A DNA stretch of 64,000 nt from contig WHUZ01000002.1 in assembly GCA_015179045.1 (NCBI GenBank), positions 124,001 through 188,000 on the forward strand. The letters run 5' to 3'. The DNA comes from Kalaharituber pfeilii. Lineage: Eukaryota; Ascomycota; Pezizomycetes; Pezizales; Pezizaceae. The notes below the pieces were generated by a model. That model was not told the origin of the DNA. It ran no database searches and saw nothing but the letters and a program-made list of their open reading frames with translations. Shown one piece after another: positions 1-64,000 of this stretch (position 1 is the stretch's first letter; each line of letters begins with the position of its first letter). A program made the position numbers and the translations under genes.

Positions 1-149
1 CACCAATAAATTCGGATTCTCAAACTGATTGCAGATGTAGTATTACCTATCAATATGAGCTTCCATGTCATCACAAGCTCAGGCCTTTGTTTGAATTGCA
101 GACACCAATTCCAATTACTTCAATTCATTGGGATGTAGATAGTTTCCCT

Positions 150-296
150 TTCCCGCATCACGTAGGACCACCGCGGGCAACACATGTAGTTAGTGGGTGC
201 GATCGTTTTTCTTTTACTTTCATTAATAAAGACCCTCGCCATAGCCCTTTGGGCGGCATGCGAGTATTGATATAAAAAAAAAAAAAAAAAAAAAAA
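150..296 (+). mobile_element. 3' end of a LINE copy, tail type A
   Basis: The stretch ends with the type A tail (GCCATAGCCC, a 3-nt loop, GGGCGGCATGCGAG, then ATTGATAT) followed by about 23 A. Upstream lie words shared with the 23.98-24.1 kb copy (acatgta, a T-rich stretch, TTAATAAAGA), so more than the tail is present. The 5' edge is not fixed because no target duplication of the flank after the poly(A) was found. The hairpin loop here is TTT. Confidence 0.7.
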
Positions 297-352
297 TCAA
301 TCATTCTAGATGGTTATTAACTACATCCGAGTCAATCGAGCCTACAGTATCT

Positions 353-840
353 ATGTTTGAAACAACCGGATCACGATCGCAAACAGCACCGACTGGATCA
401 TCAAGCTCGTATATGTTGGTAAAATCATCTGTTGAACTAGAGCAATTTCACGCCAATCTCTCTAGTGAAGAAGCAGAGCGGTTTGCTTACCTTCAAGCCC
501 GTCAAACTGCTCAACTTATTCGGCAGTTTGAAAATCGTCAGGCCTTGCAGAATATACCAGAATGTTTACCACCTACACCTGCACCTCGATCGCATACTCT
601 GAAGAGACTCCGTACTGCAAATGAGCAAGCTCTTATACTGTACGTCTAGAGCAGCGCACTGCAAATACAACTGAGAATAACACCTTATATCCTAAGAACA
701 AGAGACAGCGAAAGACGGAAGCTGCCAGCAGTGCGAAGGCTACCGGCAGTGCGGCCAGAACAGATAAGAGAGTAATGTCAGAGAGTGAGGTGGTTCAGGA
801 GACGCAAGATTTTATTTTTGTTTCCTCATCCACTCATTAG
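353..840 (+). pseudogene. Possible DDE transposase C-terminal remnant
   Basis: Codon-like sequence runs from 353 to 649 and resumes, one frame shifted, to a TAG at 838-840. It is rich in Glu, Arg and Gln (VELEQFHANLSSEEAERF near residue 27) and ends in a Lys/Arg-rich then Ser-rich tail. This resembles the low-complexity C-terminal part of fungal pogo-type transposases, such as the one at 57.8-58.4 kb, but I see no catalytic residues and cannot assign it firmly. The upstream part would have been cut off by the LINE tail at 150-296. The family assignment is inference. Confidence 0.25.
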
Positions 841-2671
841 TTTGTTTCCTCATACACTTGTTATTTCAGATCCATTTTTTCTTTTTTTTTTTCCCTAATT
901 GAGTAATCCCACATTCAATCTAGTTGCTCAGCATGGGTTGGTAGCGAGCGGGCATGTACGTACTTAATTATCCTTGTCTTTCCATCTACCTGTACCAACA
1001 ATTGATCTACTATTCCGCAATGTTGGTACCTGTCTCACAGGGTCATGGCGTAAAAGTTTATCGTCTGATGAGGTCCGGGAGCCGCAGGCAGAATCTGCCT
1101 GTCCGGAGAGGTTCCGGGATGCGGGAATCACCACGTCGATATGAACTAGGCATGAAAGTGCTTATGTGGATATACCTAGCTGAGCGGGCGTTGAAAGTAA
1201 TCGAACTCCAACATGCACTGTCTGTTGAGGATGAAGCTGAAGCTCTGGACCCTGACAACTTTCCATCTAGAGGCACCTTACTACACTGCTGCTGTGGGTT
1301 AGTGACGGTGGATGACGAGACATTAACCGTTCGTCTTGTGCATTATACTCTCCAGGAGTATCTCCACTCATACGAGAAAAAATACTTTCCGGATGGCCAT
1401 AACTTGATTGCACGGACCTGTCTGACATATCTGAGTTTTCCTGCCCTCACCATCAAGCAACTGGAAGATTGGAAGCAGTTGGATCTTGAGATCTTTTCTT
1501 GCGAGGTTGGAGATATGATACAAGAGCTAAAGATGGAGTATGCCTTGTTTGATTATGCAGCTTTTCAATGGGGCAACCACGCACGAAGGCAATGTGATAA
1601 CGCCACTTGTGATCTTGCTATTACCCTGCTTCAGCGAGAGAAATCTTCTCTGGGCATTCTACCGCTCCAGTGTGCTGAGTGCTCGTACTGGGGTTCGGAG
1701 TACTATTGCCGCCTGGGTAGCCTTCATGTTGCTGCCTTTTTCGGCATTGAGGGCGTCATCGGCAAATTGCTTCAGGATTCGGATCCCAACGAGGGATCCG
1801 GTTGTGGGGGTACAGCATTAGCTTTTGCGGCCGAGAATGGCCATGAGACCATTGTTCGGATTCTGCTCCAGCACGCGGGTGTTGATGTAAATGCCAGAGG
1901 TGATTGCTGGAGTGGAACACCGCTTCATCGGGCAGTTAGAAATAGTCATGCGACAATAGTCAATCTGCTTCTTAAGCAAGAGGACATTGATGTCAATATT
2001 GGACGCGGATTGGGCGATGCGCCGGAGAGGCCACTTCATGTTGCAGTCAGCAACGACGATGAGTCCGTAATACGCTTACTACTGGAGCGACCTGACCTTG
2101 AGGTGAATGCTGAGGATGAGGAAAGTTACACAGCTTTGCTGCTTGCTTGTCAGAAGGATAAGGTGGTCGCAATGCGTTTGCTTCTTGAGCGACCGGACAT
2201 TGAGTTCTCCACATCCGAGTTAGCGGACTTTGTACTGGAAACAGTTCAAGTACTACTAGACGAAGATATGGATATTAACTTTCGCAATTCGTACGGCGGA
2301 ATACTACTCCACCTTGCAGTTTGGTACAAAGACGAGGACAAAGTCCGCTTCCTGCTCGACCGAAGCGATGTAGATAACAATCTGACCGACAGGGACGGCA
2401 TAACACCACTCCACAGTGCTGTTCTCTGCTTTCACGAGGGCATAGTCCGCTTACTACTCGACCGTACTGATATAGATATCAATCTGGCCGATAAGGACGG
2501 CAAAACACCACTCCACTATGCAGCTGAGGGAAGTAACGAAAGCACAGTCCGCTTACTACTCGGCCGCAGCGATATAGATATCAATCTGGCCGATAATGAT
2601 GGAGGAACACCACTCCACTATGCAGCTCAATGGGATTCTAACGAGAGCACAGTCCGCTTACTACTCGACTG

Positions 2672-3015
2672 TGTTAGAAACCATGAGCCGAACACACGCG
2701 AAACAGTCCGAGCGAAACAGTCCGAGCGAAACAGTCCGAGTGTGTAAAACATCCGAACATCCGCGATGGCCTAAGCACTCCGAACATCCGCGATGGCCTA
2801 AGCACTCCGAACATCCGCGATGGCCCAAACACTCCGGACTGAGTATTCCATATTAGGCAGTCCAAATACTTAGCTGTTCTGTTCACTGGTTTTGTATGCA
2901 ACTTCGTGTTATAGAGTTTTTGTATATATATGGGCTCTGGAAGCCCCGTTCTTCATTGATCATTAGAATCGAATACACACATCTCTGAGCCTATTCCTCT
3001 GTACTCCTTTTCACA
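2672..3015 (+). mobile_element. Solo LTR with 5-bp TSD
   Basis: The 344-bp block starts TGTTAG and ends TTCACA, and is flanked by GACTG at 2667-2671 and 3016-3020. It separates two halves of one ankyrin repeat. A TATA-like run (near 2918-2928) followed by a pyrimidine-rich initiator-like stretch suggests a plus-strand LTR promoter. No internal retrotransposon sequence is left, as after LTR-LTR recombination. It does not resemble the copia LTR at 15.3 kb. Confidence 0.85.
2698..2834. repeat. Tandem repeats inside the solo LTR
   Basis: Three copies of a 14-bp unit (GCGAAACAGTCCGA) at 2698-2739 are followed by three copies of a 27-bp unit (CGAACATCCGCGATGG plus 11 bp) at 2754-2834. They sit in the U3-like part of the LTR, where short tandem repeats often act as enhancers; that role is inference. 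Confidence 0.8.
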
Positions 3016-4050
3016 GACTGCAGCGATATAGACATCAATCTGGCCGATAAGGACGGCAAAACACCACTCCACTATGCAGCTGAGGGAAGTAACGAAAGCA
3101 CAGTCCGCTTACTACTCGGTCGCAGCGATATAGATATCAATCTGGCCGATAAGAACGGCAAAACACCACTCCATTATGCCGCTGGACATAATGAGAGCAC
3201 AGTCCGCTTACTACTTGATCGCAGTGATAAAGATATCGATCTGGCCGATAGGAACGGCAAAACACCACTCCACTATGCAGCTGGACGGAGTAATAATGAG
3301 AGCACAGTCCGCTTACTACTTGATCGCAGTGATAAAGATATCGATCTGGCCGATAGGAACGGCAAAACACCACTCCACTATGCAGCTGGACGGAGTAATA
3401 ATGAGAGTACAGTCCGCTTACTACTTGATCGCAGTGATAAAGATATCAATCTGGCCGATAGGGACGGCAAAACACCACTCCACTATGCAGCTGAGCAGAG
3501 TAACGAAAGCACAGTCCGCTTACTACTCGGCCGTAGCGATATAGATATCAATCTGTTCGACAAGGACGGCAAAACACCACTCCACTATGCAGCTGGACGG
3601 AGTAATAACAGGAGCATGGTCTGCTTACTACTCGACTGCAGCGATATAGATATCAATCTGGCCGATAAGGACGGTAAAACACCACTCTACTGGGCAGTTG
3701 AAAAAGGTCATGAGAGTACAGTCCGCTTACTACTCGACCGCAGCGATATAGATATCAATCTGGCCGATAAGGACGGCAAAACACCACTCTACTGGGCAGT
3801 TGAAAACTATGGTACCAAACTGCGCTGGGGTGAAGTATTGCGCCTCCAGAGCATAGTTCGCTTACTACTCGACCGAAGTGATATAGATATCAATCTGGCC
3901 GATAAAAAGGGGGCTACACCACTGTCATTGGCAGTTGAAAAAGGGCACCGTACCATAGCTCAATTAATCCGTGATCGAATCTGGCAATCCAGTATGCAGC
4001 TACCATATTCCCCTGGCCGGAAACGAAAGCTGAGCAAGGTCACAACTTAG

Positions 4051-5387
4051 GTGCTAGTCTTTCAGAATTCTTTCTCTTGTTCAGATATAGCCGGGATGTT
4101 GTTGAGGGTTACGTATATCGACATTCTAAGTTCAATCTTTCTATGACTGTCACCAGTAAATGTTTCTAGTTGTACTTGTTCCAATTTCATTTCTCCATTT
4201 GATTTTCTATTCATATAGTTTCGCTCTTTAGCTTCCTATGAATAGCTACTCTTGCGCACGAACCTCACCCAATTCGCGAGAGGACGATAGTACCCACGAG
4301 TAAGCATGTGAATACACAGACTGGGCTGACAAAAAAGTATGAGCTCCGCCAATCAGACCGTAAATCTGCTTCCTACAGTACTTGAGCAGGAAGCTTAATA
4401 TATATTCACTTTCCAAAACGAGATAAACAAGAAATCTACGGCACCAAGGATTCCCATGTTTCCACCCCACCTTAGTTTAAATGGATGAAATCAACTAGTA
4501 GACCTCTTTTGATTTGAAGTGAAAAGTACCTTGTTTAAGAAGATTCTCCTTCTACTCCAGAAGAGCTTTCGGCCTGTGGGTCAACCTTACACTCCCTATG
4601 TTCTAATATCGTAACCAGCTGCAGATGACCACCAACAAACCTATCAGAATATAGTACAGCAATGCAAGCAATTATTTGCCAATCATCAACTATATTCCAG
4701 CTATCTGTAACAGTCTCAGCACTTAATGCAAAATTATCAAAAACAAGATATATTGTCTATCCGATTCTTTAATAGCTATATCCTTGTTTTCTCAAAACTT
4801 CCTTATTTAATAGTACTATAATCATTGCAATCTACCATAGTAGAATTTATTCCAAGTTCCTTAAGTACAATCCCCCTACAGTAGCAATATTTACGGGAAC
4901 CCATTTGTTACTTAAAAAAATTGCTCCGGTGCAAGTTCAAGAGCTTGCTTGAAGGCTGGATAAGCAAATACTGCAAGAAGTACCATTGAGGAATAGCAAA
5001 ATCAATGTGTGGACGATATGAATTTATCTATAGAGAGATGATATACTTGAGCACTCATACTTTACGCACCACCACCACACAGCACTATACAAATGATTCA
5101 GTGATGCAGTATTATGTGAAGAATATCTATACATGATAACTAATGTCATCCTTAGCTCTAATAAAGTGAGCCATGATTCCAGAAACAGTAGAGGTGTGCC
5201 AATTGATCCCATCCACAGTAGTCTTATTCCACAACCATGTCACTGGTTGTCATGATTTTTCTCTGAGCACCTCAAGATTCTTTCCATTATGAGACCAGAT
5301 TTTTTTTTTCAATAGGATCAAAATCTGGAGAGTTTAGAGCAAAGCTTGAACAGAAATCAGAACTCTTATTGGCAGCTCCTGCAATCG
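4051..5387. other. No gene recognised
   Basis: This is AT-rich sequence downstream of the ankyrin gene. Its first part may be the 3' UTR. I found no convincing coding region, terminal repeats or LINE tail here. Confidence 0.4.
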
Positions 5388-5397
5388 TGCACTGTAC

Positions 5398-5847
5398 AGG
5401 GCACGTTGAAGGGCCTGCTGGGCAGAAAAGGCCTCAATTCCTGGAAATTCAAGATAAAAAAAGGCGGAGAGTCCGGATTGCCGATGGTGCGGTGAAGAAG
5501 AGGAGACGGCATCACACATTTCGCAGAGATGTAGGGTATGGGAACAGAAATGGCCGGGGGGTCAGGCGGAGGCAAGAGGACCCAAGGAACGAGACAGGCG
5601 AGGAGGGGGGGGGCATACTGGTGGACATGCGGACATGGGCGGGGACATTCGAGAATTCACTTTAATCTCTGTAAGGGGGTGACGAAGTTAGTATGGCGAT
5701 CCTTTTCTCTGAGTTAATTCTCTACGGGGGTGACGTAGTTAGCTTGTTTATCTTTCTCTCTGTTTTTATCCTCTATGTATTTAATCTCACAATAGCCCAC
5801 AGGGCGGCATGCGAGTAATGATATATATAAAAAAAAAAAAAAAAAAA
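5398..5847 (+). mobile_element. 5'-truncated LINE copy with tail A and 10-bp TSD
   Basis: The 450-bp insert is flanked by TGCACTGTAC at 5388-5397 and 5848-5857. It ends with the inner hairpin of tail A (GCCCACAGGGC), GCGAGTAATGAT and poly(A). The body includes an open frame rich in Arg and Lys up to about 5665 (DKKRRRVRIADGAVKKRRRH) that matches neither ORF1 nor the ORF2 C-terminus found elsewhere in the window. It may be a different LINE lineage or unrelated RNA joined to the tail. The 5' side of the tail hairpin (CTCGCC) has decayed to CACAAT. Confidence 0.8.
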
Positions 5848-6144
5848 TGCACTGTACGGAGTACATGAAAGCATGTAGTTTTAGGTATATGTCGTATACG
5901 GGTAGAAAATAGCCTTGTAGGGTACATTAGCGTATTGCAAGCTAAGTATTGCAGCTTTTCTCTTTGGTGACCTCCGGACTGCTGCGTGTACCTAAATTCT
6001 AGCATTTCCATAATCTGGAAACAAAACTTTTCGGCGGTATGGCAAGGTTGACCTGTGGTGTGGGGAAAGATAACAAAATGGGTAAGTACACGCAAAGGCA
6101 AGCTTAGCACAGGGATCACGTGGAGATAAGGACGGCACGTGAGG

Positions 6145-6782
6145 TATGGTGCCGGGAAGTTAATAATCAACATGAAATTTGCGACACAACCCAACGCAAC
6201 GCAAAACCTATCAGCAACCACAACCTGATATGAACTAAGGTAGAAATATCAAAAATCTATACTATTTGAGACACTCTATCATTCTATGATATTTCATGGC
6301 AAAATCTTTATTCGTTGTAAAACTGAAAAGGTTCAAATTTTTTTTACTTTCTTAGGAAATGTAGCAAATGTTACATGCCAAGCCCCATACAAATGGATTA
6401 GTCATCAAAGGGTTCCCCGCCCAGTGACTTATATATACATGACTTTTGAAGGCTTCTGTACCATATTGATGACCATCCTTATATGCCTGTATAATTTGAA
6501 GATACTTATTATAATAACGCCAAATAAAGATGTCTGAAATAGAAAAAAGAGCTTTGGGTATAGTTTCTCGTAGACCTGCAATAGACTCTGGAAAAACCTT
6601 CTATGAGTGGGTGCGAGCGTGGGCAGCTGTAGACGTAAAGCGAGCGTGTAATGCGACCGTGTAAAGTGACCGTGGCTGAAGGGTGCGTGATTGCTCAAGC
6701 AGCAAAATGACACATATGGTGCTGCTTACTAATGCTGGCTGGGAATGTTACAACATGTTGATTATTAACTTCCGGCACCATA
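6145..6782. mobile_element. Non-autonomous TIR element (MITE), about 638 bp
   Basis: Terminal inverted repeats of about 30 bp (TATGGTGCCGG then AAGTTAATAATCAACATG) face each other at 6145-6174 and 6753-6782, starting with TA as in Tc1/mariner-like insertions. No transposase is encoded. The right-hand 130 bp (about 6640-6770) resembles 32140-32260, which overlaps a DDE transposase remnant, so the two may share a parent element. Confidence 0.7.
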
Positions 6783-7244
6783 TTCTATAGTAAATGTGGA
6801 GAGACCTGCTGTACTGTAGTTGATACAATCAAGCTTCCATTTTCTTTTCTTCACACCCGCACTTTTCGCATAAAAGTCATACATTCGTTCCGCTAGCTCC
6901 CACCGCTCCGGTCAATTGAGAGGCGGTATGCTAGTGGATATTATCTTCATCTTACACAAGAGTTTTTAGATGGGACTTGTACAAAACAACACTTCTAATA
7001 GCTGCCCCTAACTCCATTGGGAAACGGTTGACTAACTTGTGCATTTTGGAATGAGAACAGTGGGAGGATTCTTTCTCTCTTTTCTCTGAGGACAAAGTAT
7101 TGTATGAAGAAAAGGAAGTTGTGAGAAGGGGGGTAGAACTCCCGTGCTGCCTCCGTGCCGGTGGGTATATCACGATTTGTACCTCGGGTTCTTGATTCAC
7201 TCACAATACTCTCGATTCTGTATACCACTTTCTGCTACATAATC

Positions 7245-7283
7245 TAGTCTGGTTGCACTACGAGGGGTAGTGCAATTAGACTA
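7245..7283. repeat. Short near-perfect hairpin
   Basis: Seventeen-base arms (TAGTCTGGTTGCACTAC and its partner GTAGTGCAATTAGACTA) are separated by 5 nt and have two mismatches. It could be a relic of a small foldback element. No function can be assigned. Confidence 0.5.
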
Positions 7284-8439
7284 ACATAATCCCACGGCTA
7301 GCCAGACTACGTACCGCCATAGACTGCGCAGCCACTCCAAATTCCTACGTACCACCTCCACCGCCACAGATTCTCCTTCGGCACCCCACAGGTATCCTCA
7401 TCGCGCTTTCGGCGCTACACAGGTATACTCCCACTCATCGCAAGCTCTTCCCCTCTCGCCGCCACACAGCCTCGGCTCCACGTAGGCCTCGTTGCCTCCT
7501 AGATAGGAAACTCTCAGGCAAACATGACACCCCGAAGATTTCTCTCTCGCTGGCACATTTGGAGGCTTGGCACTGGGTTGCCAGGGCGCAAGCGGATCCA
7601 CTCGTGCCGTCAGTTCGAAGTTCAAAGTGCTTTATCCCTTCCGCTCCACTGGTTATACAACACTTATACACTGCACGAGAGTGGGTTTTGGCTTGCGGGC
7701 CAGAGGGGTTATTTTACACGATGAGAGATGATACAATTGTAGATGCTAATAGATTAAGCGTCTTCGCTTTTTTTTTTGCTCCATGTTTGGACTCAGCGCA
7801 GTCAATTTAGTCCATAATTAATTTATCGCACATATCCGCTAGATTGTGTGAGTGATTCATGTCGAAACAGCGAACTCCATGGTGAAGCGCTCTGCACGAA
7901 TGTTGCTTTCGCTGTGCCAAGAAAGGCAAGGATGTATGAAGCGGCCATTTTAGAGACTACCACCTGAGGCTCCACGCTTGAACCAGTCGAGATTGTGATG
8001 CTGAATTGGGAATGGGGAACTAAGGAGGAGAACGGGTTCGTCTGGGACAATCTTTCCTACAACTCAGACAGAACACAATCGCACAATTTAGACAAGAACG
8101 TTTTGTTCCCGCAGCGCCTTAATTGGCTAGTTTTAGTAACCGAACCGCGGAATGGATCTTTAATTCTATACCTTGACGTGCCGCAGCTCAAGTCCGTAAC
8201 TCGAGAAAACAGCACACACACGTCATCAAGCTATGGTCGCTAAAAACGTTGACAGCTCCGCCTTCTCTGGACCCCACTCCATTCCCCCGCCCCCACTTTC
8301 TAGCACGTCCTCAACGTTACAGCTTCTCACTTGCACAACAGACAACGTCCATCGCTAAGCTCTAGGTCAGTTTGAGCAGTGCATAACTCCCGCGCCTTTT
8401 CCCTACCCCATCATCCCATCACTCCGCCGTCCCACTGCC

Positions 8440-8715
8440 GCTTCGACAGCTCCTTCAACAGCCTCCTCCAGCAAACTCTCGGGCAGTCCCACAATTAGTT
8501 TTTCAGCGGCCACCCCCGTCAGCAGCCCCACCCCTTCTTCTCCAGCAGTCGTTCATACAGCTTCTTCATCGGCAGCCACTCCAGCAGCCTCTCCGCCCCC
8601 CACTCCAGAAGCCTTTCTCGCGCTCCCTCCAGTAACTGCTCAAACAGCCACTCGAATAGCCTGTTCAATAACAACTTCAAATACTCCTCCCATAGGTGCC
8701 TTTTTCCCGGATAAT
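8440..8715. repeat. Degenerate short-period CAGC/CTCC-rich repeat
   Basis: The tract is built of loosely repeated words (CAGCCTCTCC, CCACTCCAG, AACAGCC) at roughly 9- or 18-bp spacing. On the minus strand it gives a Leu/Glu-rich pseudo-protein (8519-8719) that simply mirrors the repeat, so no gene is called. A similar tract lies at about 48000-48360. Confidence 0.5.
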
Positions 8716-8973
8716 GCAAATTACTCTCTGATAGGTTAACGACTCTTATGTCCCTTTATTTTTTCTACTGTTTTCGTTTCATCTGACAGTTCATTGTTTC
8801 TGGATTTTTTGTTCCTCGTACCACATTGCATCTCTTCGTGAATATCAAGGGGGTTGTGGGTGCATGGGGGATCTAGACGGGCCCAGGTCTAATTACACGG
8901 TCAGCGGAAGAAGCCTGACTTGGTTGGTTATGGTTTTTAGAATCCATGACCTCTACAAATATTCCTTGCACCT

Positions 8974-8992
8974 GGGGGGGGGGGGGGGGGGG
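8974..8992 (+). repeat. Poly(G) run of 19
   Basis: Nineteen consecutive G follow CACCT and precede TGAATCGG. Long G runs are uncommon in fungal genomes and could form a quadruplex; exact length may be a sequencing artefact. Confidence 0.8.
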
Positions 8993-11900
8993 TGAATCGG
9001 CTGCCGGATATATCATATGTCAATGTGAAGAATTTGTGGGTGGTCTGCGTCAATGATACAGCAAACGCTAGCTATAGTTGCCTAATTTAGCAATGATTTG
9101 CTATAGATGCTCGAGTATATGCTAAGTCTATGATATTTGGGAGAAGATTACGCTGTTGGGACCAATTGTTGCTGTGTACGGCTGAGCTACATAACAGTGT
9201 GGTACGAGAACATACAGTACCTTACCTGCAGGGGACTGCAGTAGTCTAGTTAGTATGGCAGCTGGAACCCCCGTCGACACCCCTGCTTGTGAATCTAGAG
9301 CGAATTCGCAACTTCTGAGGAAACGGGGGAGAGTGCCAATGTGCTTAGCGATACCCATGCGCCCATCATTACCCCAGCGGATTGTTAATGAAGTCCCCCT
9401 GATCTCAAAATATTCAATGAATATTCCTTTTGAAGGAGTAGTTGAATTTTCTACAGAGTGCCGCGCCACTGCATGCCTAACACATCCAAAGCTCAGTACA
9501 CAATGAGAGTGGGCCTGCGGGATAGTATCATAAAACACAGAAAACATCTCTCATGTACATTCGTGACAATATGCACGGGGTCAGTACTGTCTCGAGGTGG
9601 ACGCCATTAAAAAACTGGTGCATTGCACAATACAATATGGAATGCATTCCTGATTGGTTCTCAAAGTTGACCCCTGCTCACCTAAGTCACCACCTCGTAT
9701 TTACTAATTGGTTTCTTTTTCAGTTCTTGAGCCTCTTATCGCTTGCGGGGTAGGGGTTATTTGACATTTTGAGCAAGAGAACTCCAAAAATCGAAAGCTC
9801 ATCAGAAGAACTAGTTCCGCTATTATCAAAACGATCTGAACCTGTATATCCAAACTCCAGATCCTCTTTGCAGTACTTTTAAACCACACCAGCCGAATAT
9901 CCAATCCCATCTACTCAACATGGATGCCGCAGGACTTGCATTCGGTATTATACCAGCAGCCGTCAAACTGGTTCAATATCTCCAGAATGTCAAAGATGCT
10001 CCAGCATCCTGCCAAGAACTTATTGAACGGTTCAACTTATATATACAATATGCACAGCAGGTAGCTGACAGAAAGCAAAACAACAAAATTTTAAACGAAG
10101 TGCAGAAGAGCCTTGAGCCGCAGCACCTTGTCCTCCAGAAGCTAAATGCAATTCTTCAAGATCCAAAGCTACAAAATCTCCTAAAACAGCCGGCAATTAT
10201 TGTTGAGGCTCAAAGTTCGACAATTGTGGAGGGTCAAGCTACCATCACAATTTCCGATGCAAGTTCCATTATATCTACCGATGGGTCGATTTCCGGAGAC
10301 CTCACTGCGAATGCAACCTCTGGGAAAGCGTCTACCAATGCTGGTGTCAAGAGGCAGCGAAAGAGAGATTTTTTTAAGAAACTTATCCCATCGCGGACCT
10401 CAACCCCCATGACTACTGGTGGTAAAACTTCTCAACGTTACCTGAGTTCTCCCACTGGTTTCAATCCGGCGCAATCCAGAACTGGTTCGGAGGTCTCTTT
10501 GGCTTTGTCTACTATCACTTCCGCCGCTGCGGAAAAATCGACTACCATCAGAACACTGGTCGATCGATTGGTATGGCCATTCCAAGAGGATGAATTCAAA
10601 GAAATTTCACAATCTCTTGAAACGATCACGAACATTCTGCAGAAGATGCTGCAGCTTGAGATCAGGTAATCCACTTTGAAACGAGCCGTTTATATGCTGC
10701 TTATGGACAGTTCTGCTAATATGCACCTAAAATTGTAGGGAAGTTGTATTGGACTCTCAAGTTAAAATGACTGATGTTAGCAACGATGTAGCAGAAATGA
10801 AGATGTTTCCTCTCCTTAATGCAGCTTGCCTTCATGGAAAACGTTACACAACTTTCTCGAGTGGAATTCCGTTGCCATAGGTAGCAAAACACTTGCTGAT
10901 AGTGGTAATCTATACATCTGGATTACTGTGGTACAAACTAGAGCTATTGCAGTTAGCAAACATGAAGGTACGATAGAACACTGGAAGACCAAGAGGATTA
11001 TCCTGACATTCAAGTTAAGTAACTAAACTCATTTTATTTGAACAGATGATGCCAGAGAAAACGCATATAAATGGCTGTCGCCATTGACATTTTGGAGCAC
11101 GCAAGATAATGTTTATGGGAAAGTCGAGCATGGTACTGGAACGTGGCTTCTGGAGGATGAAAAATTTACCAAATGGCTACGAGGGGAGTCGAGGGCATTG
11201 TTTTGTTATGGAATGCGTTAGTCTCCTATTGTTCGGGGTGCCAAAGCAGAGGAAACAGCTAACATTCAAAACTATAGCTGGTGCAGGAAAGACTACACTC
11301 ACGTATCTCCCCTTCAACAAGGCTTCTTTGCTATGCCACCTACTAAGCAAAACCTTCTTTTAGGTCTCTTGTTATTCAGCATTTGAGCGGTACCTATGGC
11401 ATCAATGAAGCAATGGGCAAGAAGCAGGTTGGAATTGCGTTCTTGTATTGTAACTATGGCGACCAACAAGTGCAGACTCTGCAGAACCTCCTTGGAAGCA
11501 TTCTGCGCCAACTGGAAAAGCAATGCTATATTACACCTGATATCAAGCAAGCTTCACACTGAATATTGGGAGAAAGAGGAACGCTATTTGCCTGTCAACG
11601 AGATTCTGGAGCGGGTCAAGAAATGTGCTTCAGCTCTGGAGAGAATCTTTCTTGTAGTTGATGCTTTAGATGAATGCCTTTCTCAACGTGACCTATTGCG
11701 TATCCACTTGTTCAATCTTATCCAGTGTGCTGGCAATGTGCAGCTTATCGCAACATCTCGACCTGATCCTAGTACTGTTAATTTCTTTATGGAAAAGGGG
11801 TACTCAAGCTTGGAAATAACAGCCAAAGACAATGATATCAGGATATATCTTGAGGCAAGAATAGAACAGTTTGCAAAAACGGGTGAAAATCTTTACCGCC

Positions 11901-13189
11901 TCATCGGTGCTAATGCTGAACTTCGGAACGGGGTAATTGATAGGATTTCACAACAGGCAAATGGAATGTAAGTATTATTCTGTTGAAATTAATTCTTTTC
12001 TCTAACTAACATTTGCACGCACTTGTGGAGGTTCTTGATTGCCCAGCTTCATATAGCCTCCATTGCCAACACTCCGAACCGCAAAAAGCTTGAGCTGGCT
12101 TTAGACCATCTTCCTAAAGGTTTGGACAGTACCTATAATAAAGCAATTCAGCGACTTCAAGCGCACAATGTGAATTCCTGGGATATAATTCAGAAAGCTC
12201 TCATGCTAGTCACGTTTACCTTGGACTGGTTAGAGCCTGATGCACTTTTGGATGCAATTGCTACGCATGAGGACACTGGCTTTGACAGGGATGATAAAGT
12301 GGATACAGCATACTTGCTTTCAAACTGTGGGGGTTTGCTGGTTGAGGAAGAGTTGAAAGATAACGCGCAGAGTAAGGGGTGAGTAATGTTCATTGTCTTA
12401 GATAATAGAAATAGGAACTGACATTGACCGAACTCTACTCTTATTAGAAATAAAATTATTATTCGTTTCATTCATCAAAGTGCGAAAGAGTTCTTTGAGA
12501 AGAATCTAACTCTGTTATTTCCAAGCACGGATAACTCAAGTTCACTTACCATCTTAACTGCTGAAGCACACTCCATCATTACACATGTGTGTCTAGAGTA
12601 CCTAACAACAGACCGAGGTGATGCATATCAGAATGCTGAGTTGAATGGCAAGAACTTGAGCTGTGATTTCCCTTTCTTACAGTACTCCTTTTGCCATTGG
12701 GGAATCCATGCCTCTAAAGCTTCGAAGGATCGAATCCAAAGTAAACTATTCCAGTACTTCGATTATGAGCAGGATGCAGGGTCCCCGAATGGCCGCCACC
12801 ACTACCAGGCATTTGATACGTTCTGGGAGTTTTACAGGTCTCCATCGATGTGGAATTGGGTCTCAGGTCGGCATATTCATGCAGCGTCGAGGTGTGGATC
12901 GATCTTTGTAGCATCAGTGGTATTTGATTTGAGGGTGTTAGTTGAGGGATACGTTCTGCAGAATCCAAACTTCATTCCAACTCTACCAAAACCCTTCCTT
13001 GGAATCTGTTTGACAGCGGCAGCATGGAGCGGAAATATAGACCTCTTCAGACGACTTTGGATTAGGGCCGCAGATATCAATATAAACTCCACTAATGGTG
13101 CCATTAGCCCATGTATACGAGCCATCACTCCTTTGTCGGCAGCAGCATATAATGGGCATATGCGAAGTAGTTTGAGCTGCTAGTGAATT

Positions 13190-15340
13190 CGAATGGACAA
13201 GGTCGACGTTAATATAGCTAATACTAGTGGCATGACACCGCTATATGTAGCTGCTCGGAATGGGCATAGCAAGTTGGTTGAACTGCTGCTGGCAATACCA
13301 AGGTCGATGTCAATATTGGCTAACCAAAAGGCTTTACACCACTGAATATTGCAGCTTTCCATGGGCATGACAAGGTGGTCGAGCTGCTGCTGGCGAATAC
13401 CAAGGTCGACGTCAATATGGCTAACAAAAACAGCTTTACACCACTGAATAGTGCAGCTAACAAGGGCATGGCAAGGTGGTCGAGCTGCTGCTGGCGAATA
13501 CCAAGGTCGATGTCAATATTGCTAACCAAAACGGCTTTACACCACTGAATATTGCAGCTTACCAATGGGCATGACAAGGTGGTCGAGCTGCTGCTGGCGA
13601 ATACCAAGGTCGATGTCAATATGCTAACAAAACGGCTTTACACCACTGAATATTGCAGCTAATGGGCATGACAAGGTGGTCGAGCTGCTGCTGGCGAATA
13701 CCAAGGTCGATGTCAATATTGCTAACCAAAACGGCTTTACACCACTGAATATTGCAGCTTTCCATGGGCATGACAAGGTGGTCGAGCTGCTGCTGGCGAA
13801 TACCAAGGTCGACGTCAATATGGCTGACAAAAACGGCTTTACACCACTCAATAGTGCAGCTAATAAGGGGCATGACAAGGTGGTCGAGCTGCTGCTGGCG
13901 AATACCAAGGTGGATGTCAATATGGCTAACAAAGGTGGCTGGACACCACTGAATGTCGCAGCTACCAATGGGCATGGCAAGGTGGTCGAGCTGCTGCTGG
14001 CGAATACCAAGGTCGACGTCAATATGGCTAATAAAAATGGCTTTCCACCACTGAATAGTGCAGCTAACAACGGGCATAGCAAGGTGGTCGAGCTGCTGCT
14101 GGCGCATACCAAGGTCGATGTCAATATAGCCAGCAACAATGGCTGGACACCACTCGATAGTGCAGCTACCAACGGGCATGAAAAGGTGGTCGAGCTGCTG
14201 CTGGCGAATACCAAGGTCGATGTCAATATTGCTAACCAAAACGGCTTTACACCACTGAATATTGCAGCTTTCCATGGGCATGACAAGGTGGTCGAGCTGC
14301 TGCTGGCGAATACCAAGGTCGACGTCAATATGGCTGACAAAAACGGCTTTACACCACTCAATAGTGCAGCTAATAAGGGCATGACAAGGTGCTCGAGCTG
14401 CTGCTGGCGAATACCAAGGTGGATGTCAATATGGCTAACAAAGGTGGCTGGACACCACTGAATGTCGCAGCTACCAATGGGCATGGCAAGGTGGTCGAGC
14501 TGCTGCTGGCGAATACAAAGGTCGATGTCAATATGGCTAACAAAAACGGCTTTACACCACTGAATAGTGCAGTTAACAACGGGCATGACAAGGTGGTCAA
14601 GCTGCTGCTGGCGAATACAAAGGTCGATGTCAATATGGCTAACAAAAACGGCTTTACACCATTGAATTGTGCAGCTACCAAGGGGCATAGCAAGGTGGTC
14701 GGGCTGCTGCTGGCGGATACCAAGGTCGATGTCAATATAGCCGGCAACAATGGCTGGACACCACTCAATAGTGCAGCTAATAATGGGCATGACAAGGTGG
14801 TCGAGCTGCTGCTGGCGAATACAAAGGTCGATGTCAATATGGCTAACAAAAACGGCTTTACACCATTGAATTGTGCAGCTACCAATGGGCATAGCAAGGT
14901 AGTCGGGCTGCTGCTGGCGGATACCAAGGTCGATGTCAATATAGCCGGCAACAATGGATGGACACCACTCAATAGTGCAGCTAATAATGGGCATGACAAG
15001 GTGGTCGAGCTGCTGCTGGCGAATACAAAGGTCGATGTCAATATGGCTAACAAAAACGGCTTTACACCATTGAATTGTGCAGCTACCAATGGGCATAGCA
15101 AGGTGGTCGGGCTGCTGCTGGCGGATACCAAGGTCGATGTCAATATAGCCGGCAACAATGGCTGGACACCACTCAATAGTGCAGCTGATGAAGGGCATGA
15201 AAAGGTGGTCGAGCTGCTGCTGGCGAATACTAAGGTCGATGTCAATATGGCTAACGAAGATGGCTGGACACCACTCAATAATGCAGCTAACAAAGGGCAT
15301 GACAAGGTGGTTTGAGCTGCTGCTGGCGCATACCAAGGTC
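13190..15340 (+). repeat. Homogeneous 102-bp (34-aa) ankyrin repeat array
   Basis: About twenty units of 102 bp encode VVELLLANTKVDVNMANKNG followed by FTPLNSAANNGHDK. Neighbouring units are almost identical at DNA level, and two multi-unit blocks (around 13.68-13.99 and 14.22-14.49 kb) repeat the same order of variants. This indicates recent duplication or gene conversion. The first units (13.19-13.68 kb) carry small indels. More units follow the copia element at 20612-20890. The antisense strand is also open over much of the array because the codons repeat; those antisense frames are not genes. Confidence 0.9.
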
Positions 15341-15345
15341 GGTGT

Positions 15346-15720
15346 TATACGAGCGGGAGGGTCTGCGAGGGCTGCTTTGTCACGGTGAGGGCTATAGAAG
15401 TATAGAGATACCGTTAAGTCTATTGAACGTAGAGTCGCAAGAACAGCAGGTTTATATACATGAGAAAGCATAGCATAACGTGACTTGTGAACCATGACTG
15501 AATAGGAAATTATCAGGGAAGATATCATATCAGGAAAGGTGAGAAAGGCACGGGATGCGTGGCTTGCAAAGAGAACGCCGTGGCGTAAGCCACATAAAAG
15601 CTGGCGTTGTGGCGTATTCATACATAATCCAATAGCGAGGTTAAATGCATGAGTGGAACGACACAATAACAGAGAACAATAATAATAGCAACAGGTGGCA
15701 ACGGATGTAATGTTCCGACA
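15346..15720 (-). repeat. 3' LTR of the copia element
   Basis: 375 bp, read by eye as identical to 20232-20606. The outer end abuts GGTGT (15341-15345). Confidence 0.95.
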
Positions 15721-15730
15721 CTCTCTCTCA
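15721..15730 (-). promoter_or_regulatory. Copia polypurine tract
   Basis: The minus strand reads TGAGAGAGAG immediately before the 3' LTR (TGTCGG). Its first three bases are the gag-pol stop codon, so coding sequence and plus-strand primer overlap. Confidence 0.8.
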
Positions 15731-18700
15731 GACGTTGCAGCCAAGTTGACGTGAGAACCTGATGTGCTTCACATGTTCGAGGGCTTTGGTGCACAGATCG
15801 GAAGGGTTGGTATCTGTTTGGAGATAGTCAAGGGAGAAATCACCAGCCGCAAGATGCTCACGAGTGAAATGGTAGTGAATATCTATATGCTTCGTTTTTT
15901 GGTGTTGTACTGGATTGTTGGAGATATCGATGGAGGCTGTATTGTCACACCAGAGATGTATTGGAATTTCGAGGCCGAGTTCCTGAAATCCATGGAGGTA
16001 CCAGACAGCTTGACGAGCACAGAGGGAGAGGGCAACGTACTCTGATTCCGTAGTAGAAACAGAGACGCAGTTTTGTTTCTTAGATCCCCATGAGATTAGA
16101 CAACCTCCCAATGTGAATGCATATCCAGACCATGAACGTCGAGTATCCAAGCACGGTGCATGTGCGGCATCCGAGTATCCAACGAGAGCAAGTGGCTGAT
16201 GACGAGGGTATTTCAAATTCCAATGACGTGTTCCAGAAAGGTAACGAAGGACCCTTTTAAGAGCTGTATGATGCGATTCGAGGGGACGAGAAGCAAACTG
16301 AGAGAGAAAAGAGACAGAGAATGCAAGATCCGGGCGAGTTCCAGTGACAAGATACATGAGTGAACCAATTATTTGTTGGTACAGGTTGGTGTCGACAGGC
16401 TGTTCCTCAGGTGTAGCTTTGCAGAGTTTGACCTTAGGATCCAGCGGAGTTGTAACTGACCGGCAGTTATCCATACCGAATTTTCGAAGGATTTGTTCGG
16501 CGTACTGGGACTGGGATAGGATAATGCTCTCTCTATCTTGTATAACTTCGATACCTAGTAACCACTGCAGTTTCCCCTTTACAGTCACTGTAAAGTGCTT
16601 CTTTAGATGCTCAGTTAAGAGATCCAGGTCGGCACGGGTACCACAGACAGTAAGATCATCAACGTAAACCACAAGAATAGTCCTGCGGCCGGCATTATAG
16701 AAAACGAAGACGCATGGATCGAAGTGTAACGGTGTAAAACCAAGGGCCGCAATTACTGAGGATAGTTTTTCATACCACTTCAGAGGTGCTTGTTTAAGCC
16801 CATATAATGCCTTCTTGAGACGAAGAACCTGGCCTTCTAGGCCGATGCCTGGTGGAGGCAGCATCCAGATTTCTTCGTCCAAATCGCCATTCAGAAACGC
16901 TGTCTTGATATCCAATTGCTCAAGTAACAAGTCCAGTGAGGCAGCGAGGGCAATAACGAGACGGAGGGAATCATACCGTGTAACAGGTGCGAACGTCTCG
17001 TCATAGTCAATACCGGGTTTCTGACTATACCCTTTTACTACCAACCGTGCCTTGTACCGATCAACAGATCCATCAGCTCGTAGCTTAATCTTAAAGACCC
17101 ATCTAGAATGTATGGCCTTTCGACCTGCAGGTAACTCCGTGATATCATGCACATCCCAGACTTTGGCATCCTGAATTGACTGGTATTCCTCCTGAATTGC
17201 GTCAGCCCATTGGGCGTAGTCATAGCATGACATGGCTTCTTCGTAGGACTGAGGTTCGCGAGCTAGAAGTGCTGGAAAGTAGTTAAACTCAGAGCCCTTT
17301 TTGACCTCTCTCTTAGGTTGTACACGAGAGGGACCAGGTGAGGAGCTGCGATTTCCACTATCTTCGTTTAGAAGCTGTCGTTCGGCTAACGCGGATTGTA
17401 TTGCCTCAGGGAATGATTCGCCGTAGGCTTTCCACCATTCCGGTTCGACCGGTGGAGGTGAGGGAGGAGTAGTAGTCGATTGTGCAGGAGGTGCCGTAGT
17501 AGTCTGAGGGGGTATTGAGGTGTCACGAGGTATAGATGCGGTTGCTGGTTTACTGGACGTTTGAGGAAACGTTCCAGGTATACTCTGCAACTGGTCGTCA
17601 GTGGGTTCGATTGGCTTGCGAGATTGGGATTCTGTGGAGGAGACAGGTTGTTCAGTAGGAGGAGGAGCAGAGGAGAGTTCGATGTCGACCGTATTGAGAT
17701 GTGATACGAATCGAACTTGTCGAACGGCCTCCACCGAACGTTTGGATGGGATGTAGATGCGGAATAACTCAGGTGATTCAGTATATCCGACTAAGTATCC
17801 TTCCAGTGCACGTGGGTTGAGCTTACTTCCAGGACCGCGAATTTGCTCAGGTATGTGAACGTAGCACTTGGTGTAGAATGGGCGTAAGTGTCCTATCATA
17901 GGTCGTTTCCCATGAAGGAGTTCATATGGTGTTTTTCCCTTTAAGACCGTATGAGGGAGGCGGTTCTTGAGATAGGTTGCCGTAGAATAAGCTTCCGGCC
18001 ACAAGAACCTAGGAGAATTTCCTAGAGATGGTCGGACCATGTTCGAAATGGTGAGGTTGTATCTCTCAGCAACACCATTCGATTCTGGTGAGTAGGCGGC
18101 GGTAACCTCATGAGTGATGCCATTTTCGGCACAGAAGTTGTTCCATTTGGTGTTGATATACTCACCACCTCTATCTGACCTGATGCGGCGGGGGTATCTA
18201 CCAGTGTTCGTATGCACCTTGTTACAGAGCGCAATGAGGTGATCGGTGGCGTCACTTTTGCGAGCCATAAACCGAATTTCAGCGAACCGGGAGAAGTCGT
18301 CGATGAAGGTCATATAATAGAGATTTCCGCCTAACGATTGCGTTGAAAACGGGCCGGCGACGTCCGTATGAATGAGGTCAAAGGGGGTAGTCGTCCGGGT
18401 TTCTAGGGGTAAAGGGGTCCTATACGTGGAATTATACAGAGCACATTTGTCGCAAAGGAAGTGAGAAGGTCGCCTGGGTAGCTTTTCGCCATCAGCGTAA
18501 CGGTCAAGAGCGCTTCCCCACATCTGTGGAGAAGTATGACCCAGTGCTTCATGCCAGAACTGTACACTTGTTAGATATGCATGACCGGATCTTGGGAGCA
18601 CGGGTATTCGCAGGAGACCATGCTCACGGAGAGCAATGAAACAAGATTTATTATCAGCCTTCCTAACAATTCTGATCCAATCATCCTCACCAATTATGCG

Positions 18701-20038
18701 AAACCTCTTTTGGTCAGCCAGCTGATTCCATGAGACCAAACATCCTTCATTCCAATCAGGTAAATACAGTACATAAGGAAGGAAAAGCTCTTGAACACGG
18801 CCATCAATCTTCACACTCATTCTAACACTTCCCTTGTGCGTACTCCAGAGTACGGTACCTCCTCCAACCTTGATCGGAGTGCGATCTAGAGTCGGATTAT
18901 CTAGGTAGGAAAGGTTAGAAGAGATATGATGTGATGCGCCGGTATCAAAGAACCATACCTCGTCAGTTTCTGCATTGTCAGCCAATAGGGCTGTACCAAG
19001 AGGAGTAGAGGGAGGAGGCGGAGGAGAGGCAGCAAGGTAGGCGACGCCTGAGGACATATTGGGAGGTTGGACAGAGGCGGCGGGAAGGACCGTGAGCTGA
19101 GAGGAGGGAGAAGCAACGGCGAGATGAGCGGTACCGGAGGCGGCGGGAACGACGGCGAGCTGAGCTGTACCGGATTGACTAGCCTTAAAGGCAGCCATCC
19201 TTGACTGGTAGTCCTTAAGAAATGAGCAGTTAATATGTACGTGCCCAATGTAATTGAGGTCATGTTTTTTACACCATGAACACTCATTAGGACCAGCGTC
19301 ACCTTTCCCTTTTCCTTTTCCTTTAGTCTGAGAGTTCTTCTTCTTGTCTTTTGACTTCGTCGGCTTCTTCTGTGATGCAGCCGCAACCAAGGCACTACCG
19401 GAGGTGGGGACGTTGGTTGTAGAGTCAATGAGCGAGGAGCGAATACTGTTATATGATTCGGTTTCGGCACGGGAAAGAAGAATCTCCTTGAACTGCGATT
19501 GCGACGGAGGGAGCGAATTGATGAGCATAACAGACTTCCAGGAGTCGTCGGACCAGGACTTTTTAAGACCTTGGAGGTATTCCTTGTCGCTGGTAGTGAC
19601 AGAGTTCACGCGCTGTGCGAACCGACTCCAGAGTGCTTCGAATTGCTGTACATGGTCAATAGTGGGTGTAGCCTCATCCTTATGGCAATTGAGTACTGCA
19701 AGGAGGGCATTGACGTTTGACATGACGTTTTTTCGATCGAACTTGTCTTCTATGGCTTTCCATGCCGTCTTGGCGAGCTCATTATCGGAAATAAGGTAGT
19801 GATATTCGTCATCGATCATTTCCGTAAGGAGGGCCTTAGCGTAGTTGTTTTTGCGCTTCCAGTTGTTATGTTTGTCTGTGTCCGGTTTTTGCTCAGTACC
19901 TAAGACAATTTCCCAAACTTCGACGGTTTCCAGGTGCACTTTGGCCCTTGAGGCCCAGGAGGTGTAGCTTCCTTTGCCATCAAGCCTGGTGAACCGGTTA
20001 ATCCGGTAGTTAGGGATGGACCATGCAACATCAGTCAT
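15728..20038 (-). CDS. Copia Gag-Pol polyprotein, intact
   Basis: The polyprotein of about 1,436 aa supplies capsid, protease, integrase, reverse transcriptase and RNase H for the element. I start at the ATG at 20038 (MTDVAWSIPNYRINRF, context CAAAATGAC); the frame is open 31 codons further without an ATG. Gag runs to a short Cys/His motif (CSWCKKHDLNYIGHVHINC, about 250). Protease has WFFDTGASHH (about 361). The integrase has a zinc-binding H-H-C-C region and D, D, E at HTDVAGPF (about 556), SDRGGEY (about 619) and NGVAERYN (about 656). The reverse transcriptase has YVDDL (about 1124). RNase H has SDAAHA, TTESEYVAL and WCDNTASID (about 1292-1370). The integrase-before-RT order defines Ty1/copia. 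There is no internal stop or gag/pol frameshift. The stop TGA overlaps the polypurine tract. Confidence 0.97.
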   Translation of the reverse strand: MTDVAWSIPNYRINRFTRLDGKGSYTSWASRAKVHLETVEVWEIVLGTEQKPDTDKHNNWKRKNNYAKALLTEMIDDEYHYLISDNELAKTAWKAIEDKFDRKNVMSNVNALLAVLNCHKDEATPTIDHVQQFEALWSRFAQRVNSVTTSDKEYLQGLKKSWSDDSWKSVMLINSLPPSQSQFKEILLSRAETESYNSIRSSLIDSTTNVPTSGSALVAAASQKKPTKSKDKKKNSQTKGKGKGKGDAGPNECSWCKKHDLNYIGHVHINCSFLKDYQSRMAAFKASQSGTAQLAVVPAASGTAHLAVASPSSQLTVLPAASVQPPNMSSGVAYLAASPPPPPSTPLGTALLADNAETDEVWFFDTGASHHISSNLSYLDNPTLDRTPIKVGGGTVLWSTHKGSVRMSVKIDGRVQELFLPYVLYLPDWNEGCLVSWNQLADQKRFRIIGEDDWIRIVRKADNKSCFIALREHGLLRIPVLPRSGHAYLTSVQFWHEALGHTSPQMWGSALDRYADGEKLPRRPSHFLCDKCALYNSTYRTPLPLETRTTTPFDLIHTDVAGPFSTQSLGGNLYYMTFIDDFSRFAEIRFMARKSDATDHLIALCNKVHTNTGRYPRRIRSDRGGEYINTKWNNFCAENGITHEVTAAYSPESNGVAERYNLTISNMVRPSLGNSPRFLWPEAYSTATYLKNRLPHTVLKGKTPYELLHGKRPMIGHLRPFYTKCYVHIPEQIRGPGSKLNPRALEGYLVGYTESPELFRIYIPSKRSVEAVRQVRFVSHLNTVDIELSSAPPPTEQPVSSTESQSRKPIEPTDDQLQSIPGTFPQTSSKPATASIPRDTSIPPQTTTAPPAQSTTTPPSPPPVEPEWWKAYGESFPEAIQSALAERQLLNEDSGNRSSSPGPSRVQPKREVKKGSEFNYFPALLAREPQSYEEAMSCYDYAQWADAIQEEYQSIQDAKVWDVHDITELPAGRKAIHSRWVFKIKLRADGSVDRYKARLVVKGYSQKPGIDYDETFAPVTRYDSLRLVIALAASLDLLLEQLDIKTAFLNGDLDEEIWMLPPPGIGLEGQVLRLKKALYGLKQAPLKWYEKLSSVIAALGFTPLHFDPCVFVFYNAGRRTILVVYVDDLTVCGTRADLDLLTEHLKKHFTVTVKGKLQWLLGIEVIQDRESIILSQSQYAEQILRKFGMDNCRSVTTPLDPKVKLCKATPEEQPVDTNLYQQIIGSLMYLVTGTRPDLAFSVSFLSQFASRPLESHHTALKRVLRYLSGTRHWNLKYPRHQPLALVGYSDAAHAPCLDTRRSWSGYAFTLGGCLISWGSKKQNCVSVSTTESEYVALSLCARQAVWYLHGFQELGLEIPIHLWCDNTASIDISNNPVQHQKTKHIDIHYHFTREHLAAGDFSLDYLQTDTNPSDLCTKALEHVKHIRFSRQLGCNV

Positions 20039-20219
20039 TTTGACGTAATGAGGAGGGATGCGACAAGCGACAGTGGTGACAACAAGGATGCGACGGCGAC
20101 AGCGACAGTGATGCGCAGAGTTGATATCCACGGGAGGTGTGAGGAGACTTGACAGGAGCAGCGGATACGCAGTGGTGTATGAGGAAGAAAGGTATCGGCA
20201 GTGGTGGTTGCACTAACCC

Positions 20220-20231
20220 GGGCTCATAACC
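20220..20231 (-). promoter_or_regulatory. Copia primer-binding site, half-tRNA-iMet type
   Basis: Directly inside the 5' LTR the plus strand reads GGGCTCATAACC. This is the anticodon stem-loop of initiator methionine tRNA (CAU anticodon), not its 3' end. Drosophila copia and yeast Ty5 are known to prime from such an internal tRNA-iMet fragment. The match is seen in the sequence; the priming mode is inferred. Confidence 0.8.
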
Positions 20232-20606
20232 TATACGAGCGGGAGGGTCTGCGAGGGCTGCTTTGTCACGGTGAGGGCTATAGAAGTATAGAGATACCGT
20301 TAAGTCTATTGAACGTAGAGTCGCAAGAACAGCAGGTTTATATACATGAGAAAGCATAGCATAACGTGACTTGTGAACCATGACTGAATAGGAAATTATC
20401 AGGGAAGATATCATATCAGGAAAGGTGAGAAAGGCACGGGATGCGTGGCTTGCAAAGAGAACGCCGTGGCGTAAGCCACATAAAAGCTGGCGTTGTGGCG
20501 TATTCATACATAATCCAATAGCGAGGTTAAATGCATGAGTGGAACGACACAATAACAGAGAACAATAATAATAGCAACAGGTGGCAACGGATGTAATGTT
20601 CCGACA
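20232..20606 (-). repeat. 5' LTR of the copia element
   Basis: 375 bp, followed on the right by the second GGTGT (20607-20611) and, on its inner side, directly by the primer-binding site. It would hold the promoter. Confidence 0.95.
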
Positions 20607-21176
20607 GGTGTCAATATGGCTAACGTAAATGGCTGGACACCACTCAATAGTGCAGCTGATGGAGGGCATGAAAAGGTGGTCGAGCTGCTGCTGGTGAATA
20701 CTAAGGTCGATGTCAATATGGCTAATGAAGATGGCTGGACACCACTCAATAATGCAGCTAACAAAGGGCATGACAAGGTGGTCGAGCTGCTGCTGGCGAA
20801 TACCAAGGTCGACGTGAATACGGGTACCAAAACCGGCTGGACACCACTGCATTACGCAGCTCATGAAGGGCATGAGAAGGCTGTTGAGCTGCTGCTTGCA
20901 GACAGCAGGATTAATGTTAACTGTGGTGATACAGATGGTGACACCCCGCTGCATATAATAGCTTACCATGGGCTCACCCGCATAGCAAAGCAACTTCTTG
21001 CACATGACAAAATCGACTCTACCCAGGCCAATGCCGCATCTGAGACTGCCCTAAATGTTGCCACCATGCGTGGGCACCATGAAATTGCCACAATGTTACG
21101 TTCAAAGCTTGAAAACGACAACGAGACATAGCCGATGCTAGTCTCCATCCCTTGGCTCTCTATCTCTCTGCTGTTC

Positions 21177-21220
21177 TTTTTTTTTTTTTTTTTTTATTTC
21201 ATTAATCGCGTGCCGCCCTA
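21177..21220 (-). mobile_element. Micro LINE insertion, 25-nt tail A body + poly(A), 11-bp TSD
   Basis: CTCTGCTGTTC stands at 21166-21176 and 21221-21231. Between lie 19 T and 25 nt matching the very end of tail A on the minus strand (TAGGGCGGCACGCG, then ATTAATGAAAT). It falls just after the stop codon of the second NLR, in its presumed 3' UTR. Confidence 0.85.
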
Positions 21221-21231
21221 CTCTGCTGTTC

Positions 21232-22405
21232 ACGTTGACCTCAATCCTTATGTTTTGTACTTTGTTCCATTTCTGTTGGCAAGGAAGTTGTGAGAGAGCG
21301 GGCGTTCTGCCGGGTATGTGCTTCGAAGTAGGATTTGATTTTCAGCATTGGGTCTATGTTCTATGTATGCATCAATCATTTTCAGAAAACTTTTTTTTTT
21401 TCTATACGTCACTAGCATTGATAAATTTTGGTTATGTAGCAAGCGATGGAGGTAACCCACATGGACGTTTTTCACCACTTTCACCAGCTCATCTCGTTGT
21501 TCACTGTTTCTCCTGTTATTCTCTTTCGTTGCCGTTTTGTTAATCGTTCCACATTAACTTATTGCTTCCGACTGTTTTGTATTTTCCATTTTCCATAGAA
21601 AGCCACAAAGAACTGAACCCTCCTTGTCGTCCACCAACTCGTTTGCTCCACTTTTTCTCCTCTCCACTTCCTAGTATAGTACCCATTGTGTCGAGCAGCT
21701 GTGGAAACTGTTTGTCTCCTCTTACCGCTCATAAAATTTGTCGTCCGTATTCCTTATCTTTTCCACTTGCTGTAACGTGTTATCTTGTATGTAACCTACC
21801 TCTGAGGAAATCTACCCATGAGATACCGAATCTCAGAGCCGATAGTTACAATGTAGCATGATGCACTAGCTACAGTCGTTCACTTGATTGTTTTTCCTTC
21901 TGAAATGGGCGTTTAGCTTACGGAAATATTACGCACGGAGTGGCATTGTTTTGCTTCATTGTGTTTGACTCTACTATGTTTACGTTTATCCACATATTCT
22001 CAGCCAGGTCCCTACTGTTTTATGTCCTCATCCAGTGTGTGCTCCTCGTTTTGGTGTGGCAAGCAGACGTACCTCAATCTTCGCCGCTTAGTCCGCTGTC
22101 ATTTCCCTCAATGCTCCACTGTGCCCTCACTGCCCTACATGCGTGGAGATTGCTGCTTTCCTCAGCCGGTCTGGCTCCCTGCATGCTACCCAGACCACGC
22201 CTCTTGACAGGCTGTGGCCCGGTAGGTTTGACGTGGAACAAGTGCAGTCGGAGATACCTTGTGAAGGCGTCAGCACCAGGTCAGAACTCCGTGAGTTACG
22301 TGTCGGCACACAAGGTCAAGGCTCTGAGGGAACCTTGAAATACGCTGTCTGGACGGTACGTACATACATCAATGACATCTTTTTTACCTGAAATGTCTAC
22401 CCTAT
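21232..22405. other. No gene recognised
   Basis: Sequence downstream of the second NLR. Several short open frames exist, none with a domain, repeat or convincing splice structure. Confidence 0.35.
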
Positions 22406-22471
22406 TATGGCGAACAGCTGCAAGCAGGGTTACGTGAAATATTAAAAAAAAAAAAAATAAAAAAAAAAAAA
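22406..22471 (+). mobile_element. Tail B micro-retroposon
   Basis: ATGGCGAACAGCTGCAAGC, then GGGTTACGTGAAAT and two A runs. It starts 7-8 nt into the tail B core seen elsewhere. Flanks GTCTACC and GCCTACA may be a worn TSD. Confidence 0.6.
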
Positions 22472-23503
22472 GCCTACATCAACTACATAATAGCTATATT
22501 TGTTTAATAATACTAGTGGCAGAATAGAATACACATCAGGTTCTGTATATGGGATATTCAAAGATATACAGTAGAGTTATAGGGCTACTCATGAGTACTT
22601 AGGTAAGTGACAGCATGGAGATATAATGAAGGTGTGAATGATGCATATACAATCTCGTAAGCATGAATATATAAGATGGGAAAGTTTTAAGTATTGCCAT
22701 CTTCAGCACTTTATATGTGAACTGATGTAGAGTTCTCTCGCTGCCATATCACCTCTTCTGTCCAAATCTGGTTCTTTGTTCGACGTGGTTTTGCCCCTCG
22801 ATACGTAGATATCAAACAAACTTCCAGGCCTGTTTTGGGCATCTCGTTCTGACTTATAGCACATAGATCCTTCCACGTGTATAGCAGTTGATTCGTGCAC
22901 ATCTCATCAAGATTAGGAGAAGGAATGAAAGAAGAAGAGAATGGAAGGGACGAAACGATTGAGAAGGGGATTAGGAGAGGAAGAGTCGAACAGGGTGAGC
23001 GGTCTCTTTTTTTATATATATATATCTTCGGGATGACTCCGAATAGGTAGTTCCTTGTACGGTAAGCAGATCGCCAGTGGCGTGCGCTAATATGCAGGGT
23101 TTTCAAGGATTACGATTCAGAGGTACCTAGGCTAAGATATTATGTACTCGAGTACAATACCTGAACAACTAAATAGGTGCAGTGGAAGATACATGGGACC
23201 TTGATGCAACAAGAATAACATCCTGCGTAGCTTGCGTATCCTCAAGCTCAACTACACCTAAGGAGCCTTCCATATGGCACTTTCTAGTATTTCTTGCAGC
23301 AGCTGTTCATTCAGCCAACTCAGCAGAAGTCATAGCATGCGCTTTAGCTTTTCCCTTGGTCTTTTTCTGACGAAATTAATTTAAAGCTAGTGTACAAATT
23401 GCTGGATAATTGGCTGAGTACCATGACTAGCAGGTGTGCTAGTAAACATTTGTTGCATGTGGCTGGTATGAGTATGCTCCAAACATGCAAAAATCTTTGC
23501 CTG
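22472..23503. other. No gene; segment repeated in inverse at 26.85-26.92 kb
   Basis: The only notable content is about 23036-23106 (TAGTTCCTTGTACGGTAAGC ... ATGCAGGGTTTTCAAGG), which recurs in inverse orientation at about 26850-26915, outside the large foldback. No open frame is convincing. Confidence 0.4.
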
Positions 23504-23510
23504 CTCACCA

Positions 23511-23567
23511 TTTTTTTTTTTTCATATTATTGATCGCTTGCTGCCCATGGGGCTATGGCGATGGCTT
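23511..23567 (-). mobile_element. Micro LINE insertion, tail A
   Basis: Poly(T), then the complement of the whole tail A hairpin (inner stem GCCC-CAT-GGGC, outer stem ATCGC/GCGAT). It is flanked by CTCACCA at 23504-23510 and 23568-23574. Confidence 0.7.
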
Positions 23568-23651
23568 CTCACCAGTAAGGGTGCCATATAACTGTTCTTG
23601 GTCATATAATGATCGTAGAAGGAGATGTCAGCCTTGATTAGTATATTGGTC

Positions 23652-24250
23652 TTTTTTTTTTTTTTTTTTTAATCAATACTCGCGTGCCGCCCTATGGGCT
23701 ATGGCGAGGTTCTTTATTAAAGTAAAGAAAAAATAAAATGTAGCTACATGAAACCCACGACTCTCACTGGTATTATGGGTGGATGATCCAAGCCGATGCA
23801 GGGGGACGTCCTTTGCCTATTTCCGTCCTCTGTCTGACTCGTACCGGCAGGCTCTCAACAATCTTCCTCCTAGTTCTCACCCGGTCTACTTCCGTTGTGT
23901 CCTCCAGGTATACAACTACCGAACTTGTCTTTTTCCCTTCCTCCCTCAGTATCGTCTTGTTCCTCAGCCATCTGATCCCCGTAGTTGGCACCACATGTAC
24001 TTAGCCGTTTATTTTTTCTTTCTTTTAATTTTCATAAAACACCTCGCCATAGCCCATAGAGCGGCATGCGAGTAATGATAAAAAAAAAAAAAAAAAAAAA
24101 AAAAAAAGATCCCCGTAATCTTTCCTATGTCTTTATTGTCTGCTTCCATCCATCTCCGGACATTCCCGAGGTCCTTCTTCAGAGCTATCCCACGTACTAC
24201 GATGCCTTCTTTGGGAGTGGTGGTACCGGGGTTGGAAGGGTGTGTCGGGG
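23652..24250 (-). mobile_element. ORF1-only LINE copy with tail A, interrupted by another LINE tail
   Basis: It is flanked by AGTATATTGGTC at 23640-23651 and 24251-24262. On the minus strand it encodes part of a LINE ORF1 (KEGIVVRGIALKKDLGNVRR, then EEGKKTSSVVVYLED), homologous to the protein at 49957-50898. It then goes directly to a short 3' UTR and the tail A hairpin; no ORF2 is present. A plus-strand LINE tail at 23984-24107 has split it. Remove that insert and one TSD copy and the ORF1 segments adjoin. Confidence 0.8.
23984..24107 (+). mobile_element. LINE tail A insertion nested in another LINE copy
   Basis: The 124-bp insert is flanked by GATCCCCGTA at 23974-23983 and 24108-24117. It ends in tail A (inner stem GCCC-ATA-GAGC, one mismatch) and about 28 A. 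It lies in the opposite orientation to its host LINE copy. Confidence 0.85.
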
Positions 24251-24262
24251 AGTATATTGGTC

Positions 24263-24949
24263 TTGTGGCCGCTATTGAGGTATTGTAATAGGTAGATCTG
24301 TAGGTACTTCTCCGTCGGTCATTGTCTATTTTATGGGTGCTATTGGGCCTTTGATTTGCCAGCATGGATGGAGAAGCTAAAGAGGAATCGTTGATATTTA
24401 TAAACTACAACTATAAATCTAGTAACTAATGCATAGTCTTGAAAATAATATAATACATCATTAAAAGTATTCTGCTCTTTAGTAATTGGAGTACAGAAAT
24501 GAAGTACAGAAATATCATATCTATCACCCATATTGCCTATTTAGGTATAAAAGGATATGCATAGGGGATAGGTATTGCTAAGCAGAATAAGACCGAGATG
24601 ATAGGTAATGTTAAAGGTTAGGTAATGCTGAGTGAGAGTGGGCATGGTAAGCTATTGAATAAGTAGAAAATATATGCTAGAACAGTTTTCAAGAGCATTA
24701 AAGCTCTTCAGCCAAGTATTTACAAAATTGCGGTAACAGCTTTTTTTTTATTATTCGGCCATTTAGGACGCAGCAACAACACAAGTACATAATAAATGGT
24801 CTGTATTACTGGTAGACCTAATGGATGTATGGTCAACTTCGGAGGTAGTGGCAGCTGGCTTTGTTGAAAGACCACGCGTCCTGGCTATCAAGTGGTAATT
24901 GGTAAATGATACCGCGACAGCGGAGGCGAAAGAGAAAAGCTGTGAGTGG
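24263..24949. other. No gene recognised
   Basis: AT-rich sequence between LINE debris and the foldback. No supported feature. Confidence 0.4.
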
Positions 24950-26795
24950 GTACCAGTACCGTATGGGTAACGATGTGCACACCGGTAACGCTGGGCACCT
25001 TGGCGCCGGTTTTGCACCCTCCCCAACATCAAAATGTAAGGCATATCTCACAGAATATATTTCTAATATGTATGATGAATTAATTATAGACCATATTGAC
25101 TGCACTGATTCTGAATTTGAAGGGAAGAAAGTGAAAATTCTACTCCTACAGCATCTACAGTTGCCTCACCCCTCTACCTTATAAAATAACCTCCTCTGGC
25201 ACCTACCAGCAAATACCAACTCACTGCAACGCTCTACCTGCTCATGCAATAGTAGGAATGGTAGCAATGGTACTACCAGTGCTATATTACAATACATGAG
25301 TAGTAACAGCTTGAGATCTGTAACATAGCACTGTATGCTTCTGTAGCAAGAAATTGTGTATAACTAAGAAATTGAGCATTTTCCGGATATAACAACAAAA
25401 AATTCCTGTGAGTACAAATAGCTCTCAAGGGGGCTCAAATTGAAGCCAGAGCATGGTAGAATACATGGAATTATCTTCCGCATATTTATTGAGCTAATTT
25501 TTAGGAGTTGAGTAGTGACCTATTTGGTATATCCCAAATCCTATACTAGACATACTCTGAGCTGCCAAGTGTCCATGATCCTACCTAAAATCTTATTTAT
25601 CTTTACATATACTCTATTACCTATTCTGAGGAGCGTAGCTAGTTTGGTTGTGTTTGGCCACGTCATTGGGTCATCATGGCTATAGAGTAAGCAGCCTGCC
25701 TATGTTAGTTAGGTATGGCACACCGTAACTAGTTTTCAGCTACCCAAAACTATTACCCCATACTACCAGCTGTTATAAAATATCTTCTTCTATATGTCTT
25801 TATATTTGTAGCTTTAAAGAGTATCTACGTATCAGTTGTACTCTACAACAGTGCAGTACTAATATGTACCTACATAACTATTGATATGACAGCCCCACTC
25901 TAGATATTAATCTAGATATCTATAGTTTGTGCCGGTCTCGAGACTGTGTACAGCTCGTATAGCACTACATGATGATGATGATGATGATGCAATTATCACT
26001 GTTGTATACTGTATGTATATGATGCTGCATATCTTATATATCTGACATATGCGGGCTGCTCACTCTGCGGTCATAGTGACTCCTTGTCATCACCAAACTT
26101 GCTATACTTCCTCAGAATAGATAATAGAATATATGTCAAGATGAATAAGATCTCAGGCAGGATCATGGACACTTGGCAGCTCAGAGTATGTCTAGCAGGA
26201 TTTGGGATATACCAAATAGGTCACTACCCATCTCGTAAAAATTGGCTCAAGAAATATGCGGAAGATAATTCCATGTATTCTACCATGCTCTGGCTTCAAT
26301 TTGAGCCCCCTTGAGAGCTATTTGTACTCACAGGAATTTTTTGTTGTCATATCCGGAAAATGCTTAATTTCTTAGTTATGCACAATTTCTTGCTACAGAA
26401 GCATACAGTGCTATGTTACAGATCTCAAGCTGTTACTACTCATGTATTGTAATATAGCACTGGTAGTACCATTGCTACCATTCCTACTATTGCATGAGCA
26501 GGTAGAGCGTTGCAGTGAGTTGGTATTTGCTGGTAGGTGCCAGAGGAGGTTATTTTATAAGGTAGAGGGGTGAGGCAACTGTAGATGCTGTAGGAGTAGA
26601 ATTTTCACTTTCTTCCCTTCAAATTCAGAATCAGCGCAGTCAATATGGTCTATAATTAATTCATCATACATATTAGAAATATATTCTGTGAGATATGCCT
26701 TACATTTTGATGTTGGGGAGGGTGCATAACCGGTGCCAAGGTGCCCAGCGTTACCGGTGTGCACATCGTTACCCATACGGCACTGGTAGCAACCA
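24950..26795. repeat. Large foldback: arms of about 750 bp, loop of about 330 bp
   Basis: The left arm (about 24950-25710) and right arm (about 26040-26795) are inverted copies with scattered substitutions and small indels. Both arms encode the same open frame outward-in (MGNDVHTGNAGHL ... KKVKILLLQHLQLPHPSTL), at 24963-25184 (+) and 26555-26776 (-), with very few amino-acid changes over about 73 residues. The product is not recognised. The loop has a short GAT repeat (25972-25989). The structure resembles a foldback transposon or an inverted duplication of a transposon fragment. The ends are not sharply defined and no TSD was found. Confidence 0.8.
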
Positions 26796-27619
26796 TATCT
26801 TCGATATACATGAAGTTGTACTCTACTCGGGTACATGCGAGCTCACCACCCTTGAAAACTCTGCATATTAGCGCACGCCACTGGCGATCCGCTTACCGTA
26901 CAAGGAACTACCTGTCCCTGAGCGGACAGGTAGAAAGTACCTGTCCCGAGTCATCCCGATATATCTTTTTACTCGCATGCCGCCCTGTAGGGTGAGAGGT
27001 CAATTGAAAGAGGTTGAAGAAGATAATAGAAAATGCCGAAATTCTATGGGAGGAGTGGATATACCAGAGAAGAAAAGATCGGCATAAGGAACGAATGTGA
27101 GAGATGCAACTGTGTCTGGAGAATTCGTGTCGTTGCACAGACAGTTGAGCCTGGTGAGGAGGTGTTATCGAGGGGTGAGCAGAGCATGCAGGGCCCAGGA
27201 TGGGGAAGGCCCATTATTGAAGTGGCTTTATGAATGAGGAAGAGGACGCACTCGGGTGGAAAGAAAGAGAAGGGTTTCCCGATAAGAGAAGGCCTCAAGA
27301 GTTTCGGCGGGAGCTGGATTGATCCAATCAAAAGATGGTTGATGAATGTGAAGATCGAATCGCACCTGAAGGTCCATTGCTTATCTCTTTTCACAGTACT
27401 TACCTTCAAAAATAAAATAAAAAATAAAAGGAAATTCATGCACGAGGCCAACTTTAAAAATACAATTACAAGAAGAAGCACAGCAGACACCGGAAGAAGC
27501 AATGACCGACACCATTAATTCATGGACAAAGTATAATGAGCAACAAGAAGTCGACCAACAGCACAATAAAAATAAAAAAATAAAAAAATAAAAAAAATAA
27601 AAATAAAAACATAAGCTAA
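26796..27619. other. No gene; inverse repeat, tail A relic and A-rich runs
   Basis: 26850-26915 is the inverse partner of 23036-23106. At about 26966-26990 a decayed tail A (CTCGCATGCCGCCCTGTAGG) sits without poly(T). The rest, up to the deaminase gene, has A-rich AAATAAAA runs at about 27404-27430 and 27565-27610 and no convincing open frame. Confidence 0.45.
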
Positions 27620-29552
27620 TCAATCAGTGTCATCAAAGACTGCATTGTCCCCCGACTCGTCAGTCAGGCATTCCTTCATCGCAATATATTTTGGCGTCCT
27701 CAATTTAGCTGAATCGCTCCCGCGGCGATTCCTTGCCAAATGTATAATGGAGTCTAAACCAACCTGAACGCATTCCTCCACTCGCCGTATACAAGCCTGA
27801 GGGGCACCAGATGGTGCCCGCCAGGTTGATGGCACCTTCCTATCCCACCCAGATGTTAGGTAAACGGGACGAGTATAGTGTTCAGAGTCATTGAAATTTA
27901 GCGCTAAAAGGAATTCATGGCAGAGGAGACAGCTTTGTTTAGAGACCCCAATTTTAATATGAGGTGTATTAGTAAAGTTCTTGTCCACGAGTAGAGATCG
28001 GATATGCATAGCTACACTGCATTCACAGTGGACTGACTCCTCGAGTGTAGATATGGAGTTATAAGGAGGCTCTACTTCGGGCAATCCATTGAATGTAGGA
28101 AATTGAGCCCGGAGGGCTGAGCGGGTGATTGGAACCCCGTCGCATGGCTTCTGCGAGTTTCTCTGCGTGTATAGGTTCACAATCGTGAGATAATCCGTTG
28201 GCACTCTCGCAGGAATTGGCTGAGGAATATCTGGCACCTGTAGATTCGGCGTTAGCACGTTATTGAGGTTAAATGCTTGGGAGAAAGCTACCTCTTCCAT
28301 TGTGAAGACCTTACGCTGGTATTGCACATGTGGTGTTTTGTCGGGTCCCCACAATGAAATCAGAGCGACACTTGTAAAGTAATCTCCGAACTTGTTGATT
28401 CGCCGCTGTAGAGTCTGGTCCATACATTGCCCTCCTGGCCCATGGCAAAGTGCATCGCCCTTAGAAAACCTATCAGAAAATAGCCACCTTACTCTGCTAA
28501 AGTATTGCACTAATCTGATTAATATCATTACTCGCATGCCGCCCTATGGGCTATGGCGAGGTACTAATCTGAGTGCTAGGTATACCGTGCGTGATTATGA
28601 TTGGCACTTACAATGCTTGATGCAAGTAGGAAAGAAGAACAATTTCCCAGGGTCGTTCTCCATTGTAGAGGGATCGAATACTAATATTTTTTGAAGAAAT
28701 TTCCAAACTGTTACGGAGGTGGTAAACGCAGAAAGTTACCGTCCGCCAGGTCAAAAAGACACTTGACTAGCGATACTCGCTAGTTCTCTGCGTAGCTCAT
28801 ATAGTACTCATTATGCGACTGCGGCGCCTTTCCGGCTGTCGCATGTCGCTTACGTCGCATATGCGCATTTCGTATGCGCTTGCATTTTTCGCTTTTCACG
28901 CGCTCAACCGGCCGCCCACACTACGGTCGCGGTGAACCCGTAACACAAACGTTATCAGGAAATGACTTCAGTCCTTTGATTTTGCTCAACAAATCATCGA
29001 GAAACTTCGTTGCTTCAGGTGAATAGTCGAATGTTTCACAAACTTTCGCACGGAATTCATTGGAATCTAGTCCATCCCACCCGTTGCCCCTTAACTGTTG
29101 CTGCAGCTTTTTCAACCTCTACCACACCTTTTCTTTGCAGAAAGGCAAAACAAGTTGGAACAATTCTTCTGCCACTTTTGCCTTCGTATCTTTATCAGCC
29201 ACGTTTTAAATAAAAGATACTATTGAGTTAACATGCGCTTTCTCTATATCGGTGCATGGAGCATTCTTTGCATAATATAAAGCAGGGAATCCCTTGTCAC
29301 CAACGAAAAGGCCAACTGCAGCAACATCAGATCTCCGGCGGGCAACGAGCAGCAGTGAGATAGCATCCAGAAGAGTAAGGTGCTTTTCAACATCTTCAGG
29401 GACAGTCTCCTGCCCAAAGTATGTGTTGAGAGGTCTCAGGTTGTGGTGGTTAAGCTTCTGAATAGATTTGATAGTTGCAAGAGCGTGAAGATTGCAGGCG
29501 AAAGTAGACTTCTGATAGAGCTCTTCTGGAGTTCTACCAGCATTTTCGGTCA
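27620..29552 (-). pseudogene. OTT_1508-like deaminase gene, several in-frame stops
   Basis: Reading down the minus strand, a 115-residue N-terminal part begins at the ATG at 29552 (MTENAGRTPEELYQKS ... DAISLLLVARRRSDVAAVGL). The same frame continues through TAA and TAG stops near 29209 and 29119 (KEKVW-stop-RLKKLQQQL), further TAGs, and a KCLFDLADGNFLRLPPP segment near 28740. After an intron or frame change a 290-residue open part runs from about 28496 to the stop at 27620. It carries the zinc-deaminase signature VHCEC (H-x-E) and SKQSCLLC (C-x-x-C), as in fungal OTT_1508-like deaminases. The whole resembles one such protein of roughly 600 aa. At 28519-28562 a LINE tail sits in what looks like an intron. 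Family role is unproven; a defence or nucleic-acid-editing role has been proposed. Exact splice sites are unresolved. Confidence 0.6.
28519..28562 (-). mobile_element. Tail A micro-insertion without poly(A), in a probable intron
   Basis: The 44-bp insert holds the complete tail A hairpin (CTCGCC ... GCGAGTAATGAT on the minus strand), flanked by ACTAATCTGA at 28509-28518 and 28563-28572. The poly(A) has been lost or reduced to a few bases. It lies between a candidate donor (GTAAGT near 28604) and acceptor (TTTAGCAG near 28497) of the deaminase gene. Confidence 0.7.
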
Positions 29553-29915
29553 TTGTGACTAAGAGCCCAAGTGAACTAGTGATAAGAGGATTGATTAAAA
29601 GATTGAAATGTGGTGGCTTAGATGCCCTTAGTGTCAAGATGAGACTGACGGGAGGGAAGGACGAGGAGATATCGCGAGTATAAGTCTTTAAGGGGAATTG
29701 ACAGTAGGAGAACCTATGAGAATGAGAAATGGAATGTGAATAGTAGGAAAGGGGGATGAAGAGTGATGTAGATGGGAGGACGAGGGAGCAGGTGACGTAG
29801 AAGTTAGTTACGGGAAATGCCGGGTGAAGGAGGGAGTGGCAGGGGCGGTTAGGGAGTGTTTGCGTAGAACGAGTCGGAGGGGATGGCGAGTAGTTGATAT
29901 ATTTTAAGAAGGCGT

Positions 29916-30137
29916 AGAAGAGGGGAGCGGGGGGAGGGGGAGATATATAGTGGAGCCTCCCTGAGGCAGAAACCGGAAGGACCGTCCGGAGGTTTCTGGA
30001 ATCAGGTTCTAGAAGTAGATAGAAATTTCTTTGTTTGTTTAGCCTATCTCCGGGCTTCGATGGCTTGCCCAGGGACCCTGCCATGGCTTGGTGCTGCAAG
30101 CGGGGTTATGTGATGTAAAAAAAAAAAAAAAAAAAAT
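29916..30137 (+). mobile_element. SINE copy 1, 222 bp, tail B, 13-bp TSD
   Basis: It is flanked by TTTAAGAAGGCGT at 29903-29915 and 30138-30150. The body starts with a purine run (AGAAGAGGGG), contains a strong hairpin (arms CAGAAACC and GGTTTCTG, with GGAC/GTCC inside) and ends with the tail B core and poly(A). A second copy lies at 61978-62206. The last 75 nt resemble the 3' end of the ORF1-only LINE at 49.7-51.1 kb, so the SINE probably uses that LINE's machinery. I do not see a clear tRNA A box/B box pair. Confidence 0.85.
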
Positions 30138-30446
30138 TTAAGAAGGCGTGATATTGGAGTAGCCTCGTCCCCAGACGGGCTTTAGTCCTAGGGCACGTGA
30201 CACACTAGTAACTTGGTTAGTAAGCAACAATAAATTATTTTGAGCGAGAACCAAACCCACCTGGAGTATTTCCCTCCAGAATTATCGAACCCTGCAAAGT
30301 CGAACCAACCCCTGCAAATACTCTCGCCCTATCTACTATCGACTTGCCCGAATACGTTAGTGTAGTCTTTTTTCAATTCCGGTACCACGCATGGTGATTC
30401 TATTAGCCAATGTGGGTAGTATTTATACATGGTCAATAAGGTATAC

Positions 30447-31870
30447 ATTGAGAATCAAACTAATGCGGAGTGTGGGTGGTATCCGGAATCAGTTTCTCAT
30501 GGTGAAGCATATTATTTCCAAGAGTTTTATCATACTCCGGAGCTGAGTAGTTTTATACAACTATCTGGCAATAGCCTTGCCAAGTGGTATATGGTGGTGG
30601 AGTATAGCAGCACAACTTTCTACTGAGAGTTAAACTAATGCAGAGTGTAGCTGGCATCCGGAATGAGTTTCTTAGGGTGAAGCATATTATTTCCGAGAGT
30701 TTTATCATACTCCGGAGCTGAGTAGTTTTATACAACTATCTAGCAATAGCCTTGCCAAGTAGTATATGGTGGGAGAGTATAGCAGCACAACTTTCTACTG
30801 AGAGTCAAACTAATGCAGAGTATAGCTGCCGGTAGCATCCAGAATGAGTTCCTCATGGTGAAGCATATGATTTCCAAGAGTTTTATCATACTCCGGAGCT
30901 GAGTAGTTCTATACACCTATCTGGCAATGGCCTTGCCCAGTGGTATGTAGCGGTAGAGTATAGCAGTACAACTTTGGAGAGAGTCAAACTAATGCGGACG
31001 GAGTGTAGCTGGTGTTCGGAATGAGTTTCTCATGGTGAAGCATATTATTTCTGAGAGTTTTATTATACTCCGGAGCTGAGTAGTTCTATACAACTATCTG
31101 GCAATGGCTTTGCCCAATGGTATACTAGTGGCAGTGGAGTATAGCAGTACTACTTTCCATTGAGAGTCAAACTAATGTGGAGTGTAGCAGGCATCCGAAA
31201 TGAGTTTCTTATAATGAAAAATACCATTTCCGAGAGTTTTATCATACTCCGGAGCTGAGTAGTTCTATACAGCTATCTGGCAATGGCTTCGCCTAATAGT
31301 ATACTAGTGGCAGTGGAGTATAGCAGTACTACTTTCTACTGAGAGTCAAACTAATGCAGAGTGTAGCGGGCATCGGAAATGAGTTCCTTATAATGAGGAA
31401 TACTATTTCCCAGAGTTTTATCATACTCCGGAGCTGAGTAGTTCTATACAGCTATCTGACAATGGCTTCACCCAGTGGTATACTAGTGGCAGTGGAGTAT
31501 AGCAGTACTACTTTCCACTGAGAGTCAAACTAATGCGGAGTGTAGCTGGCGTCCAGAATGAGTTCCTTATGATGAAGAATACTATTTTTGAAATTTTTAC
31601 TATACTCCGGAGCTAAGTAGTTCTATATAACTACTTAGTAATGGCCTTACTAATAAGTATAATAGTATCGGAGTAGATGATAGTAGCACTGAGAATCAAA
31701 TTAGAGTAGAATATAGCTGGCATCCGGAATTAGTTTCTCATAATAGAAAATATCATTTCTGAAAGTTTTGATTATAATCCAGAGGTGAGTAGTATAAAAT
31801 ATGTATATGTGACAAGCAATATACGACAAGCTGGAATGGTGTCATAGTCACATAAATAAGTGCTATATAA
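30447..31870 (+). repeat. Tandem array, eight units of about 170-183 bp
   Basis: The word CAAACTAATGCRGAGTGT recurs at spacings of 175, 175, 179, 183, 179, 179 and 170 bp. Each unit also carries TCATACTCCGGAGCTGAGT and a TATAGCAG block. The unit length is not a multiple of three, so it does not encode a repeat protein. Divergence rises toward the right end. It looks like a local satellite. Confidence 0.9.
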
Positions 31871-31933
31871 GCATTGCTAGTCAAGTGTCTGTTTGACCTA
31901 GTGGATAGTAACTTTCTGCATTTTATTCTAAGA

Positions 31934-32206
31934 CTATTCTCGTAAACCTGCTAAAGAATACTCACAGTGCTCACGAGTAAATTTTTTTGCTGCACCCCAA
32001 AATAGCTCTATAAAATTCATTTCACAATGAAATCGAGGGTAAAATAAAACAATATGTCCCTGGACCTCAATCATTTCTTGTAACTTACCCTTTTTCTCTC
32101 TGAAATCTCGCTCATTTGCTAGTAAACGACGTGCACAGTAGATTGCGACCGTGTAAGCGACCGTCAGGGGCTGAAAAGTGCGATTGGTCACAGCAAATTG
32201 ACACAA
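31934..32206 (-). pseudogene. DDE transposase C-terminal fragment
   Basis: The frame encodes HIVLFYPRFHCEMNFIELFW, the hallmark around the third acidic catalytic residue of a fungal DDE transposase group (FxPKFHCELNFIExxWG). Only about 90 residues remain. Its upstream part overlaps a segment repeated at 6640-6770 in the TIR element. Immediately to the left (31875-31925) is a scrap similar to KCLFDLADGNFL of the deaminase gene. Confidence 0.6.
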
Positions 32207-32260
32207 ATGGTGCTGCTTACTACGTAATGCGGGCTGGCAATGTTACAACTTTACAACAAT

Positions 32261-32973
32261 ATGAGCTACGGTGCATTACATAATATTTATGCATTAGTCA
32301 GCCGTTCCAATACTTTTTGAACTCGAGTACAGTACGTGATTTGCTAAACGATATGCAGCACTGACTTTTCAGGGAGTGTACGGATACTTTTACCTAGGCA
32401 CTGTAATTACATGGCAAACACATCAATGGGAAGATGGCGGAATTCAACTCAATACTCTCATTTATGTCATAAGCGCTTACACGGGCTGTGGGCATAACCT
32501 AGATAATTCTTTAAATAGTTGTTTTACTAGTATTAAGCTCAACATCGACGTCGCAATGAATCTCACTCGAAGGGCCGCAAGAGTACCCGTTCGAGTCGGG
32601 TGTCTGTGATTTCTTATAAAAATAAGTATGCCACAAGTTTGAGCCTCACAAAGCATAGTTACATAAGCTTTTGCTACCTACTTACTTATGTAAGTCGCTG
32701 AACCAAAGTATGCATATGGCATGGCCTCGAAAATAATCATACGCAAGTACAACTCAACTCGCACCCCACCGCCTTTCAATCGCGGCCCCCCCCGCCCATA
32801 GCCGTACAAATAGTCCCTCCGACAGCCTCACTAGCAACCTCGCGACAGGCCCTCCGCGACCGTGCCTTTTCCTTGGTTTGTCGACTACTCCTGTGTGCAT
32901 TTTTTTGATTCGTTTCATTCCTCTATTATTTGCAATTTATACCTCTTGCATCTTTGTTACGAATAGCTGGTGA
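32261..32973. other. No gene; isolated tRNA T-arm look-alike
   Basis: At about 32590-32606 ACCCGTTCGAGTCGGGT has the form of a tRNA T arm, but no matching acceptor, D arm or anticodon arm was found around it. The rest shows nothing supported. Confidence 0.35.
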
Positions 32974-33107
32974 GCGCGTTGATAGAATTGCTAGGGGAGT
33001 AGGGGAGAAAAGAAGGGTCATGTGACGTAGAAAGTAGCTAGGTAGCACATCGCCATAGCCCGTGGGGCGGCAAGCGATTAATGATATTTAAAAAAAAAAA
33101 AAAAAAA
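32974..33107 (+). mobile_element. 5'-truncated LINE, tail A, 13-bp TSD
   Basis: The 134-bp insert is flanked by GAATAGCTGGTGA at 32961-32973 and 33108-33120. The tail hairpin has outer stem ATCGC/GCGAT and loop GTG. About 18 A follow. Confidence 0.9.
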
Positions 33108-33120
33108 GAATAGCTGGTGA

Positions 33121-34416
33121 CTCCATGGGACTGTGGGTGTATTGGGGTTGCAGATGGACCAGGCATTTAATATCGACAGCGGGTGAAAACCTACCTCAGG
33201 TGAATTATATATTCCGAAGCAAGAGGGAGTGTTGTCTCTCGAACTTAAACCTGGGGGCCTATTGCTGGCAATATCGTTGTTAAAGTTCTGCGCGTATATG
33301 GCAACGGCAGTAGGACCAGGGCTATCATATGGTTTATGGATGAAACCTGACTGAGTTAAACATTAATTCCAAAGCAAGAGGTGCTACTAGTATATCCATC
33401 CTCTTTAAGAACAAGTATGCAACATGCAGGGGTATGGGTGGTGTGGGAGCGTTGCGATTACACGGGGTTTTGCTATGGGAAGGTGAGTTTCTGCTCTTGA
33501 TGCAAGTCTTAATATTTATTTATATTATTTTTTAGCCTTGCGTATTGTTTGAATTTATGTCCTATTTTTGTTTTGTTGCTGTCGGGAACACTCACCACTA
33601 TCGTGCAGCTGGTGTCAACTTCTTATCGAAATAGAAAAGAGCACTTTCTGTCTTGGGTTACTGAGAGTATTGGACACGGGAAAGTTGCTTCGGTAATTAA
33701 GCGTATTCAAAATTAGAATTTTCAGCCACATATTCCGTGCTGGGAGGTAGGCTGGCCTTCGCATGTTCTTCAGTGGTTGGCACCTCTCACATCCCGCCGC
33801 AATGCTTTTCATTGCAGAGTAATTTACTTTGCAGGGCAATACGCAAAAAAAAAAAAAAAAAAAAAGGAAAAAAATTGCGGTTTGTTGGAGTTAGGGCAGC
33901 TACCAATCTCATCCCCGTTTATTCGACCTGCAATTTGGTCCGATTTGTGACCCGAATGTGCGCGATCACAATGCAAAAGGGCAAAACCACCACGCGCACA
34001 GCGTAGAGGTCTCTCCATCTTGAGTCTGCCGACGTCCCTCTCACAGAGGAGAAGTATGAACAATTCTCCAAAGGCACAAAAAAAAAAAAAAAAAAAAAAA
34101 GAAAAAGAAAAAGGAAAATGGAAATAAAACATCTTGTGTGTTTCCGAATTTGTGTCACCAGAGCTAGGTACCGACCTGTCTAAGATGGGACATGTTTTTA
34201 TCTGGACAGAAGATTGCCGACATTACACGCCGAGCCAATACCAAGCTTTACAGGACTAGAGTACTGTAGCTATAACAACATATATCTTGAAGCTCTTGAT
34301 AAAGTCTTCTACATTGTATTCTTAACGCAAAGTATATCTAGGCAATTTTCCCGTTTAAAGAGCCAACAAATTCACAGGTGATTTCGGTATTCAAAGTTAG
34401 TCTGCACTTCCAATAC
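33121..34416. other. No gene; two poly(A) tracts
   Basis: Runs of about 21 A at 33846-33866 and about 22 A at 34079-34100 stand 230 bp apart without a type A or B tail in front. They may mark retro-insertions of other RNAs, but I found no clean TSD. No supported coding region. Confidence 0.35.
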
Positions 34417-34702
34417 TAGACAGAAAAACAAGTATTTGCAAAGGGGGATAAATGCATGTTTATGCGCCAATATTCGGCGGAAACAAGCATATTTTCGTAT
34501 GCTTGGCTGTTGATAGCCATGAGACTAGTCCATATTTCGTGATAGAATGTCCAAATTTATTATGTAAGACGTTGTTTTGACAGCTGATATAACGAATTTG
34601 ACCTATTCTTTACCGCAAGCATACGAAGATATGCCGAATACTGCATTGCGCATAAATATGCATTTACCTATCCCCTGTCCAAATACTTTATTTTTCTGTC
34701 TA
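34417..34702. mobile_element. Tc1-type MITE, 286 bp
   Basis: TIRs of about 45-50 bp (TAGACAGAAAAA, AAGTATTTG, GATAAATGCAT/GTAAATGCAT, TTTATGCGC) open and close the element, with TA at the edges. The arms continue to pair inward. Related sequence forms the inner element at 47670-49233. Confidence 0.8.
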
Positions 34703-34703
34703 G

Positions 34704-34783
34704 AACACGACAGTCACGTTTGCGAAATCTGACTTGAATGCCGAACACGACAGTCACGTTTGCGAAATCTGACTTGAATGCCG
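34704..34783 (+). repeat. Tandem duplication of 40 bp
   Basis: AACACGACAGTCACGTTTGC plus 20 bp occurs twice in direct tandem, directly at the right edge of the MITE. Confidence 0.9.
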
Positions 34784-35672
34784 AACCGTAACAAGAATGA
34801 TTTTCAGGGACTAACTTCACAATATGTGACTCAACTTTTCCCCACCTCCCAGTTGATTTTGTAACGCGTCGTAACCAGTCATGTTGTAACAAATGCACTA
34901 ACACTTTTGCATCGTGCCCAGCCTCTTGCATGGCTACTCGTCATACTGTAAGTGGCTTGATTTTGGGCCGCGTCTCCCTTGGCGACCGGTGATAATAAAG
35001 GTCCACAAACCTGTAAATAATGATAACTACACGGACATCTGAAAAAACGACAACCGACGTACTGCAAGAAAAGAAAGCTCAGGAATTTATTCAATTCTTT
35101 TCACCATCTCCGACGAGCGGAATTGCTTGACTGAAGAAGACGAAAGGGTGCGAAAGAAATAGCAACGGGATCTTTTACGCGATAATAATTCAACAAAGTC
35201 TTTGGTCTTTTTGTGTGCTACGGTTCAGGAAGAAAAGATTTCTGGAACGAAAAGGAAGGGTCCCGGAGGTTATTTGGTTTGAATTTGGGGATATTGAGTG
35301 CATTTTGCGAAGGAATATTTGGATAGGGGTGAAGAGGGATTGAACAAGGGCAAGGGATGGTGGAATACACCCTGTAGGTTACTCTAAGCTTCATTCCCCC
35401 ATCCCCACCCCCATCTCCAGCACATTCTTTTGCCGTCTTGGCGCGCGATGCATAGCTAATATGACCTTATGTTTTGGTCCCCTCTTTCCCCTTCGCTGCG
35501 TCCCGTAACGCAGTATGGGGCGGGGGCTTTAGGCTAAATTTGTACGCTACAGCAAACCGCATGAGTATGCTCGTGACTTCGAAATCAATGTGAACAAGTT
35601 CGCGCATGTACTGTATACGTTGAGGTTTTTGCGATTGGGGATGAGTGAGGAAGAGATGGGAGTGATGAGGGG
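34784..35672. other. No gene recognised; upstream region of the GC-rich ankyrin gene
   Basis: Composition changes from AT-rich to GC-rich across this stretch. Promoter and 5' UTR of the ankyrin gene probably lie here. No motif is firm. Confidence 0.35.
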
Positions 35673-36032
35673 TTGTTGGAGGCAGAGATGAGGAATTTGG
35701 GATGCGTAGAAGAGGGAGGAAAGGAGGGGAACACGGAGGGGGAGATGGTGGATGAGCTACGGGTGGTGAAGGGATTGGAGGTATTGTTGTTATGGGTGTG
35801 CGCAGTGGGTAGGGAGGGGGAAAGGGTTGGGTTGGAGGTGGTGAGGGAGTTGTTGGGGTTCGGAAGAGAGAGGGGGAGGGAGGGGGGAGGGGAAGGGGAG
35901 GGAGCAGGTCGAAGGAAGTGGGAGAGGATGATCTTAGGGAGGGTGGATCTGAATGTATTTGATTCTGAGGGTCGCACGGCACTGGCATGGGCAGCATTGA
36001 GGGGGATGAGGAGCTTGTGGAGATGTTTATGA
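35673..36032 (+). CDS. 5' part of the GC-rich ankyrin gene (frame broken or spliced)
   Basis: The frame ends in a clear ankyrin segment (VDLNVFDSEGRTALAWAALR). The frame then shifts: the expected continuation (GDEELVEMFMSEGVKGG) is one frame away across a G run near 36000. Either one G is missing from the run or an unrecognised intron lies between here and the main frame at 36091. The start Met at 35673 is only the first available. Confidence 0.5.
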   Translation: MLEAEMRNLGCVEEGGKEGNTEGEMVDELRVVKGLEVLLLWVCAVGREGERVGLEVVRELLGFGRERGREGGGEGEGAGRRKWERMILGRVDLNVFDSEGRTALAWAALRGMRSLWRCL

Positions 36033-36090
36033 GTGAGGGGGTGAAGGGAGGGTAACGGTTGCAAGGGGATTTGGGAAGAGGAATAGGAGT

Positions 36091-38748
36091 GTGGTCGGAT
36101 GGGCAGTGGGGCCTTTCGAGCGGAAGAGGAAGCAAGATGGAGGTGGGGTTAATGACAATGAATTGGGGCGACGCTTGAGAGTGCTGAAAAGTGTGGTCAG
36201 ACGAGCACAGGAGGAGATGGGGGAGAGGAGATCGCGGTGGGAGTGGTATGACGGGGCAGGATGGATGCCGGTGCATTATGCGGCATGGGGTGGGTGGGAG
36301 GAGGCAGTGAGGATGTTGGTGGAGGAGCTTGGTATGGACCCATTTGAGAGGACGATGACGCCATTGCCCCAATGGAATGGCAGGGAGACGAGGCGAAACC
36401 TGTGGAGCGTTTTACATATCGCGGCGACGAGGGGGGCGGTTGGGATTGCGAGATGGCTCCTGGAGTGGATGGGGCAGCGCGCAGAGGAGATGGACAAGGC
36501 GCAGAATGAGCAGTGGGCAACAGGTAAGGTGGGCATGCTGGATGGAGTAGGCTACTCGGCGTTGGCCTATGGGTGGCGCACGAGGGATGACGTGGAGGAC
36601 GCGCTGGACGAGAGGCCGGTACAGGACGCGGACAGGGTGTCGAGCTTACTGGTGCGGCACAAGTGGTTTCAGGGGGAGCTGGAAAGCGCGTGGGAGGGCC
36701 CGGACGGCCTATGGCAGTCGCCGCTGTTTTTGGCGGCGAGGGACGGCGACGAAGGCAGCGTGGCTTATCTGCTTGCACAGGACCCCCAGGCCGTCAAACG
36801 GTGGCTGTTGAGAGAGGATCGCGATCAGAGGACGCCCCTCTGGGCCGCGTGCCGCGGCGCGCGCAGCGAGGTGGTCCGCATCATCCTAGAGTACGTGCAG
36901 GCGCGGCGGGCAGCCGGGGACGCGTTGTGGGGCGGCGACGCGGCGCGGGCGGTCTGGATGCACAGGGACGCCCGCGAGGACGGCATGCTGGCCGCCGCGC
37001 TGCGCATGCACTGGGGGTGGGATTGGGCCGCGCATGCGGCGTGCGCGGGCGGAGAGCGGCGGCGGCGCGAGCGGGAGGCGCGGCGGCGGATGGAGTGCCT
37101 GGAGGCGCTGGTGGTGCTGGCGCCGGGCATCGTGGGCGCGCAGGGCGGCGCGGCGCCGGTGGACCTCGTGGCCTGCTGGCCGACGGGGGCTGCCCGGGCC
37201 ACGGCGCTGCTTCTCGCGCGCGGCGGCGGCCGCAGCCTCATGACCGCCGACGCGCTGCACGCCGCGGTCGAGCGCGGGGACCTGGAGCTTGCCGCGCTGC
37301 TGCTCGCGAGCGGGGGCCTGCCCGCGGACGCCGTCCGGGCGCGCGCGCCGAAGCCCGGCCCGCGCCGCGTGACGCACCCGACGCCGCTGGAGCGCGCGGT
37401 GGAAGAGGACCGCGTTGAGCTGGCGCGGCTGCTGCTCGGCCAGCTGCACGCGCGCACGCAGGTGCTCGTCGAGGGCGTGCGCAGCCCGGAGATGGTGCGC
37501 CTGCTCGCGGCGCACCCGCGCGTCTTCCTCGACCCGAACAGCTACGCGCAGAGCTGCCCGGCCGACGTGTGCCTCACCCCCCTCGGCGCCGCGGCGCACA
37601 GGGGCGACTACGACACGTTCAGGGCCCTGCTCGAGCTCCCCGGCGCGGACGTGAACTTCGGCGCCCGCATGAAGCACGGCACCGCCCTGTGCCAGGCGGC
37701 GACTGGCGGCCTCGACGGGTTCCCGTACAGGGACTGGGACCACGACGCGGCCAAGCTGGACAGGTTCGACGGGCACGTCAAGATCATCAAGCACCTCCTG
37801 GGCCTCCCCGGGATCGACCCGAACGCCGCCGACGACTACGGCTTCACGCCCATCTACAATGCCGCCTCCTCGGGGCCCCCGGTGCTGGTGCGGGCGCTGC
37901 TGGACGGCGCACAGGGGCGGATTGACCCGGACAGGAAGTCCGACCACGACAATACGCCGCTGTCGGTCGCAGCCGCGCAGAACAACTACGAGGCCCTCGA
38001 GGTGCTCCTCGCCGCCCCGGGCACGGACCCGACGGCCCTGGACATGGACGGCGACACGCCGCTCATGTGTGCGGCCATCAACGCGGCGAAGGAGTGCCTC
38101 GGGCTGCTGCTGGCACACCCCGTGGCCCGGCAGACTGTCAATACACCCAACAAGCTGGGATTTACCCCACTGGCCGTCCTCTGTTACTCGGGGCGCATCC
38201 GAGCCTCTCGCACCCCCGCCCCCAGCCCACCAGGCGACTACGCCGCATGCCTAAAGCTACTCCTCCAGATGGCTCCGGACCTCAACCTGCGCGCCTACGA
38301 CAGCTCGGACAAGACGCCGCTCATGTGGGCCGCCGAGACAAACAACACCACCGCCCTGGACCTCCTGCACCACCACGCCCTCCTGCGGGGCCAAGATCTC
38401 GACCTCGCCATCAACCAAGTCTTCGTGTCCCCGTCCAACACAAAGTGCACTGCGCTCATGCATGCGGCCCTGTACAACAACGTGGACGCAGTGAAGTGGC
38501 TCCTGCGTCACGGCGCGGACCCGAATGTGAAAGACGCCTCTGGGAGAGGGGTGCTGCAGCGAGTGCAGCAGGACTTGTATCACACCCAGAGGGAGCAGCC
38601 GCACGCAAATAGGGCCAAGATGATGACGTTGTTGCAGTGGGCGGGCGCGGACCCGTATGCAGGCCATGAGGGGGTGTCGGGATGGGAGGTGTTCAGCCTT
38701 GCGAACGAGGCGTCGCGGGCAGCGCTGGCGGAATGGCCAAGGCCATGA
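36091..38748 (+). CDS. Ankyrin-repeat protein, GC-rich, intact long frame
   Basis: The 885-codon frame has no stop and many divergent ankyrin repeats (WMPVHYAAWGGWEEAVRMLV near residue 58, SPLFLAARDGDEGSVAYLL near 210, TPLGAAAHRGDYDTFRALL near 500, TPLSVAAAQNNYEALEVLL near 625, TALMHAALYNNVDAVKWLL near 790). The repeats are not homogeneous, unlike the two NLR arrays. No NACHT or membrane segment is seen, so it may be a soluble scaffold or the C-terminal part of a larger protein that includes the upstream frame. GC content is much higher than the surroundings, with G/C at most third codon positions. The antisense frames over this gene are by-products of that bias. The function is not known. 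Confidence 0.8.
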   Translation: MVGWAVGPFERKRKQDGGGVNDNELGRRLRVLKSVVRRAQEEMGERRSRWEWYDGAGWMPVHYAAWGGWEEAVRMLVEELGMDPFERTMTPLPQWNGRETRRNLWSVLHIAATRGAVGIARWLLEWMGQRAEEMDKAQNEQWATGKVGMLDGVGYSALAYGWRTRDDVEDALDERPVQDADRVSSLLVRHKWFQGELESAWEGPDGLWQSPLFLAARDGDEGSVAYLLAQDPQAVKRWLLREDRDQRTPLWAACRGARSEVVRIILEYVQARRAAGDALWGGDAARAVWMHRDAREDGMLAAALRMHWGWDWAAHAACAGGERRRREREARRRMECLEALVVLAPGIVGAQGGAAPVDLVACWPTGAARATALLLARGGGRSLMTADALHAAVERGDLELAALLLASGGLPADAVRARAPKPGPRRVTHPTPLERAVEEDRVELARLLLGQLHARTQVLVEGVRSPEMVRLLAAHPRVFLDPNSYAQSCPADVCLTPLGAAAHRGDYDTFRALLELPGADVNFGARMKHGTALCQAATGGLDGFPYRDWDHDAAKLDRFDGHVKIIKHLLGLPGIDPNAADDYGFTPIYNAASSGPPVLVRALLDGAQGRIDPDRKSDHDNTPLSVAAAQNNYEALEVLLAAPGTDPTALDMDGDTPLMCAAINAAKECLGLLLAHPVARQTVNTPNKLGFTPLAVLCYSGRIRASRTPAPSPPGDYAACLKLLLQMAPDLNLRAYDSSDKTPLMWAAETNNTTALDLLHHHALLRGQDLDLAINQVFVSPSNTKCTALMHAALYNNVDAVKWLLRHGADPNVKDASGRGVLQRVQQDLYHTQREQPHANRAKMMTLLQWAGADPYAGHEGVSGWEVFSLANEASRAALAEWPRP

Positions 38749-39661
38749 GAACCGTTCTTTTTTACATTGTGTATTGGGATTGGAGATGGTAGGACTAAAT
38801 GAGCTAGTTAGCAAGAGAATCTCGAGTTGCGTTAATTCAGCTGTGAATGTACTTGAGCTAATATAATATGAAAACGTACACGGATATGTCGATGCACTTT
38901 ATGTATCTGCGTAACCATCACATACGCTTTAGTCTCAATCGCACCACCGTGTAATATGTGATCTGGCTAGTCTGGTTGTGATCTCGCCATTTGAAATACT
39001 GACCATTATATGCTGCCCCGTAATCCACCGCAACGCAACGCACACCACGAAATATCATCAACACTAGCCACCGGGACTTACGTATATCTCAACCACCACC
39101 ACAGTAGAGTTTCGTATGCGCTTTTTCAATGGCAGATAATCAAAATGCTATTACCCGCATTAGTTATGCTACCTCTCCTTTCTTCATGTTCAAAACAAAA
39201 AAGCAACTTCAGTTTGTCTCTTTTTTTTTTTAAACACCAATCTTCCATAGTAATAGGATGTAAATATGCAGCGACACTGATTTCGCCTACCTGACCTACC
39301 TCTAGCTCAGTTTTAATTTTTGTGGGATTCCGAGTAATCGCAACAAAACTCTTTGTTTGGCGGAGTGTGGATTCGCTATAGAAAAGTCTCTGAGGAACGG
39401 TGGAAAAAACTTTCCTCCTGGATCCAAAATAATGTATTTGTTAGAATATTATTTCTACCGCTCAGTGCAGGTATCAAGAAGCTCAAGAGATGAAATCGAA
39501 AATGACTCTGGCGGATGTTGGAGAATTTATTTTCTGGAAAAGTGCGTGCTGCAAAGGATTTGGGAGTACCGGATCTTATCCGGTAACAAATATAGGAAAG
39601 GTCATAGAACGTTTACACTGATAGAATGTAACAAGACTGAAAGCCCCAGGACTGAGCTTTT
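38749..39661. other. No gene recognised
   Basis: 3' flank of the ankyrin gene, falling back to AT-rich sequence. No supported feature. Confidence 0.4.
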
Positions 39662-40334
39662 AGCGAGAAAACCTTTTTTCCCCCCTGTTTTCATGGCGCC
39701 ACTGAGATTTTTCCCCTGTTCAAGTTTCGGCTGATCAATTAAATAAACTATTTCATTTAGTCTATTAATTATTACATATTATGATATTTCAATGCAATAA
39801 GTCCTTGCTTCTAGTGAAATATGCGACCTTTGAACTTCACTGTAGTCGCATATTGAAAATTCAATACAATATATCTTGTCGCATATTTTATACATATCTC
39901 ATCACATATTTTATATATATTCTGGTCATATATTTTATATTTCTAGTCGCATATTTCAAATTCAAGTTCATACATAATACTAGAATATTACATAGAAAAC
40001 TACAATGTTATAATGGATTAAGAAGTTTCTTATTTCTTGATTGCATTATTAAAGTTCTAATAGCATATTTTATTGCGAACTTGAAAAAAATATGTGACTA
40101 TGACTAGAAATTATATATTGAATATGCAATTATATTGAAGGTTCAATGGTTGCATGTTTCGCTATAAATGAGTAGGAACTAAGGATTTTGCATTGGAGTA
40201 CAGTGCTACAATATGTAATATTACTGATAGATAGACTAAATAAAATAGTACCTCTATTAGTTGATCATCCGAAACTTGAACAGGCGAAAAATCTCAGTGG
40301 GGTCATGAAAACAGGGGAAAAAGGTTTTCTCGCT
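39662..40334. mobile_element. AT-rich TIR element, about 673 bp
   Basis: Inverted arms of 80-100 bp start AGCGAGAAAACC and contain CCCCTGTTTTCATG and CTGTTCAAGTTTCGG (39662-39760; partner about 40235-40334). The centre is very AT-rich, with a loose repeat of GTCGCATATTTTATA words. No coding capacity. Confidence 0.75.
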
Positions 40335-40512
40335 TTTAGCACCTCCGGAATTTACTCGAGTAGATCGTACAGTTCCGCGCGGAACTGTCCCGGGACATCC
40401 TGGTGTACGTCACTAAGGCTCTTTTTTTGGTCAAAAATGCCGTACAAATATACTGTATCTAGCACCATCGGATACCTAACAGTAAACATATGTCAATGAA
40501 TTAGATTAGATA

Positions 40513-41353
40513 CAGTCACTGGTCAAAAGTCTTGGTGAAAGCGATCTGAGCACCAAGCGGCGACAATGTCCATAAGAACAAAAATTGAGATATCTCCACG
40601 AGAAATGACCCAATTAACCTACAACTTGAACTGGTGATAGTGTAAGCAGTATGGTTTATGCTATAGCACAGGATATACTTATAGCACACTGATTGCAGTG
40701 TAATATCTACAAAAAGTTATTGATGACTAGGTATTCCATACAAAAACTGTGACTTTTTGAAATGTGATGTATCTTTAGCACCACAGCTAGATAGACAAAC
40801 AGGATTTTTTCTATGATAGGTACTACCTGAAACTTCATGGTTCCGGTTGTAGAACAGATGTTGGGGCCATGTGACTGCCGAGATAAAATCGCAAACTTCA
40901 AAGAACGCCAAGATTGCCAAATTCCCATACAAAATTGTCATTTTAGGGTCAAATATCGGTGTCTGGAAATAAATAGCTCCACACAGAACCCGCAACACAA
41001 CATAAAAAATATCAAAAATATGAAATAAGATGGACTGAATGTGTATTTTCATAGCAAAATTTACTAGCCCCAAAAATATTCTCCTTGTATGGAACTACAC
41101 TATTATGCAGAGAGAATTTAGGTAAAAAATGGTAGAATTTGCTCCTGATTTATTGGTCCATATAATTGACTACTACTATTCTCATGATTGCTGCATGTGA
41201 TATGCAAGACTATAGACACGGTGCTATCAATTGCTGGTACAACTTCTGAAATTGAGCTATGGATCATGGAGATATGAGCATTTGAAGTTGTGCAAGCAAG
41301 CATTTTGAGGTGCCAAGAAAAGTGGCGTCACCAAGACTTTTGACCAGTGACTG
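40513..41353. mobile_element. Non-autonomous Tc1/mariner-type element, 841 bp
   Basis: Perfect 26-bp TIRs (CAGTCACTGGTCAAAAGTC plus TTGGTGA) at 40513-40538 and 41328-41353 are each flanked by TA (40511-40512, 41354-41355). The interior has no transposase frame. The perfect TIRs suggest a fairly recent insertion by a transposase encoded elsewhere. Confidence 0.9.
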
Positions 41354-41355
41354 TA

Positions 41356-41928
41356 CATGTACCTATAAGCTCTCCACTATATAAATTCATTAGCGGTATT
41401 CAGAGGAAAAAAATCTGGCCAGATTTTCCGGATTTCATAATTTTATCAAATCCTGGAAAATCCGGGCCATCTCCATACAAAAATTTTATTCCAAGTGTAT
41501 AAAACTAGTTAAACTAGTTTTATTTTTCGCGAAATAAAACTGGTTTGTCTGCCGGATTTCATTTTATATGGAGACAGTCTCATCTGAATATTATAACTAC
41601 TTTCGCTTGCAAAAAAATACATAAGCCATCCAGCTGATTGGACGGTACAGTACCAACACATGTGTGCCACGATTAATTCAGGTAGGTAAAGAATGGAATT
41701 AGCCAAGCACAGACCAGCAGGGTTCAGCCACGAGAGCAAAAAAAAGAAAAATGAGATAGGGGCCACATGCGCACCAGAATACAGACAAAAAATTGTGCAG
41801 CACGCAAGGAAAGTCTAATCACAAACTTAAATCCTTCCTCGTGCTAAACGCAAGTTGCAACCCACCAACTTTCTGTTTCCAACACTCTAACTCGGCCCGG
41901 CTACAAACTACGGACTTGATCTTCGCCC
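41356..41928. other. Presumed promoter region; one palindrome
   Basis: A 12-bp-arm palindrome (ATAAAACTAGTT and its inverse) lies at about 41499-41523, inside a weaker inverted repeat. The last 100-150 bp should hold the promoter of the CorA-like gene; no TATA box is clear. Confidence 0.4.
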
Positions 41929-44900
41929 ATGGCTACCAGGAGCAACAAGTTTGAGACTTTGAGGCTGCGAGCGACGCGTGCCAAATTCCGTCATCGACCC
42001 CCGTCGTTCCCCACACACCCCACGTTGCAGTCCGGAAAACTAGATCCGCTAGCCAATACGTCCATTGTATGCATCGATGCTCCGCTCGTTATTTTTATTT
42101 TTATTATTTTTTTTTTTTTTTTTTTCGCCGAAAATCTTCTGATGCATATATATAGAACGGGTTTATTGAAAGTCTGAAAATATTATCGTCTCGGCAAAGG
42201 ACTACAGAAGATAGCGACGCGGTCGAGGTCATTCTCAACGTAGAACCATCGAATGAAGCGGAAGGTTTGGAAAATGGTCCCAATCTAGGGTCTACCAACA
42301 TCAGATGGATGTTAGTGCCCCCAGCAGCCCTGCCATGGCGAACAGCTACAAGCGGGGTCACGTGAAATAAAAAAAAAAAAAAAAAAAAAAAGTGCCCCCA
42401 GCAACTTTAGCAATTGCGAAACCACTGGCAACGCTAATATTTCAGTTGGACGCTTAGACATCTGCATCAACCACACTTTATGGACTTGGAGAGTTTCAGG
42501 GTCTGTGAATTACCACCTCCTCACTGCGACGTTTTTAGTTCCTTCTTTAATGCTATCCACAGAAAGTCGCATTGCAGCAACCTGGCTTGACGGATGAAGA
42601 CCAACTCATCATACATCATCTATTCAAAAAAGTTCGCAGTCACGAAAAGCCAACCATTGACAGCCGTTTTTTTCGTTATCTACGACCAGATGTAATCAAA
42701 ATCAAGGGCAGTTACTCAGACAATCCAGCAGCAACAAGTGGCACGGACGAGCCTGAGATGAGCAGCGCGGAATTCATTTGCTTCCCATATTTCTCGCTTC
42801 AAGGATATGTTCCACCAAAAACCCACCTCCCAATGTCAACTGGTACCGGTAGAATGTCATTGCAGTCAATGGCCATACACCCACCAAGAACTCTTCTGCA
42901 GTCTCAATACGATATGGAGTCGACTGAAGAGCAAGATCAGCAACAAGCACGAAAACAGCAAAGGGAAACACAAGACTCTCGACTTATACATGTTCCCCAG
43001 CTCTGGGCATTGATTTTTGGCAAGAGTGCGTACAAGTCCCCACCAATCCCCATTGAAACTACAGTCGATATCAGCTAGTAGATTAGTACGTATGCAAAAC
43101 ATTGACGTACTCTCTCTGCCCAGATTTCCTTTTGACGTGCGCAACACTTCCTCTAATGCACCTCTTTGGAGAAACTATCTTCGTGGATGACGCTCCAAAG
43201 GAAGAAGATGTTGGCTTTGTGGTAAAATTGACTGATCATCGAACGTACAAGTCGCATTTGATCAGGCTAGGCCCAGATAAGACATGGCTTGTGAGTGAAA
43301 TAGAACCCAATTTATGCACTGAGGTGCTCACTTTTCTTTGTGTTACTCTAGGAGTTTCTTTACCGCGTGGAATTGTTAAAGGCAACTGGCGCACTTTTCT
43401 TTGACACATTTGACGAGTTGCAATTTACATCGACTAGTGGAGAATCAATAACGGAAGCACAATGGCCGACAGTAGTTTATCCAGTCAATGAAATTGAAAT
43501 AATCTTGCGAAGTGCCAGCACAAGAAATGACCCCTTGTGGGAACTAGACCATCACCGTCACGGCGACACTCAGAGAGATAGCTCACCAGATTTCTACGTA
43601 GACACACCAATTCGAACAGCCTCTCCGGTGCATACGGAAGCCATCTCGCGCCCAGAATCTCCGGGCGTTGGCGCCAGCACACCTCGCTCCTCTGATGGCA
43701 AAGCTACTCCTGCACCTAGATCGATCCGTACGAGTGAGAAGATGCGTGAGCATGAAGCAACATTGCCCAGCAACACATTTGGGCAATCGGCCAAACTGCA
43801 AGAGCCTGCAGGCTCAGAAGACCACATCGATTCACGAAATGATGGGAGGCCAATTGTAACGCCCTCGGTGCAGACAGGTGCCCACTTTCCCACACGGCCA
43901 GTGGAGCCGCCCTCCACAGGCGCAAAGTTTCCCCGAGAACGTGGAGAATCTACGCCGAAATCTCATGTCTGGTTTGACCCTTCGCCGCAGTACCATTTTT
44001 ACGGGGACAGGGTTCCCGGGGACCCATATCATGGGCCACCACCTCACCCCACTGTATTCGATGGCCACTACCAAGGTCAATACGCATATCAGACCCCTCC
44101 CGCCGAGTCCTCTAATTCAGCATACAGGCGCTCGACGAGAGCAAGCGTTAATTCAGAATACCAAACAAGAGCAAGTATCGATTCAGCACGCCTCAGGAGC
44201 AATGTGATGGGCGGGCCTGAGAGCCGAGCGACAACGGCCTTTCCTCAGGGTGACATCTTCTATTCAGCAGGCTCACAGCTACGTACGCAGCAGCCAAAGC
44301 CTGAGGCTGCACAAAGGAGTAGCAGACATGACCCCGTAGTATTTCCGTCCTCGCGTTCGGAGCCTGAACCGACGAGGACAGCGCCAAAGTCCACAAGGCC
44401 AATGACGCGGCAATCCTATGGTGACCCCCTTTATCGTACCCCCACCCTGGAGAGCCTATATCGGCCGTATGCGGCCCAAAGGGCAAACACGTCCTTGTAC
44501 GGCCATCCTCCAGCTCAGGCTAACCCAAGCTCATCGTTGCCTGCCAGACCCATTAGTCATGGCTATGGGGATCCGCCATCCGTGCCGTATTATGAACCAC
44601 CTCGACCATCCCCACCATCACGCACGCCAACATGGGACATGCCACCAGTTCCTATACCACCAACTTCACGGTACAGCGTTGAACTTCCGCTGCGGCCACC
44701 GGAGCGTACAAAAATTGTGGGTGAGACAAAACTTGGCGAGACTCAGACTGCGCCTGTGGCGCGCGTAAAGGTCCAAACGCGAGATAAGCCACCCATGCCA
44801 TCTGACCCAAAGGGGCAGGCCGCATCACGACCCCCATCACGACCCCCATCACCTTCCCTTCCGCATAATACGGAGAGTGCTGAACCAATCCGTAACAGTA

Positions 44901-46636
44901 GCCCAACACCCAATACAACCAAAGGCCCTGGCGTAGATGTCCCTAGCCACGTGCCACCGTTCTTTATGTGGCCTATTCAAAGAAGTTCCGGAACTAGGAC
45001 CCCTTTTGAAAACGAGGCCGAGCCATCCGAACCCAGCACATCCGAGACTTCCAACCCTTCGGACTCTAAAGGAAAGTCCCTAGCGAGATCTGAGACGGAA
45101 AACCCACAGTTGCAGCCCAACGAGGAAAGTGCACGGATTATCCTTAAAGACGTGGCGTATACTTTAAGGCACATGGAGGAGTTCAACATAGATGGAATAT
45201 ATGATGCGACTTCATTATCAAGTTTACAGGCGATTCAAGAAAGGAAGAAGGGGCTCAAACTTCCTGCCTCTATAAGTGAGGCGCATGATCGCCTTCTTAT
45301 GCGCGCAAAAGAGGTATTGGAATACTTTGTGCCTGAGAATATGGAGTCTGAGGTCATATGGAAATACTGGGGCGCACTCGATGATATTGTCTATGTAAGT
45401 CTCGCATCTGACATCCCCGACCTCCCAATTGTATGGCAATCTTCCGAAGGAATAATTGGTGTCAGCTCACTAATTCAGTATATGACTTACAGAAAACGCC
45501 CAGTGCGCTATCAGTCCCCAAAGTGGAAAAGATTGAGGCCCAGCTCGCACTTATTGCCAAGAAGGCCCAAGCAATTCGAAGTGGTGTCTCGAGTACCAAT
45601 GCAGACCATCCCTCGTACTATCGTGTTCCTGTCGATCTGGTGCAAGCTTTTGTAATGCTACTGGAGGCACTATTGCTCTATGGCTATGGTGGCTCTTTTG
45701 CAGGGCAAAAAGCGGGAAATACGGCTGTCCACGAGTGCCTTGAGAGCATGCAAGAGGCTGTATACCAGCTCTTGACCATGCTGCATGTGGGTGACTATAG
45801 CCATGGCGCCGTTATCGAGCTGGTGGGAAGACATAACCTTCTTGGACTAGTTTTATTGAACTTGCTAAGCGGTTCATCGACTAGCACATGGGGCCCGATG
45901 GAGGAATTCGACACACTGACTTACTTTCTACGAAAGACAAACAAATTGGTAAGTCACATGTCATGCCGACCATTTGCTGTATGTACCAGTCCGGTTACTA
46001 ACAAGTGGGTAGCGCTTCCAAATACAACGCAGACCGCGTAGGCAGCTCCTCGGCGACGTGCACAGTGTGACGCAGGGGCTCGCAGCAGTGCATGCCATAT
46101 TGCTGCAACAACACCACTGCTTGAGTTTAGCCCAGACGCCAGAATACCATCCAGACAAGTATTTCTCGTACGAATACTGCACGGAATTTGTAGATTCTAA
46201 GATAACATGGTTACGCCAGTTACAAGACAATGTTCATTGGCTCCCAGCACAGGTATGATTTCCTGGGTCTTAAAGTTCGTCAGAATCCAAAATGGAAAAT
46301 CTGCTCTGTAGGTATTCTGGATCCCTTGAGCTGAAGCAATAATGCCACGTTTTATAGTTACTCCAACTGTTAGATGCAGACAAAGATAGTAACGACAAGG
46401 CAATCGTCGCATTTACTACGGTCACAGTTATATTCCTACCGCTGTCATTCGTCTGTAGCTATCTTGGTATGAACACGATAGACATCCGGGAGATGGATCG
46501 CGGAGTATGGATCTTCTGGGCCACTGCAGTCCCAGTAACATTTGTAACCGTTCTGGCAACCTTGATAATTGCGTTTCAATGGGAGAAGCTGAGAGACTTG
46601 CTGGAGGATGTATTAGAGGGGCAGCTGAAGCGGTAA
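41929..46636 (+). CDS. CorA-like membrane protein, nine exons
   Basis: A consistent model is exons 41929-42066, 42156-42310, 42446-42500, 42563-43025, 43124-43290, 43352-45394, 45493-45948, 46013-46252 and 46358-46636: 3,996 nt, about 1,331 aa, all phases compatible, every intron GT-AG. The N-terminal half follows fungal CorA-like proteins (TNIRW, FPYFSL, HPPRT, RLIHVPQLWAL, WLEFLYRVELL). A long Pro/Ser-rich, probably disordered region fills most of exon 6. The C-terminus has a conserved KDSNDKAIVAFTTVTVIF helix into TM1, then YLGMN (the CorA GMN motif), and TM2 (WIFWATAVPVTFVTVLATL). CorA proteins carry Mg2+ across membranes; transport by this fungal group is unproven. A GTAAGT at the stop codon could extend the protein through one more intron (acceptor near 46719). 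A tail B micro-retroposon sits in intron 2. Confidence 0.8.
42327..42390 (+). mobile_element. Tail B micro-retroposon in an intron, 13-bp TSD
   Basis: The 64-bp insert is the tail B core (GCCCTGCCATGG ... CACGTGAAAT) plus about 21 A, flanked by AGTGCCCCCAGCA at 42314-42326 and 42391-42403. Without it and one TSD, intron 2 of the CorA-like gene would be 58 nt; with it the intron is 135 nt, and both splice sites are intact. Confidence 0.95.
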
Positions 46637-47154
46637 GTGGGATATCTATGAACTCAGTATGAACTTATGATATTGGATGGCGAGTTCAATCATTGACCAA
46701 TGTGGCATCGAGATGCAGGCATCTACCTGGCTATCGTAGGCAACCCACTGGAGCTGGGTACATGAGTACCTAAGTTGGGTTTGAGGTTTCTTTGGGGCGT
46801 GTTATCGGTGTTTTGCGGGAGCACAAGAATGCACAGGTTGCAATTAGGTCTTCGAATGCTAGGCTGAGTTAGGGTTAGGTAAATAGCACGCTTCATTATG
46901 ATTGTCCAAGTCGTCGATGCCCAAGTTCGGTCATTATTCCTTGCTTTTTTTCCCCCTCTAAGTATCATTACTCATATAACGCCCTATGGGCTATGAAGAG
47001 AGTTTGCTTCTTGCTCCCAAACCAGTTATAAGGACGAACTGTCCTGGAAAAGTTGCATGCTTTCCGTTTCTATGTACATAGGTCATCATATGTAGCTCTT
47101 TAGACCTACAGGGGATGTTTTTGAAGCCTGCCTTGTAATCTGTACGCAGCTTAT

Positions 47155-47157
<3 letters not shown>
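46637..47157. other. 3' flank of the CorA-like gene with a tail A relic
   Basis: At 46963-46996 a decayed tail A on the minus strand (ATCATTACTCAT, CGCCCTATGGGCTATG) remains without poly(T) or TSD. No gene is supported. Confidence 0.5.
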
Positions 47158-47194
<37 letters not shown>

Positions 47195-47232
47195 CACGTG
47201 ACCCCGCATGCAGCTATTCGCCATGGCAGGGC
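47158..47232 (-). mobile_element. Tail B micro-retroposon, 14-bp TSD
   Basis: About 35 T, then the complement of the tail B core. It is flanked by ACGCAGCTTATGTT (47144-47157) and ACGCAGCCTATGTT (47233-47246), one mismatch. Confidence 0.9.
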
Positions 47233-47375
47233 ACGCAGCCTATGTTACCCTGCTCCTGTTCTGTTATGGGATGGTAACAACCGAGTGAAAGTAACCCCAA
47301 TGTACCTATCATAGAGGCAGGTTAGCTTTTATGCTGATCAGCTGCTGTCAATTGGGCAACTTAAAGGTAGTCTGA

Positions 47376-47429
47376 GCCCTGCCATGGCGAACAGCTACAA
47401 GCGGGGTCATGTGATACAAAAAAAAAAAA
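47376..47429 (+). mobile_element. Tail B micro-retroposon, 10-13 bp TSD
   Basis: GCCCTGCCATGG ... GGGGTCATGTGATAC plus 12 A (54 bp in all), flanked by GGTAGTCTGA at 47366-47375 and 47430-47439. Confidence 0.93.
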
Positions 47430-48073
47430 GGTAGTCTGACTTTTTTTAAGGGCACTGCACCCACCCAGAAATTCAAAGCCCTTCCGACATGTCAGGAGGC
47501 CAATGCTGACATGTATTACGGTTTCTACGATGATGTGGTAAATAGAGGGTGTAACTTAGAACAACACTTTGTCGGGACCTCTCCGGGCAGGCCAGTCTGG
47601 CCTGCCCCGATGCAGGGGTATCGACAGGGAACTGTAGACTAGCCTGCCCGGTTGGAGAGGTATCTACTAGCCGAAAAAATAAGTATCCGGACAGGGGATA
47701 AATGCATATTATGCGCTATGCAGCATTTGCTCTAAACTAGCATATGTTTCGTATTCTTGACTGTGGATATCCATGAGACTAGTTCAATTTCGTAATAGAT
47801 TGTCCAAATTCGCATACCAAATAGCCCAATATTGCTTTTATCAATAAAACAATGTCTACAATAATGAAGATACTGAAATCAACATGCACTAACATCATTG
47901 AGAATGCACATATGCATCAGCTACAAATCTTGAAGTTGTGATAAAGTGCAGATGAGAGTACTGCTACTGGAAGGAGGTCACTACTGCTTGTTTTCACTAC
48001 TATTGCAGTGCTCTTCTGTAGCCTGTTCCAGACGCTTTTCCGGAAGCTTTTGTGGAGACTGTTCCGGAGGCTG

Positions 48074-48184
48074 TTTGAGTAGCTGTTAACATGCTACAAG
48101 CAGCTGTTTGAGTAGCTGTTAACATGCTACAAGCAGCTGCTTGAGTAGCTGTTAACATGCTACAAGCAGCTGTTTGAGTAGCTG
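48074..48184 (+). repeat. 33-bp tandem repeat, 3.4 copies
   Basis: TTTGAGTAGCTGTTAACATG plus 13 bp is repeated three times with one change, then partly a fourth time. Confidence 0.9.
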
Positions 48185-48493
48185 TTTAAGAAGGTGTCGT
48201 TCCAGAGGTTGTTCCAGAGGCTACTTTAAAAGCCGTTTCGGAGGCCGTTTGAGCTCGAACAGCCTCTCGAGCAGTATTTCAATGGCCTCTAGAACAGCCG
48301 TTGGAACAGCTCTTGGAATAGCCTTGGAAAAGCTTCTAAAAAAGCTCTGAAGAGCAGTCTTGAAATCTTAGGCCCTTTTAGAACAGTAAGTTTTGATCAT
48401 TATAATGCCTGAACCTATGCTTATCATGGTTGCCTACAGTGCCATTTTTATATTCCTAGTAGAGGGCTTATATCTATTTTCCTTGTTCTGATA

Positions 48494-48938
48494 TGTGATA
48501 ACTGGCAAGCCGAAGCGGGTTACCGAAGGAAGTTGGATGGCCGAATACAGCCGGCGATAGCAGCGGCCGAACGACGGACCAGCATGATCATGACCTCAGT
48601 GCGACCCAACATGAAGCGACCGGCTGCGTACTAACGTAGGGATCGTCTCAACGGACCGAATGGGTAGCACTGCTGACTATCTTAGTGGTTTTCCTCATGT
48701 TCTCTTTCGTCATAATGTTAGCAATGCTTCGTGTGTGTGTGTGTGTGTCGTCATTATCTGATCGTTCAGTACTTGTCACTTCGTCTACCAATATCTGTTC
48801 ATTCGCTCTCTTGTAACGAGTCCACACTGGTCAACTCAATAGTAACGATACAGCTACTCTCTCTCACATCGTGTGCCTCCGTACCCACGAATACTACGGG
48901 TTATCCTCTAGCCACGTGCCCTCGCTGTACTCCTTACA
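48494..48938. mobile_element. Solo LTR with 5-bp TSD
   Basis: The 445-bp block begins TGTGATAACT and ends TCCTTACA, flanked by TGATA at 48489-48493 and 48939-48943. It contains a GT microsatellite. It sits inside the left target duplication of the LINE insertion at 48944-49007, so it came later. It differs from the solo LTR at 2.7 kb. Confidence 0.7.
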
Positions 48939-48943
48939 TGATA

Positions 48944-49007
48944 CTTTTTTTTTTTTTTTTTTTTTTAAATCATTTCTCGCTTGCCGCCCTAGGGGCTATG
49001 GCGAAGT
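48944..49007 (-). mobile_element. Micro LINE insertion, tail A
   Basis: Poly(T) and the complement of the full tail A hairpin (loop CTA). CTTGTTCTGATA flanks it at 49008-49019 on the right and at 48482-48493 on the left, the latter now separated by the solo LTR. Confidence 0.8.
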
Positions 49008-49605
49008 CTTGTTCTGATATGTAGGTATATGACTGTTGGTATTGCAAGTTCTAAATTCATTATGTCAGCTGTCCAGATAATTCTGATATAATAAAATAGG
49101 ACACTATCTACGAAATTTGGACTGGTCTCATAAACATCCATAGCTAAGCATACGAAAATATGTTAGTTTATGCCAACTACTGCATAGCGCATAATAGGCG
49201 TTTATCCCCTGTCCGGATACTTATTTTTTCGGCTAGTAGATACCTCTGCAACCGGGCAGGCTAGTCTACAGTCCCCTGTCGATACCCCTGCATCGGGGCA
49301 GGCCAGACTGGCCTGCCCGGAGAGGTCCCGACACTTTGTGGTTGACCTTTAAGAGGGCAGCTCTTGCTGGCCCTTGTTATAGTCAATCCTGCGTGCCTTC
49401 CATCTATTGTCTAACTTGCTATGATATCATGATGTTCTATATATGGATATCCCTCAGCCACTGCCTCGCCTCATCTAGAGGTCCATCTGGTGGCTCTGCT
49501 CCTGGAGGTCCGCCGGTGGCTGACACTGTTCTATGACCATGCCATCAGATCCTTGCAATACACATCCGTGCCCGACTGATGTTTCATTGCCCAACTGCAG
49601 CTATT

Positions 49606-49676
49606 GCCCTGCCATGGCGAACAGCTGCAAGCGGGGTTACGTGAAAGAGAAAAAAAAAAAAAAAAAAAAAAAAAAA
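49606..49676 (+). mobile_element. Tail B micro-retroposon
   Basis: Full tail B core (GCCCTGCCATGG ... GGTTACGTGAAAG) plus about 27 A. Flanks share TGCAGCTA (before 49604 and from about 49679), a partial TSD. Confidence 0.85.
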
Positions 49677-49710
49677 CATTGCAGCTAGCAGCTTTATGGG
49701 CCAATATGGG

Positions 49711-51142
49711 TTTTTTTTTTTTTTTTTTTTTTTTTTATTTCACGTAACCCCGCTTGCAGCTGTTCGCCATGGCAGGGTCCCTGGACCGAAGTCCTTCTGG
49801 CCCGGAGACAGGCACCTGTGCAACTACATACAAAATCGTCCCCTGTAAAAACACACAACGATACTATGACTTCGGTGATGTGGAGGAACACAAAGCGAAA
49901 GCCCAATCCCCCAAGAGAACAATTAAGCACGAATACTCAAATATCCCCCCAGAGAATCAAGCAGTCATATCCATCTCCTCCACATCCCTCCCCTTCCCCT
50001 TTCTGTCCACCTTTGTTATTCTGTCCCAGTCATACAAGCACGAGTGGTACCATTTGCCTGATAACCGTACCTTCGCTGGTGTTTGACTATCTGATTCTAC
50101 CTCCCCCTCCAGGTAGATAACAATCGAGCTAGTCTTCTTTCCCTCCCTCCTTTCTTTTCTCACCAACCATCTTGCCGCAACAATCTTCCCCATCCATGGG
50201 TTCGCCTTTTCCATCCACTCTCTTACTTTCCCAAGTTTCTTCGTCACCGCTATGCCGTGCACCACAACTGCCCGGCCAGATTGCGGGAGCCTTTCTTTCT
50301 GGGATGTTCTTGCTTTCGGAGATGATGTTGGAGGCTTCTTGTTCTGCTTGGGGGGGTTGGTACTGGACCCCCTTGCTGCGTTTTTGGATTGAGAAGCGGT
50401 GGACCTTGTTCGGTTTTTCGGTGGTGCTGCTGGAGGTGGGTTGGTTTTTTGTGCTAGGGGTGTATTTGGTGGAATGCTTTGAGAGACGATTGCTGCATAT
50501 GACAGCGGAGGTATTGTCTCTGGCTCGGTCTGTGTTTCCCCTTCCTTTTGCCTATAACTTCGCTGTGTGGGAGCATAGTTCTTGCAACGTTCCCCTTTCG
50601 CTGCTGCTGCGAGTAAATCTATGCGCTGGTGTACGTGTCCGAGATAGCCTAGGAACAAGTCTGTTGGCTCGAAGTTTGGTCTTTTCATAAGGTCTTCTAT
50701 ACATTTCTGGATATGAATAATGATATCTCCCACTGCCTCAAGCATACAAGTCATATTAACTCCACCAAGTTTTTCAATGATTGACTGGAGCAGTGGGGCC
50801 TCGAGACGAGTACTTCTGGCAAGTGTTGTCTTGGCACCTGAAGATGTGTTTTTCGGTGCCGGGCTGCCCAATGCCGCGAATCGATTGGTTCGATCCATGG
50901 TGGAAGTGCCAAGAAGTCAGGGGTAGTAGTGTGCTTGTCAACGGAGCAGGGAGCTGAAATCTCCTCAAAACTTAACCCCCAAGGGAAACTTGAGGAGTTG
51001 GGTTTTTTGGAATAAAAGTTAGATCTAAAGACTCAGCGCACTGAGAGCTTTCGATCTATGTATGTTTCGCTGGGGGGGACGCTGTGGTTCCGGAGTGGCT
51101 TCCGAGTGCTCGTCCTGTCGAAGTGGTTGTCGCTGAGCGTCG
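49711..51142 (-). mobile_element. ORF1-only LINE derivative with tail B
   Basis: It is flanked by GGCCAATATGGG at 49699-49710 and 51143-51154. On the minus strand it has a 244-nt leader, an intact ORF1 (50898-49957), a short 3' region and tail B with poly(A). There is no ORF2, so it depends on another LINE for reverse transcriptase. The leader looks complete, which argues for an internal deletion rather than 5' truncation. Confidence 0.85.
49957..50898 (-). CDS. LINE ORF1 protein (RNA-binding, gag-like)
   Basis: The 313-aa frame starts in a good context (ACCATGG; MDRTNRFAALGSPAPKNTSS). The middle third is Pro/Ser/Lys-rich and probably disordered. The C-terminal third has an RRM-like core (RAVVVHGIAVTKKLGKVREW, then GKKTSSIVIYLEGE), as in ORF1 proteins of Tad1-like fungal LINEs. 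The CCHC knuckles that usually follow are missing, consistent with a deletion running from here into the 3' UTR. A diverged copy of the same region is at 23.75-24.25 kb. Confidence 0.75.
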   Translation of the reverse strand: MDRTNRFAALGSPAPKNTSSGAKTTLARSTRLEAPLLQSIIEKLGGVNMTCMLEAVGDIIIHIQKCIEDLMKRPNFEPTDLFLGYLGHVHQRIDLLAAAAKGERCKNYAPTQRSYRQKEGETQTEPETIPPLSYAAIVSQSIPPNTPLAQKTNPPPAAPPKNRTRSTASQSKNAARGSSTNPPKQNKKPPTSSPKARTSQKERLPQSGRAVVVHGIAVTKKLGKVREWMEKANPWMGKIVAARWLVRKERREGKKTSSIVIYLEGEVESDSQTPAKVRLSGKWYHSCLYDWDRITKVDRKGKGRDVEEMDMTA

Positions 51143-51154
51143 GGCCAATATGGG

Positions 51155-52476
51155 TTTTTTTTTTTTTTTTTTTTTTATTTCATTAATCGCATGCCGCCCT
51201 ATGGGCTATGGCGATGTTTAGTTACAGTGGTATGATGGAAAAATGATAATGAAAGAGTAAAGAAAAATCGATAATGAAAGAGTAAAGAAAATTGAACCAT
51301 CCTATTCCTCCCCCGCCCATTCCAATATTTCCGCCATGTTTGTGTCCTTATCTAACTGTCTTATCACGTCTGCTCCTCTTGCGGTTTTCCTGTTCCATGC
51401 CGAGCAGCTACTCTTTATGTGATCCCAGGTCTCCGGCGCTTCGCCGCACCATCTGCACTCCAGGGAGGTGGCCTTTCCAATCCTGAATCTCCATTCCTTC
51501 AGTCCCTTATTGCCCAATATCCCTGCCATTGTGGCCAGATACCGGCGTTTGTCGACCTTTTGGAGTGGGCGGTAGTTCAGTCCGGCTTGGTTTCTTTCGG
51601 CAGCTCTGGATGCTTTGTATTCTTGTCTTATTCCTGGCTCTGTCACTATCTCGTCTTCGCTTCGCAAGGCAGTGCCAACTTTCGCCGCTTGGTCCGCCCC
51701 CGTGTTGCCTTGTATTCCTTTATGGCTCTTGACCCACATGATCGCAAGGTCTAGATCACCCCTGGCTGCCCTTTCTTCCCAACGTCTCCTCACCTCGCTG
51801 GCGGCTCCGTCGGGTGTGGGGTCGCCTCTCGCTATCTTTTGTAGTTTTGCGATCGCCGTCTGTGAGTCGGTGATTACCATCAGCTCGCCTGGCACTTGTA
51901 GGGCCTTGCTTATCGCTATGAGCTCTCCATCGTTTACCGTGCTTCTCTTCCCCAGGTAGTAAGACTGTGCAGTGGATCGATGGTATACTCCCGCTCCCGT
52001 TGTGTCCTCTATCCTGCTCCCGTCCGTATACACCCCTTCCCATCCTTCGTCTGTCTCTCTTTCTATGATAGCTTCCCATTCGTCCCTGCTCAGGTCGCTC
52101 GGTTGTGTGGGGAACGTGTGTAGCGGTAGCGGATTCCGGTGCCTTAGATCTCCTCTCAAGTAAGCAGAGTCCATGTCCGGGCGAAGGATCGGTTCGTGTG
52201 GGAATCTCAGTGTTCTGGCTTCTACTCTCTCTCCTTCTCCTGCTACGAAAGTTTCTATCGACTCTAGGTTGACGATCCCCTCGACTATTGTTCTCCTGGT
52301 TCCCCATGGTGCCCCGGTGATGTTTCTCGCTACCATGTACTGCCATTTCTCTAGCTCCCTTAACTTCTTTCCCGGCGGAGCCCCTTTCGCATGTCTGAGC
52401 CAGGCCCAGCTCCCGTAGGTTGCGATGTTTCTGGCTATGCTGGTGTATAGCTGTCTTCTTTTGCTTGGGGGAATTT
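51155..52476 (-). mobile_element. 5'-truncated Tad1-like LINE with tail A
   Basis: It is flanked by GGCCAATATGGG at 51143-51154 and 52477-52488; the first copy is shared with the neighbouring LINE. It consists of the last quarter of ORF2, a 130-nt 3' UTR with a repeated TTTACTCTTTCATTATC word, tail A (outer stem ATCGC/GCGAT) and about 22 A. This copy shows what tail A belongs to. Confidence 0.9.
51302..52476 (-). pseudogene. LINE ORF2 C-terminal part: RT end, RNase H, CCHC
   Basis: The open frame runs from the truncated edge to the stop at 51302 (about 390 codons). It shows the end of the reverse transcriptase region (YGSWAWLRHAKG), a full RNase H domain (YTDGSRIEDTTGAGVY, DGELIAISKAL, VITDSQTAI, VKSHKGIQGNTGADQAAK) and a C-terminal zinc motif (CRWCGEAPETWDHIKSSC). 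It ends NMAEILEWAGEE. Endonuclease and RT catalytic parts are missing, so it cannot act alone. Another copy of the last few codons is at 53.98 kb. Confidence 0.9.
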
Positions 52477-52488
52477 GGCCAATATGGG

Positions 52489-52967
52489 TGGATATCCCCT
52501 TTCCGGTATGAGCGGGTCAGGGGGTACCGCCGACCGTTGCGCACCAGCCGTGAGTCCTCTGCTGGGAGGTCACTGGGCAATTCGCCTCAAAGGGATATTT
52601 CGGGTTGTACTGTGTGGTGCCGTGTTGAGTGTATGTGCAAGTGCGAATGTACAAGCAAGGCAAGATCAACTGATGTTTGTATGTCTTGAATATAGTAGAA
52701 GGATGATCAGTAAGAACACAAAGGCAAGCTACATAAAGAATAAAGGAGAACTGAAGACAGGAATTAAGAACTAAACCGTAGAATAGAAGAACTAGATGTG
52801 TAGGAAAAGAACTGAATTGTTGAATGAAGAGCTGTACAGAAGCACCGCCTCTTATAGCGATGGCCGACCGAATATCCATTTCTGATCACACTTCCTTCCA
52901 GCCTTACCCTCATTCCCAGTACTCGCTTACTGTATAACCCACGTGACCTACGACGTCCTTGAGGCTC
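52489..52967. other. No gene recognised
   Basis: Sequence right of the LINE pair. Only short frames without features. Confidence 0.35.
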
Positions 52968-53262
52968 TAGTGAGCGGCACGAGCTAGCTCGAGCCTGGAT
53001 TGATTATATACATAATATTGACAAACTAAACTAAACTAAGCTAAATTTTCATCTTTCTCACTACTATCAGCTAAATTGTGCATTTCGAAGTTGTTGGTAG
53101 GTCAGAATGAGCTCCAAGTCTCTAATTATTACTTTATTAGGTATTTACAGTTTATGAAACCTTGCACTGGCTAAGCATTTTAGCGAGCTGTCAAGAAAAC
53201 ACTATGATAGCATGATCTTGGCTCGTTTGAGCTCGAGCTGGCTCGGCTCGTGCCGCTCACTA
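52968..53262. mobile_element. MITE, 295 bp
   Basis: Perfect 17-bp TIRs TAGTGAGCGGCACGAGC (52968-52984 and inverse at 53246-53262) with further imperfect pairing (GCTCGAGCC). The edges are TA. The interior is AT-rich and non-coding. Confidence 0.75.
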
Positions 53263-53743
53263 CCTTGAGCCCAGCGCCAGTGCGGTTATAGTCTAGCAGT
53301 TAGGCGCTGACAACATGCTCCTGTCCTGCCCCTGCTGATCCACCACCTTCTTTGCGTCTCCCATTCCCCATTGCATCCTTGTACTCCTTCACCCCTAAAC
53401 ATCACGCCATGCCTCCTCCACCATTACCACTGTCATCACGTTCCCCTCTCCACCCTTCCTCAACTTCACTCCCATCCCCATCGGACTCTCAAAGAGATTA
53501 CAAATCTCCAAGACCGCTTGCAGGAGCTGCATCTCCGAAGCCGGGGAACAGAAGCGGGACGTTCCACAGAGGAGCGTCATCGGGGACAACACACGGCTGG
53601 TAGAGGTCTAAGGCGCTATGTGCGGGGATGATTAGAACCTAGGGGGTCAGGCGAGTGTATGGAATTGGATACGGGGCGCTTATATTAGCTCGGGGCGCCA
53701 GCCCTTGGTGGTCCCTTGAAGCAACCTCTGCTAGCATGCTCTC
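53263..53743. other. No gene recognised
   Basis: A tRNA A-box-like stretch (TATAGTCTAGCAGTTAGG, about 53285) has no B box behind it. An open Pro/Ser-rich frame (53371-53631) has no recognisable domain. Confidence 0.3.
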
Positions 53744-53756
53744 GAGCTTAGATTTT

Positions 53757-53820
53757 GCCCTGCCTTGGCGAACAGCTGCACGCGGGGTCATGTGATATTA
53801 AAAAAAAAAAAAAAAAAAAA
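53757..53820 (+). mobile_element. Tail B micro-retroposon, 13-bp TSD
   Basis: GCCCTGCCTTGG ... GGGTCATGTGATATT plus about 22 A, flanked by GAGCTTAGATTTT at 53744-53756 and 53821-53833. Confidence 0.93.
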
Positions 53821-53942
53821 GAGCTTAGATTTTGCGGCAGGAGAATATGTGTAGCTATACCTCTCTTTGCCCTCACTCGGGCTCGGAGAACTGAAAGGCC
53901 ACCTTTGCAACACCTTGACGAAACAATTGAATGTCGTATTCG

Positions 53943-54130
53943 CCCTGCCATGGTGAACAGCCGCACGCGGGGTCACAATATCGCCGAAATACTGGAATGG
54001 GCAGGGCAGGACTGAATTCTTCAGGTTTCTTTTAATTCCTATTTCTTCTTTGTTTTTCTTTATCAGTTTGTAAGGAATTTTAGTCTATATAAGATCTCGC
54101 CATAGCCTATTAGGCGGCACGCGAGTAATG

Positions 54131-54169
<39 letters not shown>

Positions 54170-54196
54170 CACGCGGGGTCACGTGACAAAAAAAAA
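53943..54196 (+). mobile_element. Tail B micro-retroposon split by a LINE copy
   Basis: The two parts 53943-53976 and 54183-54196 together make one tail B core with 9 A. It is flanked by GTCGTATTCG at 53933-53942 and 54197-54206. The LINE copy at 53977-54168 lies inside it. Confidence 0.9.
53977..54168 (+). mobile_element. 5'-truncated LINE with tail A nested in a tail B element, 14-bp TSD
   Basis: GCACGCGGGGTCAC, part of the tail B core, is duplicated at 53963-53976 and 54169-54182. The insert begins in the last codons of ORF2 (IAEILEWAGQD, stop at about 54015), continues through a 3' UTR and ends in tail A and about 30 A. Its hairpin has the changed inner pair (GCCT ... AGGC). Confidence 0.93.
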
Positions 54197-54206
54197 GTCG
54201 TATTCG

Positions 54207-55155
54207 AACTTATCCAAAGAATTTACTTGAAAATATAAGTCCAAACAATATACATAGAGTAGTATCAATAATAAAAAAACAACGTAAACAAAGAGCCTTC
54301 CTCTTATTTTTCTTTTACTTCTTCTATCTCTCTTTTTCTCTTTGTGTCAACATCTCTCCTTCCCCTGGCTCTTCACCAAGCTGCTTCCGTATTAATTCCC
54401 TCCTCCTCTAGCTGCACTTTTGCCTTCACCAGCTCCACGCGCAGCCTTTCCACCGTCACCTTCTCTACCAAACCCTGTGACAGGTAAATGCTGGCTAGGT
54501 GTATGACCCCGCAGGCACATCAGCAAAAACGAAAAAATCGCCCCATGCGCCTGAAGCATAGGGCGCACAGGGCAAGAACTGGGGAACATGTTGCAACGCG
54601 GTCCCGTCGCGTGCGCCATGTTGCATCCTACCATACATGGATCGCCCTGAGAAATCGGTGAATGTATCTGCCAAGTCTGGAAGATCCGCCCTTGCAAGCA
54701 GTCCCCACAACGCACAGCCAAGTGGCCTTTGCACCAGTGATTCAGCAGACTGATATGACTTGCTCTAGGAGTTCACTGGCACTGCTAACCAACTCCCTGA
54801 CCTGTCCGGTCAGGGATAATGACCTCACAGATTCATTTGCTTTTAACCTATACTCTCCTAGAGAGGGTGACTGCATCCTGCGATGCCTAAAAGAATCAAT
54901 CAAATATACTATACCTTCTTGAGAGATACTATGTTCTCTTGAAGGCCCGTTTGATCCTATAATGCCTAGAGCGAAGCTTACTAATTATGATAGCTGGTAC
55001 CTGTTACATTGGAATTCATAATGCGAGGTTCATAATGCGAGGTAACTTCATTTATTTGATCTATTATTATCTTAAAAAATTGCTCCCCATGAACCAATCC
55101 TGGGACATACAATAAAATAATCAAAACTTCCACTGAAATAGAAGTATATAGGAGA
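54207..55155. other. No gene recognised
   Basis: AT-rich then mixed sequence. 54530-54600 shares words with 60900-60970 in inverse orientation (GCATCAGCAAAAACG-like, CCTGAAGC), a weak repeat. Confidence 0.35.
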
Positions 55156-55212
55156 GCCCTGCCTTGCCCAACAGCTGCAAGAGCAGGTATATGATACAGT
55201 ATAAAAAAAAAA
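55156..55212 (+). mobile_element. Diverged tail B micro-retroposon
   Basis: GCCCTGCCTTGCCCAACAGC, CTGCAAGAGCAGGT, then a short A run. The outer stem is kept as CCTGC/GCAGG, now fully Watson-Crick. TSD unclear. Confidence 0.65.
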
Positions 55213-55254
55213 CAGTATAGCAATCACTAAGAGGAGCAAAAAAGCAGGACGGCT

Positions 55255-56130
55255 CTTACTTATTATCCTGCCATAACCTATAAGATTTAGCTTATTCTGC
55301 TGCATCTCGTGCCATAGAGAGAAATGAGTCATACCTGTCAAATTGAGCTTATTCTTGTGCTGTCGAGAGAGACTTATCATACCTGTTAATTAAGATCATC
55401 CTGCCTCATCTTACGACGTGGAAATGGTACTGCTCTTCTTATAGATTGAGTCCATATGTAGCCATTGACGGAAATCTGTCATACCTATCAGATTCAGCTC
55501 ATTCTGCCTCATCTTATACTGTTGAGAAGGGTCTACAATACCTGTTAAATTTAACTTATTATGTCTCATCTCTCACTATCAAAAGGGCCTGTCATACTTT
55601 GTTAATAGAGCTCATACTACTATATCTCCCGCCGCATCGTGAAGGGTCTACCATACCTGTGAAATTTAACTCATATTACCATATTCTGCATTGTTGAAGG
55701 CTGCCATCCTGTCAGATTAAGCTGTTGTTGCCATATCTCACATAGTTGAGGAGGACCTAGTATACCTATTAAGTTGAGCTGTTGTTGCCATATCTCGCGT
55801 GGTTGAGTGGACCTAGCATACCTATTAAGTTGAGCTAGTTAGCAGCAGTAAAAGGAGTGGGTTGCTTGTGCTTTGATTCCTGCCTACACGAGATGCAATT
55901 CGGGCATGATTTTGTTGTTGCCATATCTCGTATGGTTGAGTGGGACCTAGCATACTTGTTAAGTTGAGCTCATATTAGTATATTTCGCACCTATTAAGTT
56001 GAGCTTATGTTGCCATATCTTATACCATCAAGGTATGCGATCCTGTCAGATTAAGCCATATTTCATACCGTTAGGTAGAACGCGTTATACTTATTACATT
56101 CAGCTCATTTTATCATACGCTGTTTAAGAG
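55255..56130. repeat. Degenerate repeat of about 60 bp, a dozen or more units
   Basis: Units combine CATACCTGTTAAATTGAGCT, a TCATTCTGCC or TTGTTGCCATATCTC word and a GTTGAGAGGGACC-like word. Order is constant but length and sequence vary strongly. It looks like an old minisatellite. Confidence 0.7.
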
Positions 56131-56325
56131 AGCCCACCATACCTACAAAATATTCACGTCAACAAATACAACCTCTATGCATTAGCATATTGCACATGTC
56201 TGCCAGTAACCTAGTTGTGATGTCAGAGTGGGAGATAATCCTGGCAGTATTAACCGGCAACCTGGAAGTGTACTGATCAACAGCCTATCATCCTACATTG
56301 GGTTGCCAGCCAACCTATATGAGTA

Positions 56326-58972
56326 CTGTCGCTTACCTAATGGTGACCGACCACCCATAAGTGACCGATTAAAATATCCCTGTCAATCACCTCCCCCCCG
56401 CTTCATTTTTGCATATTATCTCACCACCCATGCATTGTTTATAGTACCTGAATATACCATTTTAATCTGCATCCACTACACTATCAAGCCACTATACCCT
56501 AGTGCCTATCCTAGCTCATTATGCCTGCATATACTGAGGAAGAAATGCAACGTGCGGTTGATTTCGCTAAACGGCACCCCTCCATTCCAAAGGCACGCAT
56601 AGCAGCTGAATATGGAGTGAATGAAGTTACACTACGGCGCAGAGTGAAGGGCGAACGCAAGGCACACAAATTTGCTTATCGGCATCGGCAGCTTTTTACT
56701 CCAGGAGAAGAATCAGCACTCAAAGAACACTGCCTTGAAATGGCCGATCGCGGTTTCCCACTATCCCACGCTTTGTTTGAGCAAATGGCACAAGATATTC
56801 TAATTTCTCGTGCTCAGAAGCATAGTACTACTGAGAAACAATGTACTGGTAGTATATGGGAGATCAGGAAGGCTCATAAGGATGCAGTAGCTAAGGGATT
56901 AGCACCTGCTATTGGGAAGCACTGGGTATCACGGTTTCTTAAACGCCATCCGGAACTTGACAAAAAGTTCGTCCAATACCACGAGCGTACACGGCGAAAA
57001 GCAGGTGCATCTAAAGAACTCCAAGCGCACTTCTATAGGCTTCTAGCAAATCTTATTCGGCGGTACAATGTCACTGAACCGAACATATGGAATTGCGACG
57101 AAAAAGGCATTATTATTGGAGATGATAAGATCAAGAAAAAATACATTGTTCGCGCAGGGACCAAAGCTGCAGAAGCACTAACTGAGGGGTCTAGAGAGTT
57201 TGTTACTGTTTTGGAGACAGTTTCTGCAGCAGGGGCGCATATACCACCATATGTGGTATACAAGGGCAAAGTTCATGTCGAAGCATCATATGGAGAAGGG
57301 GGGTACATAGCGCTGATGCGACATTTGGTATGTCACCAAATGGATATATGGATGATGATTTAGGCTTCGAGTACATCTCTACACACTTTGAGCGCCATAC
57401 CAGGCCAGCATATGATAAATCTCTGAAGAAGCGCCCTACTCGAATTCTTATTGTTGATGGGCATAGCTCTCATGTCTATTGGCGGACGGTTGAATTTGCT
57501 CTCAATCATGATATCCAGATGATATGCCTCCCACCCCATAGCACTCACTTTATGCAACCTCTTGACGTGGGATGCTTTGGCTTGCTTCAGAGAGCCTATC
57601 GGCGCAATCTACAGTACTGGCTACGTCATCATACCTTCGAAGTACTGAAACGACCGGCGTTTTGGGAAATTTTGTACGAGGCTCGCAAGGAAGTATATAC
57701 CATAGATATCATCAAGAAAGCATGGAATAAATCTGGATGCTGACCAGTCAATATTGACAATGCGCGAGGAGTACCAGCTACAGTGGGTAATGGGCCTGAG
57801 ACATCAAGGACGAAAAAGGTTAAATTTGCGCCTACAACCAATCAGCTTCAAGATACCATGATCCCTGCATTTCCTCCCGCCTCGAAGCTTCCCCCTACCA
57901 ATACTATACTATCACCACCGACGAAGCTGCGTAATCTTGCTCGCCAAATCGACCAATTCGCATTAACTCCTCAACGTAGTGCAACAATACGAGAATTCAT
58001 TGATCTTACTATGCAGCAAGTTGCATACTTCCATGAGATTCGCCCACGAGGGGAAAAATTTATGCAGCTCAGAAGTGGAAAAGAAATCAACAAGGCACCA
58101 AGCAAACGTCGAGTAGGTCAAGGGCGCGTTTTAACACGCAAGGAAATTGAGGAGGGCCAGAAGAAGTTGATTAAAAAAAAGGAGGATGAAGCTGCTGCTG
58201 CTGTATTAAAGGCTGCTAAGGCAGCAGAGAAAAAGGTTCGGGATGCAGAAAAGGCAGCTCGAGAAGCTGAATGGAAGCAGGCACGAGATGCAGCACTCGC
58301 AGCAGGACTCCCTATCCCAAAAAAGCCCCGTGCACCTCGCAAAAAAAAGGCTCCAGCTACTGATCCAATGGAGGGGTCCTCAAAAGCGGGGGAGGGGGGT
58401 TAACAGAGAATGCAGAAGGTAAGAATGCTATAGCTGTTACAAAGAATAGTGCTAATGTCACCCAAGGCCCCCCTGTAGAGGAAATATCAATTGAGGAGGA
58501 TTGGGAGGACGAGGACGATGAAATATTTGTACAACATCTTCGGCAGCTGGAAATATATAATTATATGGAAGTACGTATCTATGCAAAATCTTCATTATGT
58601 CTATAAGCTCATTAATGTATAGGATTAATTGAGTAGTAAGATGTTTTTATGCCATCTGAGAATTATATACAGCATTGACTGTATTGATTTATGGAGAATT
58701 CGAATTTTGAGGGGGTAGATATTGAGGAGGGTTGTCTTTCTATACTATTTTGGTCTAATTTTTGGATATTTCATGAGATCTTGTATTTTTTATTTTTTCC
58801 TATATCACATCTGATAGCGCAGCGCTTGTTGTATTGAGTATGACTTCGCCTATATTTTTGCCGTTTTGTTGGCGTTGGTAATAGTAATGAATTTGAAGGT
58901 GGATGCAGGGATTCCCAATTCGGTCACCTATGGGTGGTCGGTCACCATTAGGTAAGCGACAGTAACAACCAG
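56326..58972 (+). mobile_element. Pogo-type DNA transposon
   Basis: TA-flanked (56324-56325, 58973-58974), with TIRs of about 45 bp (CTGTCGCTTACCTAATGGTG ... ACCGACCACCCATA) at both ends. It encodes a CENP-B/pogo-like transposase that is now broken. At 2,647 bp it is near full length for the group. Confidence 0.9.
56521..58403 (+). pseudogene. Pogo-like transposase, one frameshift and at least one stop
   Basis: It starts at an ATG after CTCATT (MPAYTEEEMQRAVDFAKRHP). The N-terminus has a psq-type HTH (KARIAAEYGVNEVTLRRRVKG, 21-65) and a second, Tc5/CENP-B-like DNA-binding region (HWVSRFLKRHPEL, about 140). The DDE core has D at NIWNCDEKG (about 192), ILIVDGHSSH and PPHSTHFMQPLDVGCF. The frame shifts near 57316 between YGEGGYIA and ATFGMSPNGYM. 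A TGA at 57740-57742 replaces the usual Trp after SGC, in the place of the family's SGxWP motif. The frame then continues through an Ala/Lys-rich C-terminal coiled region (AAEKKVRDAEKAAREAEWKQ) to the stop at 58401-58403. It is probably inactive. Confidence 0.88.
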
Positions 58973-59162
58973 CGGCTGTGGTGGCCGGCCCAATGAGCGG
59001 CTCAATCAGCGGGCCAACATGCAGCCTAATGAGCGGCCCAACGCGCGACCTGATGAGCTGAATTTAATAACAGTAGATTCTGGCGCACCAGCATGTGGTT
59101 TGTCCCAAATCAGCAATGTCTTAACAGGGCAGCTCAAGCATACTTGCCAGATTGAGATAATT

Positions 59163-59190
59163 TTTTTTTTTTTTTTTTATGTCATTACTC
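59163..59190 (-). mobile_element. Smallest LINE insertion: 12-nt body + 16 A, 15-bp TSD
   Basis: CAGATTGAGATAATT stands at 59148-59162 and 59191-59205. Between are 16 T and ATGTCATTACTC, the complement of the last 12 nt of tail A (GAGTAATGACAT). Confidence 0.85.
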
Positions 59191-59206
59191 CAGATTGAGA
59201 TAATTG

Positions 59207-59535
59207 ACTGCCAGGAAGATATTGAGCAGATTGAGCCAATTGAGCGTATCGAGTATATTGAGCGCGGGTATGAGATATAGAGAGTAGAGAATATTGGGCA
59301 TATTGAGCCTGTTCAGCATATTGGGCATGAATTCCCGACCCGGGCTAGGAATTGACCACTTTCGCAGTGCATATGAGATGTAGAGAGTATTAAGCACATT
59401 GAGTACGCCATGAGTTGCAGAGAATATTGACTGCACACATGACGTATGGAGAGTATTGAGTATATTGAGCCCACGCATGAGATATTGAACATGTTAAGTA
59501 TATTGAGTATTTACTGCGCGCATGAGATATTGAGC
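59207..59535. repeat. Degenerate ATTGAG-rich repeat
   Basis: Words such as GTATATTGAGC, CATGAGATATTGAG and AGAGAGTATTGAG recur irregularly. The antisense frame (LNILNTLHTS-type) only reflects the repeat. Confidence 0.7.
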
Positions 59536-59989
59536 AGAAATGGAATCGGCATGCCGAAGGTGATATGTATGAATTACGGGACTACGAAAGGGCCTCACGC
59601 CGACCTATGCTGAAGGCGATATACATAAACTAAGGGCCCCACACCGACAGCCAGCGTCAGGCTGCAGGTCAATTATTGTAATTGCATTGTGGATACCCAA
59701 ATGCGCCGAGATGCAATAATCATTAATCAAAGGTTCACTTGTAGCATCAGGATGCAACAGGGTGTAAGATCTAGCGTCAGAACGCTGGGGCGCATAGAGC
59801 GCAATACGAAAGGCGGGTTGCATCAGGCCGCTGAGTCAGTATGCCTGGACGCAACCTTTGTTTTGGTCATGGATGCCCACTACTTAATTGAAATAAACTT
59901 TAACTGTTGTAAAGGGAGCTTTAGAACCTGGGCCACTCGCATAGTCACTTACTCGGCTACTTATTGGGCTGCTCAGCGGGCTGCTCATT

Positions 59990-60048
59990 GCCCTGCCATG
60001 GCGAACAGCTGCATGCGGGGTCACGTGAAACAAAAAAAACAAAAAAAA
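59990..60048 (+). mobile_element. Tail B micro-retroposon, 12-bp TSD
   Basis: Full tail B core plus an A-rich tail with two C, flanked by GGGCTGCTCATT (59978-59989; 60049-60060). It lies in the right arm of the older inverted-repeat element. Confidence 0.93.
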
Positions 60049-60192
60049 GGGCTGCTCATTGGGTCGGCCACTACAGCCGCTGGTTGTTACTCACATGGGT
60101 CGGCTGGCAACCCAATATAGGATGATAGGCTATTGCTCAGTACACTTCCAGGTTGCCGGTTGATACTGCAGGAATTACCCCTCATTCTGACG

Positions 60193-60699
60193 TCAAGTTT
60201 AGTGTTGACTAGGTTGGTGATACAACGTGCCGACGCGCTCAGAACATGTTTGTTTATGTTTGTTGACGCGACTGTTGCAGCACATATTTACAGGTATGGC
60301 AGGCCCCTCTTAACAGCATGACATTTAGCAGAAAAAGCTATTGACAGGTAGGGCAGCTCTCCTCAATGCTCCTCGATGCACCACAATGAGCCGAATTCTC
60401 TATTGCAGCGAGAGTGGCAAAATGGACTATATTACATGAAGCAGGAGCGGTAGGGTGACCGATAATGGTATGGCATGATAGGATGATGAAGGGGCACCTG
60501 GATATAGATCACAATAGCTAGATATACATAATCAGTTGTCAAACAAGGCGTTCTATCCGCAGTACTTGCTATTGTGAAAAAGCTTCTTCAGTGTCTATAA
60601 GTGGTTGATACCGTGAAAGTACATGGCACACTTATCAGTTGCGCAGAGACGTAATAGAGGCATCTGGAAACTGTCTGGGTGTAAACAACCTTAGTTAGT
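60193..60699. other. No gene recognised
   Basis: No supported feature between the inverted-repeat element and the 60.7-kb tandem repeat. Confidence 0.35.
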
Positions 60700-60905
60700 G
60701 CGTCTAGTTATGATCAACAGGTAACATGCATCCAGGGTGCATAGGACGTTACAATGAATAGATGAGGTGCATTCAGGGCGCACAGAGCCTTAGTTACTGC
60801 GCCAGGGTGCAATGAATAGATGACGTGCATCCAGGGCGCACAGAGCCTTGTTTAGTGCGCCAGGTTACAATGAGTAGATGACGTGCATCCAGGGCGCTCA
60901 AGGCG
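60700..60905. repeat. Tandem repeat of about 62 bp, three units
   Basis: GATGACGTGCATCCAGGGCG, CACAGAGCCTTAGTTA and GCGCCAGGTTACAATGA recur in order three times. Confidence 0.8.
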
Positions 60906-61800
60906 CTTGGGGGGTATTCAGCCCCCCGGGTGCTTCAGGGCGATTTTCCGTTTTTGCTGATGCAAAGAGGACAGGGAATAGCTGGCAGTACTGGAATGCG
61001 GGAAATGCATCCCCCACACATTTTCCGATGTCGACACTGGCAGCGGGTGGAGAGACCTTTTCAGCGGGAGTGGGGGTTACAGGGACCTTAGCTGCTGTTG
61101 TTTCTATTACTGTTGCTGTTGGGCAGTTCTTAGTGACGGTTAGGAATTCCGTGTTACGGTGTCTGCGATTGCAGCGAAGTGTAGGTGTAACTTAGGACAA
61201 CGCTTGGAACTTGACCTTTGTATAGAGGCCGTGGAGGCCTCTATATATAGGCGTCCAGCGTGTCGGTTATTTGCATTATTCTAATTAATTAACATTGAGT
61301 GCTAACTAACAAGCTTCTCTCTCTTCACCATCATTACTATGGATGGCGTGATTATCATGCGTCATCTCTCATCGCTTATCATTGATACTTTGTTCGGTCA
61401 CCCTGACATTCGGTCACCGTTACCGTGATCTCTTGTGTGATTGTTGCTGGGCAGGTATAGGCTGGGACCAGGACTGTGACAATCTCGAATTCCGTCACTG
61501 TTACCTTGATATCTGTGGTAGTTGCTGTTGGGCAGTCCAAGAATGTGATGGTTTGCAATTCCGTCACAGTTACTGTGATCTCTGTTGTGGTTGCTGTTGG
61601 GCAGGCCAGGACTATAATATCTTGAAATTCCGTCACAGCGGCGTTCTGCTGCTCAGTGACGATCTCCGTCACTGTCTGCGCGGAGCCGGAACCATATAGG
61701 AACCTGGGTTCGCCCTGTCCACGTGTTTGTGAGCAACCTACAAACAGAGTATAAAGTAGCACACGAACCTGAGTGTGAGGATCAAGTAGAAAGTGATAGA
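60880..61800 (-). pseudogene. Thr/Val-rich repeat protein remnant (VTVTE ... CPTATTT)
   Basis: On the minus strand 61762-61379 encodes three to four repeats of ITVTVTELQTITFLDCPTA type. After a non-coding block (about 61196-61385) a further unit (TEFLTVTNCPTATVIET) continues, followed by a Pro-rich part with two Cys (GKCVGDAFPAFQYC). The spacing of Cys-Pro-Thr-Ala is regular. A hydrophobic LLYTLFVG near 61760 could be the end of a signal peptide. Such Thr-rich repeats occur in fungal cell-surface proteins, but no family is recognised. The block between the two parts and the lack of a start codon suggest a broken gene; an intron is the alternative. Confidence 0.4.
61196..61385 (+). other. Insert-like block, perhaps an LTR fragment
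   Basis: It begins TGTAACTTAGGACAAC, which also occurs (TGTAACTTAGAACAAC) at the left flank of the palindromic element at 47.55 kb. It contains a TATA-like run (CTCTATATATAGG) between GAGGCC words. It separates two homologous parts of the repeat protein. Ends and TSD are not resolved. Confidence 0.35.
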
Positions 61801-61977
61801 AAGTATAACTATGGTAATTCTAGCAATGATGACTTCGATGATTTGTGATCGTGGTGGTAATCTTTTGTGCGGAGCTGGAGGTGAAGGACGAAGTGGGAAT
61901 GGCAAAGCGGTTTCGTGGTCTAGCTTCGGTGTGGTGCCCTGCGTTGCGAAGGTGTGGAGGAAACTGCGAAGGTGTGG

Positions 61978-62171
61978 AGAAGAGGGGAGGGGGGAGAGGT
62001 GGAGATATATAGTGGAGCCTCCCCGAGGCAGAAACCGGAAGGACCGTCCGGAGGTTTCTGGAATCAGGTTTTAGAAGTTGATAGAAATTTCTTTGTTTGT
62101 TAAGCCTGTCTCCGGGCTTCGAGGGCTTGCCCAGGGACCCTGCCATGGCTTGGCGCTGCAAGCGGGGTTAC

Positions 62172-62206
<35 letters not shown>
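61978..62206 (+). mobile_element. SINE copy 2, tail B
   Basis: Close to the copy at 29916-30137 over about 200 nt, including the CAGAAACC/GGTTTCTG hairpin and tail B (CCATGGCTTGGCGCTGC variant), then about 30 A. No TSD was found, so one flank may have been deleted. Confidence 0.85.
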
Positions 62207-62209
<3 letters not shown>

Positions 62210-62656
62210 CACTGGGATCCATATTATAGCCTCCGTCACCGTAGACCCGCATGGAAGGGGCCCTGATGGAGGAGGATGGGTGCACTACCAGAAGGGTCAG
62301 CTGAAGGCCGCGCTGTCGGCCACACCGGCACACGGCTCTAGTGAGGACTGGGAACAGAAGCTAGTGGAGATGAAGATCAGGGTTTGAAACTGGTGCCCCT
62401 AGGTGGGACTAGACTGGAGCACAAGGCAGGACGGATAGTCTCGTAACCAGACGCTGACTAGGAGACGGACGCTGAAGAGCAGGGACGACCGAATCGGTCC
62501 GTATACTTCAGTGAGAGAAGCATCTGGGTCAAGTGGACCGGTATGGTTCGGTCGATGCCAAGCATGGGGCTGAGTAAGCAAGCCATCGTTGCCTAGCTTC
62601 GGCGCGCACATGAGAAGATGTCATTAGTATCAGGCAACGGCTGCGCAAAATCGTAA
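62207..62656. other. No gene recognised
   Basis: No supported feature between the SINE and the next TIR element. Confidence 0.35.
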
Positions 62657-63069
62657 TAGAGACCTTCCGCAACGCCGTCTAGACGGCCGAAAACGCCACT
62701 TGACCAGGGTGCGGTCTAGACGGCCCAAAAGACCTTCCGCAAAATTTTAAATTGACGCTAAGAAATTGGCTCGGCAGGGCGGTTTGTGATGCCTCCAGCA
62801 ATCTCTCATTTGTCAAAGCTTCTTGTGTATTTCTTGAAGAACTCATGGTATCACGGTAAAGTAGAGACTTTCAGCTATCAATAGATATCTTCAACAATAA
62901 AATCAGAGTGTTCGTTGAGGTGCTATAGTGGCTCAAAGTTCTAGACGTAAAAACGGGGGGTTCCCGTCTACTCTAGACGGGCAGCGCCGTCTAGACGTCG
63001 CGCACCGCCACGCTTGGCATTGCTGCAGTGGTCCCGCGCCGTTCTAGACGGCGTTGCGGAAGGTCTCTA
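62657..63069. mobile_element. MITE, 413 bp, with internal copies of the TIR core
   Basis: Perfect 27-bp TIRs (TAGAGACCTTCCGCAACGCC plus GTCTAGA) at 62657-62683 and 63043-63069, TA at the edges. The palindromic core TCTAGA with flanking GACGG-like bases recurs inside at about 62713, 62939, 62975 and 62989, and the TTCCGCAA word at about 62734. Confidence 0.88.
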
Positions 63070-63266
63070 ATCAACGGAAGTCTCGCTACAGTGCACACGT
63101 GATTGATGGTGAGACTATCATATGAAAGGATTGCACAAGTCGACCTGTCCTTCTCAGCCCAGTTGAAAATATGACATGTAGAATCTGATAAGATAGACTG
63201 AAGGACTGTCACGTGAGTGTGCCCAGGCACCTTCCGTCCGCAAGCGCAAAGTGTAGATCAGCCGGA

Positions 63267-63353
63267 TTTTTTTTTTTGTCAAATAACCCCACTTACAGCT
63301 GTTCGCCATTGCAGGGCCCCTGGGCCGGAGCCCTCGATGCTCGGAGGCAAGCA
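63267..63353 (-). mobile_element. Longer tail B insertion, 13-bp TSD with two mismatches
   Basis: Poly(T), the complement of the tail B core (outer stem CCCTGC/GTGGGG) and about 35 nt more (GCCTCCGAGCATCGAGGGC) shared with the SINE and LINE 3' ends. Flanks TAGATCAGCCGGA and TAGATCTGCTGGA. Confidence 0.8.
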
Positions 63354-63369
63354 TAGATCTGCTGGATGA

Positions 63370-63742
63370 CAGTCTAAACACCATTGGTTGTCAAAACTAG
63401 GCTGGTACGGTAAGAACCTATAACACCTCATAAGCTATTTGTTTCAATCCATACAATCTAATTATTGCCATACTGTAATAGTGAGAGCCCTGACGAGCAA
63501 GCATCGCGCAGCCCTTGTACAGTTTCAATCATCCGCAGGTACCTTCATCCGTGTCATAAAATTCCACAACTTAAACCACAATCGAAATTAAGATGATACT
63601 CAAGCACAAGATCCTATTTGATACTGCTCGCTCCTGAATATTCATCGTATTCTTGCATGAAACCATATCAGCTACCAAGAGCTAATGCCATTTATCGGAC
63701 ATGTTTTCGCACAGCGAAAGTCAAGGCTACTAAGCATATCTC
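63370..63742. other. No gene recognised
   Basis: No supported feature. Confidence 0.35.
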
Positions 63743-63754
63743 ATGAGGCCTCAT

Positions 63755-63790
63755 CGGCATGCGAGCACTGATTTACCAAAAAAAGAAAAA
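63755..63790 (+). mobile_element. Micro LINE insertion, 36 bp, 12-bp TSD
   Basis: CGGCATGCGAGCACTGAT plus an A-rich tail, flanked by the palindromic ATGAGGCCTCAT at 63743-63754 and 63791-63802. Body is only the last 20-odd nt of tail A. Confidence 0.85.
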
Positions 63791-63802
63791 ATGAGGCCTC
63801 AT

Positions 63803-64000
63803 TTACCTCGTTTATTTGAACATGGCCATATTCGTATACGTTCCTACTAGCGGAACCGTCACCTGAACGGATCTCGTTTAGAACATATAGTTTACTCGCT
63901 GATTTTTTGGTTTCTGCTCAACCACATTTCACAGCTGTAGACTGCAGTTCCGCCCGCGTCCAAATCACATACCGCAATGTGACATCCATTGGCGCTTTGA
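63803..64000. other. No gene recognised; window edge
   Basis: No supported feature in the last 200 bp. Confidence 0.35.

What the first reader, a model, noticed from the sequence alone, without database searches (positions are those of the whole stretch)
42327..60048. Ultra-short tail B retroposons that all start at the same base
Copies at 42327, 47158, 47376, 49606, 53757, 53943 and 59990 consist of a 38-42-nt core beginning GCCCTGCC, plus poly(A), with TSDs of 8-14 bp (clear in six). Random 5' truncation should give scattered starts; a shared start suggests a discrete small RNA or a fixed RT stop. The core folds (CCCTGC with GCGGGG; GGC with GCT inside), so the start coincides with the base of the hairpin. 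A family of true retroposons this short is, to my knowledge, unusual.
Basis: partly seen in the sequence, partly recalled or inferred. Interest (0 to 1): 0.78.

Follow-up and report, generated by a model that had tools for sequence, protein, structure and literature searches.

The report
Thousands of 39-base LINE-tail insertions
A desert truffle genome carries a great many tiny inserts, each just the last 39 or so bases of a jumping gene plus a run of A, and about half of the sampled copies begin at nearly the same base, which points to an unusually precise cut-off in the copying process.

Summary
Confirmed and extended. The window lies in Kalaharituber pfeilii, a desert truffle. The short copies are real retroposons: (G/A)CCCTGCC...GTGA, 39 nt, poly(A), target-site duplications (TSDs) mostly 10-15 bp, and empty sites visible in related repeats. 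RCCCTGCCATGGC has 3,439 hits genome-wide; only 1,119 carry the upstream module. Of 100 copies chosen by their 3' end alone, 47 have TSD-supported starts at 36-45 nt (23 at exactly 39) and 9 at 74-79. The core is the 3'-terminal hairpin of APE-RT-RNase H LINEs. Several LINE subfamilies and two further tails, A and C, also give ultra-short copies starting at or within a few bases of their hairpin base. Most likely the template RNA itself ended there, as a hairpin-capped 3' fragment of LINE RNA. A precise stop of the reverse transcriptase is nearly as likely: junction statistics do not decide, and a fungal LINE with nucleotide-precise switch sites is in print. Ten searches of an open-access library found no report of tail-only copies this short. 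New variant of LINE-mobilised non-autonomous retroposons.

The parts
42314..42403 (+). Ultra-short tail-B copy: TSD 42314-42326, core 42327-42365, A tail, TSD 42391-42403
47144..47246 (-). Ultra-short copy: TSD 47246-47233, core 47232-47194, A tail, TSD 47157-47144 (one mismatch)
47363..47439 (+). Ultra-short copy: core 47376-47414, TSD AAAGGTAGTCTGA at 47363 and 47427
49596..49687 (+). Ultra-short copy: core 49606-49644, 8-bp TSD TGCAGCTA at 49596 and 49680, extra TT before the core
   Evidence: below the 9-bp limit
53744..53835 (+). Ultra-short copy: core 53757-53795, TSD GAGCTTAGATTTTGC (two bases shared with the core)
53933..54206 (+). Ultra-short copy split by a nested tail-C element (about 53977-54168, own TSD GCACGCGGGGTCAC); outer TSD GTCGTATTCG
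59978..60061 (+). Ultra-short copy: core 59990-60028, TSD GGGCTGCTCATTG (one base shared with the core)
   Evidence: a diverged window repeat at about 58961-59026 looks like the empty site (81.8% over 66 bases)
55156..55194 (+). Degenerate ultra-short copy, no clear TSD
49740..49819 (-). Full tail (upstream hairpins and core) at the 3' end of an ORF1-only element
62101..62175 (+). Full LINE-type tail, GGCTTGGCGCT subfamily
30034..30113 (+). Full LINE-type tail, GGCTTGGTGCT variant
63279..63358 (-). Full LINE-type tail, diverged, with compensated HP-A changes

Best explanation
Shown: the copies are target-primed insertions of the 3'-terminal stem-loop plus poly(A) of LINEs that encode an AP-type endonuclease, reverse transcriptase and RNase H, and about half of all sampled tail copies start within a few bases of one nucleotide, the 5' base of that stem-loop. 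Inferred: the start is fixed because the template RNA already ended there. LINE RNA is left as a short polyadenylated fragment capped by a stable hairpin, by 5'-to-3' decay stalling at the hairpin or by a cut beside it. The LINE machinery, which probably recognises the hairpin and the poly(A), copies the fragment to its end, sometimes adds a base, and joins the cDNA to the target. The rarer start at 74-79 nt, at the 5' base of an upstream 7-bp hairpin, would have the same cause.
For: 5'-end histogram with two sharp classes at the 5' bases of HP-C and HP-A; none at the weak HP-B (one uncertain value, 58, lies in an ATT repeat). Start base follows the LINE subfamily: GCCC, ACCC, and T-CCC for tail A. 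Same behaviour in the unlike tail C: 7 of 38 copies have TSDs ending 1-3 nt before CGCC and none of the TSD-supported ends lies at 4-60 nt. Nine single extra bases's set are T (5) or C (4), none the G that the LINE has there; the pairs are TC, AT, TT. Empty sites. LINE partners with the same tail. An end at the 5' base of a hairpin is what a 5'-to-3' exonuclease barrier gives; passages of PMC11331408 call stable 5' structure such a barrier for R2 templates.
Against: No RNA data. [quoted passage not shown] One tail-A copy (L178) has an extra G that could be templated. In the longest tail-A stretch folded, the best structure does not keep the core hairpin, and the start T of tail A is unpaired. 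Full tails fold no better than shuffles (z -0.85 to 0.42). The share of short copies is very unequal between subfamilies: 38 short against 10 long for GAACAGC-type, 8 against 13 for the other tail-B type, 1 against 11 for tail A in the sample.
Confidence: 0.45

Rival explanations
1. Fixed RT stop: the template is longer LINE RNA, and the LINE RT regularly stops or falls off at the start base, just before the GGG run and upstream structure; the aborted cDNA is integrated.
For: In the fungus Magnaporthe grisea template switching of the MGL LINE was reported at specific nucleotides, some shared by independent copies, and ascribed to pausing (passages of PMC2104539). The base before the start is G-rich in tails A and B (GGG). 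55% direct joins equals truncated human L1 in PMC4245944. Some LINE copies do have ends at 99-301 nt (9 of 100, some uncertain), so truncation happens.
Against: The M. grisea motif GCC*A/U is not at the start here. A hairpin-caused stop should lie at the 3' side of HP-B, four bases further upstream. The 74-79 class lies at the 5' base of HP-A with no G run or hairpin next to it in the tails listed. Tail C has no GGG before its start.
Confidence: 0.36
2. Dedicated short RNA gene(s): one or a few loci transcribe the 39-nt RNA and act as masters, as for a SINE.
For: GAACAGC-type cores make up 38 of 47 short copies and are rarely long. A transcript would have a fixed start.
Against: Short copies occur with the core variants and start bases of several LINE subfamilies and with tails A and C, so several genes would be needed. 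No Rfam match at E 1 or below in the four loci scanned. 39 nt leave no room for two promoter boxes (inspection).
Confidence: 0.13
3. Random 5' truncation with micro-homology to the target setting the start.
For: 15 of 62 junctions share at least one base with the target.
Against: 47 of 100 copies in a 10-nt range; 34 of 62 junctions with no shared base.
Confidence: 0.02

Closest known systems
SINEs with a LINE-derived 3' tail (stringent type; review PMC3747384, passages seen)
   Same: Share a 3' stem-loop with a partner LINE, end in poly(A), have TSDs, non-autonomous.
   Different: SINEs carry a promoter-bearing head of tRNA, 5S or 7SL origin; here there is nothing but the tail.
5'-truncated LINE copies (PMC3747384, passages; PMC4245944, passages)
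   Same: Same 3' end, TSDs and poly(A) as the LINE.
   Different: Described as truncated at various positions, 100-1,000 bp; here 39 nt with a shared start.
Tailless retropseudogenes of mammals (mentioned in PMC3747384, passage)
   Same: Very short retroposed RNA fragments.
   Different: They lack poly(A) and derive from truncated tRNAs or SINE RNAs; here poly(A) is present and the source is a LINE tail.
Mg-SINE and MINE chimeras of Magnaporthe grisea (PMC2104539, passages)
   Same: Non-autonomous copies made by a fungal LINE; nucleotide-precise switch sites in the LINE RNA.
   Different: Longer, chimeric or SINE-headed; the precise sites are switches between RNAs, not free 5' ends of a 39-nt insert.
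Tad1-type fungal LINEs (clade name recalled, no call)
   Same: ORF1 with CCHC knuckles; ORF2 with endonuclease, RT and RNase H.
   Different: They are the presumed partner, not the short element itself.

Membership tests
LINE-machinery retroposon | TSDs flanking the insert | tested here: met
   64 of 79 against 2 of 387 with exchanged flanks
LINE-machinery retroposon | 3' poly(A) | tested here: met
   seen in copies; note that the pattern requires it
LINE-machinery retroposon | Pre-insertion site without the insert | tested here: met
   15 of 62 joined flanks had a spanning match in fetched material, some of them tandem, self or low-identity matches; 9 were viewed, cleanest L004/L011 and L119/L068
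SINE | 3' tail shared with a partner LINE | tested here: met
SINE | Head from tRNA, 5S or 7SL RNA with internal Pol III promoter | tested here: not met
   39-nt insert is LINE tail only; no Rfam match in L149, L150, L151, L158; promoter boxes judged by eye
5'-truncated LINE copies | Scattered 5' ends | tested here: not met
Tailless retropseudogene | No poly(A) | tested here: not met
   poly(A) present
Tad1-clade LINE (the presumed partner) | ORF1 with CCHC knuckles, ORF2 with endonuclease, RT and RNase H | tested here: met
   one copy on C26
Tad1-clade LINE (the presumed partner) | Placement in a tree of LINE RTs | not tested
   no tree made
Discrete small RNA template | A polyadenylated RNA of about 40 nt plus A tail with this 5' end exists in cells | not testable with these tools
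   no RNA data held

The most novel reading that the evidence does not exclude
The genome records RNA decay intermediates: hairpins at the 3' ends of several LINE-type tails stop 5'-to-3' degradation, and the left-over stem-loop-plus-poly(A) fragments, perhaps the smallest unit that a LINE machinery accepts, have been retroposed thousands of times. The terminal hairpin plus poly(A) would then suffice for retrotransposition.
Probability: 0.36. Interest if true: 0.8.

Novelty: new variant of a known kind. Interest (0 to 1): 0.62.

Why it matters
A 39-nt insert with poly(A) and TSDs shows how little RNA a LINE needs to copy. The near nucleotide-precise start makes it possible to tell apart two causes of short LINE copies: a reverse transcriptase that falls off, or templates that are already short. 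Inserts this small would slip past repeat-finding programs, and perhaps past fungal defences that act on longer repeats (inference, not tested), so similar elements may sit unseen in other genomes as a source of hairpins, A runs and changes in introns and UTRs.

Tried and rejected
Chance: rejected. Random truncation: rejected. A known structured RNA: no Rfam match at E 1 or below in L149, L150, L151 and L158. A single master gene: not favoured (several subfamilies and tails).

Superseded counts: one search used a loose pattern that shifted the register in some rows, replaced; one search merged copies with identical flanks (94), replaced (100). Rows left out: one search uses 62 of the 67 TSD rows, dropping L083 (-19, an ATT repeat), one at -6 (L078), one at +8 (L004) and two mid copies; the 62 hold 2 tail-A copies. 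In one search ten copies lack the upstream module but have no TSD at the start; some look short by eye, but they are in neither class. L132 has one TSD at 99 nt and another at the short start. A divergent copy at 22412-22437 gives only a weak 8-bp TSD at 65 nt.

Limits: the 100 copies are exact matches's pattern in L003-L032 and L069-L148, meant to be its first 100 places (contigs C1-C3), not a random draw and not matched one by one to the list. Copies longer than about 345 nt were not sized. 3,439 minus 1,119 overstates the short class by copies with a mutated module, and the tool calls such counts lower bounds. Alignment A1 holds 28 of the 64 distinct tails and no tail A. On it, two of five covariation measures do not stand out: pairs changed on both sides (70 of 500 shuffles reach it) and further pair types (497 of 500). 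The base at the 5' end of a TSD is partly ambiguous with the A tail.

Literature: ten searches, of which I saw listings; passages were read in PMC3747384, PMC4245944, PMC11331408 and PMC2104539. No report of tail-only LINE copies of this size was seen, but subscription journals are mostly missing from the library.
Full report
Where it is. The window is part of contig C112 of a 78-Mb, 360-contig genome. The ORF1-like protein at 49957-50898 (-) has 8 relatives at E 0.001 or below, all in Kalaharituber pfeilii at 40-99% identity, and two of their source contigs have the lengths of C290 and C2 (lengths). So the genome is that of this desert truffle (Pezizaceae, Ascomycota).

The seven copies are present with TSDs of 8-15 bp. 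Genome-wide, CATGGCGAACAGCTNCAAGCGGGGTNANGTGA with up to 2 mismatches has 2,744 hits and none read backwards. RCCCTGCCATGGC has 3,439 exact hits, 2 in the control; with CCAGGG in front, 1,119.

The start is shared. A pattern made only of the 3' end and A tail has 3,790 hits at up to 1 mismatch. In 100 exact matches from the first contigs, 47 have TSD-supported starts 36-45 nt before the end of GTGA (23 at 39, 10 at 38), 9 at 74-79, 34 carry the upstream module and are longer or unsized, and 10 are undecided. In all fetched material 62 short copies have TSDs of 9 bp or more, with a peak at 13-14 bp. Of these 34 are direct joins, 15 overlap the target and 13 have extra bases. The nine single extra bases are T (5) or C (4), never the LINE's G; among the three extra bases of tail-A rows, one (L178) is a G that could be templated. 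Exchanged flanks give 2 of 387 comparable TSDs against 64 of 79. Around the 5' end of the TSD, T at -2 (33 of 62) and a pyrimidine at -1 (49 of 62) suggest an endonuclease preference.

They are true insertions. Of 62 joined flanks, 15 had a match running through the junction in fetched material, some of them tandem, self or low-identity matches. Nine were viewed; L004/L011 and L119/L068 are the cleanest, and L118 lies in LINE ORF2-like sequence.

The source is a LINE tail. Of 6 stretches fetched beside RT hits, 5 hold the tail on the strand of the RT. L150, L151 and L155 match the end of ORF2 and the 3' UTR of the C32 LINE over more than 900 bases at 82%, and L150 and L151 have exactly the 39-nt core of the 42327 copy. 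One copy on C26 has an ORF1 with two CCHC knuckles and a 1,248-codon open ORF2 frame with endonuclease, RT and RNase H, the layout of Tad1-type LINEs (name recalled, no tree). The RT's PDB relatives include LINE-1 ORF2p and R2. Of 9 relatives of the C-terminal part 7 are named as K. pfeilii and 2 are unnamed metagenome or genome entries.

Anatomy. The full tail-B RNA has HP-A (AAGCCUG/CGGGCUU), a weak HP-B, a 4-nt linker, and HP-C, which with its 3' flank is the whole short element. On 28 of 64 distinct tails 97.1% of pair cells are standard. Three of 7 HP-A pairs and two of 4 HP-B pairs have changes on both sides, HP-C none; cells paired, cells changed on both sides and the covariation score exceed all 500 shuffles, two other measures do not. 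The 39-nt core alone folds better than most shuffles (z -1.98), the full tails do not. The two start classes lie at the 5' bases of HP-C and HP-A; none lies at HP-B, bar one uncertain value at 58. For tail A the best fold of the longer stretch does not keep the core hairpin; the 41-nt stretch alone does, with the start T unpaired.

Generality. Short copies carry the core variants GGCGAACAGCT, GGCCACGTGCT, GGCCAAGTGCT and GGCTTAGTGCT, each with its own start base. Tail A (CCCTGCCATAGGC): 672 hits, 300 with GGGT. Of 20 fetched copies without GGGT, 18 have T at the start position, but some of the 20 are not short; in all 34 tail-A rows, 8 have a TSD next to the core, 5 at T and 3 with one extra base. 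Tail C, a different hairpin, has 4,836 hits at up to 1 mismatch. Of 38 copies in fetched material 7 have TSDs ending 1-3 nt before CGCC, that is at or within a base or so of the hairpin base, 8 have ends at 61-390 nt and 23 have none found (one of the 7, L080, has an A-rich TSD). Its source element was not identified.

How it works. That these are LINE-tail retroposons is shown; why the start is fixed is inferred. A template that already ends at the base of a stable hairpin explains both start classes, the lack of a class at the weak HP-B, the subfamily-specific start base and three unlike tails. A precise RT stop explains the main class about as well: M. grisea MGL shows nucleotide-specific switch sites (passages of PMC2104539). 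Junction types do not decide: 55% direct joins lies between the 82% and 5% reported for full-length and truncated Nimb-2_DR and equals the 54% for truncated human L1 (passages of PMC4245944). The unequal share of short copies between subfamilies is not explained by either.

Known or new. PMC3747384 (passages) describes SINE/LINE pairs sharing a 3' stem-loop, and LINE copies truncated at various positions, 100-1,000 bp. No report of tail-only retroposons of about 40 nt was seen. I file it as a new variant of LINE-mobilised non-autonomous retroposons. It is not filed as a SINE, because the promoter-bearing head was looked for and is absent.

Noticed in passing
window 237, 5788, 24045, 33051, 54098 (+) and 23534, 23680, 28532, 48977, 51187 (-): A third tail family (tail C, hairpin [CA]UCGCCAUAGCCC..GGGCGGCANGCGA, 4,836 hits genome-wide) whose mostly longer element was not identified; 7 of 38 copies in fetched material are ultra-short.
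   Followed up: partly
window 49740-50898 (-): An ORF1-only element: a 313-aa open frame without Pfam match followed by a full tail-B end; related proteins are all in the same species. Looks like a half-LINE.
   Followed up: partly
window 47570-47720 and 49183-49333: 151-bp inverted repeat, 97% identical, framing about 1.76 kb: probably the ends of a DNA transposon or similar; the ultra-short copies at 47376 and 49606 lie just outside it.
   Followed up: no
window 48081-48185: Short tandem stretch with units around tgttaacatgctacaagcagctg, seen by eye.
   Followed up: no
L118 (G000:C2:509747-510243): An ultra-short copy inserted in sequence that resembles LINE ORF2 (72.7% to L181), i.e. tails insert into other LINE copies.
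   Followed up: partly
L170 (G000:C2:684390-684650): A tail-A copy that by eye has a longer, mid-type form with flanking GGCGACAGGC repeats, hinting at a second start class in tail A too; one search found no TSD next to its core.
   Followed up: no
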